From positions 100,698 to 164,697 of the forward strand of contig VCJN01000407.1 of assembly GCA_006384855.1 (NCBI GenBank): DNA of 64,000 nucleotides, read 5' to 3'. Shown here piece by piece: positions 1-64,000 of the stretch. A program made the translations under genes and the position numbers. How positions within the stretch are numbered: the first letter of the stretch is position 1; each line of letters begins with the position of its first letter. The stretch comes from Tetraselmis striata. Lineage: Eukaryota; Chlorophyta; Chlorodendrophyceae; Chlorodendrales; Chlorodendraceae. Below the pieces are notes generated by a model that searched no databases, was not told where the DNA came from, and saw only the letters and a program-made list of their open reading frames with translations.

Positions 1-600
1 GCTGCCGGTATGCTTCGCTTTGTTCCCTTCGCCGTTTCCGAGTTTGGCTCGCTGGCCCCGCACGCCGAGGCCTTCTTGGTGGAGCTCGCGAAAGCTAGCC
101 AAGCACACACTGGCCAAAAAATCGGCCAACTCTTGTCTGCGTGGCGCCGCCATTTCTCCTTGCTCATCAACATGGCACATGCAGACAACGTTCTTGGTGG
201 GGTCGCGGCCGCGCGTGCGGCACGTGATGGTGCTCCTGCGCCTGCGTCGCGTCGCTCGTCGGCATGTGTTGCTATGACCCGGGTCATTGGCTGCAAGCGT
301 CCTCGCCGCAGCTGATAGCCTACCCCGGGGCGGGGGTTCCTTAAGTTCCTGGCAGCTAAGTGACTTCGTGGTTCCCTTGGCTCTTTCTTGGTTCTTGGCT
401 CCCTGTCCTCCTGCTCGACCTTGGTTTCGGACTTATGTCTCTCTTCTGCTGGCTACCTTTCATAGTTGCTGTTAGTTCTGTTGTAGTGCGCTTCTGTGAA
501 AGCCCTGATGTAATTAATCGATTTTGATGTGCTAGTCCTACTTTTAGCGTGGCAGTGTATTTACTATTGTTTATTTGTGATTATTATTATTCATCACACC
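1..600 (+). mobile_element. LINE 3' end (C-terminus of RT ORF plus 3' UTR), truncated
   Basis: The frame beginning near position 10 encodes a stretch (FVPFAVSEFGSLAPHAEAF and following, to about 315) resembling the extreme C-terminus of non-LTR retrotransposon reverse transcriptase proteins. A homologous copy lies in opposite orientation at about 58,725-59,310. The shared region includes the reading frame and roughly 170 bp after it, which looks like a 3' UTR. The element runs off the left edge of the window, so nothing can be said about its 5' part. Assignment to a LINE is inference from the protein tail and from a 3' tail shared with SINEs; a fragment of some other repeated ORF is possible. 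Confidence 0.5.
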
Positions 601-654
601 AGCAGCAGCAGTACTGTGCCGTACCATTTACGGCGGCCGGGTACCAGTGACGAC

Positions 655-872
655 GATGAATTTTCGGCAATATCGTGATGAACCCCATAATATTATCGCC
701 CCGGCATGTCCTGGGTTTCCCCGGTTGATGCATTTGCCCTTCGGGGTTCGAATGTGGCAATGGTCTACGGGCTATCTATGCCAGACCTACGACTGCAGTT
801 GGCGTAAGAGGTCAAGTGCTGGGGCGGCTTCGGCCGATGTCCCGGGGCGAGCTTTAGTTTTACTTTTACCAC
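655..872 (+). mobile_element. SINE copy A (body and tail)
   Basis: This matches the body and tail of the repeat at 35,000-35,270: CGGCAATATCG, a CCCGGGTTT-like block, TTGATGCAT followed by GCCCTTCGGGG, then CCTACGACTGCAGTTGGCG, AGAGGTCAAGTGCT and CGGCCGATGTCCCGGGGCG. The tRNA-like head is not evident here, so the copy is 5'-truncated or diverged. Confidence 0.7.
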
Positions 873-1440
873 TGACGACGACGATTATACAGCAGGTAGT
901 GATTACTGATGGTAGGCGTACATGTACGAGCCCTGGTATGAGCATCTCAGGGGGTTTGAACTCATGAAGGGTATTTTGCAATATTAATTGAAAACAATGC
1001 TGGATATATATAGCGACTATATACGCGACAGGCGATAATTTGCGCAGGATATTATCCAGACAGCTGACACCACAGCTGATATGACCTAGGATAATCGACG
1101 TTATTGGTAATCGTTTATTTATCATCGTCGAATGCCTGAGGATATTGGATAATAATCGTAATTTTATCATTGTGCATCGGTACGCATTCCATGTAACTTT
1201 ATCTGAGTTGGAGACATAGCGATACATGTAATTTCTCTAAGGATTATATGTGTAATTTCGGCAAATGTGTTTTTTGCGGGCAGAACACAGAAAAAATGTC
1301 AATAGTGGCATCCGTGACCGATTCGCAACACGACAAAGATGTAACTGTCAGTTATCTTTCAAAAAAAAGCAGTTTATCAACACATTATCTATTCTATGCT
1401 ATGAGCCCGATATGTATTGATTCTGAGACTGGGGAATTAT

Positions 1441-1655
1441 GCCAGGTTGTCTGTCCGCTCGGAGAGCGGTGGTCTCCTACTCAGGAGGTCCCCGGATTGA
1501 TTCCCGGCTCTGTCATTTCAGGGCCATATCGACCAGGCCGCTGTCCCGGGTTTACTTGGTGTATGCATTCGCCCTTCGGGGTTCGAATGAGGCAAGATGT
1601 TAAGTGCTGGCAGGGGCGGCTTCTGCCGATGACACGGGGCGAACTTTTAACTACT
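1441..1655 (+). mobile_element. SINE copy B (tRNA-like head, shortened body)
   Basis: The copy begins with a tRNA-like head (GTCCGCTCGGAGAGCGG, and a B-box-like GGATTGATTCCC) and continues into CCGCTGTCCCGGGTTTAC, then GCATTCGCCCTTCGGGGTTCGAA. It lacks the central CCTACGACTGCAG block and ends with the CGGCTTCTGCCGATG / GGGGCGAACTTTTA tail. It is therefore an internally shortened relative of the copies at 655 and 35,000. Confidence 0.65.
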
Positions 1656-1659
1656 TATT

Positions 1660-2525
1660 ATTGCTTATTGCTTTTATTATCATCGCAATAAGAGTAAGGT
1701 ACAATCACGGATACATCCGTACAGCATTATGACTACCCGTCCGTAGTCCGCGGGTACTACGAATACGCCGTTTGGTACCGACCAGGGTTGTGCACACGGC
1801 CCGCCCATATCCCACTGATGCACAACCTGGTATCGACACTGCCACTGGCAATCTTCTTGCTACACCTGTAGTAGGGGTAGCTGATTTATTGCTGCTAGCG
1901 ACTATGTTTTACTTACACAATTGGGGGACTACGATGCTACTTCTAATCCTAGTATTCCTACTTTCATGATAGTATTACATGATGTTCACTGGCAGCCCGG
2001 AACGTGCGATGATGGATGCGCAGGCCGTGCCTAGTATAAGGCAACCACCCCAAGTCTCAGCGATGGTACTAGAGAATATTATAATTCAAGTATGCATATT
2101 ACAGATAGCCATTCCGCACTTGTACCTATGCATCGGCGCTATCAGTTCTGGGTACGGAGGCAACGGCGCCGTCATTGAATACAAGGCAAGGGACACCCCA
2201 CACGGTGCTCAGAGACAATACCTAGCGTGGACCCAGCGGGGGACCTCTGCGTACACCTACCACCACGATTGCTTGCGCATCGGTTTAGGCCGTAAACAAT
2301 ACTAACCTTTATAACCTGGTAGGCGCAGCGCCCATGGGGCGTAATACCAGAATGGTGGGTGGCACATCCGCCCCACACCCTCATACTCGCACACACACAC
2401 ACACGCACACACACACACACATAGAATGCTATTGCTGGCACATTTCTGCAGCAATGCGCATGAGCAATGCGGCATGAGCTATAACCCACTTACTATAACA
2501 AAAAGCTAAATTTCTATCTGCACAG

Positions 2526-2565
<40 letters not shown>

Positions 2566-2913
2566 CATTTTCATGCTGATGCACGGTTTAGTGTATCTGG
2601 CATTAAATATGACATATGGCGGCTGCTACTGTTTCAGCGCTGCAGTGTCGCGGCACTGCAATGCAGCACATGCCCAACGAAGCAACAACTCGTCCAATGT
2701 CCACCTACGCCGACATTGGATTAGCTGAAACATCACAGAACATCTTCACAGAAGTCAGGAATTTCATGATGGGCTAGGGGCAGACAGGCCTCACGCACTG
2801 CCAATAGCGCAGCGCCTGGCCTCACAGAATCACAACAGATGCACGCGTTTAGCTCAGCGGTTGTGGTCCCTCTACGGTGTGCCGCGGCGTTCGGCGCGGT
2901 GGCACCATTGACA
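1660..2913. other. Intergenic, no gene seen
   Basis: I see no supported coding sequence. The stretch holds an interrupted (AC)n tract at about 2,392-2,421 and a (TG)n tract at about 2,527-2,562. Confidence 0.6.
2527..2562. repeat. (TG)n microsatellite
   Basis: About 18 uninterrupted TG dinucleotides. Confidence 0.95.
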
Positions 2914-5052
2914 CTACCTCGACATTGTCGCCTTCCGGGGCTCCTGCCAGCTGCATGCCGGATCCGGGTTTGACACAAGGCAGCCTTCGCCTCCAAATGC
3001 GCAGTCGTCCGCGGCTCTCCGCGGACGCGCCGGTCCGCGGCGACTGCCTTCGTCGGAGCGCGGCCGCAGGCTGTCCGGAGCGATGGGTGCGGGAGCAAAG
3101 CCACGGCTCCGCCCGCTGGGGGCCATCACCGTGACGCCCAACACCCCCCCAGCGAGCATCGCGGCAGGGACCAGACTCTGGCGCAGGATGCGCCGCCAAC
3201 AGGTCTTGCCGCCCTGGAGCGCCGGCTCGCACACAAGCAGTTCTTGGGGAGCGGCAGCCCCCCTGCTGTCCTTTGTGGGTGGAGGGCCTACCGGCTCCAC
3301 CTCCGGCGGCAGCTGCACCGGTTCCAGCTGCACCTCACACGCAACAATGTCCAGAGCCTGCGCTTCCGGCGACCCCGCCCCGTTCACGAGGGACCCCTGC
3401 TCGGGGGTCCGCACCCCACGGACCTGCGGGACTGCGCTCAGGTGGATCTCGCACGCCACCATCTGCAGCAGCTGCAGCACCTGCAGCTCCGCCGCCCCAT
3501 GGTGCAGCGGCTCCTCTGCGGCCAGTGGCTCCTCTGCCCCCAGCGGGGCCTGTGACTCTGGCCGCTCCTCGGTTGCCGTCTCGGCGTCTGCCCCCATCGG
3601 GCGTTCGACAGTCTCCGCAATCAAGCCGGCACCACCACCACCACCGGCACCAGCACCAGCATCCGAATCCGCCGGTGGCAGTTCCTCTTTCGGCTCCAGC
3701 ATCTGCGCCGCATGCAGCTTGGCATCGCACTCCGCCAGCTGCTCCAGTAGCCGCAGCCGCTCGTTCTCCGCCGCCAGCTTGGTGGCCTGCCCTGTCGCCT
3801 CCCCAAGCGCGCTACGCAGGCGCAGGTTCTCCGCCTTCAGCGCCGCCACGTCTCCGAGCGCGTCCTCGTTGACAACGGGGGCGTTGGCCATCTGCGCCGC
3901 GCGCGCCGCAAAGCCCAGCGTGCTCTCCGTCTCCCGTAGGCTGTGCGGGCAGGGGCTGATGGCCGCGATCAGCACGGCTCTCGCGTTGCCGCCCAGGCTG
4001 TCCTGCAGCAGGTGCGTCAGCTTGGAGTCGCGGTACGGCACGTGTCGCGAGCCCTGGACCACGTGCGTGACGACGTGGCTCAGCGCCGAGAGGCTCTTAT
4101 TGATGGAGGCCGCCTCCTTCAGGCGTTGCCCCGCCGCGCCGCTTCGCCGCTGCCGCTCGCTGCCCGCCAGGTCCACCAGGTTGAGCGTCGCGCGGGTCAG
4201 CCGCGCCACGCCGCCGGCCCCGTCCTGCCGGCATTCAATGGCGCATCTCAACACGGCGTGGCTGCGGCTGGAGACCTCGTTGGTAGCGGTGCCGGCGACG
4301 TTGCGGTTGGCCAGGCCAGCGGCGATCAACGATAATGCCGCCGGCAGGTCAGCCACCTCGCGCTCCTCCGCACCCTCCACGCGCGTGGCGCCCGCGCTCC
4401 CGCCGGCGACCTGGCGGACAGCCAAGTTGGACCGCCGACCAAGGAGGTCCGTGACGATCTCGTTGTATATTTCGTAGAAGCTGGCGCGCACGGAGAACAC
4501 CGCGCCGGGTTGCTCGGCACGCAGCGCCTCGATCCGCGAGAATAAGTACTCGAATACGCGAGGCGTGAGGCCGGCGCGCGACGACAGCGCAGCGCCCCCT
4601 TCGCTGACGACCGCCGGCGTTTCGTCGGACGGCAGGCTGGACAAGCTGCTACGCCGCGATGCGCTGTCCTCGCTGCTGCGGGAAAGGACGCCGGACCTCC
4701 GCCGACATTGGACCCGCTCGCTTTTGGTGGGCGTGCGCGGAGTGGTGGCCACGTGCCCCGGTATGTCGCCCAGCATGGTGTGCGTCTTCCCGCTCCCCGT
4801 TGGACCGTACGCTAGAACCGCGCTGTTATACCCCGCCAGGCAGCTCTCCACCGACGGCTGCCCCGCCAGCCGGAACACGGCGTCCTGCCCGCTTTCGGGC
4901 CCAAGCACGGCATCGAAGTGGTACTGGCGGCCCGTCGCCAGCAGCACCTCCCGCGGCCCGCGAACCTCCACCGCGCTGTCGGAGCCCGAGCTCGGCCGAA
5001 CCCTAACCACCACCTGCACATTGCTGTCGCTGCTGGAACCATTCATCGTCAT
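2914..5052 (-). CDS. Kinesin-12-like motor protein
   Basis: A single uninterrupted 712-residue frame with an N-terminal kinesin motor, a microtubule-driven ATPase. Visible motifs are the P-loop GPTGSGKT (83-90), switch I NEVSSRSH (258-265), switch II VDLAGSE (293-299), INKSLSAL (317-324) and PYRDSKLTHLLQDSLGGNA (339-357). GLTPRVFEYLF (161-171) and the neck VVNEDALGDVAALKAE (393-408) resemble kinesin-12 (KIF15/PAKRP1 type). A short coiled coil follows to about 450, then a low-complexity tail with imperfect repeats VACEIHLSAV and VACEVQLEPV. Two oddities: an inserted Ser/Arg-rich loop of about 65 residues (95-160, loop L5 position), and a hydrophobic segment near 627-643 followed by a basic tail. 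At 712 residues it is short for kinesin-12, and the 3' end could be spliced differently. The start was chosen because the beta-1 strand VQVVVRVRP follows within 20 residues. Confidence 0.93.
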   Translation of the reverse strand: MTMNGSSSDSNVQVVVRVRPSSGSDSAVEVRGPREVLLATGRQYHFDAVLGPESGQDAVFRLAGQPSVESCLAGYNSAVLAYGPTGSGKTHTMLGDIPGHVATTPRTPTKSERVQCRRRSGVLSRSSEDSASRRSSLSSLPSDETPAVVSEGGAALSSRAGLTPRVFEYLFSRIEALRAEQPGAVFSVRASFYEIYNEIVTDLLGRRSNLAVRQVAGGSAGATRVEGAEEREVADLPAALSLIAAGLANRNVAGTATNEVSSRSHAVLRCAIECRQDGAGGVARLTRATLNLVDLAGSERQRRSGAAGQRLKEAASINKSLSALSHVVTHVVQGSRHVPYRDSKLTHLLQDSLGGNARAVLIAAISPCPHSLRETESTLGFAARAAQMANAPVVNEDALGDVAALKAENLRLRSALGEATGQATKLAAENERLRLLEQLAECDAKLHAAQMLEPKEELPPADSDAGAGAGGGGGAGLIAETVERPMGADAETATEERPESQAPLGAEEPLAAEEPLHHGAAELQVLQLLQMVACEIHLSAVPQVRGVRTPEQGSLVNGAGSPEAQALDIVACEVQLEPVQLPPEVEPVGPPPTKDSRGAAAPQELLVCEPALQGGKTCWRRILRQSLVPAAMLAGGVLGVTVMAPSGRSRGFAPAPIAPDSLRPRSDEGSRRGPARPRRAADDCAFGGEGCLVSNPDPACSWQEPRKATMSR

Positions 5053-5628
5053 GATTGCGCCGGGGTTTCCTCTGCGGGGGGCGGGTCGGGGGGCTGGTGT
5101 CGCCGAAGGGAATCAGGGTCGCCGACCGCTCTGCCACCCAAAGCATGTGTCGCTGGCGGTGGCGGGAATATTTGGATTAGCGTCGTTACATGCGGTATGG
5201 GTGATAAAGCGGCGCAACGGTACAGTCAGACGGCTGCTGTACTTGCATACTCCCCGCATTTAGCGCAAAGATGTCGGTGACGTTACTCCTCGTCAGCGCT
5301 TCCCGTACGACGCTGCCGTATGCCGGTACGCCGTGCATATCATATACTATACGTTAAACTCATACTTATCCGTGTTTTCTCGGATTATCTAAGCGTGAGA
5401 TTGACCAGTTCCGCCATTCCACAACTGCTACACGATACAAAATTGGTAATAGATGAATTAATACAGGGATAGCCGATTGGTAGACTTTGACGTACAGATA
5501 CGGTTTAAAATGCGCGGAAATATGAATGTCACCCGTTTATGCTAGCCTCTCCCTGAAAGCAGGTAGCGACGAGGTATTTTTACATCAGTGCTTTGAACAT
5601 ATGCGCACTACAAACAGAATTAATCCCG

Positions 5629-6530
5629 TCCTATCCTAACCAAATATATCGAACCTGACGAATTTGGGAACCCGTACATTAAAAAGATCGTGGCCGTAGG
5701 ATCCTTGATGACGTCAGTACTCATTAATCGCACCGTCCAGATCCCATAGTGATTTGGGAAACCAAATCGCTATTTGGTCATCGCATCGGATTTGTGGTCA
5801 AATCACGAGGCTCCAGTACTTCGGACCTGAGCGAGTGACCAAATCACTCGCGTTTCCTATTTGGTCGCGTAACGGTGGGTACGTCAAAGAGACTAGATAG
5901 ACGGCGCACAGTCGCCCATCGTTCATCGCACGGCTCGCAGCTGTCGTGTGTAACGAACGAACTCGCCGCCGCCCACGGGTGCCCCACCTGCGGCCCGCGC
6001 CCCACCCGTGGCACACCCATGACCACCCGGCCGCGGCCATTACCCGTCTACTGCGTGTTCGGCCGCCTACGTCGAGGCGACCGCCCCAACCCGAAAGTCA
6101 GTCAACGTTTCTCGCCAAGGGGCTATGGCTATCGTACAGAAAGAGGACCACCTCTTCGCTCTCATCCCAACCGATGACGACGAGGAACACATGGCGGGCG
6201 AGCAGTCGGACGCGCCCGCCGTGTGTGCGCCAGTCTGAGCGGCGCCATGGTGGTAGGCGGATGCCACATGTAGGCGGCGCAATGCGATAGCTAGATACCG
6301 TCAGTGAGTACGGACACTATGCGCAAGGTCGGCGGGGGCTCCGAGCCGCAACCCACAGCGGCGGGCGCGGTGAGGAGCGGCTACCGTTATGGGCGCCGAT
6401 GGCGTCATCAGTTGAAATTGCGAGATATGCAAACACGGTCGCTATTTGGTCAGGATAGGATGCATCCATGCATGCTATTCTCGTACGGGCGAAAACATGT
6501 TTCCAAATCATTGATTTGGTTAGGATAGGA
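5629..6530. mobile_element. MITE-like element with 17-bp inverted ends
   Basis: A perfect 17-bp inverted pair, TCCTATCCTAACCAAAT at 5,629-5,645 and its reverse complement at 6,514-6,530, encloses about 900 bp without a convincing gene. A related motif (ATTTGGTCAGGATAGGA) recurs near 6,443-6,459, and several ATTTGGTC/GATTTGG palindromic pieces lie at 5,750-5,870. No target duplication was found, so the outer limits are uncertain. Confidence 0.4.
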
Positions 6531-6981
6531 TGGCGGTAGCAACAAATGTGTCCATGCCGGGTGCGGAGTTAGCGGTGCGGGGGCTTGGCAGGTAAGTGCC
6601 TTTGTACTTGCCTGCTTATTTTACTCGCCTAATGTCCGAGCGATATAACGTGACTGAACTATCACGTTCGTTCGCCACATCCGCGAAAAAAAACAGCAGC
6701 TATGAAAGGTTGGTAGGTAGGTAGGTAGCAGGTAGGTACTCTTTGCCTGTGTCCGAATAATGCATTTCCTATCTGTCCGAAGATCGCCACCAAGGGACCA
6801 TCATCGCTAGGTGCCGAGTGGGGGTGCCAGCAGCAGCCGGCATGGGACCGCGAAATTTGTCGTTTATTTCGTTTATTTCGCCTTCGGGATTGGCACTGAT
6901 AAAAAAGGTGATATCTGTCCGTGATATCTGCTGGTTGTTTTCCAAATCATGCTACCCGTACCCCGTTCGATGAGGTAGGCC

Positions 6982-7485
6982 TGTCGGAGGGGATTGTCGA
7001 AGTGATGGCTGAGTGGCACTGTCACTGATGGGGGGAGAGTCGGCGAGAGTCGGCGTGCACGCGTCGAATCACGTCGAGTGCCAGCAAGCAAGGTGCGAGC
7101 TGGAAAGGCAAAGGGCTGCTATGAGCCGTGGGCGATGGACGATAGGTAGTCGCTGTCGCCGTGGTGATGGCTGAGTGGCACTGTCACGAGAGAGAAAGGG
7201 TGAGTCGGAATATTTCTGGAAAAATAGTTGACTGAATTACAAGGAACCGAGGCTGGCAGTTTATACCAGCCGGCTAGGTGTCAATTAGGACGGGCACCTC
7301 TCCGTCTAAGAAGGCCAACTGGCAAAGATGCCTAGGTGCCATGCTTTGGTAACAACTGGGTGTCGTACTTCTGCCATAGGGTCCAAATTAGGCACATGTA
7401 CGGCAGCCAGTTGTTCGCTGGAAAAATGCGGATTTCACAGAGAGAGAAAGCGGATTCAGGGGACCGGGGTACCCTGGGTCCAACA
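6982..7485 (-). repeat. 3' LTR of the Copia-like element
   Basis: 504 bp, TGTCGGAGG...GGTCCAACA on the plus strand, matching the second LTR over its whole length. Confidence 0.93.
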
Positions 7486-7731
7486 CCCCTCCTCATCCTG
7501 TGGAATCCCGTGGGCGCAGGACTGATGGCGGCAGGGGCGCAACCCAAGGCTCCTCGGATGACCCCATCAGGAAAGCGCGGAAATGAAGAAAGGTAGTCAG
7601 CAACAGCGCTTTAGCGAAGAAGTCGGCCAGGTGGGCCGGGGTAGGCGTGTAGTGCATGTAGATGATGCCGTCTTAGTAGAGTTGGGCCGCATACTGAAAC
7701 CGGAGGTCAATGTGGCGTTGCGCGCATGTAA

Positions 7732-10700
7732 TCATACCATGTTGCACCTGAACGATGCATGCGCGGTTGTCCCCGCATACTTGCACCGGGGCAGCAGTGG
7801 GGTGGCAGAGCTTGGCGTAGAAGAACGCGAATAACGGCCAGACATGTGCAGACCACGCAGAGCGCCACAAACTCCGCTGCGGCAGTAGACATGGCCACGC
7901 TGCCTCCGAACCTGCGCACGGTAGGTGACTGCAGTGTTATGAAAGTTGGTATTCAGCGTGCAGGGCAGGCGGCGAGGCTTGCTCTCCGTCATGTGAAAGG
8001 TAGTCATAAGGTCAACGATGCAGGTTTCCCGATGAAGATGGATCACGCTGCCCGGCTTTGAGCTGATGAAACCGAAGTCATGTAGAAAGGAAGGAAAGCA
8101 CAGAAACCATGCCTTGGATGCCTGCGGCAGGTCGTAGAGTGCCTCAACGGGATGCCAAGCCCGGTCCTTATGGCCACAGCCGAGGGGGAGGTAGTCATAG
8201 GCATAGGTCGCGCTGGTGATGAGTAGATTGCCGCAAACGATCACGCCGGCCTCGCGCTTGATGTTGCCATCCTCGTGCTGCGCCGCAAAGGCCCACGCCG
8301 TCTGTTGGATGACCGCTGACTCGTTGTCGCATCGAAACTCAGGGACGTTGATCCAGACGAAAAGTGCCATCGTAGTGATAGAGTTAATCTCATGGTTCAC
8401 GGACTTCTTCCAGTCATTGGGGCGAGTGCTGGAGATATCCTCCTGATAGTTGCGCGGCGCCGTGGACACGCGGGCAGTGGGTGCTGGTAGGGCGAGGGCT
8501 GTCAGCCGCGCTGAGCGGGGGCGCACAACCGCCGCCATCGCGGATGCCACCAGTGTTGGGTGGTAGTCGCTGAGGTCGACAAAGTGGGAAGTCAGTTGTG
8601 CCTGTTTGCTGGTGTGAGGAGCCGACAGGGCCGTGGCGTCCCCCTCCTGATGGTGCGGAGGGTGCTGCTCGGTGTGATGTGGAGGTGGGGGCCCCTCCTG
8701 CGGCGAAGCAAGCGCCGCCGATGGCAGCATGGGTGGCGGTACATGGGGCCCCTCCTGCTGGCCCGAGGGTTGAAACGCGTCCATCAGGTAGTCAGCGTTG
8801 GAGAACTGAAAGGCCGGCATAGAGAGAGGCGGGGTCTTGCGCCCGGTAGCCGGGTTGTAGATGCGGCAGCCACTGAAGGGGCCGGGGTCGGCGAGCTTGA
8901 TGGCGGCGACGTTGTTGCCGCAGTTCCGGATGTCTTGCGGTTGAGTGATAATGGTCCACAGAAGGGTGTCGCGGTGAACCTCCGAGCCGCAGGACGCCGC
9001 GCGCACGATGTTGCATGCGCCAAATGAGGAGAGTACTTCTGGTAAAGCCAGCGCGTCTGGACAATTCTGCACAATATAGCGCACTGGTGTGGGCTGAGAA
9101 GACAGGTAGAAGCGGGTGAAGCTGATGATGGAGGCGAAGGCACGAGAGCGATGGTCCCGCCAGTCAAGGCGTGAGCCCGTGGGCGACCATGGTTGTAACG
9201 GTGTGCTTGACACGACTAGGGTGAACAGGCGCAGCCGCTCCAGCTCCGTGATAGTGATGTCGTTGATGTTCATGGGGGTCCCGTCATGACAGTCCTGAAA
9301 TGCTGATGGAGGCAGGCGGCCCGGATATTTGCTGCTGATGACCTGTAGGTGATGTGGCCCCATAGTGCGAGCCTCCGTTGATGGGTCGGCGCCGATGAAC
9401 GCGTGGATGGAAAAGCCGTATTCCACCACAGCCTCCACCTCAAATGCCGATGGGCCATGGCAGGGCGAGAAGAGATGTTCGATTACCAAAGAAGAGCTTG
9501 GCATATGGAGGAGCGGGGCAGCGGTGAGTATTGGGAGCGGCGGTGGCAGGTCTCCACGTAGGGCGCCCTGCCCCGTATGAACGTCGTGGGCCGCCAGTGC
9601 CGCTGAGGTTGGGAATGCGGGTGAAGCGAGGCATAGAGGTTGAATTGGGGTGGGAATAGGTTGAGAGCGGAAATGCTGGCGGGCACGCCATGGGTGTGAA
9701 AACGGGCACTGGAAGTTGTCGTCAGAGTTGGAGTAGGGGACGTGCCAGGATTCATGAAATTCATCGTCGTCGTCCTCGCCCTCCCCCTCCTGCGCTCCGG
9801 TGGCTGCCCCTCCTGGGGCGGTGGTGGTGCAGGTGAGCATGACGGGCAGGCCGCTGTGGTGTGGTGCCAACGAGGACACACCCATTAACGGGTAGGCCTC
9901 TTGGCATCCTGTCGGCTGCTGGTCAGAGTCGTTGCTAGCCGGGTGATGTCCGTAGTGGTGATGTCCGGCCGGGGAGACGAAGCCAAATGGCTGGTGATGG
10001 CGCTGCAGGTTGTCGTTGTCGCTCTGGGTGGGCCAATATTGCTGCCGTTGGGGGCTGTTTTGATGGTTGTAGTCGTTGCGCAGGTTGTTGGTATAGTTGT
10101 CGTTGACGTGACGCTCCGCAGGCGCGCGCTGATAGTGACCATAGCTAGGGTTGTTCACGGTGCTGGGTGGGGCGGTGTCACCCAGGAGACGGAGGCCGTT
10201 GGCATGGCGCCTGGCCAAACACTGATGTTGAGCATGGCCTGGACGGTCACACCTGCTGCAGACGATGTTGGGCCTGATGGCATGTATTTGGTCGCTGGGG
10301 TCGCAGGAATTGAGGGTTGGCGTGCGTGAACGGGCGCGCTGCTGACGCTGACGCGTGCGCGCCTCCATGTTCTGTCCGGCACTTATGATGGTTGCCAGCC
10401 GCTTGGTGACATTGGTTGCCGGGATGGTGGCGTCCACAATGTGATCGTATGCTGGGTGAAGTCCTGGGATGAGGTAGTTGATGGCCACGTACTCGAATGT
10501 CCACTGGCCATGTGCCTTGCGCAACAAGTTCCAGAGGTTCCGGCAGCGGCGAACGTACACCTGGACCGGCTCATTCGGGAGCTGGCCTGCTGTGATTTCT
10601 TCCTCCAAGCGCCTGCGCTCCTCTATGGCCGAGCCCTGGAGTTCAGTAAATAGGGCCGTCCAGGCCGCATATCCACACTTCCTGGAGTCCATGCTGATGC

Positions 10701-11112
10701 TGTTGACGATGGCCAGTGCCATGGGATAATGCGCCGTCGCGTGGCGCAGGGCTGCCAGAAGCATCATTTGTTCCTGACGGGTGCCTTTGCCCTTGGTGGT
10801 GTCCAGGTAGCCGGCGCTGCCGAGAGCGATCTTGATAGCTTGAGCGTTGTCCCGCGTAGAGATGGTGTTGTCCCAGATGGGGACGTTCTTGAGGTTGAGT
10901 GTTGGCTTCACTGCAGCTGGCTTGATATGCTGGATGTCACCTGAGTCACTCTCTGATGCCTCGTCCATGCTGAAGGCGTCGTCAGACGAACTGGTATCAT
11001 TACGGAAGTGAGGCGGTGGCGGGGCGTCGCCAGGGTCGGTCTTGATCGCACTCTGCCGAGCCAGATTGGCCAGGGAAGTGTTCATCATGCCGGTGTTGAT
11101 GCTGGTAGACAT
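7732..11112 (-). CDS. Copia-like Gag / methyltransferase-like / RT-like polyprotein (fossil)
   Basis: One long frame. From the N-terminus: a Gag-like region with a Copia-type core (KIALGSAGYLD, VQVYVRRCRNLWNLL; about 10,900-10,330); a CCHC zinc knuckle CSRCDRPGHAQHQC (near 10,216-10,265); an acidic and proline-rich linker; a domain at about 9,487-8,860 whose blocks follow the order and spacing of C5-cytosine DNA methyltransferases (HLFSPCHG at motif I, ADPSTEAR, LVVSSTPLQPWS with RLDWRDHRSRAF at motif IV, RYIVQNCPDAL at the ENV motif, SCGSEVHRDTLLW at motif VIII); then a worn Copia reverse-transcriptase-like part (NDWKKSVNHEINSI, ALYDLPQASKAWF). The methyltransferase call is mine by eye. The product looks worn, and I infer no activity for it. 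Confidence 0.7.
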   Translation of the reverse strand: MSTSINTGMMNTSLANLARQSAIKTDPGDAPPPPHFRNDTSSSDDAFSMDEASESDSGDIQHIKPAAVKPTLNLKNVPIWDNTISTRDNAQAIKIALGSAGYLDTTKGKGTRQEQMMLLAALRHATAHYPMALAIVNSISMDSRKCGYAAWTALFTELQGSAIEERRRLEEEITAGQLPNEPVQVYVRRCRNLWNLLRKAHGQWTFEYVAINYLIPGLHPAYDHIVDATIPATNVTKRLATIISAGQNMEARTRQRQQRARSRTPTLNSCDPSDQIHAIRPNIVCSRCDRPGHAQHQCLARRHANGLRLLGDTAPPSTVNNPSYGHYQRAPAERHVNDNYTNNLRNDYNHQNSPQRQQYWPTQSDNDNLQRHHQPFGFVSPAGHHHYGHHPASNDSDQQPTGCQEAYPLMGVSSLAPHHSGLPVMLTCTTTAPGGAATGAQEGEGEDDDDEFHESWHVPYSNSDDNFQCPFSHPWRARQHFRSQPIPTPIQPLCLASPAFPTSAALAAHDVHTGQGALRGDLPPPLPILTAAPLLHMPSSSLVIEHLFSPCHGPSAFEVEAVVEYGFSIHAFIGADPSTEARTMGPHHLQVISSKYPGRLPPSAFQDCHDGTPMNINDITITELERLRLFTLVVSSTPLQPWSPTGSRLDWRDHRSRAFASIISFTRFYLSSQPTPVRYIVQNCPDALALPEVLSSFGACNIVRAASCGSEVHRDTLLWTIITQPQDIRNCGNNVAAIKLADPGPFSGCRIYNPATGRKTPPLSMPAFQFSNADYLMDAFQPSGQQEGPHVPPPMLPSAALASPQEGPPPPHHTEQHPPHHQEGDATALSAPHTSKQAQLTSHFVDLSDYHPTLVASAMAAVVRPRSARLTALALPAPTARVSTAPRNYQEDISSTRPNDWKKSVNHEINSITTMALFVWINVPEFRCDNESAVIQQTAWAFAAQHEDGNIKREAGVIVCGNLLITSATYAYDYLPLGCGHKDRAWHPVEALYDLPQASKAWFLCFPSFLHDFGFISSKPGSVIHLHRETCIVDLMTTFHMTESKPRRLPCTLNTNFHNTAVTYRAQVRRQRGHVYCRSGVCGALRGLHMSGRYSRSSTPSSATPLLPRCKYAGTTAHASFRCNMV

Positions 11113-11302
11113 TGCGAAGGGATGGCGCCCTTGTGATGGAGGATGTATAACTGTAGGGATGGGCGGGTGGGAAGAAAAACTCGTCGCACGGCGCCGTCGA
11201 TCGTCGAAAGTTGTCGAGGGTCGAGATACACGCAGGTTGAAGCCTCTGGCAGGCGTCGAGCACGGGGCAAGACGTCGAACCAAAGGAGAGGGCCCAAAAA
11301 CC

Positions 11303-11806
11303 TGTCGGAGGGGATTGTCGAAGTGATGGCTGAGTGGGACTGTCACTGATGGGGGGAGAGTCGGCGAGAGTCGGCGTGCACGCGTCGAATCACGTCGAGT
11401 GCCAGCAAGCAAGGTGCGAGCTGGAAAGGCAAAGGGCTGCTATGAGCCGTGGGCGATGGACGATAGGTAGTCGCTGTCGCCGTGGTGATGGCTGAGTGGC
11501 ACTGTCACGAGAGAGAAAGGGTGAGTCGGAATATTTCTGGAAAAATAGTTGACTGAATTACAAGGAACCGAGGCTGGCAGTTTATACCAGCCGGCTAGGT
11601 GTCAATTAGGACGGGCACCTCTCCGTCTAAGAAGGCCAACTGGCAAAGATGCCTAGGTGCCATGCTTTGGTAACAACTGGGTGTCGTACTTCTGCCATAG
11701 GGTCCAAATTAGGCACATGTACGGCAGCCAGTTGTTCGCTGGAAAAATGCGGATTTCACAGATAGAAAAAGCGGATTCAGGGTACCGGGGTACCCTGGGT
11801 CCAACA
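11303..11806 (-). repeat. 5' LTR of the Copia-like element
   Basis: 504 bp, same length and nearly the same sequence as the LTR at 6,982. The long reading frame could extend into it, but the first plausible Gag start, MSTSINTG, lies at 11,112, inside the element. Confidence 0.93.
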
Positions 11807-11811
11807 AGGCC

Positions 11812-12680
11812 TGCGCGGTGCTACTGGTACCAGTATTACCGGTATTACCAGTATTACCGGTACTATACCTCTAGCAGTATGCAAGTGGATTTGTTATTGC
11901 CCTTTTGTAATTCACACCAGTAGTCGCTACTGCCGCTGGGTCCTTCTGAGTGATGTGACCGCGCGGACTGCGACACAGAAATTAATCGCGCTCGGCCCCA
12001 TCGCGATACCGGCTTGTGTTGATCTGCTTTATTTCCGATTTTAGCGTTGGATTTCTACTGGCCTTTTTCTACTGTCGCCTAATTCATACCGCCAGTACAA
12101 CCGGTTCCAGTACCCGGGTACACGTTGTCAGGCCGGACAGGCACTGCAGAACAAATGGCACTTGGGCCCTGCTTGGGCCGGCGGAGTTGGCATGCCCCGA
12201 GCAGCAATAACATATGCCCGGCATGCGGCGTGCAACAAACATCACAGGACGACTGAGGCATCGGCACATGCGCAGTCGCTGCGACAACAACGCTGCAGGC
12301 GCATGCTGACCCGCACCGCCTATTCTGACCCCGACTCGATCTGCCCCGCGCTGCGTTTCGCTGTGACAGACGCGCGGCCTCGCGTCGTACTGCCATCTCT
12401 CGCCAGCGTGAGTCGCGACTGGTGCGCCGCCCGCTAACAGAAGCGGGCACTTGGAGAGAGAGAGAGGGAGGGAGGGAGGGGGAGATAAAACAACAACATT
12501 TACTGAAAGAATCAGTGTGTAGAAGTGGCCCATGCTGGTTGTTAGTGGCTGTCCTACAGGGTCGACACGAGTGCTGCCCTATCGACACCCCCCCCCCTTT
12601 TCCGTCTTCCCCTTTGTCGGCACACTGCGTACTCACTCACTGGCGCTGAATAGGCTTGACAGCGGCTGCGGGAGGCATTC
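11812..12680. other. Intergenic, no gene seen
   Basis: Just right of the LTR element lies a short minisatellite of alternating TACCAGTAT/TACCGGTAT units (about 11,820-11,866). The rest shows no supported gene. It may hold the promoter and 5' exons of the IQ-motif gene that follows; a GA-rich tract at about 12,455-12,485 is the only marked feature. Confidence 0.5.
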
Positions 12681-13237
12681 ATGGCGGTGGAGGAGCCCCC
12701 ACCAGCGGAGGAGCTCCCGGACCTGAACGACGCGGTGCGGTTGCGGATGGACCTCTGTCATGCTGCCATCTTGCCTGCAGACGCGCCCCCCCCTGGCGAA
12801 GCGTGTATGTTTTTTTTTGGGGGGGGGGGGGGTGGGGGGGAGGGCAGGCTGCCGCTGATGGCGGGATGCGTGGACGTGCAGCAGATGAAGCAGGGCGGCG
12901 CGGAGGCTACTGGGGGGCCAACGGAGGGCGGCACGGAGGAGGAGATGCCCGACCTGAGCGACCCGGTGAGCTGCTGACAGCTGATGGGAATCAACGGTGG
13001 GCAGATACACACCTCATGATGGCAGCACACTGGCACACTGATAGTCCTCTCTGTGCGCAGGACGTCAACGCCGCGGCCACAAAGATCCAGGCGGTGCAGA
13101 AGGGGCGCCGGGCGCGGGCGGACGTCGCCACATTGCGGGCCAGCCAGGAGCTGGACGCTTCTCAGGTCCAGCCGGCCCGCCATATCCCAACATAGCCACT
13201 CTCACCGATGTATAGGGAAAGATGCGTTCAAACAGCC

Positions 13238-13300
<63 letters not shown>

Positions 13301-13501
13301 TCACACACACACAAGCCTATACTACATAGGCATACACGTACACCTACACATATGCCTATGCATACAAATACATATGATATAAACTATGGCATTGGCCGAT
13401 GACATGTGCATGTGTCTGACTAACCAGTATAATAGTTAGGACAGAAGCTCGGCAATTAGAAATATACAATGTTTTGACAGTTTGGACTTTTTGAAAGAAA
13501 A

Positions 13502-13558
<57 letters not shown>

Positions 13559-15836
13559 CTCAGCCGGATTGCAAATTGATTTCCGAAAGCACTAAGTACA
13601 GTTTTTTATTTTTTTGCCTATTCAGTCAGGAAAATTAAACACTTGTGCGTTGTTTAGAATTATATAGCGATAGAGGATTGCGAACCGATGAAAAACAGTA
13701 AGATCTTGTTAGTATCGCAATTTGAGCGATTAGGACTTGTTGTTACAAGTACTTGTACGCGTTGGGTAATCCTTATATGCGCTATAACTGCACGCGTAAC
13801 AATTAGAAGGAACGATTATAGAGCGTGTTTGGTGAGGATGGATTACAAATAACGCCGTGTAATCATCAATAAATGCACTAGGTATGAAGAATCACGCAAT
13901 CCTTACCGCGTTTAAACAGCTTAATACGATGGAACTTCGGCAATAATAATAGGATGATCATAGACAATGCATGGCACCAGCAGTAGCAGAATAGAGTAAA
14001 ACAACGCTAGGAGGGTGGCACAAATGGCCAGGCACCGCTGTTAAAAGTATCCTATATTTAAAGACTATATTTAAAAGTAACCCTAAACCACCTATGCGTT
14101 AGTATTTATATACTATGTTCATCTTTTGTGTTTAAGTCAGATGGGGCATTGCCACTCTCTTTAGTTGGTACACTGCAAACAGCGCATTCGCAGTCAGGTG
14201 CACTGTCTGCCTCCCTGCCTGGCCCTGAGCCTCCCCCGGGATGCTGTGCTCGAGGCGGCGCAGGAGGCGGCGGCGGCGGAGGGTCCAGTGGACAACAGCA
14301 GCGCGCTGGTGGCTCAGCCCGAGGAGGAGAAGCTGGAGCTGGTGGCGGGCCTGGACCCGACTCAGATCGCTCAGCTGGTGCGCTCCCCCTCCCCCCACGA
14401 AATGTACGTATTCCCCGCCTGCGGCTGATTCCCTCCGCGAAGGTGGCCCCCGACATGAATCGGGCTTGCGTTGGTGTTCTGCTGGTCTGTCAACATATAT
14501 TCTAAAAGGCACTCAGCCCGTTGTCATGCATAAGGCAGGTTGGAGATATATGTGCATGGAGTGCGGCCCTCAATAGGCGCACTGACACGTACTACCCACT
14601 GAGGGATTCACCGCATTGCATTGGCTGCACTCTCTACTCATCCCGCTTGCAGTGTGTCTTACTAGTACACGGTGCCCCGTGCATAGCGCCAATGGCACTA
14701 TCGCGTGCCTGAGACGACCCTGAGCAATCCCCCCCCCGCAGTTTTTCCTGGCCGTGCAGAACCAGGACTACGACACCTGGCTGCACTGCCTGCACATGGA
14801 GACCCGCTCCCACCCCTCCTCGCGCGAGCCGGGCCCCTTCTGGTGCCAGAGCTGGTGCGCGCGCGCCCGCCGCAACTCTTGACGCCCCTTTACTCCCGCA
14901 TGTACCCGCACCCACACCTGAAGACATCGTACGGATCACCCTTCTCAATGCCCCCCCTGCGCCCCCGCTTGCTGTTATTTCCCGGCCCCTCCGCTTTCGC
15001 GTTTCTGCCCAATCTACCCAGGGAGGCGCTGCGCGGCAGCGTACGGAAGCACTCCGCCACCTACCGCCTGGAGACTAAAGACCCCGACATGACGCAGAAG
15101 TTTCTGACGCTCAAGTGCGTATCCCTCCCCCCCCCCCCCTCCCGTGATGGGCAAATTCATGCCATACCACTTAACTGGGCTCTCGGCCCCCCCCAAAATG
15201 GATTGTCTCATAGCAACGAGCCGCAATATCCGTGCGGCAATCCGTGGTGTATTCTGATATTTTCAAACAACGCAGTTTTTTCTCTTTGCGATGAGGGGGG
15301 GGAAAAGCACGTCAACGCACCGCCAACCTAAGCTTGTGTAGTAACGGTGCGGAGAGCAAGGAAGGAGAAAACAAGGGTGGCGGGGTGTGGAGCAGGAGAG
15401 GGGTGGGGGAAGTGGGCTAATGGCTGAGAAGTATGGGAGGCTGGGAGCTTGGGCTCTGTGGATTAGATGGCTTGGGGTTGCATCGTGTTGTTGCCCGGCT
15501 GCATGTAAACCACCGCTCCCCTAGTGCCCTGGTGGGCTAGTGCTCTGGGCCCGAGGTTTAGGTGCGGATCGGGCAACCTCCGCCAGGGCGTTGCCGCCCA
15601 GAGGCTCGGCCATGCCGGTGGAGAGAGGGGTGGTTCGCCCATTGAATGCGGGAAAGGCGTGCCGATGCCGGCAACGGCAGTGATGCGCATTGGCCCCGCG
15701 CAGGTTTGCGCCGCTGTACGGAGATGTGCCGGGCTACGCTGAGGGCGAGCGGCTGAGCAGCAAGAACATCGTGCTGGACATGGAGAAGGAGGAGACGGAG
15801 TGGCGCGTCCAGAGCATCTCCTACGAGGAGGAGTGA
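12681..15836 (+). CDS. IQ-motif protein of unknown function, 7 exons
   Basis: Seven exons join in a consistent phase: 12,681-12,734; 12,882-12,965; 13,061-13,165; 14,264-14,407; 14,742-14,854; 15,022-15,114; 15,704-15,836 (241 residues). Each intron starts GT and ends AG. Exons 1 and 2 end in near-identical modules, EELPDLNDA and EEMPDLSDP. Exon 3 carries an IQ calmodulin-binding motif, AATKIQAVQKGRRARADV. Exon 5 begins FFLAVQNQDYDTWLHCLHME, and the protein ends EWRVQSISYEEE and stop. I do not recognise the family; an axonemal or cytoskeletal calmodulin-binding role is a guess from the IQ motif only. The first ATG may be internal, since upstream exons cannot be excluded. Introns contain poly-G and poly-C runs and two long (CA)n tracts. 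Confidence 0.65.
13240..13312. repeat. (CA)n microsatellite in an intron
   Basis: About 70 bp of almost pure CA repeats in intron 3 of the IQ-motif gene. Confidence 0.95.
13504..13557. repeat. (CA)n microsatellite in an intron
   Basis: A second CA tract in the same intron, separated from the first by AT-rich sequence. Confidence 0.95.
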
Positions 15837-16750
15837 GACACCCAGTGAGGGGGGGGGGGGGGGGGGGTCGATGAGGGGGAAGGATGCCGAGATGGGAGAT
15901 GGCGTCCAGGCAGGCTAGGGGCTTGGTTGCACATATGATTAAGGTAGCGACGCCCTCTATCTCGCTTCTGGGCAATCAAACGCCACGGCCACAGATAGAC
16001 GCCCGCCCTCCGTAGCCCCTTTGCGGATGTCAATGAAACACACGCAAAAGCCGTGCCGGGTCTATCTCTTTTAGAATGGTGGGGTGCTGGTGCTCCAATC
16101 GCCGCCACTGTTGGCATGGCTGCGTGCCTGGGGGCGGCCGCTGGGCGATGTGCCATAACCATTAAACATATCCTTTCCCGATTCCGACCTGAACTTGCTG
16201 TGTTGGCAATGAACCGCACTGCAGCGCTCCATTCCTATTCATGTTGCATATTATTCATCAACCGCCAGAATAGATGTCTCCTGGCGCGTAGGGTGGCAAA
16301 AACTTGAAATGGCGGGGCCTGCCCTAGCCGTGTCTGGCCACCCTTCTAGCGGTATTTTCCATGTATATTCTGCAATACCCTACATACACTGCCACGTTTC
16401 GAGTACCGGTACCTACGTTATATGGGCTGCGGACCGCTTTTATTAGAAGCAGCTCCTGTTGGTCTCCTTGCTAGTGCTGCTCTTAGCCGCGGAACTGTAT
16501 TCACTGGTATTTTGTAATTCCCGCCAGGACCGAACAATATAGGCGGCGGATACTACCGCTGATGCGCGCATTCTCTTGACGCTCTCCCTGTAACCGAAAA
16601 GTTATACTACCGCTGAGGAGGTTTAGGGTTTAGGGTTTATACAGCATACGATTTTTATCTATTTTTAGCCACGATTATACAGCAGCAGGTGCCTGGTGCG
16701 TTTTGCGCGATATCCTTACATTTGGAGAAATATATGTGTAATTATTCATG
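15837..16750. other. Intergenic, no gene seen; short telomere-like repeat
   Basis: A poly-G tract follows the IQ gene's stop (about 15,849-15,868). At 16,620-16,640 there are nearly three plant-type telomere units (GTTTAGGGTTTAGGGTTTA). No coding sequence is supported. Confidence 0.6.
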
Positions 16751-16759
16751 ATATATGGG

Positions 16760-18752
16760 CAGTACAGACGAATAAGGCCTGGAAGATTTTATCCGTTGTC
16801 TTTGGTGGCGATTTTGCTCGGAAAAAAGGGGGGGGGGAAATCTTCCTTTTCCGAAAAAAAAAACTTATAGTCTAATAGTACTTTGAACAGTACTCGTCGA
16901 TGCCCCCGTTGTCGTAGGCGACAGCCCCGGCGCAGCTGACTCGACACCGGCACAGTACAGTAGCGGCTGATGGGGAGACAAAGCGCCGCAATGCATCCTC
17001 TAAGCTCGGTTTATGGGGTTTCAAGAACTAGTCAACTGTCCTAGTGCGACCCGTACAATATGTTACGGGTTTCAAACGGGTTTTACCGGTACCCTCCGGG
17101 CTGCCATATCACCCGCGAGCCTTGCGCCGGGCCTGGCCGGGGAGCTACTTAGGACAGCCACCATCATTTCATCCGCCCATTCATTGCCTTCCATATATCC
17201 GATATCCCTCCAGCCTATCCCACCACTAGCAGCAACCGCCGCCCACACAAGGCAGCACCACTATGTACCTCCTGGCGTCACTGGCGGCGTGCGTAAGCAT
17301 TTCCGTTGACGGCAGGACCGCAGTGCGGAACTAATGGATAAAGCTAGGCGCTCAGGAGTGGGGCGACAAGAACTCTACGGGACAGCTAAATGAGGCAATC
17401 GAGGCCCACGCCCCCGACTACCACCCCCTGCTTGCTGGCACCGATATCAAGATGGTGTGCCTGGCCGGCACCCGGCACGACCGTGGGCTTTTGCGAGACT
17501 GCACACTATATATGCGTTCCTGCTAGAGGCAGTCACAGACACCCTGGCGTTCCTTGAGACAAGAACGGTTACGATTAAGGTCGATTGCCAGCGCCCCGCT
17601 ACCCGGTTACGATTAAGGTCTCGACAAGCACCGCGCGCACAACCCGTTCCCGACGACGATGATGGCTAGGGCCGCGCCGAGCCCTGAGAGTCATCACCGC
17701 CTCCCTACTCACAAAGTGCCTAGCGGCGCCCCGCTGTCTGCCAAAAACCAGCAATACAACTCCCTGATATAGATTGGCAAGAGTTCGAGGGCGTCGGTTG
17801 GTCGGCGGACATGGCTAAATCGGTCGGCTTCGACTTCGTCTTCGCCCTCCATCGCGCCTTGTTCCCTCTCAGCTCTCGTTCCAAGACTAGCGTTGTATCT
17901 GGGGTATGATGGGAGTAGCTCTGCAAAGGGCCAACCCCGCCGGACAAACGCTTCGCGCAGTTCTTTGGGAAGAAGAAACTTGGACATAAGGCAGATCGGC
18001 CGAACGTTCCGAAGCTCGTTGGAGTACCTCAGTACCTCGCTGTCCGCAACGGAAATGGGGTCCAGAAGGGCAACATGCCGAGCATCATCGCGTTGCTAAA
18101 AGCCATGGAGCTCTCGCTATTTCGGTATGAGGAGCGGCTCGGCAAGTAGCGCGACTATGACCTTATTTAAGTCAAAACTGATGGAGGAGCCGGTACGGTC
18201 GGCCGAGACGGCGTCGCGTGTGGAGACCATCGAGGCGCTGAAAGCGCTGGCCACCAACCGCGATTTCCCAACCGACATGCGCTCGCTTAGCCCCTGGCTG
18301 CTGGACACCCCCGTCTATGATGTCCCATACAGTCGGGCGGGTATGGGGTTGACAATGTAAACAACATTGTCATTTATTGCATTCATCTATGTGCCATATT
18401 CATCTATGTGCCGTGGTCTTCTATGTATCCTCCTGCATCTATATTAACGGCCGATTTGCTGCCCAGCCTTGTCTACAGTACTGCACAAAGTACTGTCACA
18501 GTCCCCTTTTTTTTCACCTGAAGGTGGGGGTGCCCAATACCCATAGAAGTTCATCTATAACATGCTTTTAGTTGCCCAAGGTTGTTCCTGCACGCTTACA
18601 AGGCACAAACATGATGTTTCTTTGTTATTTGTTTCATGTCAGTACTTTACCAGTACTGCAGAGGAAGGAAGTATTTCCAAAGGGGGGGGGGGGCCAAAAA
18701 GGGGGGGGGGGGGCACCAAAGACAACGGATAAAACCTTCCAGGCCTAAGAAA
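16760..18752. mobile_element. Decayed mobile element bounded by an inverted 33-bp match
   Basis: AGGCCTGGAAG-TTTTATCCG-TTGTCTTTGGTG at about 16,777-16,809 reappears inverted at about 18,716-18,748, each next to poly-G tracts. Between them lie broken coding-like stretches on the plus strand at about 17,340-17,510 (KLGAQEWGDKNSTGQLNEA) and 17,960-18,150 (GNMPSIIALLKAMELSLF). The element family is not recognised. The inverted pair could instead mark two copies of a dispersed repeat. Confidence 0.4.
17340..18360 (+). pseudogene. Unidentified broken coding region
   Basis: Stretches with protein-like composition in more than one plus-strand frame, without one continuous frame. I recognise no family. 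Its position between the inverted repeats suggests it was an element-encoded protein. Confidence 0.35.
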
Positions 18753-19052
18753 ATGTAATTAGTGCTATATCCGAAATCCTTTCGCAATACGACTTTTTTG
18801 TAAGGTGCATCTGTCAGTTTTCTTTCAAGAAAAAAGCAAATTATTAACACAATTTCGGAGACGGCGGAGCACGTGGCAGCCGGTGGCGGCGACCGGTGGG
18901 CTGTGGGGTTGTACTTTACTCTGGGTATTGTTGCGGCCGATTGTTACGATACTCGCGTGTCTGCTGACCGAGGCACGTGCAGCGAGCGTCGGTACGTGAC
19001 AGCACCAGAATAAGGTGACCGAAAGTACAGAGTGCCGATATATATGTCTATA

Positions 19053-19306
19053 TGTTAAGATCCATGTGGACATGCGGGCCATGTGTACATGGAGCGGTCC
19101 ATGTGATGAACATGGAGCCTCCATTGATCCATGTCCACATGGGCCGTACCATGTACACATGGAGTTAACCGGAAACGGTCCATGTGAACACGGGTCGTTG
19201 GCTGACCCATGTACACATGGACTGCCCTCGACAAACGACCATGTACACACGGACCGGCCCATGTGCGCATGGAGTCAGCGAGGACTTGGACCATTTATAC
19301 ATGGAT
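19053..19306. repeat. Left terminal inverted repeat with palindrome array
   Basis: Ten variants of the 14-bp palindrome CCATGTNNACATGG at irregular spacing. The outer part matches the right end inverted. Confidence 0.85.
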
Positions 19307-19470
19307 CCACGCTATCCGGCCAATGTGTGATATGGTAAGTTTCTGTCCGCATTTTAAGGCAAAATTAATTCGATTTCAATTAAGTTCAAATTAAGTAGCA
19401 AATTCCATTAGCTTTAAATTAGGGAGAAATTAAAGAGAGACTTCGGTTAAATTTTATTTTATTCTAGAAT

Positions 19471-20940
19471 TTAGTTCATCACACGGACTGGGGTGGCAGC
19501 TCCCTGAGCGCTAGTGCCAGCACCATGGTCCTCAATGTTCCGACAGCAGTTGTTATCAGGGTGACACCTAGAGTTGCATTTCCTACCAGCTTTGCGGCAA
19601 CTGCACACACTGGTGGCACGCGGCCCTTTACATGTGCATTTGATCATTCCTCGGCCCCCAAATAGTGACACAGATCTTACACCTTCTCTGAGGGAGATCT
19701 TCTTTCATGATGCTTGGTCGCTCCACTTCTCTACACACCCGCCAAGCCCACCCGCGCGGGTGCAATGTTGCGCAACTGATCCATATCTTGCTGCCCATAT
19801 GTGGTCTTGATAACACCTGCGTCCACAGCCACTCTGGAAGAATTGCATTCTGTCATCTGCAAACAGGGGGTTGGGGAGGGCATTTGAGAAAGAAGATGTG
19901 CGCGTCATCACTAGGACACATCAAGCGTTGCGTGCAACTGGCATCAGTATACAACAAGAGGAGCATGACATAACTCACCTCACTCACCACGCATGTCAAG
20001 AATCTAAGGTCCACCTTGCCACGGTCCTCCTTTTCCAACGGCACTCTGACCACATCACCCACCACCGGTGCTGGGCCGGCCTTGGCAGCGACACAGGCAC
20101 GCATCACCCTAGCTTGCTTGGCATGTGCAGCACCGCACTGAGCCCTGATTGCGCGCCGCCCGGGACCGTTGGCCAGCTGGGAGGGAGATACTGGACTACA
20201 ATCGCCAACGGCCGCGCGTGCTTGCACGAAGACTTGTGGAGTAGCCTCTGCCGCTGCAGCCGGAAGCACTGGTGGCTCCTCGGGCGACCTTTGCCTCTTA
20301 CGGCCCACTGACTCACATGACGAGGCAGCTGCAACGGTGGCTGCACTTGTCGTTTCAACAGAGCGAGGCACCATATCCACTGTCCCAGCAGCCATGCAAT
20401 CGTTGCTGCAGTGGCCATCATCCGTTCCACCTGCGTGCAAGACACATGAGTGACACAGTCACACCCATGCCATAAATAACGGGCATGCTGGCAAGATTGA
20501 CAGCAACAACAGGTTACCTGTGGATATGACATGGTAGAAGGCCTTGCCGCGCCACACTGATGACCCTTGACAAGGCCGGCTGTGGGGATAAGCATCCCAA
20601 TCTTGCAATGCCCACCATCGCACCAAGCCTTGCATCGGGCGCAATATGTGTCCGGGTCCCATGGCAAGTTGGGGTCTGGGACGTAGGCGCGTAGTGTCTG
20701 CTGGTCCTCGTTGCGAGTGAGCAGTTGCTCATCGTGCTGCGCGTTCACGCTAATCCTGGACGTGATGGGCAGATCTGTTTCGTTTTACATGGAGGAGCGG
20801 GGAGAAGGGAATGTAAGTTAGCACTTGTGTGTTCATGATATATATGCTGTGGAATACGAGCTAGCACTGCTACATAACTATAGTATTCAAAATAAATACA
20901 TGATACAGCAAACACACATAAAAATATAATAAGTATTATT

Positions 20941-21003
<63 letters not shown>

Positions 21004-23061
21004 TACAATCAAAGGTATGGCCTTGGCTAGAGGACATTATCATATAAAAGTATGTACAACATCATAACCTAATATACATAACCCAATAGCAGCAGCAGTA
21101 ATTATATATAAAACCCAACATATATAATATTAACATACGTTGATGAGAGTAGTGATAATGCTACTGTCGATTGTTATATTCGTTAAAGAGTTGATCATAA
21201 TCACATTAATATAATCATTGCTCAGCACTTTATGCTATGGCGCAGTACATGCGCAGCATGGCAGGCCAACAATGCTGCAACGGCTTTGCGGGCATTCACC
21301 AACTGGGAGAGGCGTTGGCGTTTGCAGACATCCATGTCTTCCTGCTCTTGTGGCTGCTGCTCTTGTCGCGCCTGATCCTCTGCCTGCTGCTCCTTTTCGT
21401 CAAAGGGCAATTGGGGGACTTGTTTTCATCACACCAATGTGCGATGTACTCCTCAATGGTGCGGTTGAATCTTTCAATGCCGCCGTTGTTGGGGCTATGC
21501 GTAGCTCTCCCTGTTACCATTTGGCAGGCAGGCAAGAGCTTCCTGGTGTTTTTAATCACCTGCAATCACAACACGCACATATCTTAGACTTGCACTTGTA
21601 TGCAGGCTGAGCAGCATGCTATTTATTACACAACGGCCCACAAACCTCCTTCGCTTCCTCCTCCGAGAGACCAATTATCTTGCTCGGTTGCTTGTCGGCA
21701 ACACGGAGAACTCTCTACCATTGTCGGCTTGAAAGATGGCAGGCGGCCCAAGGAGAAAAAAAGAGTAGAAACAGTTTCCCTGCTATGGTATCCTTCTGCA
21801 GGGATGGGGCGGGGTGATAAGATACATAGATTAAATAAGAAAGGGGGAAGGCGGAAGCAAGGGGGATGGATAGGCGCGCAAATATCAAACTCGCCCGCTA
21901 CTGTGGCATCCAAACCTCCTTGTTGGGGATCGGAGTGCAGAAGCAAAACTTGATGCCGTGATCGATGTAGGTGAGCAGGAAGCGGTAGCCCTTGTATTCT
22001 GATGATTGGTAGTCGATGAGGTCGATCTGGCCACGGGCCCCGAACATGCCCTTGGACAATATCGGCCGGTGACCGGCCTTACCCTTAGTAGTTCTGTTCT
22101 TGGCGCAGGTGACGCATGTTTCGCAGAAAAGTTTGACGACACGCCTGGGGATGTTGCAGTACCTTCCCAGAATCATTTTGTGAAGCTTCTTGAGCTGCAC
22201 AGTGTGATAGGGGGAGGGTACACTTAGTGGTGTGTACGTAGCCAACATGCAGTGGCAGCAAGCAGAGCGGGACAATGGGAGGGCTCAGGGAGGTACACCT
22301 TGGCGTGCACCCCTTTGAGGTGCAAATCCCGGATGTGTTCGAAGACCATCCCGGCGTGACTGACGAGCTTCACCTGCTCTAGAGGGACATTTATGTCCCC
22401 TCTCTGGATGAGCATATCGGAGTCTCCGCATGTCAGGATATCGAAGCGGCGCTGTGTAGCCCAGGCCCGCGATCATTCCTGCTCGACAGTCCAACAAGAA
22501 GAGCACTTTGCACCTCAGTACATGGCAGAGGCGCGGCGCCAGTTTATTTCGGCTCGGCGCGGCAGTACAGCAGGCGGCGGCTGCAAGTGCCCGCCCAGTT
22601 GCATGCCGTACCGTAGAATCGGCGCCGGCAGCGGAGCTACAGGCGCAAACAACGAGGCAAAAGAGTCGACAGTCGGGAACTGCACTATGTAGAGGATGAG
22701 CGGGCTGGTGCGCGATCGGGTCGGCTAAACGTCAGACTGTACAGTGATAACACGCGAACCCGCCTTCCCGCGAGGTCTGTGGCCCATATCGGGGGGCAAC
22801 CTGCGAACAAGGCATGTCGGCGAGCCCCACCTCTCTCGTCGTTTGTTCGAAGGTACGGAGGGTTTGCATGGCTTCATTGTACTCTGCCTCTGTCCGCAAC
22901 GTCTATTTGTCTCGACAATGCCCCACATACTCACGAAGTCTTGTTGAAGACGTCGCGATGCGCCTGCACCACCGATGATACCTCAACCTCCGGTTGATCT
23001 TCGGCCTTCCCATCCTCCGGTGCGGCAGCGCCTGCGGTAGCATCAGTATTGCCTAAGGCCA
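19471..23061 (-). CDS. Ginger transposase (GIN/KRBA2-like integrase), multi-exon
   Basis: Pieces in order on the minus strand: a possible first exon at 23,061-22,935 (MALGNTDATAG, followed by a GTGAGT donor); about 22,500-22,224, pre-integrase; about 22,275-21,916, H2C2 finger (HKMILGRYCNIPRRVV, FCETCVTCAK) and first catalytic Asp in RGQIDLIDYQS; 21,740-21,690, second Asp in QADNGREF; 21,563-21,222, catalytic Glu in NNGGIERFNRT after a clear acceptor; 20,748-20,514, a Cys-rich stretch (YCARCKAWCDGGHCKIG); 20,440-19,990, GDVVRVPLEKEDRGKVDLRFL with a GTGAGT donor; about 19,910-19,471, ending GGRGMIKCTCKG and CSCRKAGRKCNSRCHP. All three DDE residues are visible. I did not phase every junction, so integrity is not proved; one piece near 19,750 may carry an interrupting stop or a further intron. 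Confidence 0.75.
20943..21001. repeat. (GA)n microsatellite inside the Ginger element
   Basis: About 58 bp of pure GA, lying between integrase and C-terminal exons of the transposase, in a likely intron. Confidence 0.95.
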
Positions 23062-23383
23062 TAATATCGACCAGAGCTGGCCAGAGCCGGGCAGAGGCGG
23101 TCCCGGAAAGGGGAGTTGCGCAGCTGCGATTGAGTGCTACTGTGGGGACGAGTGAGCACGGCCTGTCCGCAGGGGTTTTTAATAGCGACTGTACCTGGCG
23201 CCCGATCGCAGCTCCCGCGCCGGCACGGCACTCGTCCGCAGAATGGCGGGCGCCGCAGCGCCAACCAGCACCTGCCCGTACAAAGGCTGGGTCGTAACCG
23301 CGATCCGGCGCCTGCCCGAACAGCGCCGTACCCGCCACCGTGCGTCGTGGCCATGTGCAGATGGGCTTGCCCAGCGCGGCCCA

Positions 23384-23595
23384 TTTGAACATGGGACGCG
23401 ACAGACGTTCCGTGCTAACACGGGTCGACCCATGTGGACATGGGCCGACAGACGGCCTATGTCCACACGGATATGACCCGGATTGCTCCATGTGTACATG
23501 GTACGGGGCCATGTGGACATGGGTCAATGGAGGCTCCATGTCCACATGGACCGCTCCATGTACACATGGACCGCATGTCCACATGGATCTTAACA
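23384..23595. repeat. Right terminal inverted repeat with palindrome array
   Basis: Reverse-complement counterpart of the left end, with about eight palindromes. The outer 110 bp or so are close to identical to the left; the inner part is diverged but keeps the palindromes. Confidence 0.85.
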
Positions 23596-23596
23596 T

Positions 23597-23600
<4 letters not shown>

Positions 23601-23650
<50 letters not shown>
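23601..23650. repeat. (TA)n then (GA)n microsatellite
   Basis: TA repeats run directly into GA repeats at the right border of the Ginger element. Confidence 0.95.
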
Positions 23651-23651
<1 letters not shown>

Positions 23652-23659
23652 GAAATATA

Positions 23660-26280
23660 TGACATACCGAGTTGTGACTCGATAGGACATGTACCGAGTC
23701 AAAGCGTAAGTCGGCGGCTTAACAACCGCGCCAAATAAGATCGACAACGATGACATCAACGTCCTTGATATCTGACTACATGGTATTCCCGACTAGGCTA
23801 CGGGCTGTGGAATCCCGAGATATGCTGATGGGGCAGATCGGCTTGAAAGGCGATATGCATCCAAGGCTCGTGTATGTCGCGCATTTCAATAGCTAGTGAG
23901 GGTTGACTCGTCGCCGATGGCAGTCGGACTAAAATAAACCCGATTCTAAATCACCTTACTTGCAATCTGCTTCTGCGACTTAGTTTATTACTTACGGTTG
24001 TTCGTAATTCAGCTCAAGTACATGGTCCAGCAACGTGAGGCTGGAATTGAGTTTAACTCTCTGCCGCAAATCAATAATGCCGGACCAGTTGGCATGCATG
24101 CGGCTTTTCTCTGAATATGCGTAGGAGCTCGACGATATTGTTTCACGAGCTGTAGAACGAGTTGAACTGCATCAAGTTCGCGGAAGGACTGCTCAGTCAT
24201 ACGGAGCTGAGGAAGTTGGCGCATCGCTTCATGGCCGAGGAGATTGAAGTGTAAGGATGTAATGTTCTCCGACAAACCCTAGTACAGTGGCTTACCGTGC
24301 GATCCCGCATCCCGATCAATAATAGGCGATGCACTCGCCCCGCGCGGGCGGATTTTCTCCGCGTAGGGGCCCGCCAGGCGCAGCCCAATAGCAGAATATG
24401 GGAGCGATTTGATGGCCAGCCCTACCACAGACCCTGGACGATGCCCTAGCAGTTGATCATATGGACGCACCTGCAGACTCAGGGGCTGCACCCCTGCGCA
24501 GTACGGGCTGAAGCCCGGCTCTACCAACGGCGTGTTGAATGCGGATAGTAACAGCTGTAGGCGGGCTAGTTCTGGAGCAAGCCTTGATCGCAGTATTGGC
24601 CGACCGTTTTGCGGGAACTGCTCACTCGCTTGCATGCCGACGGTGGGGAGAGCGCGCCTTTGTGAATGTGCTCTACGATGGTAGAGCTAATTCTTGGCGT
24701 GCAGCCGTACATATAGAACGCATATACGTGCGATATTAAAATCGTGCCCTCGCGACATTGGGTTGTCAAATTCGTTACAAGCTTTGAACGATGACACGCA
24801 CACGTATGGCTTTTACAACGATGGAGAGCACAACAAACGCCACTTAGGGCTCCCCCCCCGCGTGATGTCATGTTAACGTATGGCACATGGAAGGGCGCGG
24901 CCGGAAACGAAGGTGAGGGCTCATAATGGGCCAATCTACAATTGATGCTTGACAAGGGGGGCAAGACTTTTGTGGGCAGGTGTACAGCATATATGCCGGA
25001 TTATTCCGGTACCTACACGAAAATTGTCGGGTCGTTGTCGTCGAGTGATGTGAAAGCGATCCGTTGTAAACGTGTCCGATCTGGTCAAACCCGTACCGGT
25101 GTGACTTGCTTGGCGTCTGCGGTAAATCGCGGCTTTATTTGGCCCCCTCCATGCTAAATTCAACTTTACTCCCAATAAGGGCTATGCAGATACTGCTGCT
25201 GTGGGTTTGGACACTCACAAAGACTTGCGGCATTTTGTTTATCGGTCAAGGAATCTGTTTTGGATAGGGGTTTCCGGTGGACGATTGCACATTCATCCAC
25301 CATGGTATAAAGCGGATGAACATAATCAACATATTGCTAAACACGTTGAGCATCGTCGCAAATAATGTAACATGAAAATAATTTGGGTGTATTTATACTT
25401 CCGGCTTGGGATAAATCCAATGCTATGACAAGCGTTGGCAATCAATCCATGACTGAGTTTCCGGCGAAGGCGCCATTGTTTACCAGTATTCCGCCAGATA
25501 ATGCTACTGTCCATAAGAATGTAGCAGTAATGTAAATGTACGCCCTGCCCCGCTGCGCGTCGCCCATATGGCTCATGGACAAGTTAGAATCCCGGGTGAT
25601 CACCGATCGACGAATCATACTCCCCGCATGATGGTGAGAAAGTGTGCATTCGCACGCCGGACACCCAGGATTTGAACGTGGAGTCTGCTGAAAACGTTAA
25701 TGGAGGTAACGTGGACTCAGAAGACTGTTTTTACACACCGGTTGACATGGTTGACACTGTATCAGAACTTGTTAATGCGGCTTCCTCAACAATATGTTCC
25801 CCCGCACCCTGCAGTACACTGCTGAAACTAGGAAAAAAATGCCGTTTGCTTTTGTGTACCCGCCGGACGAACGCATGGACACGCATCTTTGAGTCGTGCA
25901 CGATTCGTTTTAACTCGTAGGTTTAAAAGCGTAGACGGTACAGTATTACTTACACGCAACTTCAGCCCGGCCTCCACACTAAATGATTCTTCAGCTCCGG
26001 GACCAATTCTTGGTGCTCAAAAGGACGGGATAAGGGCATCAATGTCCGGGCAATGGGCACATGCAGGAGAGGGGAACTAAGGGAATCCTAACACGTACAT
26101 ACTCGATAACCCTTCGCGACAGCTTGAACAACATGAATCCGGCCCGCCTACAGTGGCTAGATTAGGGTACCTCGATCATGGCATACGCGTATAGTACAGT
26201 TTACCAGAGCCGTACGGATTAGATGCTTGCTGAAAATATGTAAGCAGACATGTCGCGATTCAATTTAAGGCCCCTCTGAG
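23660..26280. other. Decayed coding-like sequence, no intact gene
   Basis: Scattered plus-strand protein-like stretches occur at about 24,950-25,350 (for example LDTHKDLRHFVYRS), 25,400-25,540 (NQSMTEFPAKAPLFTSIPPD) and 25,640-25,920. They look like remains of one old element or virus-like ORF, badly broken, and I do not recognise the family. The 23,700-24,900 part shows nothing I can support. Confidence 0.35.
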
Positions 26281-26286
26281 GTACCA

Positions 26287-26757
26287 GCCCTCTCCGCACA
26301 TATTAAGAATGTACCACCAATGCCTATTTGAAGTCGTTGAGTATCTCAGAGGACGTTTTCTCGTGATTTTCTGAGTTGACATGCCATGATGATTACAACA
26401 CTTGGACTCTTTCAAATGTGGCAGCAGTCGCAGTCAGGTTTTTGTGCTGGATTTCCTTCTGGGATTTCTTGAATGTTGCATCTAGCACATGTAAATCATT
26501 TGTCATGCCACAGTTGTTGCCGGGCGGTATCGGCCCTCTCCGTATAGAAGAATGTACCACCAATGCCTATTTGAAGTCATTAAGCATCTCAGGAGGACAT
26601 TTTCTCGTGATTTTCCGAGTCGACCACTTGATTACATTATAACACTTGGATTACAACACTCACAGCGGCGCTTTCGAACGTGGCAGCAGTTGCCGGCGCC
26701 GTCAGGTTAAACGTGTGTGCGTCATGCCACAGCTTGTTGCCGGGCGGAAGCCGGACG
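26287..26757. repeat. Tandem duplication, two copies of about 246 bp
   Basis: Copy 1 starts GCCCTCTCCGCACATA at 26,287 and copy 2 starts GCCCTCTCCGTATAGA at 26,533. Both contain AATGTACCACCAATGCCTAT and end near CATGCCACAG(C)TTGTTGCCGGGCGG. Copy 2 covers the last codons and stop of the membrane-protein gene on the minus strand; copy 1 is an extra, diverged copy of that 3' end. Confidence 0.8.
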
Positions 26758-27612
26758 CCCCGTCGCCCAGATGGCCCAGCTGGCCAGGGGCGCCTGAAAT
26801 AGGACCGCCCCAACCGTCCAGGCGCGCAAGCTCTCCGCCGGCGGATGGAAGAAGCGCGCGGTGATGTGCATGTCGGCGGCAGTGAGGACCGCCAGGATGG
26901 CTGCTAGCGCAAGCGCCGCCCACATGCGCCAAGGGGCACTCATGGCCGTGGAGCCATGGCGTTGATGATGAGGAGGAGGAGGATGGTGAGGGTGGTGGAG
27001 GTGGTAGAGCGCGGACACTAGGAGGCCCGCCTCCGCTCCGAGCTGCGCCAACATGCTGGCGCCTAGCAGCACGTGGTCCGACAGCCAGTGCGCATGGGCG
27101 CCGTCCGCACGCGGTGGGGGCCCCAGCGCAGCGGCCAACACCCCGCCGGGCTGGAAGGAGAGGTACAGCGCGATGCGTGCCGCGGCGACGGCGGCGTACA
27201 GGGCCAGGGCGGTGGCTGCGGCGGGGAGGCCGGGCGTGGGGGGCAGCCCCGCGCGCAGCGCCGGCACCGCGAGCGGGAGCGCCGGCCCCGCGGCGCGCAG
27301 CAGGCGGTCAAAGGGGAGCAGCGGGTTGAGGGCGCCGCGGGGCGTGCCCGGGGGCAGCGCCGCCAGCGCGCCGAACTCGTACGCCGCGCAGCCGCCGCCC
27401 AGCGCCGCCGTCCACGCAACCATCACGCCCAGCGCCACGAGGGCCGTCACCTGCGGCGTGGCGCGGGGCGGCGCGGCCTTCATGGTGGGCGGCGGGCACG
27501 CCGGCGCGGGCGCTGCCGGGGCGCTGGTGGCGCAGGCAGCACCGGCAAGGGTGCGCCGGGCGGCCTGAGGCATCGGTCTGTCGGCGATGACACGCGCCGC
27601 GAGGGAAAACAA
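26722..27612 (-). CDS. Multi-pass membrane protein, unknown family
   Basis: A 296-residue GC-rich frame. Hydrophobic segments occur at VTALVALGVMVAWTAALGG, in ALPLAVPALRAGL, at AAATALALYAAVAAARIALY, in LLGASMLAQLGAEAGLLVSAL and at MWAALALAAILAVLTAADM, with one more near the C-terminus: about five to six membrane spans. A His-rich loop (HLHHPHHPPPPHHQRHGS) lies between two spans and may bind metal (inference). The N-terminal 40-50 residues are basic and Ala/Pro-rich, which could be an organelle-targeting peptide; an internal Met at MKAAPPRATPQV is an alternative start. I do not recognise the family. The stop lies in a tandemly duplicated segment. Confidence 0.6.
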   Translation of the reverse strand: MFSLAARVIADRPMPQAARRTLAGAACATSAPAAPAPACPPPTMKAAPPRATPQVTALVALGVMVAWTAALGGGCAAYEFGALAALPPGTPRGALNPLLPFDRLLRAAGPALPLAVPALRAGLPPTPGLPAAATALALYAAVAAARIALYLSFQPGGVLAAALGPPPRADGAHAHWLSDHVLLGASMLAQLGAEAGLLVSALYHLHHPHHPPPPHHQRHGSTAMSAPWRMWAALALAAILAVLTAADMHITARFFHPPAESLRAWTVGAVLFQAPLASWAIWATGRPASARQQAVA

Positions 27613-27966
27613 AGCGGAAACGGCGGTGCTGGACCAGCTCCAGTCTTCTCCGTTTGCCGGATTTCTGGGGGGTCTATCCTAATCAGGGGCGATCTGAGAC
27701 GGCTATGGGTGTGTGAGGCAATTGACAGCCACAATTATGGGGATTCCAGGGCTCTTTTTGGCCCGCTTTTTTGTCGCGAGCTGTCCTGGCCCAGGCTCGG
27801 GGGCTACGCAGGGGTGCCGGGCCGGTGAGGTCAAGGGGTTCGGCCGCCCATCAGCAGGGGAGCTGTTGGCATGGGATCGGCGTCATGGGCTCGCCTCGGT
27901 TCGTCCACAGCCCGCGCAGCGGGTGTTGGGTGGGGGAGAAAGGGCACAACGGGGTTTGGGCGGGCG

Positions 27967-28360
27967 CTAGCGCCGCAGGAAGAGTAGCAACGCGAGGAGC
28001 GCCGCGTTCACCAGCACTACGGGCACCACGTACCTGGGCGGCGGGCGCAGGCGGGTGTCAGGGTCTCGGCAAGCCGGGAATACAGGTGAGAAGGCTTTTA
28101 GGGTCTTTAGGGTTTTGGGAAGGGCATTTTAGGGTGGGTGGTATTTTTTTTGGGTAATTTTTTTGGGGGGGGGGGGGGGGGGTGCGGGGGCACAATCCAC
28201 TGTGTCACGTTGCCCTACGCGCAATGAGGGGCCTTTACTGAGAGTGTGGTGATCCAAGCCAAGTGAGCCGAACTCGGCATTGCGTTTCTTCGGTGTCCAA
28301 CGACTGTGTCTACTCTGCCTTTAGCTGGTGGCATGGGGGTCTTGCTGGCTAATGTATGGG

Positions 28361-28398
<38 letters not shown>

Positions 28399-28767
28399 CG
28401 TGCGAGTGTATTCAGTGTAAAATCACGGATTGGGTAAACACAAAGCCATCCGTGTTGTTCAGTTGTCAGAATAGTATGATGCGAGACAGCTTATTTGGCT
28501 TTATAAGTGTAATGGTAGTCCGCACGAATAGGAATATGGCAGGTTGAATTACTGTCCAGATACGTATGTTTGAAAGGGAGGCACTTCTTTTTTTTGGGGG
28601 GGGGGGCGGGGGGAGGGGGGGGGGGGGGGGGGCGGGGGGCCTCACTGCGCGTATCACATCACTTCCGCGTACACGCAGGCCCAGGTGCAGCCCGGCTCGG
28701 CGGCCTCTGGCTCCAGGAGCGGGAAGCTGGCGGTGGCGGGGTCCTCCTCGTCCGGCTGCGGTTCCGG

Positions 28768-28798
<31 letters not shown>

Positions 28799-29195
28799 TA
28801 GACAGTGTGACTTGGAGATGTCGCGGGGCAGCGCGGGCGTGGGGGTTCTCGACGGTAGAGAGCGCGCGCAGGGAGGGGAGGGGGTCCCGACCGACAGTGG
28901 GGCGGCCTCACGGCAGCGCCGCGCCCTATTGCAAGGAAAACCGTTGATGCGGGGTGAGATGTTCATTGGGAAGCGGTGACGGGCGCGTCGTGGGCGGAGC
29001 TGCTGGGTACGCGGTGCGGTTAGGTGTGCAATGCTGTGCTGTGTGACGGGGTGTTACGGGGAGCGCGTCAGGCGTGGGAGGGGGGGGGGGGGGGGCGGGT
29101 CGCGCACCTGTCGGGGCTGCTGCTGCTGGTGCGGGGCGGCCTGGTATTCGCCGCCGTGGGGCCCGCGCATCCTGCGGCCCAGTTCCGGGATGTTG
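27967..29195 (-). CDS. 3' exons of a gene ending in a membrane anchor (5' part not found)
   Basis: Three exons join in phase on the minus strand: 29,195-29,108 (NIPELGRRMRGPHGGEYQAA and a Gln run), 28,755-28,673 (PDEEDPATASFPLLEPEAAE and CTWACV), and 28,033-27,967, which adds YVVPVVLVNAALLALLLFLR and stop. The last exon is a single C-terminal membrane span with a two-Arg end, as in tail-anchored proteins. The intron between exons 1 and 2 contains a poly-C tract of nearly 30 nt on the sense strand, ending just before the acceptor. Upstream exons must exist beyond 29,195, possibly on the far side of the recombinase element. I do not recognise the family. The exon-2 donor (GTACGC) was chosen because it keeps phase. 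Confidence 0.5.
28374..28398. repeat. (CG)n-(GA)n microsatellite
   Basis: Alternating CG (from about 28,357) followed by GA repeats. Confidence 0.85.
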
Positions 29196-29766
29196 CTGCG
29201 AGGGGCGGTCGCGGACGGGGCGCTGAGCTGAGTGGCGACCTGTGAAGGCCTAGCAGACGGGGCGGGTGGAGGCTGTGATGATAGCCTGACGATCAGCGGC
29301 TATGGTCCCTGCTCTCGAATCAGCGATGACTCGCGACTACAGGTACCTGTAGTCCGCAGCAACCCCTGTCCGAAATTCGAGGAAATACCGGAATAAGGAT
29401 TTGTGTACCTGGGATTTCATTGTTACGCTGCGGGTTCCGCACAGCGGCGGGTGGAAAAACGAATAGCGAAGCACTCACGTACACCTCGAAAGCACTCGCG
29501 CTGAGAAATTCCGGTACGAAAAAGCGATGGCTCTGGAGGTGCCGACTCCTTTCGGACACATACAGTATTGGTGTATGCTGCTATAGCCGCGCCGATGATA
29601 TAAAGGATCAGGACCTTCCTGATTGTCCTTTTTTTGGGTGATTTCCGATTTCAAAGTTGAGTCTGGTTTTGCCAAAAAGGTCGCGCAGGCTGTTTTACAC
29701 GGTCAAGAGCCGAAATTGGCAGGATGGTTTAGCGAAAGCGTGGAGGGAAAACGGAGTCAGGGGGGG

Positions 29767-29953
29767 CGCTGCGTGGAACGCAGCGAAAACTGGAAGATGG
29801 CAGGCTCAGCTGTTCTGGCTGCTTTTATGTCTACTCGTGCTGCACCCAAAAAGGGCGCAACAACAGTTACTAGTTCCCGTACCACTGAGCAGCACTTGTA
29901 GCTAAAAAGCGGTTAGGTCAAGGATGGAAACCCCATAAACTAGTTTAGATCAT
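29767..29953. repeat. Inner copy of the 187-bp A repeat
   Basis: Direct copy of 32,640-32,826, about 99% identical. Its end overlaps the inner 27-bp B repeat by two bases. Confidence 0.92.
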
Positions 29954-30031
29954 TTCAAAGTTGAGTCTGGTTTTGCCAGTCTTGAGCGAACGTAGAGAGC
30001 GGTGGATTGACGGAGAAGGGGTAGCGCCAAG

Positions 30032-31627
30032 TCATGAAGGAGGCACTGGGAAGGCCACCGCTGCGGAGTCCTGTTGGACTTGGAAGTGGCGGAGGGGGGC
30101 GATGTGTCCAAAGAAGAACCACGCGCCAGGAGAAGGAAGAACGTTGGGGTCGATGTAGTCCAGAACGACATCAGAGTTAGTGGCCCAACCGCCCTGGTAG
30201 CGGATGTGGGACAGTGGCGCTCCGATGGCGTTTGCTGCAGAGGCTGCGCCCTTGCGTAGACTGTGTGAAGTCCAGGAAGTGCCAGCAGGGGGGGCAGCGT
30301 TGACTAGGTTGACTGCTGTGGACAACCAGTCTGACATCGTAGCCGCAGTCCAAGGTTTTGACTGCTCAGCCACATTGACAGCCCAGAAGTTGGAGGCAGC
30401 CAAGCCAACAGTAACCAGGGGGACAGACTGGACGTTGTCGATGAAGTAGCGCAAGAGACGTGCCACTCGAGGGTGCTCGGACACTGGAAGGAAAAGTACG
30501 CGCAGGTCGTCGGGTCCCCGCCGGCCAGCGCGACCCTTCTCGCGGTAGATCTGCAAGGTGATGTTGTAGGTGTCGACATGCACATCTTGCACTCGACAGG
30601 AGGCGCCAGTAAGGCCCCTGGCAAAGAACAAGAAGTTGACAACCGAGGCCAAGAGGGCTCGGTAGTCGAGGTGGGACTCTGGGTAAGGAGCAGACACAAT
30701 TAGCTCGGCCTTTGAGACGAAGCGGTAAGCCACATCCGCAGGCAGAGGGACACGTAAAGGGGCAGCGTCCAGTCGGCGCTGACGCAACATTAACCCACGT
30801 CGTGCCGAGGTGAGGTGTAAGCTGTCCTTGGCGATCGGGACGAGGTTGTGCAGCTCGAAGAAGGTGTTGATGGCAGACAGGTAGGGCTGCAGTGACTTAG
30901 CTGCGATGTGCCCTCGCTCCCCGATCCAGGCAACGTACCGAACAACAGTAGCAGTAGTCGCTTCCAGCGGGCTGATGTTCTCGGAGTCGTGGCAGAACTC
31001 AGCGAACTGAGACAACCTGCCGGCGTAGCTCTTGAGGGTCTGAGCGCTGAGGGAGCTGGAGAGCAGGTCGAGCGTCCGCTGGCCTAGCTCGTCTGAGCCG
31101 AACGCGTCCTGCAGTCGAGATCGCAGTGACGCAGCCCACGGAGCGATAGCTGCGGGCTCGTCAATTACGTAAGTGCGTCGTTTTACTGACAGAGTTCCAC
31201 CGGCACGGCTACTGTTCGCAAAGTACTCGGCAGCAACAGTTAGGTTCCCGGCGGTTGGCCGGTAGTTGCTGGACGGGTTTGCAGTAGCTCCAGTACGGGA
31301 TTGCGGGGCTAGGTTCAGGTAAGAGGGCCGCCCCGCGCGCCCTTCGCGCTCATAGCGCCTGTCACGTGCGTAACGTACACGCGCGAAACTTGGTCGTTGC
31401 GAACCGGTTGTAACACGTAGTGTAACAACCGACGAACGCGGAGATGGGGTTGTAAGAAAGGCGGATGGTTGAGCCGCACTCGGCTGTAGCTGTAAGAAGC
31501 GCCGCACCGAGGAAGGTCTAAATGAAGTCTGTAAGGTGGGGGGGTCAGGTCCTGACACAGGGCGCTCATCCCGCCGTTGAGCTGCAAGGGTGCGTCTTGC
31601 GGCGGTCACCGAAAGGAGGCCTCGCAA
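30032..31627 (-). CDS. Tyrosine recombinase of the DIRS/PAT-like element
   Basis: A 531-residue frame. After a basic N-terminal region there is a SAM-like core-binding domain (SSSLSAQTLKSYAGRLSQFA; YVAWIGERGHIAAKSLQPYL), then a catalytic domain with an Arg in TGASCRVQDV, the HSLRKG box, IRYQGGW and VLDYIDPNVL as the likely Tyr region. Such enzymes insert circular DNA by strand exchange at short sites. The same enzyme type occurs in decayed form at 54.1-55.3 kb. Family: YR of DIRS-like retroelements or Cryptons; the split repeats favour DIRS/PAT. Confidence 0.85.
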   Translation of the reverse strand: MRGLLSVTAARRTLAAQRRDERPVSGPDPPTLQTSFRPSSVRRFLQLQPSAAQPSAFLTTPSPRSSVVTLRVTTGSQRPSFARVRYARDRRYEREGRAGRPSYLNLAPQSRTGATANPSSNYRPTAGNLTVAAEYFANSSRAGGTLSVKRRTYVIDEPAAIAPWAASLRSRLQDAFGSDELGQRTLDLLSSSLSAQTLKSYAGRLSQFAEFCHDSENISPLEATTATVVRYVAWIGERGHIAAKSLQPYLSAINTFFELHNLVPIAKDSLHLTSARRGLMLRQRRLDAAPLRVPLPADVAYRFVSKAELIVSAPYPESHLDYRALLASVVNFLFFARGLTGASCRVQDVHVDTYNITLQIYREKGRAGRRGPDDLRVLFLPVSEHPRVARLLRYFIDNVQSVPLVTVGLAASNFWAVNVAEQSKPWTAATMSDWLSTAVNLVNAAPPAGTSWTSHSLRKGAASAANAIGAPLSHIRYQGGWATNSDVVLDYIDPNVLPSPGAWFFFGHIAPLRHFQVQQDSAAVAFPVPPS

Positions 31628-31663
31628 GGCTCCTGCAGCTCCGACGAAAGGCGCCCCACACCG

Positions 31664-32278
31664 TCACTCGTGCTCACCTTCGCGGCCACGTCCACGTCCG
31701 CCGCCACGTCCTCGCCCGCGCCCGCGACCTGCAGCTGCAGCCGCCACTCGAGAAGTAGCGGTCGCCTTGGCGCTGCTGGCAATGGTCGCCTCGAAGACAC
31801 GACGCTCGTAGTCCCGCATGAGGTCCCCAAAGATCGCGGAACCCAGGTGCTCCGAAGAGGGCTGAAAATGCTGGGCTCGCAGCACATCCAGAACACCTTG
31901 GTCACCATGCACACGCTTGATCTCATTTTGCCTCCGCAGGAAGGCCAAACGAAAGCGAAACGCCTTGTCGATGGCCTCGGCGTGGGTCCGAGCTCTCGCG
32001 AGGTAGGGGGTGAAGTCCTGGTTGGTGGAAGGGACGTAGGGCAGTAGCTCGTCGAGCGCCACGAAAAGGGCGGCCATGTGGGCCCCGAAACACGACATCC
32101 ACAAGTACTCCTCATGGGCCGGCAGACGCCGGTCATCCTGCTTGAGGTACTCGTTCGTTAGGTCGGTGCTCAAAGGGAAAAGTCCAGGCACTCGGCTGAC
32201 CGGTCGGACGAACGGCCTCGTAACCAGACTCTGCTCTCTGCAGTAGCTCTGGCACCGCGAGGTAATCATCCTCGGCAC
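31664..32278 (-). CDS. Small Gag-like ORF with GRGR tail (element-encoded)
   Basis: A 204-residue frame just upstream of the recombinase on the same strand. The middle is helical (LWMSCFGAHMAALFVALDEL; ARTHAEAIDKAFRFRLAFLR), and the C-terminus is an RG-rich tract (GRGRGRGRGGGRGRGREGE) typical of nucleic-acid binding. By position it corresponds to ORF1/Gag of DIRS elements. I cannot assign it to a named family. Confidence 0.6.
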   Translation of the reverse strand: MPRMITSRCQSYCREQSLVTRPFVRPVSRVPGLFPLSTDLTNEYLKQDDRRLPAHEEYLWMSCFGAHMAALFVALDELLPYVPSTNQDFTPYLARARTHAEAIDKAFRFRLAFLRRQNEIKRVHGDQGVLDVLRAQHFQPSSEHLGSAIFGDLMRDYERRVFEATIASSAKATATSRVAAAAAGRGRGRGRGGGRGRGREGEHE

Positions 32279-32639
32279 TCACGGATTTTGCTCCGACACG
32301 GCCGCTCTGGGCTAGCTCTAGCAAGTCGGGGCGCTCTGCGGCTCCCCCGCTGCCTGTCGGCTGTCCCGCGAAGCGCTGCCCTGAGCCGGAGCCATGTGCC
32401 CCTTCTTCATCAACAACGCGATCACGAGCCGTCAATTGTCAGTGCCACAGCTGTAGCCAATGCACGCACATCTGCTTGCAACGACTTGAGCGTCGGCTCA
32501 ACGACGGGTTCTTCTCCATCTGACATAGTAACGCACGGACGTACGGACGAGAATATCACACTCGGATGGCGAGCCGGGTGTGGTCTTGAACAACCTGGGG
32601 TGACCTTGCTCGCAACGGGTTACGAGACAGTTTTTACAT

Positions 32640-32826
32640 CGCTGCGTGGAACGCAGCGAAAACTGGAAGATGGCAGGCTCAGCTGTTCTGGCTGCTTTTA
32701 TGTCTACTCGTGCTGCACCCAAAAAGGGCGCAACAATAGTTACTAGTTCCCGTACCACTGAGCAACACTTGTAGCTAAAAAGCGGTTAGGTCAAGGATGG
32801 AAACCCCATAAACTAGTTTAGATCAT
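32640..32826. repeat. Outer copy of the 187-bp A repeat
   Basis: Forms the 5' end of the element on the coding strand. Confidence 0.92.
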
Positions 32827-33376
32827 ATCGCCTTCTGCTGCTAGCTCATGTAAATAATATAAAGGATCAGCTGGGTCATGTAACTCTGAGATATGAAGGA
32901 TCAATAAGGATTTTATGATATAATGCTAGCCTCAGCATCCCCCCATGACATTGATGTGGTCGCTAGAAAATAATCCTACTGCTGACAGTTGGTAAGGAGG
33001 TTAATGTATTTCTTAGGATTAATATATTCTAAGAAATATATTAACAAGTCCGTAAGAATAAGTCCTTCAGTCCTACGTTGAGAAATATATCATTAAGGAC
33101 TTAATACAACGCTACATTTCATTACATAATGCCCCCTGCATACCCGTTGATGAGAAATCTGCGCGTGTCAAATCCGCCGCGCGGGCGCGCTCTCGCGTTC
33201 TCGTGATGCATGCGCTGCGGGAAGTATATGTACAGCAGACTTCCGCCCACACGACTGTCAGAGGAACGCCGATATAACAGCCCCCGCCACGCCCCCTCCC
33301 CCCCCCCCCCCCCCCCCCCGCCCCCAACCTTCGGCCGTGCCATTTCTTCGAGCGCCTTTCAGGCGAGACTGCTCAA
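32827..33376. other. Intergenic, AT-rich then GC-rich; likely promoter of the downstream gene
   Basis: AT-rich sequence with short inverted pieces (TTAATGTATTTCTTAGG, TATTCTAAGAAATATATTAA) runs to about 33,110, followed by a poly-C tract at 33,298-33,319 some 60 bp before the first ATG of the glycosyltransferase gene. No gene seen. Confidence 0.5.
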
Positions 33377-35584
33377 ATGGCCGTGACGCCTCGAGGGGCG
33401 GTATCTTCCCGGGCGGGTCGGGCCGTCTCCACGACAGCGGCCGCTTCCTCCCCGCGCGACAGGCCTCGCGTCGGCCGGGCACGCGGCCGCTTGGTGCCCT
33501 GCGCGCTCGCGGTCGTGATGGGGTGCTGTTGCCTGTTGTATGGGGGGCTGGATCGTCCAGATCTGGGCGCGACGAAGCCGGCGCGATCGGCGCGGTCAGT
33601 GCGGTTGCAGCCGCACGGCACTCGGCACCGGCCGCGGCAGGAGGTGGGGGCGCCATCAGACCCCCCCCCCCCCCCCCCCCCCCCCGCCTAACCTTCATCA
33701 AATACCTTGGTTATGCCACCCCGTCCGCCTTGGTTATCCTTTGGTTGAACCCATTCAATCTTTATAATGCCGCAATGTCAAACACGGCATCATTGAAATA
33801 CCTATCTTGCCCATGTGGTCCCTGAGGGTCCATACGATGTGATGCATTTGGCCACCCGCAGCAGCCAAGTGACTCGCAGCTATCCTCCGTCGTCCTGGAG
33901 CCAGTGGGCGCGGCGCGGGAGGCGTTCCTGGTGCGGTGGTTAGCGGACATGGCGATGCCTGCGAGCGGGCCGCCGTCGATGTACTCCAGCGCGGCAGAGG
34001 TGGCGGGCGCGCTGAATGCGTACGCGGACAGCCTGGCGGGTGCGCACCTGGCGGCGCCGGTGAGTGCGGGCGCGGGCGTGCTCTTCACGGTGCCGCCGGA
34101 GGGGGACCACCTGGTGGCGGTGCTCACCTCCGCGGCGCACCTGCGCTTCGGGCTGGGGTGCGCGCTGCCGGTGGAGGTGCTGCTGGGCCCGGGCGCGGCG
34201 CCGGGGCGGTGGGCGCTGCCGCCCGGCGCCGACCTCGCGGAGCGACTGTTGACGGGCCTGCAGGGCGTCACGCTGCGCGCGCTCCGCCCAACCACGCTGA
34301 CGGCCATCCCTGGCGGCAACAAGTTCCTGTGGAAGCTCATGGTGCCCCCCCCCCCCCCCCTCCATCACTCTGACGTCCGTCACAAATTCACAATGTGAAT
34401 TCACAATGTGATAATACGAACTGGGTATCTTTGCATCTCTGGCGACAGTATAACCGTTTTGATGAAGCGCCTGATTTCCTTATCTCTCCACACACGTACA
34501 CACAATATGTATTATATAATATAGTATATTATATTAATATATAATGCATACACATGTGTAGTATCATGTATCTGAGTTTGTGGGTTCATAGAAATGCATC
34601 ATCGAGTCAAGGGGGGGGGGGGTACACAGCAAACTAACAGCGAGCTTACGGTGTATGAGCATGTATGCTCCTACAAGCAGAGAGAGAGAGAGAGACTTCA
34701 CATGGAGCTGTAGGTGGCTGAAGGGCATCATGGCATCCCCGGCAGCTACTGATGCACTGATACACAAATACTTGGCTCTTGGAATAAAACAACGCTTATT
34801 AACTAATGATGTGAAAATGAAATGTCAGGGTGTTACATCATACAGATCATCTACATACTAATATACATCATAGGGTGACATCCCCATTCAGCAGTATGAC
34901 ATGCCTATACAGATACATACACAAGCGCCAACAAGGTACCGGTAAGAATAAATAGTAAGTACTAGTGCTTGGGTTACGTTACCAGAAAGAACACCGGGAC
35001 AAGGTACATTCCTTGTCCGCTCGGTTGAGCGGTCGTGTCGTATGCGAAACGTTCCATGTTCGATTCCTGGTCAATGTATTTCGGCAATATCGGCCCGGCT
35101 GCTGTCCCGGGTTTACCGGGTTGATGCATCAGCCCTTCGGGGATCGAAAGAGGCAATGGTCTATAAGGGCTATGCCAGACCTACGACTGCAGTTGGCGCA
35201 AGAGGTCAATAAGTGCTCAGGCGGCTTCGGCCGATGTCCCGGGGCGGACTTTACTTTACTTTTAACAACGCGAATGAGAAACTGCCCTACAGGCACATGT
35301 GAGAGGTCAGATGATGACAAACCATGACGGAACTATAGCTAGTTGTTCTTACGCAGGCCTAATTTGAGGCTTCTGATAAGATGTGAAATAGGCGCGTCGG
35401 CACCCGCACGGTATACTTATACAGGCAGGCAGATGGTGTGTTGATATGTGTGTGTATACATAATTTTATATAATTACATTTATATGCTTTATATGTAGTT
35501 TTTATAGAAACAGCATTATATAATACATCCAGCATGCATGCCATCACATGCCCCCCCCCCCCCCCCCCCCCCCACCACCACCAC

Positions 35585-35615
<31 letters not shown>

Positions 35616-38600
35616 TCCTCCCCTGTAACTCGCCCCGCTGCCATCACCCGCAGGCCATGCTGGCGTGCCCCTTCGAGACGGTGCTCCTGGTGGACTCCGA
35701 CAACATCCCACTAGCGGACCCGCGGCTCCTGTTTGACCACCTCGCCGCCACGCGCGCCACAGCGCTCTTCTGGAACGACGTGTGGCGGCTCAACGACGCC
35801 GCGCCCATCTGGGGGCACCTCGCGCGCGGGCGGCCGGCCTCCGGGGAGCGCAACCTCACGCAGGCGAGTGCGCGCCATCGTTACACGGAAGGGCAGACAC
35901 AGCAAGTGCTGCAACCTCTATGCGCCCAACATGCACGAGGGGGGGAGGGGGATTATGTATCCGCAAGAGTATCTATGCATGCTTGTTGCCATTTGCCGGC
36001 CTTGAGGGGACGGCGCGTTGCCTGTAAAGTCAGTGGGCCGGTGTCAGTCAGACAGTCAGTCAGTCAATCAATCGGCCGGTGGATTTTGAGCCGACGGGAC
36101 TGCTCAACATAATATGGGTTCGGAGCCGGAGTGCACTGAATCCCCTGAAACGGCCGCCGCCGCACAGACGCTCCGAGGGGTTCACTGGTGCCAGTCTTGT
36201 CCTGGGGGCGAAAGCAACATACCAAAAACGAAATTGTCGCTGGTGCCAGGCTCCGAAGAAGCCTGCACTTCCTGAGTTGGCTTTCCATGGGCCACCCGTC
36301 CGCTAGGTCTTCACAATGATAAGGAGTTCGGTAGAGCCGGGTGTGCAGGTGTTGTCCTGCCATTTCCGGCATGCCAACCCGCGTCAGCCAGCAACTGCTC
36401 CCTTGTTCCGCCAGCCAACAATACTCAGCCCGCCCCCCTTCCGCAACACCTCTAGCTGAGGATCTGCGGGTCCATGCTTGCCATTTGTTGACCCCCCCCG
36501 GGGCCTGCCTACCGGACCCCGATTCCCACAGGAGTCGGGGCAGCTGGTGGTGCGCAAGACGGAGGGCAGCGTGCGCGCGCTGCTGCTGGCGGCCTTCGCC
36601 AACGTGTGGTCCGACGCGCTGTATCCGCACCTCTACTGCGCGCGCGGCGCGTTCGGCGAGCCGTGCGACGGCGTCAGGCTGCAGCGCGGCGCGGGCGACA
36701 AGGTGGCGGCCCACGCCGCCCCTTCCTTCACTGCGCCACCAGGGCTCCGCGCCGTCATCACCGCGAGGCTGCGCTGTCACGGGCGTGTTGCCGACGTTGA
36801 CAGCGAGTCCCCCCCCCCCCCCCCCACCACCACCTTCCCTCGCCTTATGCCGCCGCAGGACACCTTTATGCTCGCTTGGCACATGCTGGACGTGCCGTAC
36901 GAGTTCATGCCGCTGCCCTCCTTCTTCGCGCTCAACCTCAAGTGAGCGCAGCCGCCCGGTGACGCTTGCTGTTTTGGCACATCTCATTTTGTCAGGCATC
37001 AGACCTGATGGGCGGGTTGAAGATGGTAAAAGAGCCGGGGCGGGAGGGGGGGGGGGGGGGCATTGCGCGGCGCTAACAAGCACGGGTGGGACAACTACAC
37101 TTTGAGAGATATAAAACCTTGCCCGTTTAATATTGAGACTCGGACTGTCTGACGGGTGTAGCGACTATACCTTGTGCCGTACCGCTGGCCGTATGCTCTC
37201 TGATCCTATGTAGCACGCCAATGGTGCCGGATCGCCCAACGCGCGGCAGCCACCTGCGCACGCTCGCGGCCGAGGTGGCCGCCAGTATGCATGCATGCAT
37301 GTGTATGTATGTATGTATGTACAATTGCATGCATGCATGTGTGTATGTATGTATGTATGTACATGTGAAAAAGAGATGCCAGACTCTCAAAACGCAAAAT
37401 CACTCCATCTCTAAAAAATTGACGCTTCTTTATCTGAAAATAGTCGCATGCCCCCTAACTAGCTTTTGGGCCCTGGCGCGCAGGTCGTCTGTGTGCAACA
37501 TCGCCCAGCTGCCGTCCGGCCCGGACGGGCAGCCCGCCTTCCTCCACCACAACCTGCGCAAGCCGAGCGTCAACTATGGCGGCTCGCTGCACCGGCTGGC
37601 GGAGGCGCTGGTGCCCGGGCACACCACGGGGCGCGCGGACGCCGTGGCGTGCCAGACGCTGCCGGTGAGGCACCCGGACCGGGGTTGCGCGCTACCCCAC
37701 CCGGAGGTGGCTTAACTTGAGGGCGCCAACCGTTGCTGATAAGTGCCCCCTTTTTTGATTTAGGGCCCACTCGAATCGAAGTTTCACTGATGACATGCAT
37801 ATTGATACCGGCGGAGGGAAAAGTGACTCCACATTGTGTATGTGTTTTATAAGAACGCGCGCCCGCACCCGTACACACATGGGACAAAGTCACCGTAAAC
37901 CGACACCATTCGATCTCGTATTACCGGACGTTCCCAGGTCATGGCATCTGTGCGTGATAGGCGACGCTACGCCATAGAGCTGATCTGAAATAAAATGGCC
38001 GCCCTGAAGCCAAACTTTATTGGGAAGTTATGAAAGTTCCATGGTTTCTGAGGGTCGCCCAACTTAGTAAAGTAACGTCCGCCGAGTGACTAATTTGAAC
38101 ACCCCAAGAGTATTGACGGTTCCCACTGCGGCATCTTCCTACTTACCCGCCTGCCGATCGCTGCGCTCGATGGCGCTGTGTGCGCAGGCGTCGCAATTTG
38201 GCATCGCGGATGGCATCCACAGGGCCCACGAGATTTTCCTCGACAACGACTTTGACACCGGGACGCATTTGTGCATACACCTCAGAAAGTGGGCGCCCCC
38301 GCGACCCCCCCCCCCCCCCCCCCACTCTCCCACCACCACCACCCTCCGCCCACTTTCCGCCCGGAATATGTACATGCAGGCGTAACTGCACCACCCTACA
38401 GCGCGCTTGGCTTATTACCGCCAGCTTCGGTTCAGTTTCCGCTACACAACACAGCGGTGGTCGCGTTTCACTGTTCATGAAGCGGGATGGTTGTGATCCT
38501 GCGCGCACTAGCTACTTTCCAAGTTGCGGCACGTTGCGCCCATTCCTCTCGTCATTGGCACGTTTCCCTAGGACAACATCTGTGACTGGGTGTGGTAGGC

Positions 38601-40757
38601 TATGTTTCGGTTTAAAGCTTTGTAGGAACCTCAAGAGACGGACTTCCATTGCGTTCTAAAACTGAACTCTGCTGAGCTTGAGTTACTTCCGTGGAACCCG
38701 AAAAGTTTCTGAATCATTGGGGCCATCTAGTAAGTCGCAAAAGTCACTAAATTAAGTCACGGCTGAGCCATTTAAATAGGTTATGGGGCTATAGCAGCTT
38801 GAGTGACGTAACCAAACTAGATATTCGTTACAACTGAATCACGCTCTTTCTCTTGACGACAAGCTGTATTAGTAAAAGCAGTAAAACAAGCTGTCTTTAC
38901 CCAGCATCAGGAAAGGGCCAGCAGCCCCTGGCCAACCCGCATGATACGGTCCACTAATTAGGCGTGAAGGGTGGGGCCTATGTAGCCTAGCCTACATGGC
39001 GTTGTCGCAGTACAACGGTGCACTTGTTTGGTATGAGTACGCGCTAAGTGTTTCATGCGGGGGTGATTATGCGCACAACGACGCCAGCATGTGCCGCGGT
39101 TGCACGACGCGGGTCCATAGAAAGACGCGACCACGCGAGCGCCAGTATATGAGTTATCCCGCCGCTTTTATGCCCCCGGACCTCGCAGCTTGCTCCAGCG
39201 CCGCGCTCCACCGGTCGCGGCCAAGCAGCTAGGCCGCCTGGGCATCGAGATCGTTGCCGAGTAAAATAACGAGCTCCCGCCTTGAGCTGCTGCCAGCGGT
39301 GTCCCCGGATGTCCTCGGAATTCGGAGGTGAAGGCGGGGAAAACACTACCTATACTGCGGGCCGTCTGTTCTCTGATCTTGTGCAGCACACCAGTGCCGG
39401 ATCGCCCGACGCGCGGCAGCTACCTGCCCAAGCTCCTGGCCGAGGTCACCACCCGATGGCGGCTTCTTGGGCCTCATGCACGGTTGGATTAATTGAAACT
39501 GCCGCCACCGTGCAAGGCTGTGCCGAGTATTGTAGCACCCCCCGAACCGGGCAGGTCGCACCGAAGTGCGAAAACACGATTTTATTTTGAACAGCCCTCG
39601 CGAGTAGGATGCCCCCGACCGAGTCATACATCCCCCCTCCCCACCCGTAGGCGGATATCGGAGAGGCCGACGCAAGGCCGAGGTCGTACAAGAATTATTT
39701 TTAGCAACCCCCCGTTCAGGGGCTGCTGCCCGGCGGCGCTAGCAGGCGCTACCGGGACGCCGAGTAGTGTTTGAAAACCCCCATAGGGCTGACAAGATTT
39801 TAGTTCGAACAGCCCTCGCGAGTAGGCTGCCACCGTCCGTGTCGTACAGACCCCCTCCCACCCGTAGGTGGATCTCGGAGACGCCGGCTCAAGGCCGAGG
39901 TCGTACACGAATTATTTTTAGCAGCCCCCCGGCCGTACATAGCTGCTGTCCCGCGGCGCGAGCAGGCGCTACCGGGACTCCGAGTACTGTCTGAAAACCT
40001 CCCCGTAGGGCTGCCCGGTCGTCGCAGAATCCGTGGCCCCGCCACAACCGGCCACCCCGCTTACCCCCCTTACCGCACCCAGCCGGGTACGGATCCTAGG
40101 GGTCATCAGCTCCCACCGTGTGGAGGTGGGGGTGGCGACGGTAGGCCTGGCGCACAAATGGTCCCCCGCTCATGGTGGGCCGTTGCGATGTGGCGGGCGC
40201 AGACGCAACCAAAGATTACTTCCCACGGACTGCGCCGTTGCCGACGCGGCAGTACAAACACCGCCAACAACGACTTGGCCTCCGTGCCGCAGGCCAGACG
40301 TTACCAGATAAAACCAGAACTCTGACAGCGGATGTTCCTATCAGTTGGCACGCAAGTCAAATTTGGGGCGTATACTATTTTTTTAGGGATTCTCATTACC
40401 GTATCGACGGCACCGAGGCAACGCGGCCCCAAAGTCGCTCGACGCTCACAGCCCTAAGTGGCGCCTCCGCGTCAACGGATAGCCGCTGCGCCCCTTTGCG
40501 CCCCCCAATCCCCCCATCGCCGTCACTGAAGTCGCCTGTGCCATGATCAACCCCCCCCCCCCCCCCCCCCCCCATCCAAAAGCCCCGCCAGCACAGCCAG
40601 CTGCGGGGAGCTGTTCCATCACGACTTTGTGGCGCAGCTGCGCGGTACGCTGGACCACCTGCTCGTCACCAGCGCCGAGTTCCGCGCCGCTGGGCTGCCG
40701 GCAGCACCGCCGCCGCTGAACTGGATGCACCCGGCCATCGCGCGCGTGGCGCGGTAG
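33377..40757 (+). CDS. GT71-type (MNN1/putative alpha-mannosyl) glycosyltransferase, 8 exons
   Basis: Eight exons in consistent phase: 33,377-33,643; 33,880-34,341; 35,654-35,863; 36,532-36,702; 36,859-36,941; 37,484-37,664; 38,188-38,288; 40,601-40,757 (543 residues). Exon 1 encodes a basic N-terminus and one hydrophobic span (LVPCALAVVMGCCCLLYGGL), fitting a type II Golgi anchor. Exons 2-3 give the nucleotide-sugar domain: FLWKLM joined to AMLACPFETVLLVDSDNIPL, with the DSD metal-binding motif, then TALFWNDVWR. Exon 4 begins ESGQLVV, and exon 5 is DTFMLAWHMLDVPYEF, all as in the putative mannosyltransferase family. The protein ends LNWMHPAIARVAR. Expected role: adding hexose (probably mannose) to glycans in the Golgi; the sugar is inference. 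Intron 3 uses a GC donor (CAG|GCGAGT). Five introns carry poly-C tracts. Confidence 0.82.
34992..35270 (+). mobile_element. SINE copy C, most complete, in intron 2 of the glycosyltransferase gene
   Basis: The tRNA-like head has a D-arm-like GCTCGGTTGAGC and a T-arm-like CCATGTTCGATTCCTGG (perfect B box GTTCGATTCC). The body reads CGGCAATATCGGCCCGGCTG, CCGGGTTGATGCATCAGCC and CCTACGACTGCAGTTGGCG, with the tail CGGCCGATGTCCCGGGGCGG. It lies in sense orientation in the intron. Confidence 0.8.
37285..37368. repeat. (GCAT)n/(GTAT)n minisatellite, two units of about 40 bp
   Basis: ATGCATGCATGCATGTGTAT followed by GTAT repeats and GTACA, then the same pattern again. In intron 5 of the glycosyltransferase gene. 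Confidence 0.9.
39574..40013. repeat. Tandem repeat, two copies of about 218 bp, in intron 7
   Basis: Both copies contain GAACAGCCCTCGCGAGTAGG, CACCCGTAGG, AAGGCCGAGGTCGTACA, GAATTATTTTTAGCA and GCAGGCGCTACCGGGA. Copy 1 starts near 39,574 and copy 2 near 39,793. No coding potential supported. Confidence 0.8.
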
Positions 40758-41855
40758 CGTCGGCAGCGCCGCGTGGCGGGCCCGCGGCTTAAACGTCGCA
40801 GCGGGGCTCGTGCCGCATCAACCAGCCGTGTTTGGAAGAGATCGCACGATGGGCGACGTGGTTTTGCCCCCTAGATGCATGATGTCGCCCTACTGGTACC
40901 TTCATACATATCATTGTACTCGCGACGTCCATTAAGGGGGTGGGGTCCGTAATCTTGGGCCTCGCCTCGACAAGAGTTATCCGATTGTTTGCAGGTTGTA
41001 ACTCATACCTAAACCATCCCTACACCACACCCAAGCGCCGGCATGCTCGTGAAGTTGAACTGCGGCTTGCGTGATTTGCCGCCATGCTGCACCCTTCATG
41101 ACACCATCGTCTACACTGTCATCATCGTCACCAGCTTCGTCATGGTCATCATGCCATCACGCGGCACCGCGTATTGGGGAAGGACGGGCCGGTGGGCATG
41201 GACGTGCGGCTTGTGTTTGTTTGCCTCCATGTGCACGTGCAACAGTCTAAGTGGGTTGTAACTGGGTGTGTGGCGGTGTTAACGGCTGCCAACGCAGTGC
41301 TGAGAACGCTGCAAATAGGAACCCGCGCCGCCTGACTGAGGTCCCTAGTAGACAATGGTATGACTCGCACACAGCAGCGGATACATCTTGCATGTTACTA
41401 GCAGGTGGCATTGAAGCTTGTGCTATAGGTTGTTGTGGGTGCATCAGCCCCCGTGCATGTTTGTGCGGGTAAAGGAAGGGTTTTGAATAGCACGCTATGA
41501 CTTCCAGCAATTCCACAATACGTGAATGCTGTGCCTCGCGAGGCACTTCCAGCCATAGAGCAGCGCGCGGACACTGCAGCATACTGCGGCATACAGGATG
41601 GGCGGGTGCGCCGTCGGAGAATCTGATGAATACAGGATATTAAAGAGATATTTTCCCTTCTACAGGATGGCATTCCGCCCCAAACAATCTTGAAGGTTGT
41701 TTGGCATGGCTTTATCCCGATGGCTGCTGTTGCGAGTTCCGACTTGTCGGCTAAGGTGGCTATGCTGTCTATGGGGCTGTGGCGATGTCGGGGTAGCGCC
41801 TGACGGAGTGCTTTATGTGTGTCGCTGCGGTGAGGCGTACACACGAGTAAAGCGC
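40758..41855. other. Intergenic between convergent genes, no gene seen
   Basis: Space between the glycosyltransferase (+) and the WD40 gene (-). A minus-strand stretch at about 41,250-41,840 stays open in overlapping frames but resembles nothing I know. Confidence 0.5.
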
Positions 41856-43892
41856 TCAGGGCAGGTCCTCCGGGTCCTGGAAGCCCGCGTGCCGGATGAG
41901 CGTGTGCAGGTTGAGCCCGCCGCAGGAGTCACCCACCGCCAGCATGGGCGGAGCCTGCTCCAGGGGGAGTCCGAGCTGCTGCGGCCGCAGCCAGGCGACG
42001 GAGGTCACGAAGCAGTCGCGGCCAGAGCGCGGCACCGTGGCGGCCACGCGCTGTCTCCACGCCGGGAAGTAGGCGTATGCGGCTCCGTCCTCGCTGCCGC
42101 ACGCGATAAGCCCGCTGTCGTCGACGCTGAGCCCAGCGAAGTTGCGCTGGTTGGTGTGGTCCTTGAAGACGCGCGTCACGATCGGCGCGCCGCCGCCGTC
42201 GCCGGGCCCCCACAGCGCGACGGAGCCGTCCACAGAGGAAGACACCAGGCGGTCGGCGCCCATGAACCGCACGTACGACACGGGGCGAGAATGGAACCCC
42301 AGCCGCTGTACCGGCTCGGTCGGGTTTCGCAGGTCGTAGAGGTAGACGTTATGGTCGGCGGAGGCGGCGGCGAGCAGCGTGTCGCTTTGCGGCGAGAATG
42401 CGAGCGAGCATACGGGGACACGGTTCTCTGGCGATATCCGGAACGCCTCCTTCTCGGTCGACCGACCCATATCCCACAGCTTGACGCACCCCGACTTTCC
42501 GGCGCTGGTGGCGAGCACGGAAGCATGGTGGCAGCTATGCGCGACGGACCAGAGGCGATCGCCGTTGTGCTCGTCGGCCTCGGTGAGTATGTGTCCTGTC
42601 GACGCGTCCATCTGCCACAGCACTCCGTCCGCGTCGCCCAGCGCCAGCACGCTCTCCGAATGCGGCGACCAGCTCATGGTCGTCACGCGGGATGGCAGGC
42701 TGTGCGTGAGACTGGGCAGCAGCGGCGAGCCACCCGCCACCGCGGAGTGACAGTCGTAGAGGCACACCTGCTTGGCGCGCGTGGCGCCCGCGAGAACACC
42801 CCCGCTCGCGCTCAGGGCCAGTTCCTGCACCACATGTGTCGTGCTCGCCGCACGCACGAACCGCTCCTCCGCATTCGACGGGACCTCGCCACCGGGCGGC
42901 AGCAGCGACGCCACCGCACTGAACTGCGCGTTCACCGGCGTCGGCGAGGCGCGCCCAGACGTCTCTAGCTCCTTACCCCACGACTGGCTTTCTGCGGAGC
43001 TGCGCGCGCTCAATGCCATCCACTCCAAGCTGTACTTGCGCCGCGCCCGTCGGCTGTTCTCCTCCATCTCCACGTCGTCGGAGTCATCGCTGCAGCTGGA
43101 GTCGCTGGCTGCGGGGGAGGCGAATCGGGAGAGCGGCAGGGTGGCGTGCAGCGACAGCAGGTCGTTGGCGCTGTGGGAAACGCGCAGTCCCCCCGGCTCG
43201 CGCAGACCGCTCAGCCGATCGGAAAAGCTTCGCTTCCGAGCCGCAAAATCGTCGCTGGCGCCCTTTCGCTGGCATAACAGGCAGTTACTGCTGTCGCACG
43301 TCGTGTGGCTGGACATCGCACTGCTGGTGGAGGTGCCCGCCTCGCTGGACGGGCCGCCCGGGAAGTCCAGGCTGGCGTGGTGCGAGCCGCGAGCAGCTGG
43401 GAGGAACCCAGTCCCTGCTCGGAATTGTGGCGGCAGGTCGCGCGCGCCGATGGAGTGCCGACCCTGCAGGTCCAGCGCGCGCCGGGGGGCGCCGAAGCCG
43501 CCGCGCTCGCACGCCAGCTGCGAGCATCCAGCGTGAAGAAAGCAGCCGCAGCTGCTGGATCGGGCCCGGGAGTCGGCCAGGCGCTGCTGGGGGCTGGCCC
43601 GAGGCGGGCCGCTACTCGGAGCAGCGAATATAAACCGCTCCTGCGCCAACGTTGACGTGGCAACCGCACAGCGGCGCGCTTCATCGTCGCCCTCCATTCC
43701 GCCGCTACCTGGCGCGCCCTTCCCTATCTCCACCGGGAATATTGAAACCGCGTCAGCTTGATTCGCCAGTCCCGGGATTACGGACGACGTTGGCAGAGGT
43801 GCACACTTGCGAGCAGGAATGGCAGGCGTCCATGCGGACGAGGCGGCGTTCTGCCCAGAGGTGCCGAAACAGATGCCGCCATGGTCCATCAT
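41856..43892 (-). CDS. COP1/SPA/RUP-type WD40 repeat protein
   Basis: A single 678-residue frame. Residues 1-340 are low-complexity with a short Cys cluster (CDSSNCLLC, 199-207) and a Ser/acidic patch (DSSCSDDSDDVEMEEN); residues 345-670 form WD40 repeats. Diagnostic blocks match the COP1/SPA/RUP propeller: DEHNGDRLWSV, CVKLWDMGR, ADHNVYLYDLRNPTEPV (COP1 has HYYDLRN here), HTNQRNFAGLS, GLIACGSEDGAAYAYF, and FVTSVAW. In plants these propellers bind VP-containing partners and act with CUL4-DDB1 ligases in light and UV-B signalling. No RING finger or kinase-like domain is visible, so it resembles RUP or a truncated SPA more than COP1. Which paralogue it is cannot be settled by eye. Confidence 0.8.
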   Translation of the reverse strand: MMDHGGICFGTSGQNAASSAWTPAIPARKCAPLPTSSVIPGLANQADAVSIFPVEIGKGAPGSGGMEGDDEARRCAVATSTLAQERFIFAAPSSGPPRASPQQRLADSRARSSSCGCFLHAGCSQLACERGGFGAPRRALDLQGRHSIGARDLPPQFRAGTGFLPAARGSHHASLDFPGGPSSEAGTSTSSAMSSHTTCDSSNCLLCQRKGASDDFAARKRSFSDRLSGLREPGGLRVSHSANDLLSLHATLPLSRFASPAASDSSCSDDSDDVEMEENSRRARRKYSLEWMALSARSSAESQSWGKELETSGRASPTPVNAQFSAVASLLPPGGEVPSNAEERFVRAASTTHVVQELALSASGGVLAGATRAKQVCLYDCHSAVAGGSPLLPSLTHSLPSRVTTMSWSPHSESVLALGDADGVLWQMDASTGHILTEADEHNGDRLWSVAHSCHHASVLATSAGKSGCVKLWDMGRSTEKEAFRISPENRVPVCSLAFSPQSDTLLAAASADHNVYLYDLRNPTEPVQRLGFHSRPVSYVRFMGADRLVSSSVDGSVALWGPGDGGGAPIVTRVFKDHTNQRNFAGLSVDDSGLIACGSEDGAAYAYFPAWRQRVAATVPRSGRDCFVTSVAWLRPQQLGLPLEQAPPMLAVGDSCGGLNLHTLIRHAGFQDPEDLP

Positions 43893-46878
43893 TTCGTCCG
43901 GCGGCGAGTATTCGTCCGGTCGTCCCGCTTCACGTGGCTGGCTGGCTGCGGTATTACCGTGATGTGAGGCTGCGGACGATAACAGATCGTCCGAGAATTC
44001 AGTACTTTGATGTTTTGAATGGAGAAATCGTCATAGACGACGTGGCACTCTGAGGGCGACCTAAGAGCGTCAGATGTGAATAACGCGGTATCGCTTTTTG
44101 CCACTACCTTGTACTACAGCAAGCGTGTTGCAAGTTTACGCTCTGTAACAAACGCCAGGCGGGCTCTGCGGGCGGAATAAAAGCCACGACTACTTCAGCG
44201 GCACTACGGGCTCGTGCTGCTGATGCGCGATTCGCGGGCGATGTCACAACGTCGTAGCAGCGCAAACGTATCGTGCACTGGTACAGGTACTGTTCCCCGA
44301 CGACGGCATGGGCGTATTCCCTGACGATGCGAAGCATTATATCACGCAGGTCGAGAGCTAGAGTCTCCGAGAGCTTGCAGGGAATATAGAGGTCCGCCCT
44401 GATACAACGGCGGGGCATGCAAACTGGACGGCTGGCCACAGCTAGCTTGCTGCCCAGAAGCCAGGCTCGCGGGGAGTTATATTATCTGTGAAACAGAGGG
44501 TACGGCGACAGCGAAGGTGCGATTGCCGCGCAGAGGCAACTGCCGGGCTTCGTGGCGACACGGTCACGCCACGGGAGCGGGCAAATACCGAAAAGGAGGC
44601 GCGCCTTGGCGATATATCAAAGCTAGGACTGTTGTGTCGGTGGTGCGGCGGGGTTGATCAAGCGGGGGCACCCACCGTATCTTCAGTGTGGGCACACACA
44701 CAGCGTTACTGCACTTCACTTGTCGCTGATATCCGTTGCTGGAGGGGCGGGGGGGGGGGGGGGGGGGGGGGGGGGGCGGGGGGGGGGGGCGATGGTTTGA
44801 TGGATGGGAGCTTGCCCAAGTGCCGGAAGCGGTATGGTAACGTACGATAGATCGGATAGTTTCTTATATGACGGATCCGGACACCGCGCAACCGCGGTTA
44901 TTCTATGGCGATCCCAGCAGATGGCCGCTGCTCCTACTATCGGATTGCGCCACTCGCGTAGCGACTGCTGGTAGACATAGATGCGCTACAGGTACCGGAT
45001 ACCGTACCACATGTCCACATTACCGTACCGCCGTATGCAGTAGTATCTCGTTGTCGCAATCCTTCCTTCCTCGGTGGCGCTTTATTGGTCCTGCGTAGTA
45101 GTGAAGTCTCGTATATAGCGACTAGACGTCGTAGTAGAGCCGCGGTCACCGTCACTACTACTAACCCCGCCAGGTTCGGGCCGGGGACACATGACGGGGC
45201 GATGCACGCCGCCCGCCAGCGTAACATAAACGTGCGCGTAGTTGGCATTTGCGGCAGTGATAGTAATCGCGGCCTACCCCGTAGCGCCACATTCATCCGG
45301 GAAATTGCGGACGCAAGTTCGATACGCCACGTATCGTATGGCCTGCCTGGAGCGCCATGGGCCGTCCGCCTACGAGTAAGTAATGGTGGCTCTAGAGCGT
45401 GGTGCCATGACGAAAACCAGACGTTGTCGATAAGAATTGACGATTACGAATATGCATAGTAAAGGTTTGCATAAATAAAGGCTAACTACAGAGGACTGAT
45501 ATTTAGCGACTACGTGCTAGAAAAAGATGGGGACAAAGATACTTGTACTCAAAAAATATATGATCTCCGGGGCCTGAATGCCACCTGGCATGGCTGCCTG
45601 GCCTGATGAGATGCAATATAACACTGCGCTGGTGTCGGTAACCAAAGCAGTATATAACGCCGTCCCCTAGTACTTAGAGTACACCCTCTGGGGGGCGTAG
45701 AGACGAGATTTTGAATCGACAGGTGACACTGTGACAGATCGGGAGGGGGCATACATACCGACCGGCTGACTACCGGTGAGTCGGCAGGAAAATTGTAATT
45801 GTAATTGATTACAACTGCTAGTCTGCTGCATCCACTTGCCCATATTGAGGTGTTCTTAGGGCGCCCGCTATCTGTAACCATGGTACGGAACACTAGCTAG
45901 GCGTAATTGAAGTTCAAGCTACCGGCCATCCCCATGCATGAGTGTCTGAGCCCCTCCTCCTTCCAGCGGGCCGCAGGTAAGATCGTAACGCCCCATGTTG
46001 TCCCCTCAAAGGTCAGTCCTATCCCATTCATTCCTTAGCAAGCAAGCTTAGCTGCTTAGGCAGCTAGGGGCGTCCCACCTACAACTGCTAAGGTGATATG
46101 GGCGGGGGAGGGAGCTAAATAACGGGAATAGCTATATGTCGCTCAGTAGTTATCCACCGTTATTGAGCGGACTCGTATGGGGTTTGATTTTTGGGGGCTG
46201 CGATGCCCTCCGACATGGTATTGTAGGCGTTGTCATCCTTGTTGTAAATATGTTGCGGTACTTGCCGACGTACTCTGACGCCCCGCATGTCGGGGAGGTG
46301 TGGTTATATTTGCGGTTCATTCGGGTATATATATCCGCAGTACCGGCCACATACCGGTTATTAGTGACCGGAGTTCTTGGGCTGGTCGGGTTGGCGTGTC
46401 GCGCGGTGATTACTGGTGATGCGAGCTGTTGGACGACGGGACAGTCTCATTGTCGTCTATCTCCCACTGACTCGTTGTCAGAACCACCGACAAGCGCGGG
46501 TTGCTCATGTTGCGGGTACAAGCGGTGCCGGCGGAGGCGGGGCTGCGCCCTCGTGCCTGCTTCGATTCGTCTTGCGCTGAGCAAGTGCGGCTCTCGTGCG
46601 CACCCCGGCTCTGCCAGTCCTGCCCCCCTCCCCCCCCCCCCCCGCCCCCCCCCCCCCCCCCCCCGGCAGTTTTTGAGGCTGTTTTCGAGCCGCTCGACCG
46701 GCCACCGGACGGCGCATCTTGGGCAAAACGACAACCAAGCGGGCCACCCAACCACCGCAAGGCCCGCCCCGGATCACTACCATACTGCCGTGGAAGGCAC
46801 GCACACATAGTCGTCATACATGTCAAGGAATAGTATATTATGGTGGGAGTGGGCGGGGCGGGCGTCCGGGTAGGGGGG

Positions 46879-46913
<35 letters not shown>

Positions 46914-47423
46914 ATGGGCCTTACTCAACATGTCCCTGCAGTGTAGGTCACACCCGCATCCGCCGCCTACTCTCTCCTGCACGAATCCCTACGCATGCAA
47001 TCAGTGATCCCACTATCCAATGGTTCTAAACGGTCGGTATAACAAATTTATCTTTGCAGGAGTGGGCGGGGCGCTGGTATGGAGATGCCGGCCGAGATGG
47101 GCATAGATGATAACAACCTCCCGCAAATTTACAAGATCAAGCCATGCGCCATCAGTGCAAACGTAGTAGGGCACCCCGCCGCCACCTACAGGCCCAAGAC
47201 GACACAATGCGTCTCGTATAGGAAATGCATATATTTGCATTACCGGTATTACGGTCGCGTACTGAGTAATGGTCAGACGTCAGCACTCACAGCAGTTGGG
47301 CCGGCGCACGCTGAAGGCGGCGGCTGCGCTACCCTGCACTGATACCGGCGGTCCGACCAGGTACATTGTATATAGTACACCGGTTCCGTTTATATAGTCG
47401 TGTTATTGGGGTTTCCTTTTTTC
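43893..47423. other. Intergenic, no supported gene; long poly-G/poly-C tracts
   Basis: Contains poly-G at about 44,749-44,789 (interrupted by single C), poly-C at about 46,628-46,665 and poly-G at about 46,878-46,912. A 224-residue frame at 46,136-46,810 has two hydrophobic stretches but ends in poly-Pro from the C tract; I do not trust it. The first part (43,893-44,100) is presumably the WD40 gene's promoter and 5' UTR. Confidence 0.5.
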
Positions 47424-49059
47424 ACTCCATGCACCTAGGGCATGCGGCTGTCGACACCAGCTGCCCGCGATCTCTACGCCACGCCAGTGATCGACCACGG
47501 GCAGCCTTGGTGCTTCAGCACTGAAAAGCCGATGTACGGCACTTTGCGTGCCGCCCGCGGCGAAAACAGCGGTCACCCCCCTATCCATCAAATCTTATCA
47601 AACCATCATCGTCCACTAGACTGGACCACTCTCTTAGTTTTGTGCCGGCCTCGTGCCGGCACAACACTAGCTCGCGGTTTCGGACCGTGCAATTAAAGTG
47701 CTTAGACCCTCGGAAACGGTACTAAACCTCCCACCCTCCACTCTCGCTGCTGCTACATAACAAGTTGAAGCCGAGGCACTTCTTTTCTCTCTTCTCCACT
47801 CAGCGCAGCACCGCCCGACGAGCCCTTTGCTATGTATGGCGACGGCTCACCTACCGGCCCAAAGATAGTAGACGCTGATGACAATAAGGCGGCGGCTGAG
47901 AGAAATACAAGTTGTTGTCGCTCCTGCGGGTTGCAACCCACCCCGGCTCGAGATGAATGCGCCCCTTGTCCACCAATTGCTAGTCGAGGTAAGGGGTGAA
48001 CTTCTTAGGGACGCCGTCGTAGTACTCTATTGGCAGCTGGTTGGCCATGCTGGGCAAGGCAAGCAGCCGTGGATGGTGGGTGTTGGTTGAGTGCCTGGGT
48101 TTGGGTTCGGTAACTGGAAGAAGCCGACAATTCTGATGCACCGTGTGCCAACCGGCCCCTTGCGGCACTACATGCCGTTGGCAGCCCCGATGTAGTCAAT
48201 CGCTTGTCTATCACTATTCTGGCATGTGCAGACGCGTACCGTCGAATCAAAGCTCATTACGGAAACCTTCCCCGCAAAGGGGTACTTGCGGACGCATTAT
48301 GTGACCATGGTGCACGTCTATATCTATCATCTGGCGACACATGCGTCCTCAAACGCTAAATACGGTCGCCGTACGGGATATGGCGGCTCATGGCTTAACA
48401 CCATTACGCGGATATTACGGGATGGATACGCAGCAAGCCAAGTACTCGCGCGAATGCTACGATCTGCGCTATATATTTTCGGAGTGCGAGTCGTCAAGGC
48501 GCGGCACCGGACTTGTTGTATTTTGAAAGCAGATGATGCGCCTACATACCTGACGAACACACGCACACCCGCCAGACAATACCGTAGATGCTCTCCCCCA
48601 CAGCGTATTTCCGCTATAATATGCGCGGACATTTTGATATCGCGCGCGCGAGGTAGACGAGTGTAAAATAAAGCCGCGTCAGCGAGACGCCCCGCCCAAC
48701 CGCCTCACCCATCGCAGGGCCATCCTGGCCCGGCCCACCGTGCGCACCAGCTACCCGCTCTCGACCAGCGCCCTTCCATGGTAGTGCACCCATAGCGTTG
48801 ATCGACCTATAGGTGGGAGCATATATAGGCGCCGAGGGCGCCCCATCTGCCTGCGAGACCGGCACCTCCAGGTTGGTTTGGGTTGGGTGTGGCTCGCAAC
48901 CACCCACTCACTCACCCACTCGTTGCCACGGGGATGAACACGCCTCCATCGCCATCCCCGTTCGCGTGGCCGTTTTTCGCCCATCGTGCTCCTTAGGAAC
49001 AGTTGCATGAACGCACACGGGGTTTGTCGAGTTTTTCCCTGGCAAAGAAGTTACAAGCA

Positions 49060-50160
49060 TTCTCCTCACTGCCCCTCTGCTGCACATGGGCCGCCCGCCA
49101 CGTAGGGACGGGGGGCTAATGGCGGCCGTAAATCGGCGGAGCCGCGTCCTAGAGGGCGAGTGCCTAGAGTGCCTTGTGGAGTGCTTCGATGAGGTCTACG
49201 CCTCGGAGCCGCATACAGCGCTACAAGAACACCGCATGCACAGCCTACTTCGGCCCTCTCCTGGCCCCGGTGGCGGTCGTGGAGCGGGCAACGTGGGAGG
49301 CGCAGTTCCAATTGGCCGCGTGGAATGAGCTCGGCCGGGACTGGCGGCTCTCGAATGCCGCCAAGTCCTTCAAGCCTTGCGGCTTTCCCTCGGCGATGCT
49401 TGCCAATTGGGTCAACGACATCGTCAAGAAGTGTCGGGAGCCGAGCTTGGAGGCGTGGGACCGGGAGTGTCCCTAGGTCAAGTACTGCGAGTGCGGCGAC
49501 AGCGAGAAGCCTGGAGTCGGCAGCCTCGTGCGTGGCTACGTCTTCCTGACAATGCGCGAGATGGAGCTCATGTTTGAGCAGGCGAAGGTGACCCGGTACG
49601 CCCACATCCCCCCATGGGCGTGTCACCCGCGCGAGTATGTGCAGTACGGGTTCTAGCAGTCGGTGCTTGAGGAGCCAGAGATATGTAGGGATAAGCTGCA
49701 GCTGCCACACGTGGAACAGCTCATCCAGCAGGCTGGCACGTGGGGCTTTCCTGAGCCCGCCCTACGGCTAGGTTGGGGTCAGCAAGGGCACATTAACTAC
49801 TACCCAGTCACTGCCATGAGGTATCAGCACCCGGCGCTGACGAAAGCTGTGGCCGGCTTCGTGACATACGGGGATCATGCGGCGTGGCTGGAGAAGCAAG
49901 CTAAGGCTTATGCTAAGCGTGAGGCGCAACAAGAGAGGAGGGCGTTGGAGGAGGACTACCTTGCTAATCGCAATGAGCGTCTTCGGATGCTCGTTGTGCC
50001 AGACGGGCTTGAGAGGTTGGCTGCCAACGGCAACTATTCCCCCCGGCCGCAATCCCATGTTCAATGGGCAAGATAAAGCAGCTGGCGTTAAATATGCCAT
50101 GGACCTGTCTGAGGTGCCGCCACCAACTAGGGGGTGTATGATTATGATGCATGGGTGACA
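49060..50160 (+). pseudogene. Unidentified broken element protein
   Basis: Strongly protein-like plus-strand sequence (WEAQFQLAAWNELGRDWRLS; LVRGYVFLTMREMELMFEQA; a charged helix YAKREAQQERRALEED). No family recognised; by position possibly ORF1 of the surrounding fossil. Confidence 0.4.
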
Positions 50161-50509
50161 GATTTTCTGGGGCAGTTCAGGAAGCCGGGGAAAAGGCGGC
50201 GTCGCTGATAGTCACCCGCATGCATAGGCGGCATTCCGGGAGGATGCCAGCATGTGTGTAATTACATTTCCAACCTATTTCTTTGCCGCACGGGATGTGT
50301 TCAAGGTATGCTTTGGGAACTTGCGCTTCGGGCTGGCATGTGTCTGCTCATGCTTCTCTCGCTTTACTTTAGCCACATGCCCAGTGCGCAGACAATCTGC
50401 GCAGCCATAACATCACCATCCCGTTTAGTGACATGTTGTGTACACACAATGACTATAAATGACATCAAAATATAATTGCAGCATACCTTCAGCACCACAA
50501 TTGTGCCAT

Positions 50510-51786
50510 TAGTCCTTGTAGCATTGAAGACTCCTGTGGCATCAGCAACTAGCTGGATGGTGAGAGACTACCCGGGTTTGATGAGCCCCTCCTTCATCAG
50601 TATAGCCAGGAACGATGCTGAAGCACCAGCTTGAGATCCAATGTGCTAGATATCATGTCCTCCGTGGTGCTGAGCTCCACAGCAGCCAGCTCCTCCCCTT
50701 GCCCTTTCAGCATGTCCTCCACTGATGGTCACTTGATCATCAAGTTGCCATATGGCAGCACCATCTGCACCAGCTTCTCCATGTCCGCGTCCCACTTGGA
50801 GCTGCTGAGGTTGATGAGACGCTGAAAGGCATCTTGAGATAGCTTCAGGTCAGTGTAGACCTGCACAACGTTGTGCTCCCACAGCTTTATAATGGCCAGC
50901 AGGGTACGCCTCTCTGCTGCTTTCAAGTGATGTTTAAACTGCTTAGACTCCAATATGGAGGCCAGCAACTCGGGGTAGTTGGCTAGGAGGGCGCCTAGGA
51001 TAAAGCGGGGGGTGTCCGCTGCTCGCACATCCGTTGGCTGGCCCACTAGGTCCGCCTCCTCCACGATGCCCGCCTCCTCCCCGTCAGCTCCATGCGCGTC
51101 GACATCGCCATGCTGCTGCTGCTGCTCCGCTCCTTCGTCACCGCCGGAAGGGGCTCCGAACTGTGCGCCGGGCCCGCCCTCCGCATACACAGACTGCCAG
51201 TTGTCGTCGTCTCCGACTGCGTGGGTGAGCCACGCCTCCATCTGCTCGGCCTTGCGGCCGATGAACTTGCGCACCGTCGCTCGGGTCGTCGCCTCCCGCA
51301 GCTTGTAGGACAGGCCTGCCGGCCGCTCCCTCCCCGGCTTCTGGCCCCCGCCCTCCTCGTCACTGCCGTTGCCCTCACTGCCAGCTGACTCGGCCTCGCT
51401 GCCATTTGACTCAATCATCAGCCGTATCTTGGCTTTTAGGCGCGCTACCTTCTTGTCGCGCTTCCGGCGCAGGATGTCCGCCTCCACTCGCGCCTTCTCC
51501 TCCGCCGCAAGCTGGGACCGCAGCTCCTTCTCCACTTCTTTCTGCATGTTGACAACTTCCCTCCCGCAATGCTCCGCCTCCTCCGAGGCCGTCGCTCTTT
51601 TCAGCATGTACTTGACCTGTGACTCGAGGTTTTGCGGCTGGGTCGACACACGAGTCGTCGCTGCTGATGCATGCGACGACGGCCCTGCCGGCATGCCCCG
51701 GCCGCTGGCACCCACCCCGCCTCCTCCATCACCTCCGGCATCGCCGCGGCTTTCTCAGACTGCCGTTTCTTTGACTTGTAGCCCAT
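50510..51786 (-). CDS. Coiled-coil element-type ORF, family unknown
   Basis: The longest frame (51,715-50,729, 328 residues) has a charged coiled coil (NMQKEVEKELRSQLAAEEKA, ADILRRKRDKKVARLKAKIR), an acidic linker (SEGNGSDEEGGG), a KFIGRKAEQMEAWLTH helix and a C-terminal region FILGALLANYPELLASILES and TLLAIIKLWEHNVVQVYTD. A likely true start, MGYKSKKRQSEKAAAMPEV, lies upstream at 51,786 in another frame, so there is an intron or a shift between them. Related sequence continues downstream to about 50,490 (QLVADATGVFNATRTNG). It is opposite in strand to the surrounding fossil, hence probably a nested insertion. I cannot name the family. Confidence 0.4.
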
Positions 51787-54099
51787 GGTACCCGGACGGG
51801 GGACGGGGGGAGGGGGGCAAAAGACTTGGCTGTTGTAAGCATATATGTTTTGCAAGCTGCTGTGACATGCCGTGGAGTGGCAGATGATGCATCCCGACTG
51901 TACGCGGCCGCCAGGTCGCCTCCATCGTCTGCGCACCAGCCGCCTCCCGACACCGCCTATACTGCCCTCAAAGGGCTTGGCAGAGGTACCTACAAGGTCT
52001 CTAGACATAAATCGGGCACTATGGTGACTGCCAGTACGGCCAAAGGTACTGGAGGGCGCGTACGCGTACGCGTATGTTAGAATGTCCGATTTTCGGGCCC
52101 GGAACTGCGCTGTGCCCGGCACCCTCCATCATGGCCAAGCAAGCCAAGCTAATTCCAGGCACCCCCTTGGGCCAAGCTGTGGGGCCTTGAGGCATGAACA
52201 TACCACGCGGTGCTCTGTGCAGCACGGGCCGCATCTATCGTTGAGGGCGTGCGACAGACACTGTTCCCGCGGCCAGGCGGCCAACAACGATGTCCGCGTT
52301 CACCCACAGTAGCCCCCGGACCGCGACGGTGTCGGCTTTACTTTCGCGGACATCCTGGACATATACATTGAGCGGAAGCACAACGACAAAGCTGGGAAGT
52401 AGAACCTGCTAAATGCAGGTTTTCAAGTGTCCGATGAGGGTGCACCTTGTGCTATCGGTGCACCTTGTGCTATCCAAGAAGCAAGGGAACGTAAGGAACT
52501 ACCTCGCTAGGAACTACTTCCAAGATGAGGGCAAGGACGCGCCCAAGGTAGGAAGAAGGGACCATTGCCGAGCGGGAGCTGACTCGCGAAGGCACCCGAC
52601 ATTGCAAAGGCATGGCAGCAAAGCGAGGAAGGTACTACCAAACCGGCAATTGCCCTCATTTTAACGTGATGTTCAAGGGCGAGGAGGAGGTCTGGGAGGT
52701 GACGCCGCAGGTGAGTCGCGTTTGTTTTTGCACTTGCTCGATTACATATCCACCGCCGCGACAAGCAATCAACACGCATACTAACATTCGCGATTGTTGT
52801 GTCAAACCCCCGCCATGTCCATGCCTACGTTTGGCGTTAAGGCGATCGTATCGAGTGTTCAACGCAACAAGGTCGCGGCGCTGCCGCTGGCGGGCACCGA
52901 TGCGTCGCCATAGCTCCACGGTTTTGTGGGCATGTTGAAGCAGCATCTGAAGAGGCCGGGCGGCATCATAAAGCACAACACCAACGCGGTCAAGAACCTG
53001 GCCGCCACGCAAACCTTCCCCGGCGACAAAGTCGACGAGGGTAGTAGCTCGGAGCCCCCGGCCAAGTGGGCCAAGCAGCCCGCCAAGCCGGCGGTTGGAG
53101 TGCCGACCCGTGGCCAGGGCGGTGTTGGGGCAAGAGCGGGATATTGGGGTACCACCGCCATCCTCACCGCCGCAAGTACTGGGATACGCTGACGCACCAC
53201 GGCGCGACACCTTCGCTCTCGACGTCGGACGGGAGCGCTAACTGATCCGCCCCGGTATTGAAAACATGGTGTCGCCCGAGTTTGCCGAGCTACTGGAGCT
53301 GTGCAAGGACCGCGGCTACTGCGCCAACATGGCTAGCGCCGCGAAAATCACCGCATGTAAGCACTTCAGCGGCGTCCTCCGGCGCAACGACCGCGACCGG
53401 CGGGACAGCGGCCGCGGCGGCAGCCGCGAAATCTTCAAAACTACGCGCTAGGGGCGCGAGGCGCCACGAGCCACCTTCGCAAAGGACTTCACCAAGGACT
53501 ACGGTATGAGCAAGGTGAAAGCTGAGGTCCCTACTGTCGACATGGCCGAATGATGGGGTGCTCCGCCGACCCCAGGCAGCTGCGTTCCGAGGGCACGCCT
53601 CTCGGCGCGCTTTCCAAGCAACACTGCACTGGAGTCATCGGCATGAGCGGGACTCCCTCACCGCTGACCCTCCAGCACGAGCCGTCATCGTCCCCCTACC
53701 CTCGCCAGGGTCAACCCCTCCGGCTCTACTATGTTCTTCCACGTCGCGAGTCTACACCGACTCCCTCTATCTGCGCGCCCCTTCCCCTTCCCGACCTGCC
53801 GCGCTGACCCTATTTGTCCGTCGGCCGCGCAGCGGCCCTCTCGCGGAAAGCCAGACGAGCCAGGTACTCACGCGACGCTCACTACGAGGTCAACAGCTAA
53901 ATAGCCATGCCCTCTTGACACCATCTTGGTGGTACACCCAACTCTGTTGTCACCACCGGGCGAGCACCACCCCCGGCATCGGCGAACCCGGCAGCGGCGT
54001 ACGGAGCGTTCCGGAGCGTCCGCCGCTATGCGAAGACACCCACCTACTTCATCACCGACGCCAAGGCGAAGGCCTCACTGGAGCGAGCTCATGCGAGGC

Positions 54100-54243
54100 A
54101 GCATCGAGGCCCGCTACGGCACGGACGATTGGGGCCATGCGGTGCTCGACTTGCGGACTACCTCGCTCATGGCCAACACCTACTTCGACTACGAAGGGAA
54201 GACTCGCCTCTTCGCCGAGTTCAGCATCGACGAAGAAGGCCTC

Positions 54244-54276
<33 letters not shown>

Positions 54277-55270
54277 ACTGCATCGAGTCTACATGCGTCC
54301 GCTACCTCGCATGGATTGCGGAGCGCGGAACCATCGGCGCCGGCTTTCTGCAACCCTACCGCTCGGCCATCAAAACTTCCTACGTCATACCGGTCGGGAT
54401 GACGCCCCGGCTACCGGCCCAGCCAGCGGCGACATGAAGCGCGTGCTTCAAATCCGTCAGCTCAAGACTAGCGAGGAGCTACGGCGCGCCCCCCTTCCAT
54501 GCGACGTCATCACCGGCATCCTCGACGACCTTGTTACCCTTGCCATGACCACCCTCGGCTACGACACCACCCCCCGCAAAGGGCGCCGCGGTGTGTTCAA
54601 CATTTATGCTTTACTCCCGTGGTGAGTCCATCGTCTCCTGCCGACTCCGCGACATGGCCGTGGACACCCACAACATCACCCTCTTCGTCAACCGCGAGAA
54701 GGGGGGACATCGCTTGCGTCGAGACGGGTTCAAGCCCCTTACTGTAAATCCCTGCCACCGCCGTGCCCACGTGGACAGCCCTTTTTCGCCGCTTCATCGC
54801 CTACCGTGACGCGGCGTTCCGGGCAGCTCCCACCGCCAAGCAATGTGGCCGATTATGGGTGCTCCCCGGCTTACTACATGGCTACCCCGCCCCTTATTAC
54901 ATGGAACGCCTCCACCCTCGGCGACTGGCTCAAGCGGGCCGTCGGCCGCATCAATTGAGCTCCCCCCCCCCCCCCTCTTCCCCCCCCCCCCCTCCACACC
55001 CCGAAGAGTTCGTGTGGACCTCGCACTCCTTACGAAAGGGCGCGGCGTTCGGTGCAAACGCACCGGGCGTGCCCCTTGACAAAATCCGCCACTGGGGCGG
55101 TTGGGCCCGCAATTTTGTAGTAATCAACGACTACATCGACCCGACAACGCTTCCTAGCCGCGCCGCCGCGCTTCTGTTCGGGTGGCTCTCCCCTATGTGG
55201 TCCTTCGTTGCCTTCTTGATTGACCGCGACCCCCCTCCGTTGGACGCCGCCCCGCCCCTCCGCAGCCATG
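54100..55270 (+). pseudogene. Tyrosine recombinase remnant (fossil)
   Basis: Recognisable blocks in order: a core-binding part (TSLMANTYFDYEGKTRLFAE; CVRYLAWIAERGTIGAGFLQ), SCRLRDMAVDTHNITLF, then WTSHSLRKGAAFGANAPGVP, IRHWGGWARN and INDYIDPTTLPS. These parallel the blocks of the recombinase at 30.0-31.6 kb. Broken; several breaks. Confidence 0.75.
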
Positions 55271-55640
55271 AAGACCGAGGTGGCTACTCTTCCATGCCCA
55301 CCTCCCTTAGAAATCAATGTTTAGAGCTATGGGGGGTTTTCTTTTCCCGCTCCCGCCTGCACCTAAGGTGTCCTGACAGGGTATGCAGCTGTCGACTCTA
55401 GCTACCCGCGCTCTCTGCGCCACGCATGTGATCGACCACGGGCAGTCTTGGTGCTTCAGCATTGAGAAGCCGATGTACGGCACTTTGCGTGCCGCATGTG
55501 GCGAAAACAACAGTCACCCCCGTATCCATCGTCAAATCTTATAAAACCATCATCTTCCGATGGACTTTTGACTAAGACCACTCTCTTAGTTTTGTGCTAG
55601 CCTCCTACCCGCACAACCCGCCCGCCCTCCCTCGCTCCTT

Positions 55641-57377
55641 TTGTGGCTCTGCCGCAAGTACCCCGCCCTTCCCGTGTGACTAAGCCTGGGCACTTCTCGA
55701 CTACTCCTCCCTGCCGACCTCCCTTTGAAACTTAACAATAAATATTTTAAAATGAAAATTTCCCGAAGAATGCAGCGGCGGGGTCATAATCATGAGATGT
55801 AACGTACGGAAACGAGTACGAGTAAGGAGTAATACACTACGCGTCAAAATAAATGGCAAACCCTAGTCGGCGTAGGGTTCGTGCTCATGGGCAATCGAAG
55901 CTCGATGCGCCACATATAATAGGGGGGTGTTTTGGGTAGGAGTGTTGGCTACAAGCCCCATATTTTACATTGAATTGATTGGGCCTTGTACATTGAGATG
56001 TACGTAGATGTAAAAACCACACACGAATTTCGCGAGTCTTGAGTTTACATAAGCACAAATAATCATAAAAATATTCCTAGGCGCCAAATTGTGGCGGGTC
56101 TTTGGCATGGCTCTGTAGCAATCGACTGCCCATCCATGTGCTCAGATGGCACCGCGGCCGATCCCGCATCGCGTCTTCTTGCCGCTCGTAATGCGCGCGT
56201 ATATTGACGTTACACAATTGTTACACGTGTCGCGATGCACGTACTCGCGTAGGCGGCCATTCTTTGTGTAACGAGACCGCGAAAATTTTGGCAACCGATG
56301 CATGTGGTAGCGCACGACTACCTCTACACGGTGGGGCAAAGCATGTATCCAACTCTTACGGCGCGCGCCGTAAGAGCACCCAAAAAACCCCCTAAGTCCA
56401 AACCCGTCATAGATGTCATATATTTCCACTTAAATTCTACGATTTGAGCAATTGTTTTCGGACATTTCGGGTTAGGTAAACACCGGCAGGTCATCGAGCG
56501 TCCCATGTTCGTGGGGTTTTCGTAATGGTTTCGGAATTGCAAAATACTCGCCAACTACCCCCGGAGTACCGTTTGCTTACCATTAATTTTGAAGCGTAGT
56601 GTACCCCGGTAGTTGATTTAGTCAATAAAACATTACGTCATTTGGTCGAAACTCAGTAACCCCACATGGCCATCCGTCTCGTCAACCCATTGCCGTCCCA
56701 ACCATGCCTATCGGACACACCGGCCGGCACCATATCGCGCATATCTCGGTAGCAGCGAGCAAACATAGGCATATGGTGGCATTCAGGTGGCTCGTCGCGT
56801 GTGTCGCAGGTAGGGATGGGTCTGTCGGCTGGACGCCTGGACGATTAGGGAGGAGCGCGAGCAGTTACGTGCTAGTAATACGCACGTAGTGCTGCCACGT
56901 AGCCAAAAGCGTTGCCATCTACACATCTCGGATTTGAGACCCGCCGACGGTCTTCAGCAACGAGTAGTCGCTAATCCTTACAAGGTACCGGTAAGGATTA
57001 CCTACGTGTAAAAAATGGCACCGTGTAGACGACAGAGGTCTCAGGTACGACAGGTACTCATCGCACAGTATCAATACTCGTCCTGCCGCCCGGGTACGGC
57101 CGGTACGCGCGACCGCAGTAGCGGTGCGCCACGAGTACACGGGCACGTGCCGCGCGCGTGCACCCGTAAGACTGTAGTGCTACTGGTACGGTCCACAATG
57201 AGCGGATGTTATTCGTACTTTAGAACCACAAAAACCTAGCATTCACCGCGAAATTTACGGGCGCGTCATTATTCTGAATAGTACGGATACTCGGTATTTA
57301 CGGCATCCGCCGTACAAATATAAAATGCAGGCGCGGCCGCACCGTATATTCGTATAATGCTAGTAGTACGGCGGGTA
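55641..57377. other. Intergenic, no gene seen
   Basis: AT-rich to 56.6 kb, then mixed. No supported coding sequence. A palindromic GCGCGCGCC-type patch near 56,361 is the only structure I noted. Confidence 0.5.
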
Positions 57378-58573
57378 CAGTGACACTACCTCTATAGTGA
57401 ATATCCTCCCCCCCCCCCCCCCCCGCGCCGCCATCTGTTCACTATCGGGGTAGTTTTTTTTTCGCCCCCGGGACAGGACTGGCACCAGTGAAACCCATGC
57501 AGCGTCTCTACGACGGCCGTTTAGGCACAAATCCAGTTACGGAAAGCCCTGGGTAGGCGACGCTCCGTTATAGTCATCAAGAAAATTGCCGAAGCATTTC
57601 GCAAGACTAATTGAAGTCCAGTGACGGAATTTCCAACACTGTTGGATCACCGTCTAAAACACTGCCATCAAAATACCCGGCAGTGACCACGAGGGGTCCG
57701 CCCTACCCGTTTGGGCGTCGGCCCATTCGAGTAATGCGAGTTGGGGCAAGCCCCAACCCGCGGAGCAAAGCATAGGGGTAGGTTCATTATGGGGGTATTA
57801 ACCGTAGCCTTCCGGCAGCGTACCTCTACAGTGAAATGTTCACTATAGGGGTAGGATTTTCACTGTGAAGGTAGTGACAGCAGAGGGATTTCCTTGTGGT
57901 GGGGCGAGCGACTGTCCTTAAAACACTGGGAACCCTTTCTTGTGTTAATACATCAAACAGCATCCCCGCCCGGAGAGGGATGGGGGTTGTCATCCGTGGG
58001 TTGCAGCCTTTCTACCCATAGGCACATCAATGTACTGTACTTCGACGGGAAACTGCTTCGCCTCGTATTCCCCCTGGCACACGACGCCACACGTGGTGCA
58101 GCAGTGTGGTGCAACCACATTGTTTCAGCTCTGGCCCGCCGGGCTCTCCTCTGGCGGCAACTACGCAGTGCATGCCATAGCAGCATCACTGAGCGGGACG
58201 GTTCCGCCATGGCAGCGAGGCTTGCGTTGTTATGGTGGCAGCACCGACTGTGCATGCATCGAATATGTGACGCCAACACTATGACAGTACAGTACAGTTG
58301 CCTAGAGCGGCCGTTCATGCCGCCACCGCAGCCGGCGCTCTTTACACTATCGTTTAGTACTGGTGGCTCACTATCGAGGTAGGGAACGCCCATTTGGGAC
58401 CCCCCCCCCCCCCCCCCCCCGTTTACTATAGGGGTAGGTTCACTATAGCAATTGTTCACTAGGGGTAGCTTATACGGTGTTAAGCGCCCCCCGCCCCCCC
58501 CCCCCCCCCCCCCCCCCGTGTACTATAGGGGTAGGTTCACTATAGGGTGTTCACTATAGGGGTAGTGTCACTG
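57378..58573. mobile_element. Tc1/mariner-like non-autonomous element with TA target duplication
   Basis: Ends read CAGTGACACTACCTCTATAGTGAA (57,378 inward) and, inverted, CAGTGACACTACCCCTATAGTGAA (58,573 inward): 24 bp with one mismatch. TA dinucleotides flank both ends. The 1,196-bp interior has no recognisable transposase; a 162-residue plus frame at 57,894-58,382 is unlike anything I know. The motif TTCACTATAGGGGTAG recurs about ten times in both orientations, mostly near the ends and beside poly-C tracts. The CAGT start and TA duplication are typical of Tc1/mariner. Confidence 0.75.
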
Positions 58574-58609
58574 TACCGTCATTAAGCCGTGACGTGAAGT
58601 TAAAGATCG

Positions 58610-59312
58610 CCATGGTCCACCCCGGGTCATCGGCCGATTCCGCCCCATGCCCCAGCACTTGACCTCTCGCGGCAACTACAGTCGTCGTAACAAATATTGC
58701 ATCATTGATTTAACACATGCGCACTAAAAGCATAACTAAAAGCAATTGTGAAAGGTTGCCAGCAAAGGAGAGACATAAGCATGAAACCAAGTTATGGGCA
58801 AGCATGAGGCCAGAGAGCCAAGAACCAAGGAAGCGCCAAGGGCGAAACTAGGAAGCCACCAAGTCGCAAAGGAGCCAATAGGTCCAGGAAGACACTGAAA
58901 GGCAAGGAACGACAAGAAAAAACCGAAAGGGGAAGTTGAAACCAATGAGGACCACCGCCCACTCAGGGCGGGTGGGCCATCAACCGCCTTGAGTGCGCTT
59001 GCAGCCGATGACCCGGGTCATAGCTACACAGCTGACGAGCGACGCGACGCAACATCCGCATGAGCGCCATCAGGCGCCGCGTGCGCCGCCGCGACCCCGC
59101 CAAGAACGTTCTTTGCGTGCACCATGTTGATGAGCAAGGAGAAACGGCGGCGCCACGCAGACAAGAGCTGGGCGGCCGTTTTTTCTGGCCAATGTGCGTG
59201 TGGCTAGCTTTCGCGAGCTCCACCTCCAAGAAAAGCCTCAGCGTGTGGGACCAGCGAGCCGAACACGGAGACGGCGAAGAGAATAACAAAGCGAAGCATG
59301 CCGGCGGCGTTT
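58610..59312 (-). mobile_element. LINE 3' end with SINE-like tail
   Basis: The minus strand from about 59,312 repeats the protein tail seen at 1-315 (starting MLRFV...FAVSVFGSLVPHAEAF) and the following UTR to about 58,740. It then continues into GACGACTGTAGTTGCCGCGAGAGGTCAAGTGCTGGGGC...CGGCCGATGACCCGGGG (58,690-58,612), the tail block of the SINEs. The reading frame here is shifted relative to the copy at position 1, so this copy is inactive. The 5' part is absent (truncated). Confidence 0.6.
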
Positions 59313-60690
59313 CGGACACCCTCGCGTCATGTAGTTCTGGATTTGTGGCGCTCTGCTGACCGCAATGCAGTCGTTAAATCCGAGCTTGACACGCCAAGGA
59401 TAGGGCCAATGATGGTATTGATGGCAAGCGTGTTCCCGCGGATATATACCGCCATACCCAACAAGTATGCAGTCGTCGTAGGTCTAGCAATAGCCCTTAG
59501 ACAAATGCCCCATTTGAACCCGCCAAATGCCAATCATTTTGGTGTAAGAGGAACGATGAACTCACGCGGCCGGCAACCGTACATGCAAGGCAATCAAGGC
59601 CGTAAAGTATAATGTATCGACTTCGGAAAATAGGCACGCACACCACAGTAGTCACACGGGCCAATAATGTGAAGGCAAAAGCACACATCTGAATCTCACA
59701 GTGCATATGTAAAAGAACAAACCGGTTTCACATGCTACGGTTTCATTTCAGAGAGACTGCCATAAACGCATGGGAGTCATCGTCCGCTACCGAGTCGGCG
59801 GACCCGTATCTAGTAACTCTAGCACAACAACCATGCGCAAACAGACAAAGGCGTGCTGTATTTGTGGCTTCATAGTCTTTTACACCGGCTTTGCTAATAC
59901 ATGTGATCTCGAAACGCTCTAATTTCATTCTTTGAGTTACTTTGTATCTCCCAACATCTTTTTCGGTGAAAGTATCTCTGAAGTGTTTGAGTAAAGTAGA
60001 TAGCGTTAAAATGATATGCGGACCGACGGCGGTGCACAACGATAAGATGGCGTTAACGGTGATTATGCTTATTTGTAAAAGGGATTTCATAATGGACAAA
60101 CGAGTACCGTGTACTATACTATAATATCGGAATTAGTCGCCTATTGCGTATTGCTCGCCCTTATTGAGCAACGGTTGCTGCAACGGCCGCCGAAGCGAGC
60201 TACTACCGGTATATGTACGTAATACGGCGCGACGTGTCCATCTTGCGAATTGCAGCTGAGTTACCTGCGGGCCATGCTATCACCGGCGCAAAAGCGGGCA
60301 CGAAACATCCCACGCACCACGGTGAAGGCCGAGGTCGCGGCAACTCAACTATAGGCCAGGAGACGGGGGGGGGGGGGGGGGGGGCAAGAGCAAGAGAGCC
60401 GCGTCGGCGTCATTCCGGGCACCCGAGCCTTTAGCTAGTCCCCGTGCCGCTAGCCGCCGCGCCGACTCCGTCCGCGACCCCCCCCGCCCCCCCCCCCCGC
60501 CGCCGCCGCCGCTTCTTCCGACAAGGCTTCGACGCATGTTGCACAAACCAATACCCCGTCAGCATCAGTCAATTCTTCCAGCAAGCCCGACTCCGACGAG
60601 GATGGGCTCTTCGAGTACTTATGCTGGTGGGTCCAAAGATCTGCAACCAGCGGGGCCCGTCAGAACAGCATGCGGTCCAACATCCCACAT
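59313..60690. other. Intergenic, no gene seen
   Basis: No supported coding sequence. A poly-G tract lies at about 60,366-60,384 and a C-rich stretch at about 60,478-60,500. Confidence 0.5.
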
Positions 60691-61740
60691 CATTCAGGTC
60701 GCGGCTTCAGTCATGTCGTTGAACATAACTTCAGGCTCGTCTCCTAGCCGCTCATCGTACATCTCGTCTGCAGAGCCACGAAAAGTGACTACGGTTGCCA
60801 TCCATGAACCTTTCATCGCGAGCATAGTGTCCCTCGCTGAGTTGTCACCGGACTCATTTTGGTCATCAATGATCATGTTTTGCAAGACCATGGTAACCAG
60901 CACCGTGTTCATTGGTGAAAAGAGAAAGAAAGCCACGCCTGAAGGGCAGTGGAACAGTCCCCAATGAACGTTGCTTTCCTTTTCCAAAGGCTCGCTCAAT
61001 AGTGATGCGACAGCGGCTGAGGTAAAATTTGAACGCAGCCTCCGACTCGCTGAGAGTCATGCCGAGGAGGGGGCAGCACAATATGCTTGTCGCAACCTTT
61101 GTACGCATCATCACCTGCCATCCAATGCCGGTCGAAGAGAGGGCAAGTGTGCGAACATCGAGACATGCCATAAATCTCCCATGCAATATGGCATCATTCA
61201 TCAGTGTTACCCGTGGTTTTCGCTGCCGCCCACTGAGACCAGCACATGCGCGCATCACATAAGGCATGAAACGTCACAGCAAAGCGACACTTGTGGTTCC
61301 TCATGTCGTTAGTATTAATTTTCAATCTCGCCGTAACCAGGCAACTCGATAGGTAAAACTATGCCATCGACACATACACCCGATGCATCTATACATGGTC
61401 TCCCCACTGACAGAGCGCCCAAAACTTCCGAGCTATGGCGTCCAGCTCCGCCGCGTCGCTCAGTGGGAGACTGATAGAGCTATCTAGGAAGTTGTTCAAT
61501 ATTATTGCTTTAGTTTACGACAAGGGTTACATACGGAGAGATGTACGGTGCAAGCAGCCACTCCGTGCATGTCCGTGATGTCTAGGTATGGTGTACCCTC
61601 CATCGAAATAGCATTATTTCGGAGCGCCATTGACAACCGCAACTCAACGGAAATCACTCGCCTTGCTTGCTTCTTGTCACGAATAGTGGCGAAGATGTCA
61701 GCGAAGCGGTCTTTAGGTACTTCGTACTACCATGAGTAGT
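60690..61740 (-). pseudogene. PIF/Harbinger transposase remnant
   Basis: Minus-strand blocks in order: LRLSMALRNNAISMEGTPYL and DITDMHGVAACTVH (N-terminal domain, about 61,660-61,550), LSDAAELDAIARKFWALC, RNHKCRFAVTFHALCDAR, WMAGDDAYKGCDKHIVLPP (DDE-domain part around 61,130-61,070), then AAFKFYLSRCRITIERAFG and VLVTMVLQNMIIDDQNE (end near 60,850). The order and motifs match DDE_Tnp_4 transposases of PIF/Harbinger. Reading needs several frames and the segment linking to the first Asp is eroded, so it is a pseudogene. No terminal inverted repeats were found. Confidence 0.75.
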
Positions 61741-62236
61741 AGTACTGGCAACACTCGGAACGCGCGCGATTAACAGTAGTAAACAGGTATCATTCCTGTA
61801 TTACGCTCGTGGTAATCCTTATGTCATACTAGCTAGAAGAGGAGTACTTCTGGCATTTATTAGCACGCACCTCGCTATCCTGTACATCCTGTAACTTGCG
61901 CTTTCCCTGCGTCTACGGGTCGCATATTCCTTACCTGTACGTACCAAACTCGACAGCGATTAATTAAGCCCATCATCAGTATTTTTTTCTATTAATATAA
62001 TCGCCCCACCTGCATCCTGATATGGAGATACCCTGCAGATTTCTTCGTTAGTCAATTTATACATGGGCTTGAGTTCCTTGCGCCACGGTCGCGGCGCGGC
62101 AGCGCAGACAGGAAGTGGCAGATAGGGAGTGGCAGCCGGTGGGCACTATAGATGGATAGCGAGCAGCGCGCAACACCAGGCACCGATCACACTGCTGCAC
62201 GGCTGCCGGTATTCTCGGGCACGCTCTCCACGTCTC
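61741..62236. other. Upstream region of the ABC1K gene
   Basis: AT-rich to about 62,070, then GC-rich up to the start codon; presumably holds the promoter and 5' UTR. No distinct element recognised. Confidence 0.4.
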
Positions 62237-64000
62237 ATGGAGGCCCTACTCGAAAGCGCAGTCGCCGCGCGGGCGCCCCCTCGCCCTGTGCCGGTCAGGC
62301 GGGAGCAGCGCCGCGGGGCGTCGGCGGTCGCCATCAATTGCGTCGCGGGCCGAATTGCTGCCCCGCATCGTTCGGCAGCAGGCGCGCGCGTCGCCTCCAG
62401 CCCGAGACGGCTGGTTGCCCGTGCGTCGCCCCGGCAGGGCTCGGACTCCATGTGGGAGGTGCTGGAGGCTGCCGGGGTGTCGTCCGGCTCGCAGCGGGGG
62501 GCGTCGACCGCCGCGGTGCCACCGCCGTCGCCGCCGCCGATCGGCAGCGATCCCCCGTCGGCGGCACAGACGCTCCTGGACGGCCTGACGGAACAGCCAA
62601 GCGGCATGCTGCGGGGTCTGGTGGCGCAGCTGAAGGAGGCGGTGCAGGCAATAGGGGGGGCGCCCACCGCGGGCGAGGCTGCGGGACCCGTGAGGTTGGA
62701 AGGCGCCGGCAATGCGGGCCTCGGCGGCCTGGCCGACCAGCTGTCCGGGCTGCTGGCCTCCGCGCGCGACGCGCTGCCGGCCCTGGAGCTGCCCGGCAGC
62801 CCGGACCTGGAGGCGCTGCTGGAGCGCGCGGACGCTGCGGTGGAACGCGTGGGGGACGGGAGCCTGCTGGAACAGGGTGTGGAGCTGCTGCTGGCGGAGT
62901 CCGCCAAGCTGGGTGCGCCAGCCCGCGCCCTCCGATGCCCCCCCCCCCCCCCCCCCCCCACGCCAGGTCGCCACACACACCGATGCCCCGATGCCCCGAT
63001 GGCGTGCATCGCAGGAAACGTCGAGGACCCGGAGCTTGTGGGCCGCCTGCGCAACTTCGGCGTGCCAGCCCCGCTCACCAAGGTGCTGGCGGAGGCACTC
63101 GACTTCGAGTTCGACCTCGCGGACGATGGCGCGCCCGGCGTCGTGGCGCTTCTCCTTGTGGCCATCGCGCTCGTGGCCATCTTCGCCTCCGTCCGCCGGC
63201 GGTCAAAGGCAAGCACCAACCTGCCTCCGCTGCAGAATCCGCCGGTGTATGTGTGTGTGTGTGTGGGGGGGGGGGGGTGCTGGGCGGCTCTGAGGCACGG
63301 CACGGCTCGGCGCGCAGGGCGACGAGGCAGCGGGGCGCCTGCCGGCGGTGTACGACCCGGAGGCCTCCGCCGCGTACTTCGAACGCCGGCCCGCGCTGCT
63401 GGTGAGCCGCCTCGCGGAGCTGGCCTCCAAGAGCGCGGCCTTCCTGCTGGGCGTCGCCATCGACCGGCGCACCGGTGCGGCTCGTGTCTCACTCTCCATC
63501 ACCCCAGGGAAGCACCACCTCACGTCAAGCAACGCCACGGCGCTCAAAGCATGCGATGTGCTGCACTATTACAGACCTCATGTCATTCCGGCATTGTGAT
63601 GAAATCCCGCAGCGGCATGCGGTTGCCATCATGACATGCGGAAGTCGCCAAGGGGCCCAAATCGGGGGGAGGGGGGAGGGGGGGGTGTCGGCTCACCAGG
63701 GGCACCATTACCAGCGGCAGTGGCGGCAGCTCACTTGAGACTTCCCCTCTCAAGTGACCATATTAACAAGAAGTCGCCGCATCAGCGGCGATGATGCTCG
63801 CAGAGTGTCAACAACCTCCAAGGAATATATCGGCATGTAGACAGTAAGATTTTGTTTCGCGCTTGTCGGTGAGTGTCACTGCCGCTGCGCCAACAACAAA
63901 ACGGTATTCATATCTTGCTAATGTACTCGGGTTTCTAGCAACATTGGTCAACATCGGGGCAGTCCGCAAGCGGCAGGCAGGCGCTCGAAGGCAAGAGCGC
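62237..64000 (+). CDS. ABC1K (ABC1/AarF/UbiB) family kinase, 5' part; runs off window
   Basis: Exons: 62,237-62,912; 63,015-63,208; 63,318-63,474; further exons must lie beyond the window. The first about 75 residues are Arg/Ala-rich with few acids (RREQRRGASAVAINCVAGRI), like a plastid transit peptide. Two helical leader segments follow (GMLRGLVAQLKEAVQAIG; LGGLADQLSGLLASARDAL), then FGVPAPLTKVLAEALDFEFD, a membrane span (GVVALLLVAIALVAIFASVR), and the ABC1K signature entry YDPEASAAYFERRPALLVSR with FLLGVAIDRRTG. The kinase motifs themselves are not in the window. The family regulates quinone and lipid metabolism in plastids and mitochondria; which subfamily cannot be told. Intron 2 begins with a GC donor (AAG|GCAAGC); introns 1 and 2 carry poly-C or poly-G tracts. 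Confidence 0.82.
63731..63757. repeat. Perfect 10-bp hairpin in an ABC1K intron
   Basis: TCACTTGAGA and its reverse complement TCTCAAGTGA are separated by 7 nt (CTTCCCC). It could form a stem-loop in DNA or pre-mRNA; function unknown. Confidence 0.7.

Follow-up and report, generated by a model that had tools for sequence, protein, structure and literature searches.

A putative non-autonomous Copia element of the green alga Tetraselmis striata with a degenerate cytosine methyltransferase domain, and its methyltransferase-bearing autonomous relatives

The window, that is, the whole stretch of 64,000 nucleotides of Tetraselmis striata DNA analysed here, holds a complete LTR element on its minus strand (Table 1). 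The two LTRs are identical at 500 of 504 positions (4 differences), and their TG...CA ends together with the short target duplication are as in Ty1/copia elements. A preliminary description, made from the sequence alone, had recognised a young Copia-like element of an alga, in which blocks resembling cytosine-methyltransferase motifs lie between the Gag zinc knuckle and an RT-like region. This reading of the locus holds: all six quoted peptides lie in the minus-strand ORF in the order given, between a CCHC knuckle and an RT-derived stretch and framed by LTRs; the near-identity of the LTRs and the Copia nature of the autonomous relatives agree with a young Copia-like element; and the host, a chlorophyte of the class Chlorodendrophyceae, is indeed an alga. 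The single ORF thus reads, in order, a Gag-like part, the CCHC knuckle, a C5-cytosine methyltransferase (DNMT) segment and an RT-derived stretch. Pfam matches to this ORF included neither a gag family nor RVT_2, and it is the CCHC motif and the resemblance of its DNA to L009, a copy of an autonomous relative in the same genome, that identify Gag and RT.

Set against the Copia order Gag–protease–integrase–RVT_2, in which the ORFs of the autonomous loci L009, L017 and L054 are arranged, the window element is without protease, integrase and RT catalytic motifs. Element bases 2930 and 2936 align by blastn to L009 bases 6036 and 7689, and the ~1650 bp lost at this junction cover the last part of the DNMT together with protease and integrase. 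Further gaps of the window element take in the regions of the two RT catalytic motifs (CAFLNA and YVDD, with positions taken from L009). Scans of the window for Rfam families and tRNAs found nothing. An ordinary host gene adjoins the element, an ORF with a kinesin motor domain (PF00225, E 2.3e-88; window 2914-5112, minus strand), and two long CA dinucleotide runs lie close together downstream of the element (window 13240-13300 and 13498-13558).

Table 1. Features of the LTR element in the window
Feature	Position	Strand	Remarks
Complete LTR element	6982-11806	minus	~4.8 kb
5' LTR	11303..11806	minus	504 bp; TG...CA ends
3' LTR	6982..7485	minus	504 bp; paired with 5' LTR
Target-site duplication AGGCC, left	6977..6981		5 bp; same bases directly beyond right LTR
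Target-site duplication AGGCC, right	11807..11811		5 bp
Polypurine-tract-like run adjoining 3' LTR	7486..7498	minus	by-eye reading of sequence
Single ORF, 1235 codons	7732..11439	minus
ATG of the Gag reading (MSTSINTG)	11110-11112	minus
CCHC zinc knuckle CSRCDRPGHAQHQC	10219..10260	minus	zf-CCHC matches below cut-off
Degenerate C5-cytosine methyltransferase domain, motifs I to VIII only	8877..9510	minus	PF00145, L009 homology, DNMT3/DNMT2 fold matches
HLFSPCHG block (motif I in the preliminary description)	9454-9477	minus
ADPSTEAR block (motif II in the preliminary description)	9367-9390	minus
Motif IV remnant LVVSSTPLQPWS	9184..9219	minus	L009 reads SGPPCQPWS; catalytic Cys replaced by Leu
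RLDWRDHRSRAF block (motif IV, with LVVSSTPLQPWS, in the preliminary description)	9136-9171	minus
Motif VI (ENV) remnant RYIVQNCPDAL	9049..9081	minus	Glu replaced by Gln
Motif VIII-like SCGSEVHRDTLLW	8956..8994	minus
Deletion junction	8871..8877	minus	~1650 bp absent compared with L009
Integrase/RT linker into RT, with internal deletions	7925..8835	minus	blastn blocks against L009

Is the segment a methyltransferase at all? Its sequence matches by themselves are a weak hint. The segment alone (8860-9489) reaches 15.2 bits with PF00145 (E 0.015), under the 22-bit cut-off, so that the Pfam search proposed in the preliminary description succeeds for the relatives (L009 36.8 bits, L017 27.0, L054 45.8) and fails for the window copy itself. 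PF00145 is the only Pfam family for the segment at E <= 10, and NCBIfam gave none, leaving no other domain in these two collections as a better identity. Only two PDB sequences matched the segment at E <= 10, both of them DNMT2 (E 0.087 and 0.088). An AlphaFold model of the segment has modest confidence (pLDDT 62.4, pTM 0.56); the best 50 of its 1068 fold matches at E <= 10 are all C5-methyltransferase entries, mostly DNMT3A/3B complexes (judged by entry, not chain by chain), with DNMT2 also among the best, 8 matches reaching E <= 0.001 and TM-scores to the query spanning 0.34-0.44. Structure prediction, also suggested beforehand, thus points to the same fold. A search of phage records gave one weak match (E 0.3), and of the 369 pattern matches that the family alignment produced in viral contigs none was confirmed as a relative.

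The segment corresponds to the N-terminal two thirds of a C5-cytosine methyltransferase domain. In the window copy motif IV reads TPLQPWS, without the Cys of the PC pair, and the Glu of ENV is replaced (QNC); motifs IX and X, present in the autonomous families aligned, are deleted. With PLQ for PPCQ and QNC for ENV, this copy is, as far as its residues tell, catalytically dead. The preliminary description had called the domain worn here and had suggested that full-length relatives elsewhere in the genome may carry a better version, and both points proved right: L009, L017 and L054 exceed the PF00145 cut-off.

A search of the genome (224 Mb, 2903 contigs) with the window segment returned at least 151 matches (150 of 391 candidates scored), the closest of these being copies of the same short element. 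The proposed search for further copies and comparison of their domain order thereby yielded same-element copies and autonomous relatives alike. A second group, the L009 family, has ORFs of up to 2162 codons; its identity to the window segment is 68% across the matched part and 64% when the full alignment (236 aligned residues) is counted. These read a Gag-like part, a weak zinc knuckle, PF00145, a weak Pol_BBD with a DSGA protease motif and, downstream, gag_pre-integrase, rve (below cut-off), SH3 and RVT_2. The L009-family DNMT shows LFSPCHG, GPPCQPWS, IVENVPG, CGSAAHRDTLLWTN, RAMGF and a motif X-like GGVIDLN, so that motifs I, IV, VI, VIII, IX and X stand in order. That a domain this similar to the window segment matches PF00145 significantly is what upholds the proposal of a captured C5 methyltransferase. 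A third group (L017, L018; PF00145 27.0 and 29.5 bits) carries GPCCEPWS and (I/L)IENVPG. The 2299-codon family of L054 reads zf-CCHC, PF00145, Pol_BBD, gag_pre-integrase, rve (below cut-off), SH3 and RVT_2; Pol_BBD, rve (likewise below cut-off in L009 and L017) and RVT_2 follow one another in all three. Found among the top RVT_2 matches, a 2147-codon family (L057, L058; PPCAPFS, ENVPGA) has a DNMT ~640 codons upstream of the RT in an ORF of that same length, and is absent from the PF00145 matches listed for the genome. There are, then, four diverged Copia families with DNMT and RVT_2 in one ORF. The 2483-codon ORF of L053, about half identical to L049 of the 2299-codon family, is likely a fifth with DNMT and RT; it was read over 1.3 kb, as far as a Copia-type protease start that follows the DNMT at the end of the stretch.

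Searches with the second-group domain gave at least 116 matches (113 of 544 candidates scored), including 21 full-length ones at >= 95% identity, 19 without stops; with the third-group domain there were at least 126 (123 of 514 scored), 18 of them full-length at >= 95% identity and 16 without stops; and PF00145 itself gave at least 123 across the genome (123 of 337 scored). In many copies the DNMT is in frame with the retroelement ORF, and near-identical polyproteins occur in EukProt under the label jgi/Tetstr1. LTR pairs of 8 L009-family loci (L027 and L028 not among them) are 98.6-100% identical, from which we conclude that the autonomous family has moved recently. A 1561-codon family with many RVT_2 matches showed no DNMT among the PF00145 or domain-search matches listed, an absence that is weak as proof of a DNMT-free Copia, the 2147-codon DNMT family having been missed by PF00145 as well. 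The genome also contains free-standing C5-methyltransferase ORFs of 325-341 codons (L055 at G000:C1993:451-1500, and others on C776, C1230, C1647, C2337, C355 and C1455), which could be part of another mobile element or a viral insertion; the best PDB match of L055 is DNMT1, and C776 and C1230 also hold 1561-codon Copia elements.

Taken alone, the sub-threshold score of the window segment and its missing catalytic Cys and Glu would be what one expects if the motif blocks were a chance resemblance in a fast-evolving Gag–Pol spacer, with no methyltransferase domain present. The relatives rule this out, and we reject it as having practically negligible probability: the autonomous relative at 64% identity has both the significant PF00145 match and the ordered motifs, other Copia families and one element outside the species carry the domain ahead of the protease, and a profile built from seven such DNMT domains found nothing except C5 methyltransferases among PDB sequences (34 of 34 at E <= 0.001). 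The latter were HaeIII, HhaI, DNMT2, DNMT3A and one named 'Cytosine-specific methyltransferase'.

How does the window element relate to its autonomous kin? Its LTRs are 91.5-92.9% identical to L009-family LTRs in full-length matches (85.4-90.2% where the latter are truncated at locus ends). Together with the deletion map, this identifies it, on sequence grounds, as a putative non-autonomous derivative of an autonomous Copia of the same alga, formed by internal deletion. We compared 28 copies of the window family (the window, which is L001, with L002-L008 and L029-L048, all from the top of the genome match list, where matches are full-length) with autonomous copies. All 10 L009-family and all 8 L017-family copies have the Cys of motif IV, as do 10 of 28 window-family copies, the other 18 having Leu; the motif VI Glu is likewise kept in 10 of 10 and 8 of 8, and in 0 of 28, all of which read Gln. 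Among the 18 autonomous copies counted, ENV stands in 17 and ENA in 1. These counts lean towards intact domains, since the autonomous loci (L009-L028) were chosen for long open frames. Two diverged copies outside the 10 and 8 each have one stop: L022 keeps Cys and Glu, and in L023 motif IV is aligned to a gap and ENV is kept. As the window-family copies that retain the Cys already have Gln, the Glu was lost before the Cys in this family. Despite the lost active site, window-family copies keep long ORFs. It is plausible that window-type elements are mobilised in trans by proteins of the autonomous family; being moved in this way, they would no longer need a DNMT of their own.

Selection on the autonomous DNMT looks purifying, though not uniformly so. 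In the L009 family (10 copies, 45 pairs) pooled pN/pS is 0.16 for the DNMT, 0.095 for its N-terminal part and 0.24 for Gag; in the L017 family it is 0.42 for the whole domain and 0.185 for the N-terminal part; and between the L009 family and the decayed copy L022 it is 0.40. L051 against L049 and L050 gives dN/dS 0.21 and 0.17 over ~400 codons that include the protease start, and for the pair L049 and L050 the value is 0.42, based on 16 changes. Ratios at dS > 1.4, as between families and with L053 (dN/dS 0.15-0.21), are saturated and were not relied on. The RT segment of the L009 family, at a pooled pN/pS of 0.73 on few changes, is no clean control. In the window family selection on the DNMT is relaxed: in the 361 of 378 pairs that remain once those with pS <= 0.02 are set aside, the median dN/dS is 0.68. 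When 8 window-family copies are set against the 10 L009-family copies (80 pairs), median dN/dS is 0.183/0.334 = 0.55 for the DNMT and 0.094/0.372 = 0.25 for Gag, so that the DNMT decays faster than Gag on this longer branch, while the same 8 copies, the closest of the window family, give similar values when compared with one another (0.42 for the DNMT, 0.41 for Gag).

What might the methyltransferase do for an element that carries it? To our knowledge, retrotransposons with their own cytosine methyltransferase are rare, and they are puzzling because cytosine methylation normally silences retrotransposons. The preliminary description had raised the thought that such an enzyme methylates the element's own DNA, and for CG sites we find no support for it. 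Element CpG observed/expected ratios are 0.86-0.98; the flanks of copies stand at 0.87 and the window outside the element at 0.98. An excess of TpG or CpA is confined to a single strand (antisense, 1.34-1.35 for the window and L009 families) and so differs from the pattern on both strands that CpG decay leaves. In 13 LTR pairs with 34 substitutions in total, 2 changes are CpG transitions, CpG bases making up 552 of 4956 aligned. There is thus no sign of strong CG methylation; methylation in other contexts, or a short-lived one, remains compatible with these data.

The position of the DNMT on the Gag side of the protease, within one long ORF, suggests that it is packaged with Gag–Pol. The autonomous elements encode one polyprotein that runs Gag, zinc knuckle, DNMT, protease, integrase, RT and RNase H, its DNMT looking intact; the DNMT, made as part of Gag–Pol, would enter the particle with it and methylate the new cDNA of the element or its insertion site; and window-type elements, with LTRs ~92% identical, would move with the proteins of the autonomous family. 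Judged from such features, methylation of the element's own cDNA appears the likeliest function. Overall, we think it probable that the window holds a recent non-autonomous Ty1/copia element with a dead partial DNMT, derived by deletion from an armed autonomous Copia whose DNMT would act on cDNA or the insertion site.

The domain might instead be a C5 methyltransferase by descent that is kept for the element RNA or the primer tRNA, or for a structural or nucleic-acid-binding role in the particle. Several observations would fit such a role: both the window segment and L054 have DNMT2, a tRNA methyltransferase, among their best sequence matches; the DNA lacks a CpG signature; the window family maintains long ORFs with its active site gone; and in its 8 closest copies the DNMT segment is under no weaker constraint than Gag. 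Against it, DNMT3A/3B rank first in the fold matches, the motif VIII pattern AHR...W.N is that of DNMT3, and on the longer branch to the L009 family the DNMT has been freer to change than Gag; we regard this alternative as unlikely. Even less probable, in our view, is that the DNMT serves to defend host or element from competitors, for instance through methylation of rival elements or DNA viruses, a proposal to which an antiviral accessory-domain idea for retrotransposons lends some precedent (PMC6338049). Methylation of the element's own cDNA or insertion site remains our preferred reading.

Where else do such domains occur? We searched 5.8 billion proteins, within 0.55-1.75 times the query length and with shared exact words; the distribution found is a lower bound, as both conditions limit the reach of the search. 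Outside T. striata it yielded a single further Copia polyprotein, P0019 (an ENA contig), with the same domain order and a PF00145 score of 24.0 bits, two LINE-like proteins with a DNMT (P0020 and P0021, ENA records) and three proteins of Ty3/gypsy-like type in which a region resembles a DNMT (P0011, P0012 and P0013). In P0011-P0013 motif IV reads ECQ instead of PCQ, and P0011 and P0013 have a PHD finger; in P0021 a PCIF1_WW-like stretch (PF12237, 47.8 bits) lies beside the DNMT. By eye, a LINE of the present genome (C2687, ORF of 3505 codons) combines a DNMT (L052) with an RVT_1-like region containing YADD (L056). In trees whose only outside references were DNMT3B and a Dcm-like protein of the same genome, with neither DNMT5 nor DNMT6, all Copia DNMTs separate from those of LINEs, gypsy elements and the references with an ultrafast bootstrap of 89 (88 with one more family). 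The LINE DNMTs, in which L052 groups with P0020 and P0021, form a clade at 100 and 99, the gypsy DNMTs one at 97 and 94, and the position of P0019 has little support (53 and 65). With this thin outgroup sampling, the topology would fit one capture of a DNMT by Copia. Motif VIII and the fold ranking are DNMT3-like signs, yet the best PDB sequence match of the profile is HaeIII. More speculatively, a retroelement-resident DNMT lineage may have been exchanged between superfamilies (Copia, LINE, Ty3/gypsy), with Copia and LINE families that carry it side by side in one green alga, and may have entered Copia a single time, at the base of a widespread clade. Retroelements, more than host genes, would then be its main reservoir, and the non-autonomous derivatives with dead DNMTs would be parasites of the armed elements. 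We hold this broader scenario to be possible though rather doubtful.

DNMTs in retroelements are not without precedent. De Mendoza et al. (2018) described Symbiodinium LINEs and DIRS elements, and a Klebsormidium Gypsy element, that carry them (PMC5890265, the source of all statements on these elements here). KnitGypsy-Dnmt3 of Klebsormidium nitens is likewise an LTR retrotransposon with a DNMT in its polyprotein, for which conserved catalytic residues and purifying selection were reported, but it is a Ty3/gypsy element of a charophyte, whereas T. striata, a chlorophyte, has Copia elements whose DNMT lies between Gag and protease; the gypsy-like DNMTs of the present searches (P0011-P0013, which were not identified as KnitGypsy) are 26-29% identical. 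SymbioLINE-Dnmt and SymbioDIRS-Dnmt3 resemble the present case in that the DNMT occurs in many retroelement copies, and SymbioDIRS domains methylated CG in yeast; they differ in being LINE and DIRS elements of dinoflagellates, and the Copia elements of Symbiodinium are described there as being without a DNMT. DIRS-like elements with a Dam-type adenine methyltransferase, too, carry a retroelement methyltransferase, which according to the same paper is structurally unrelated. The only printed mention of a Copia DNMT that we found is one sentence of a 2025 paper that names 'LTR Copia', without details, for streptophytes and dinoflagellates; it cites the 2018 work, which describes a Gypsy element, and Tetraselmis is absent from its main text (PMC12344493). 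Host C5 methyltransferases are known from the genus, reported as DNMT5 and DNMT6: T. astigmata has DNMT5a, and transcripts of DNMT6 come from three Tetraselmis; the same survey, as far as seen, lists no DNMT3 for its green algae (PMC9998398).

In the literature searched (titles and abstract starts, and open-licence papers) we found no description of a DNMT-bearing Copia in Tetraselmis or another chlorophyte. Because the DNMT retrotransposons described so far are LINE, DIRS and Ty3/gypsy elements, the chlorophyte Copia group represents a new variant. Copia families with intact-looking DNMTs and relatives with dead ones, housed in one alga, amount to a built-in comparison. It allows one to ask what a DNMT does for the element that carries it, and whether an element can live without a copy of its own beside an armed relative.
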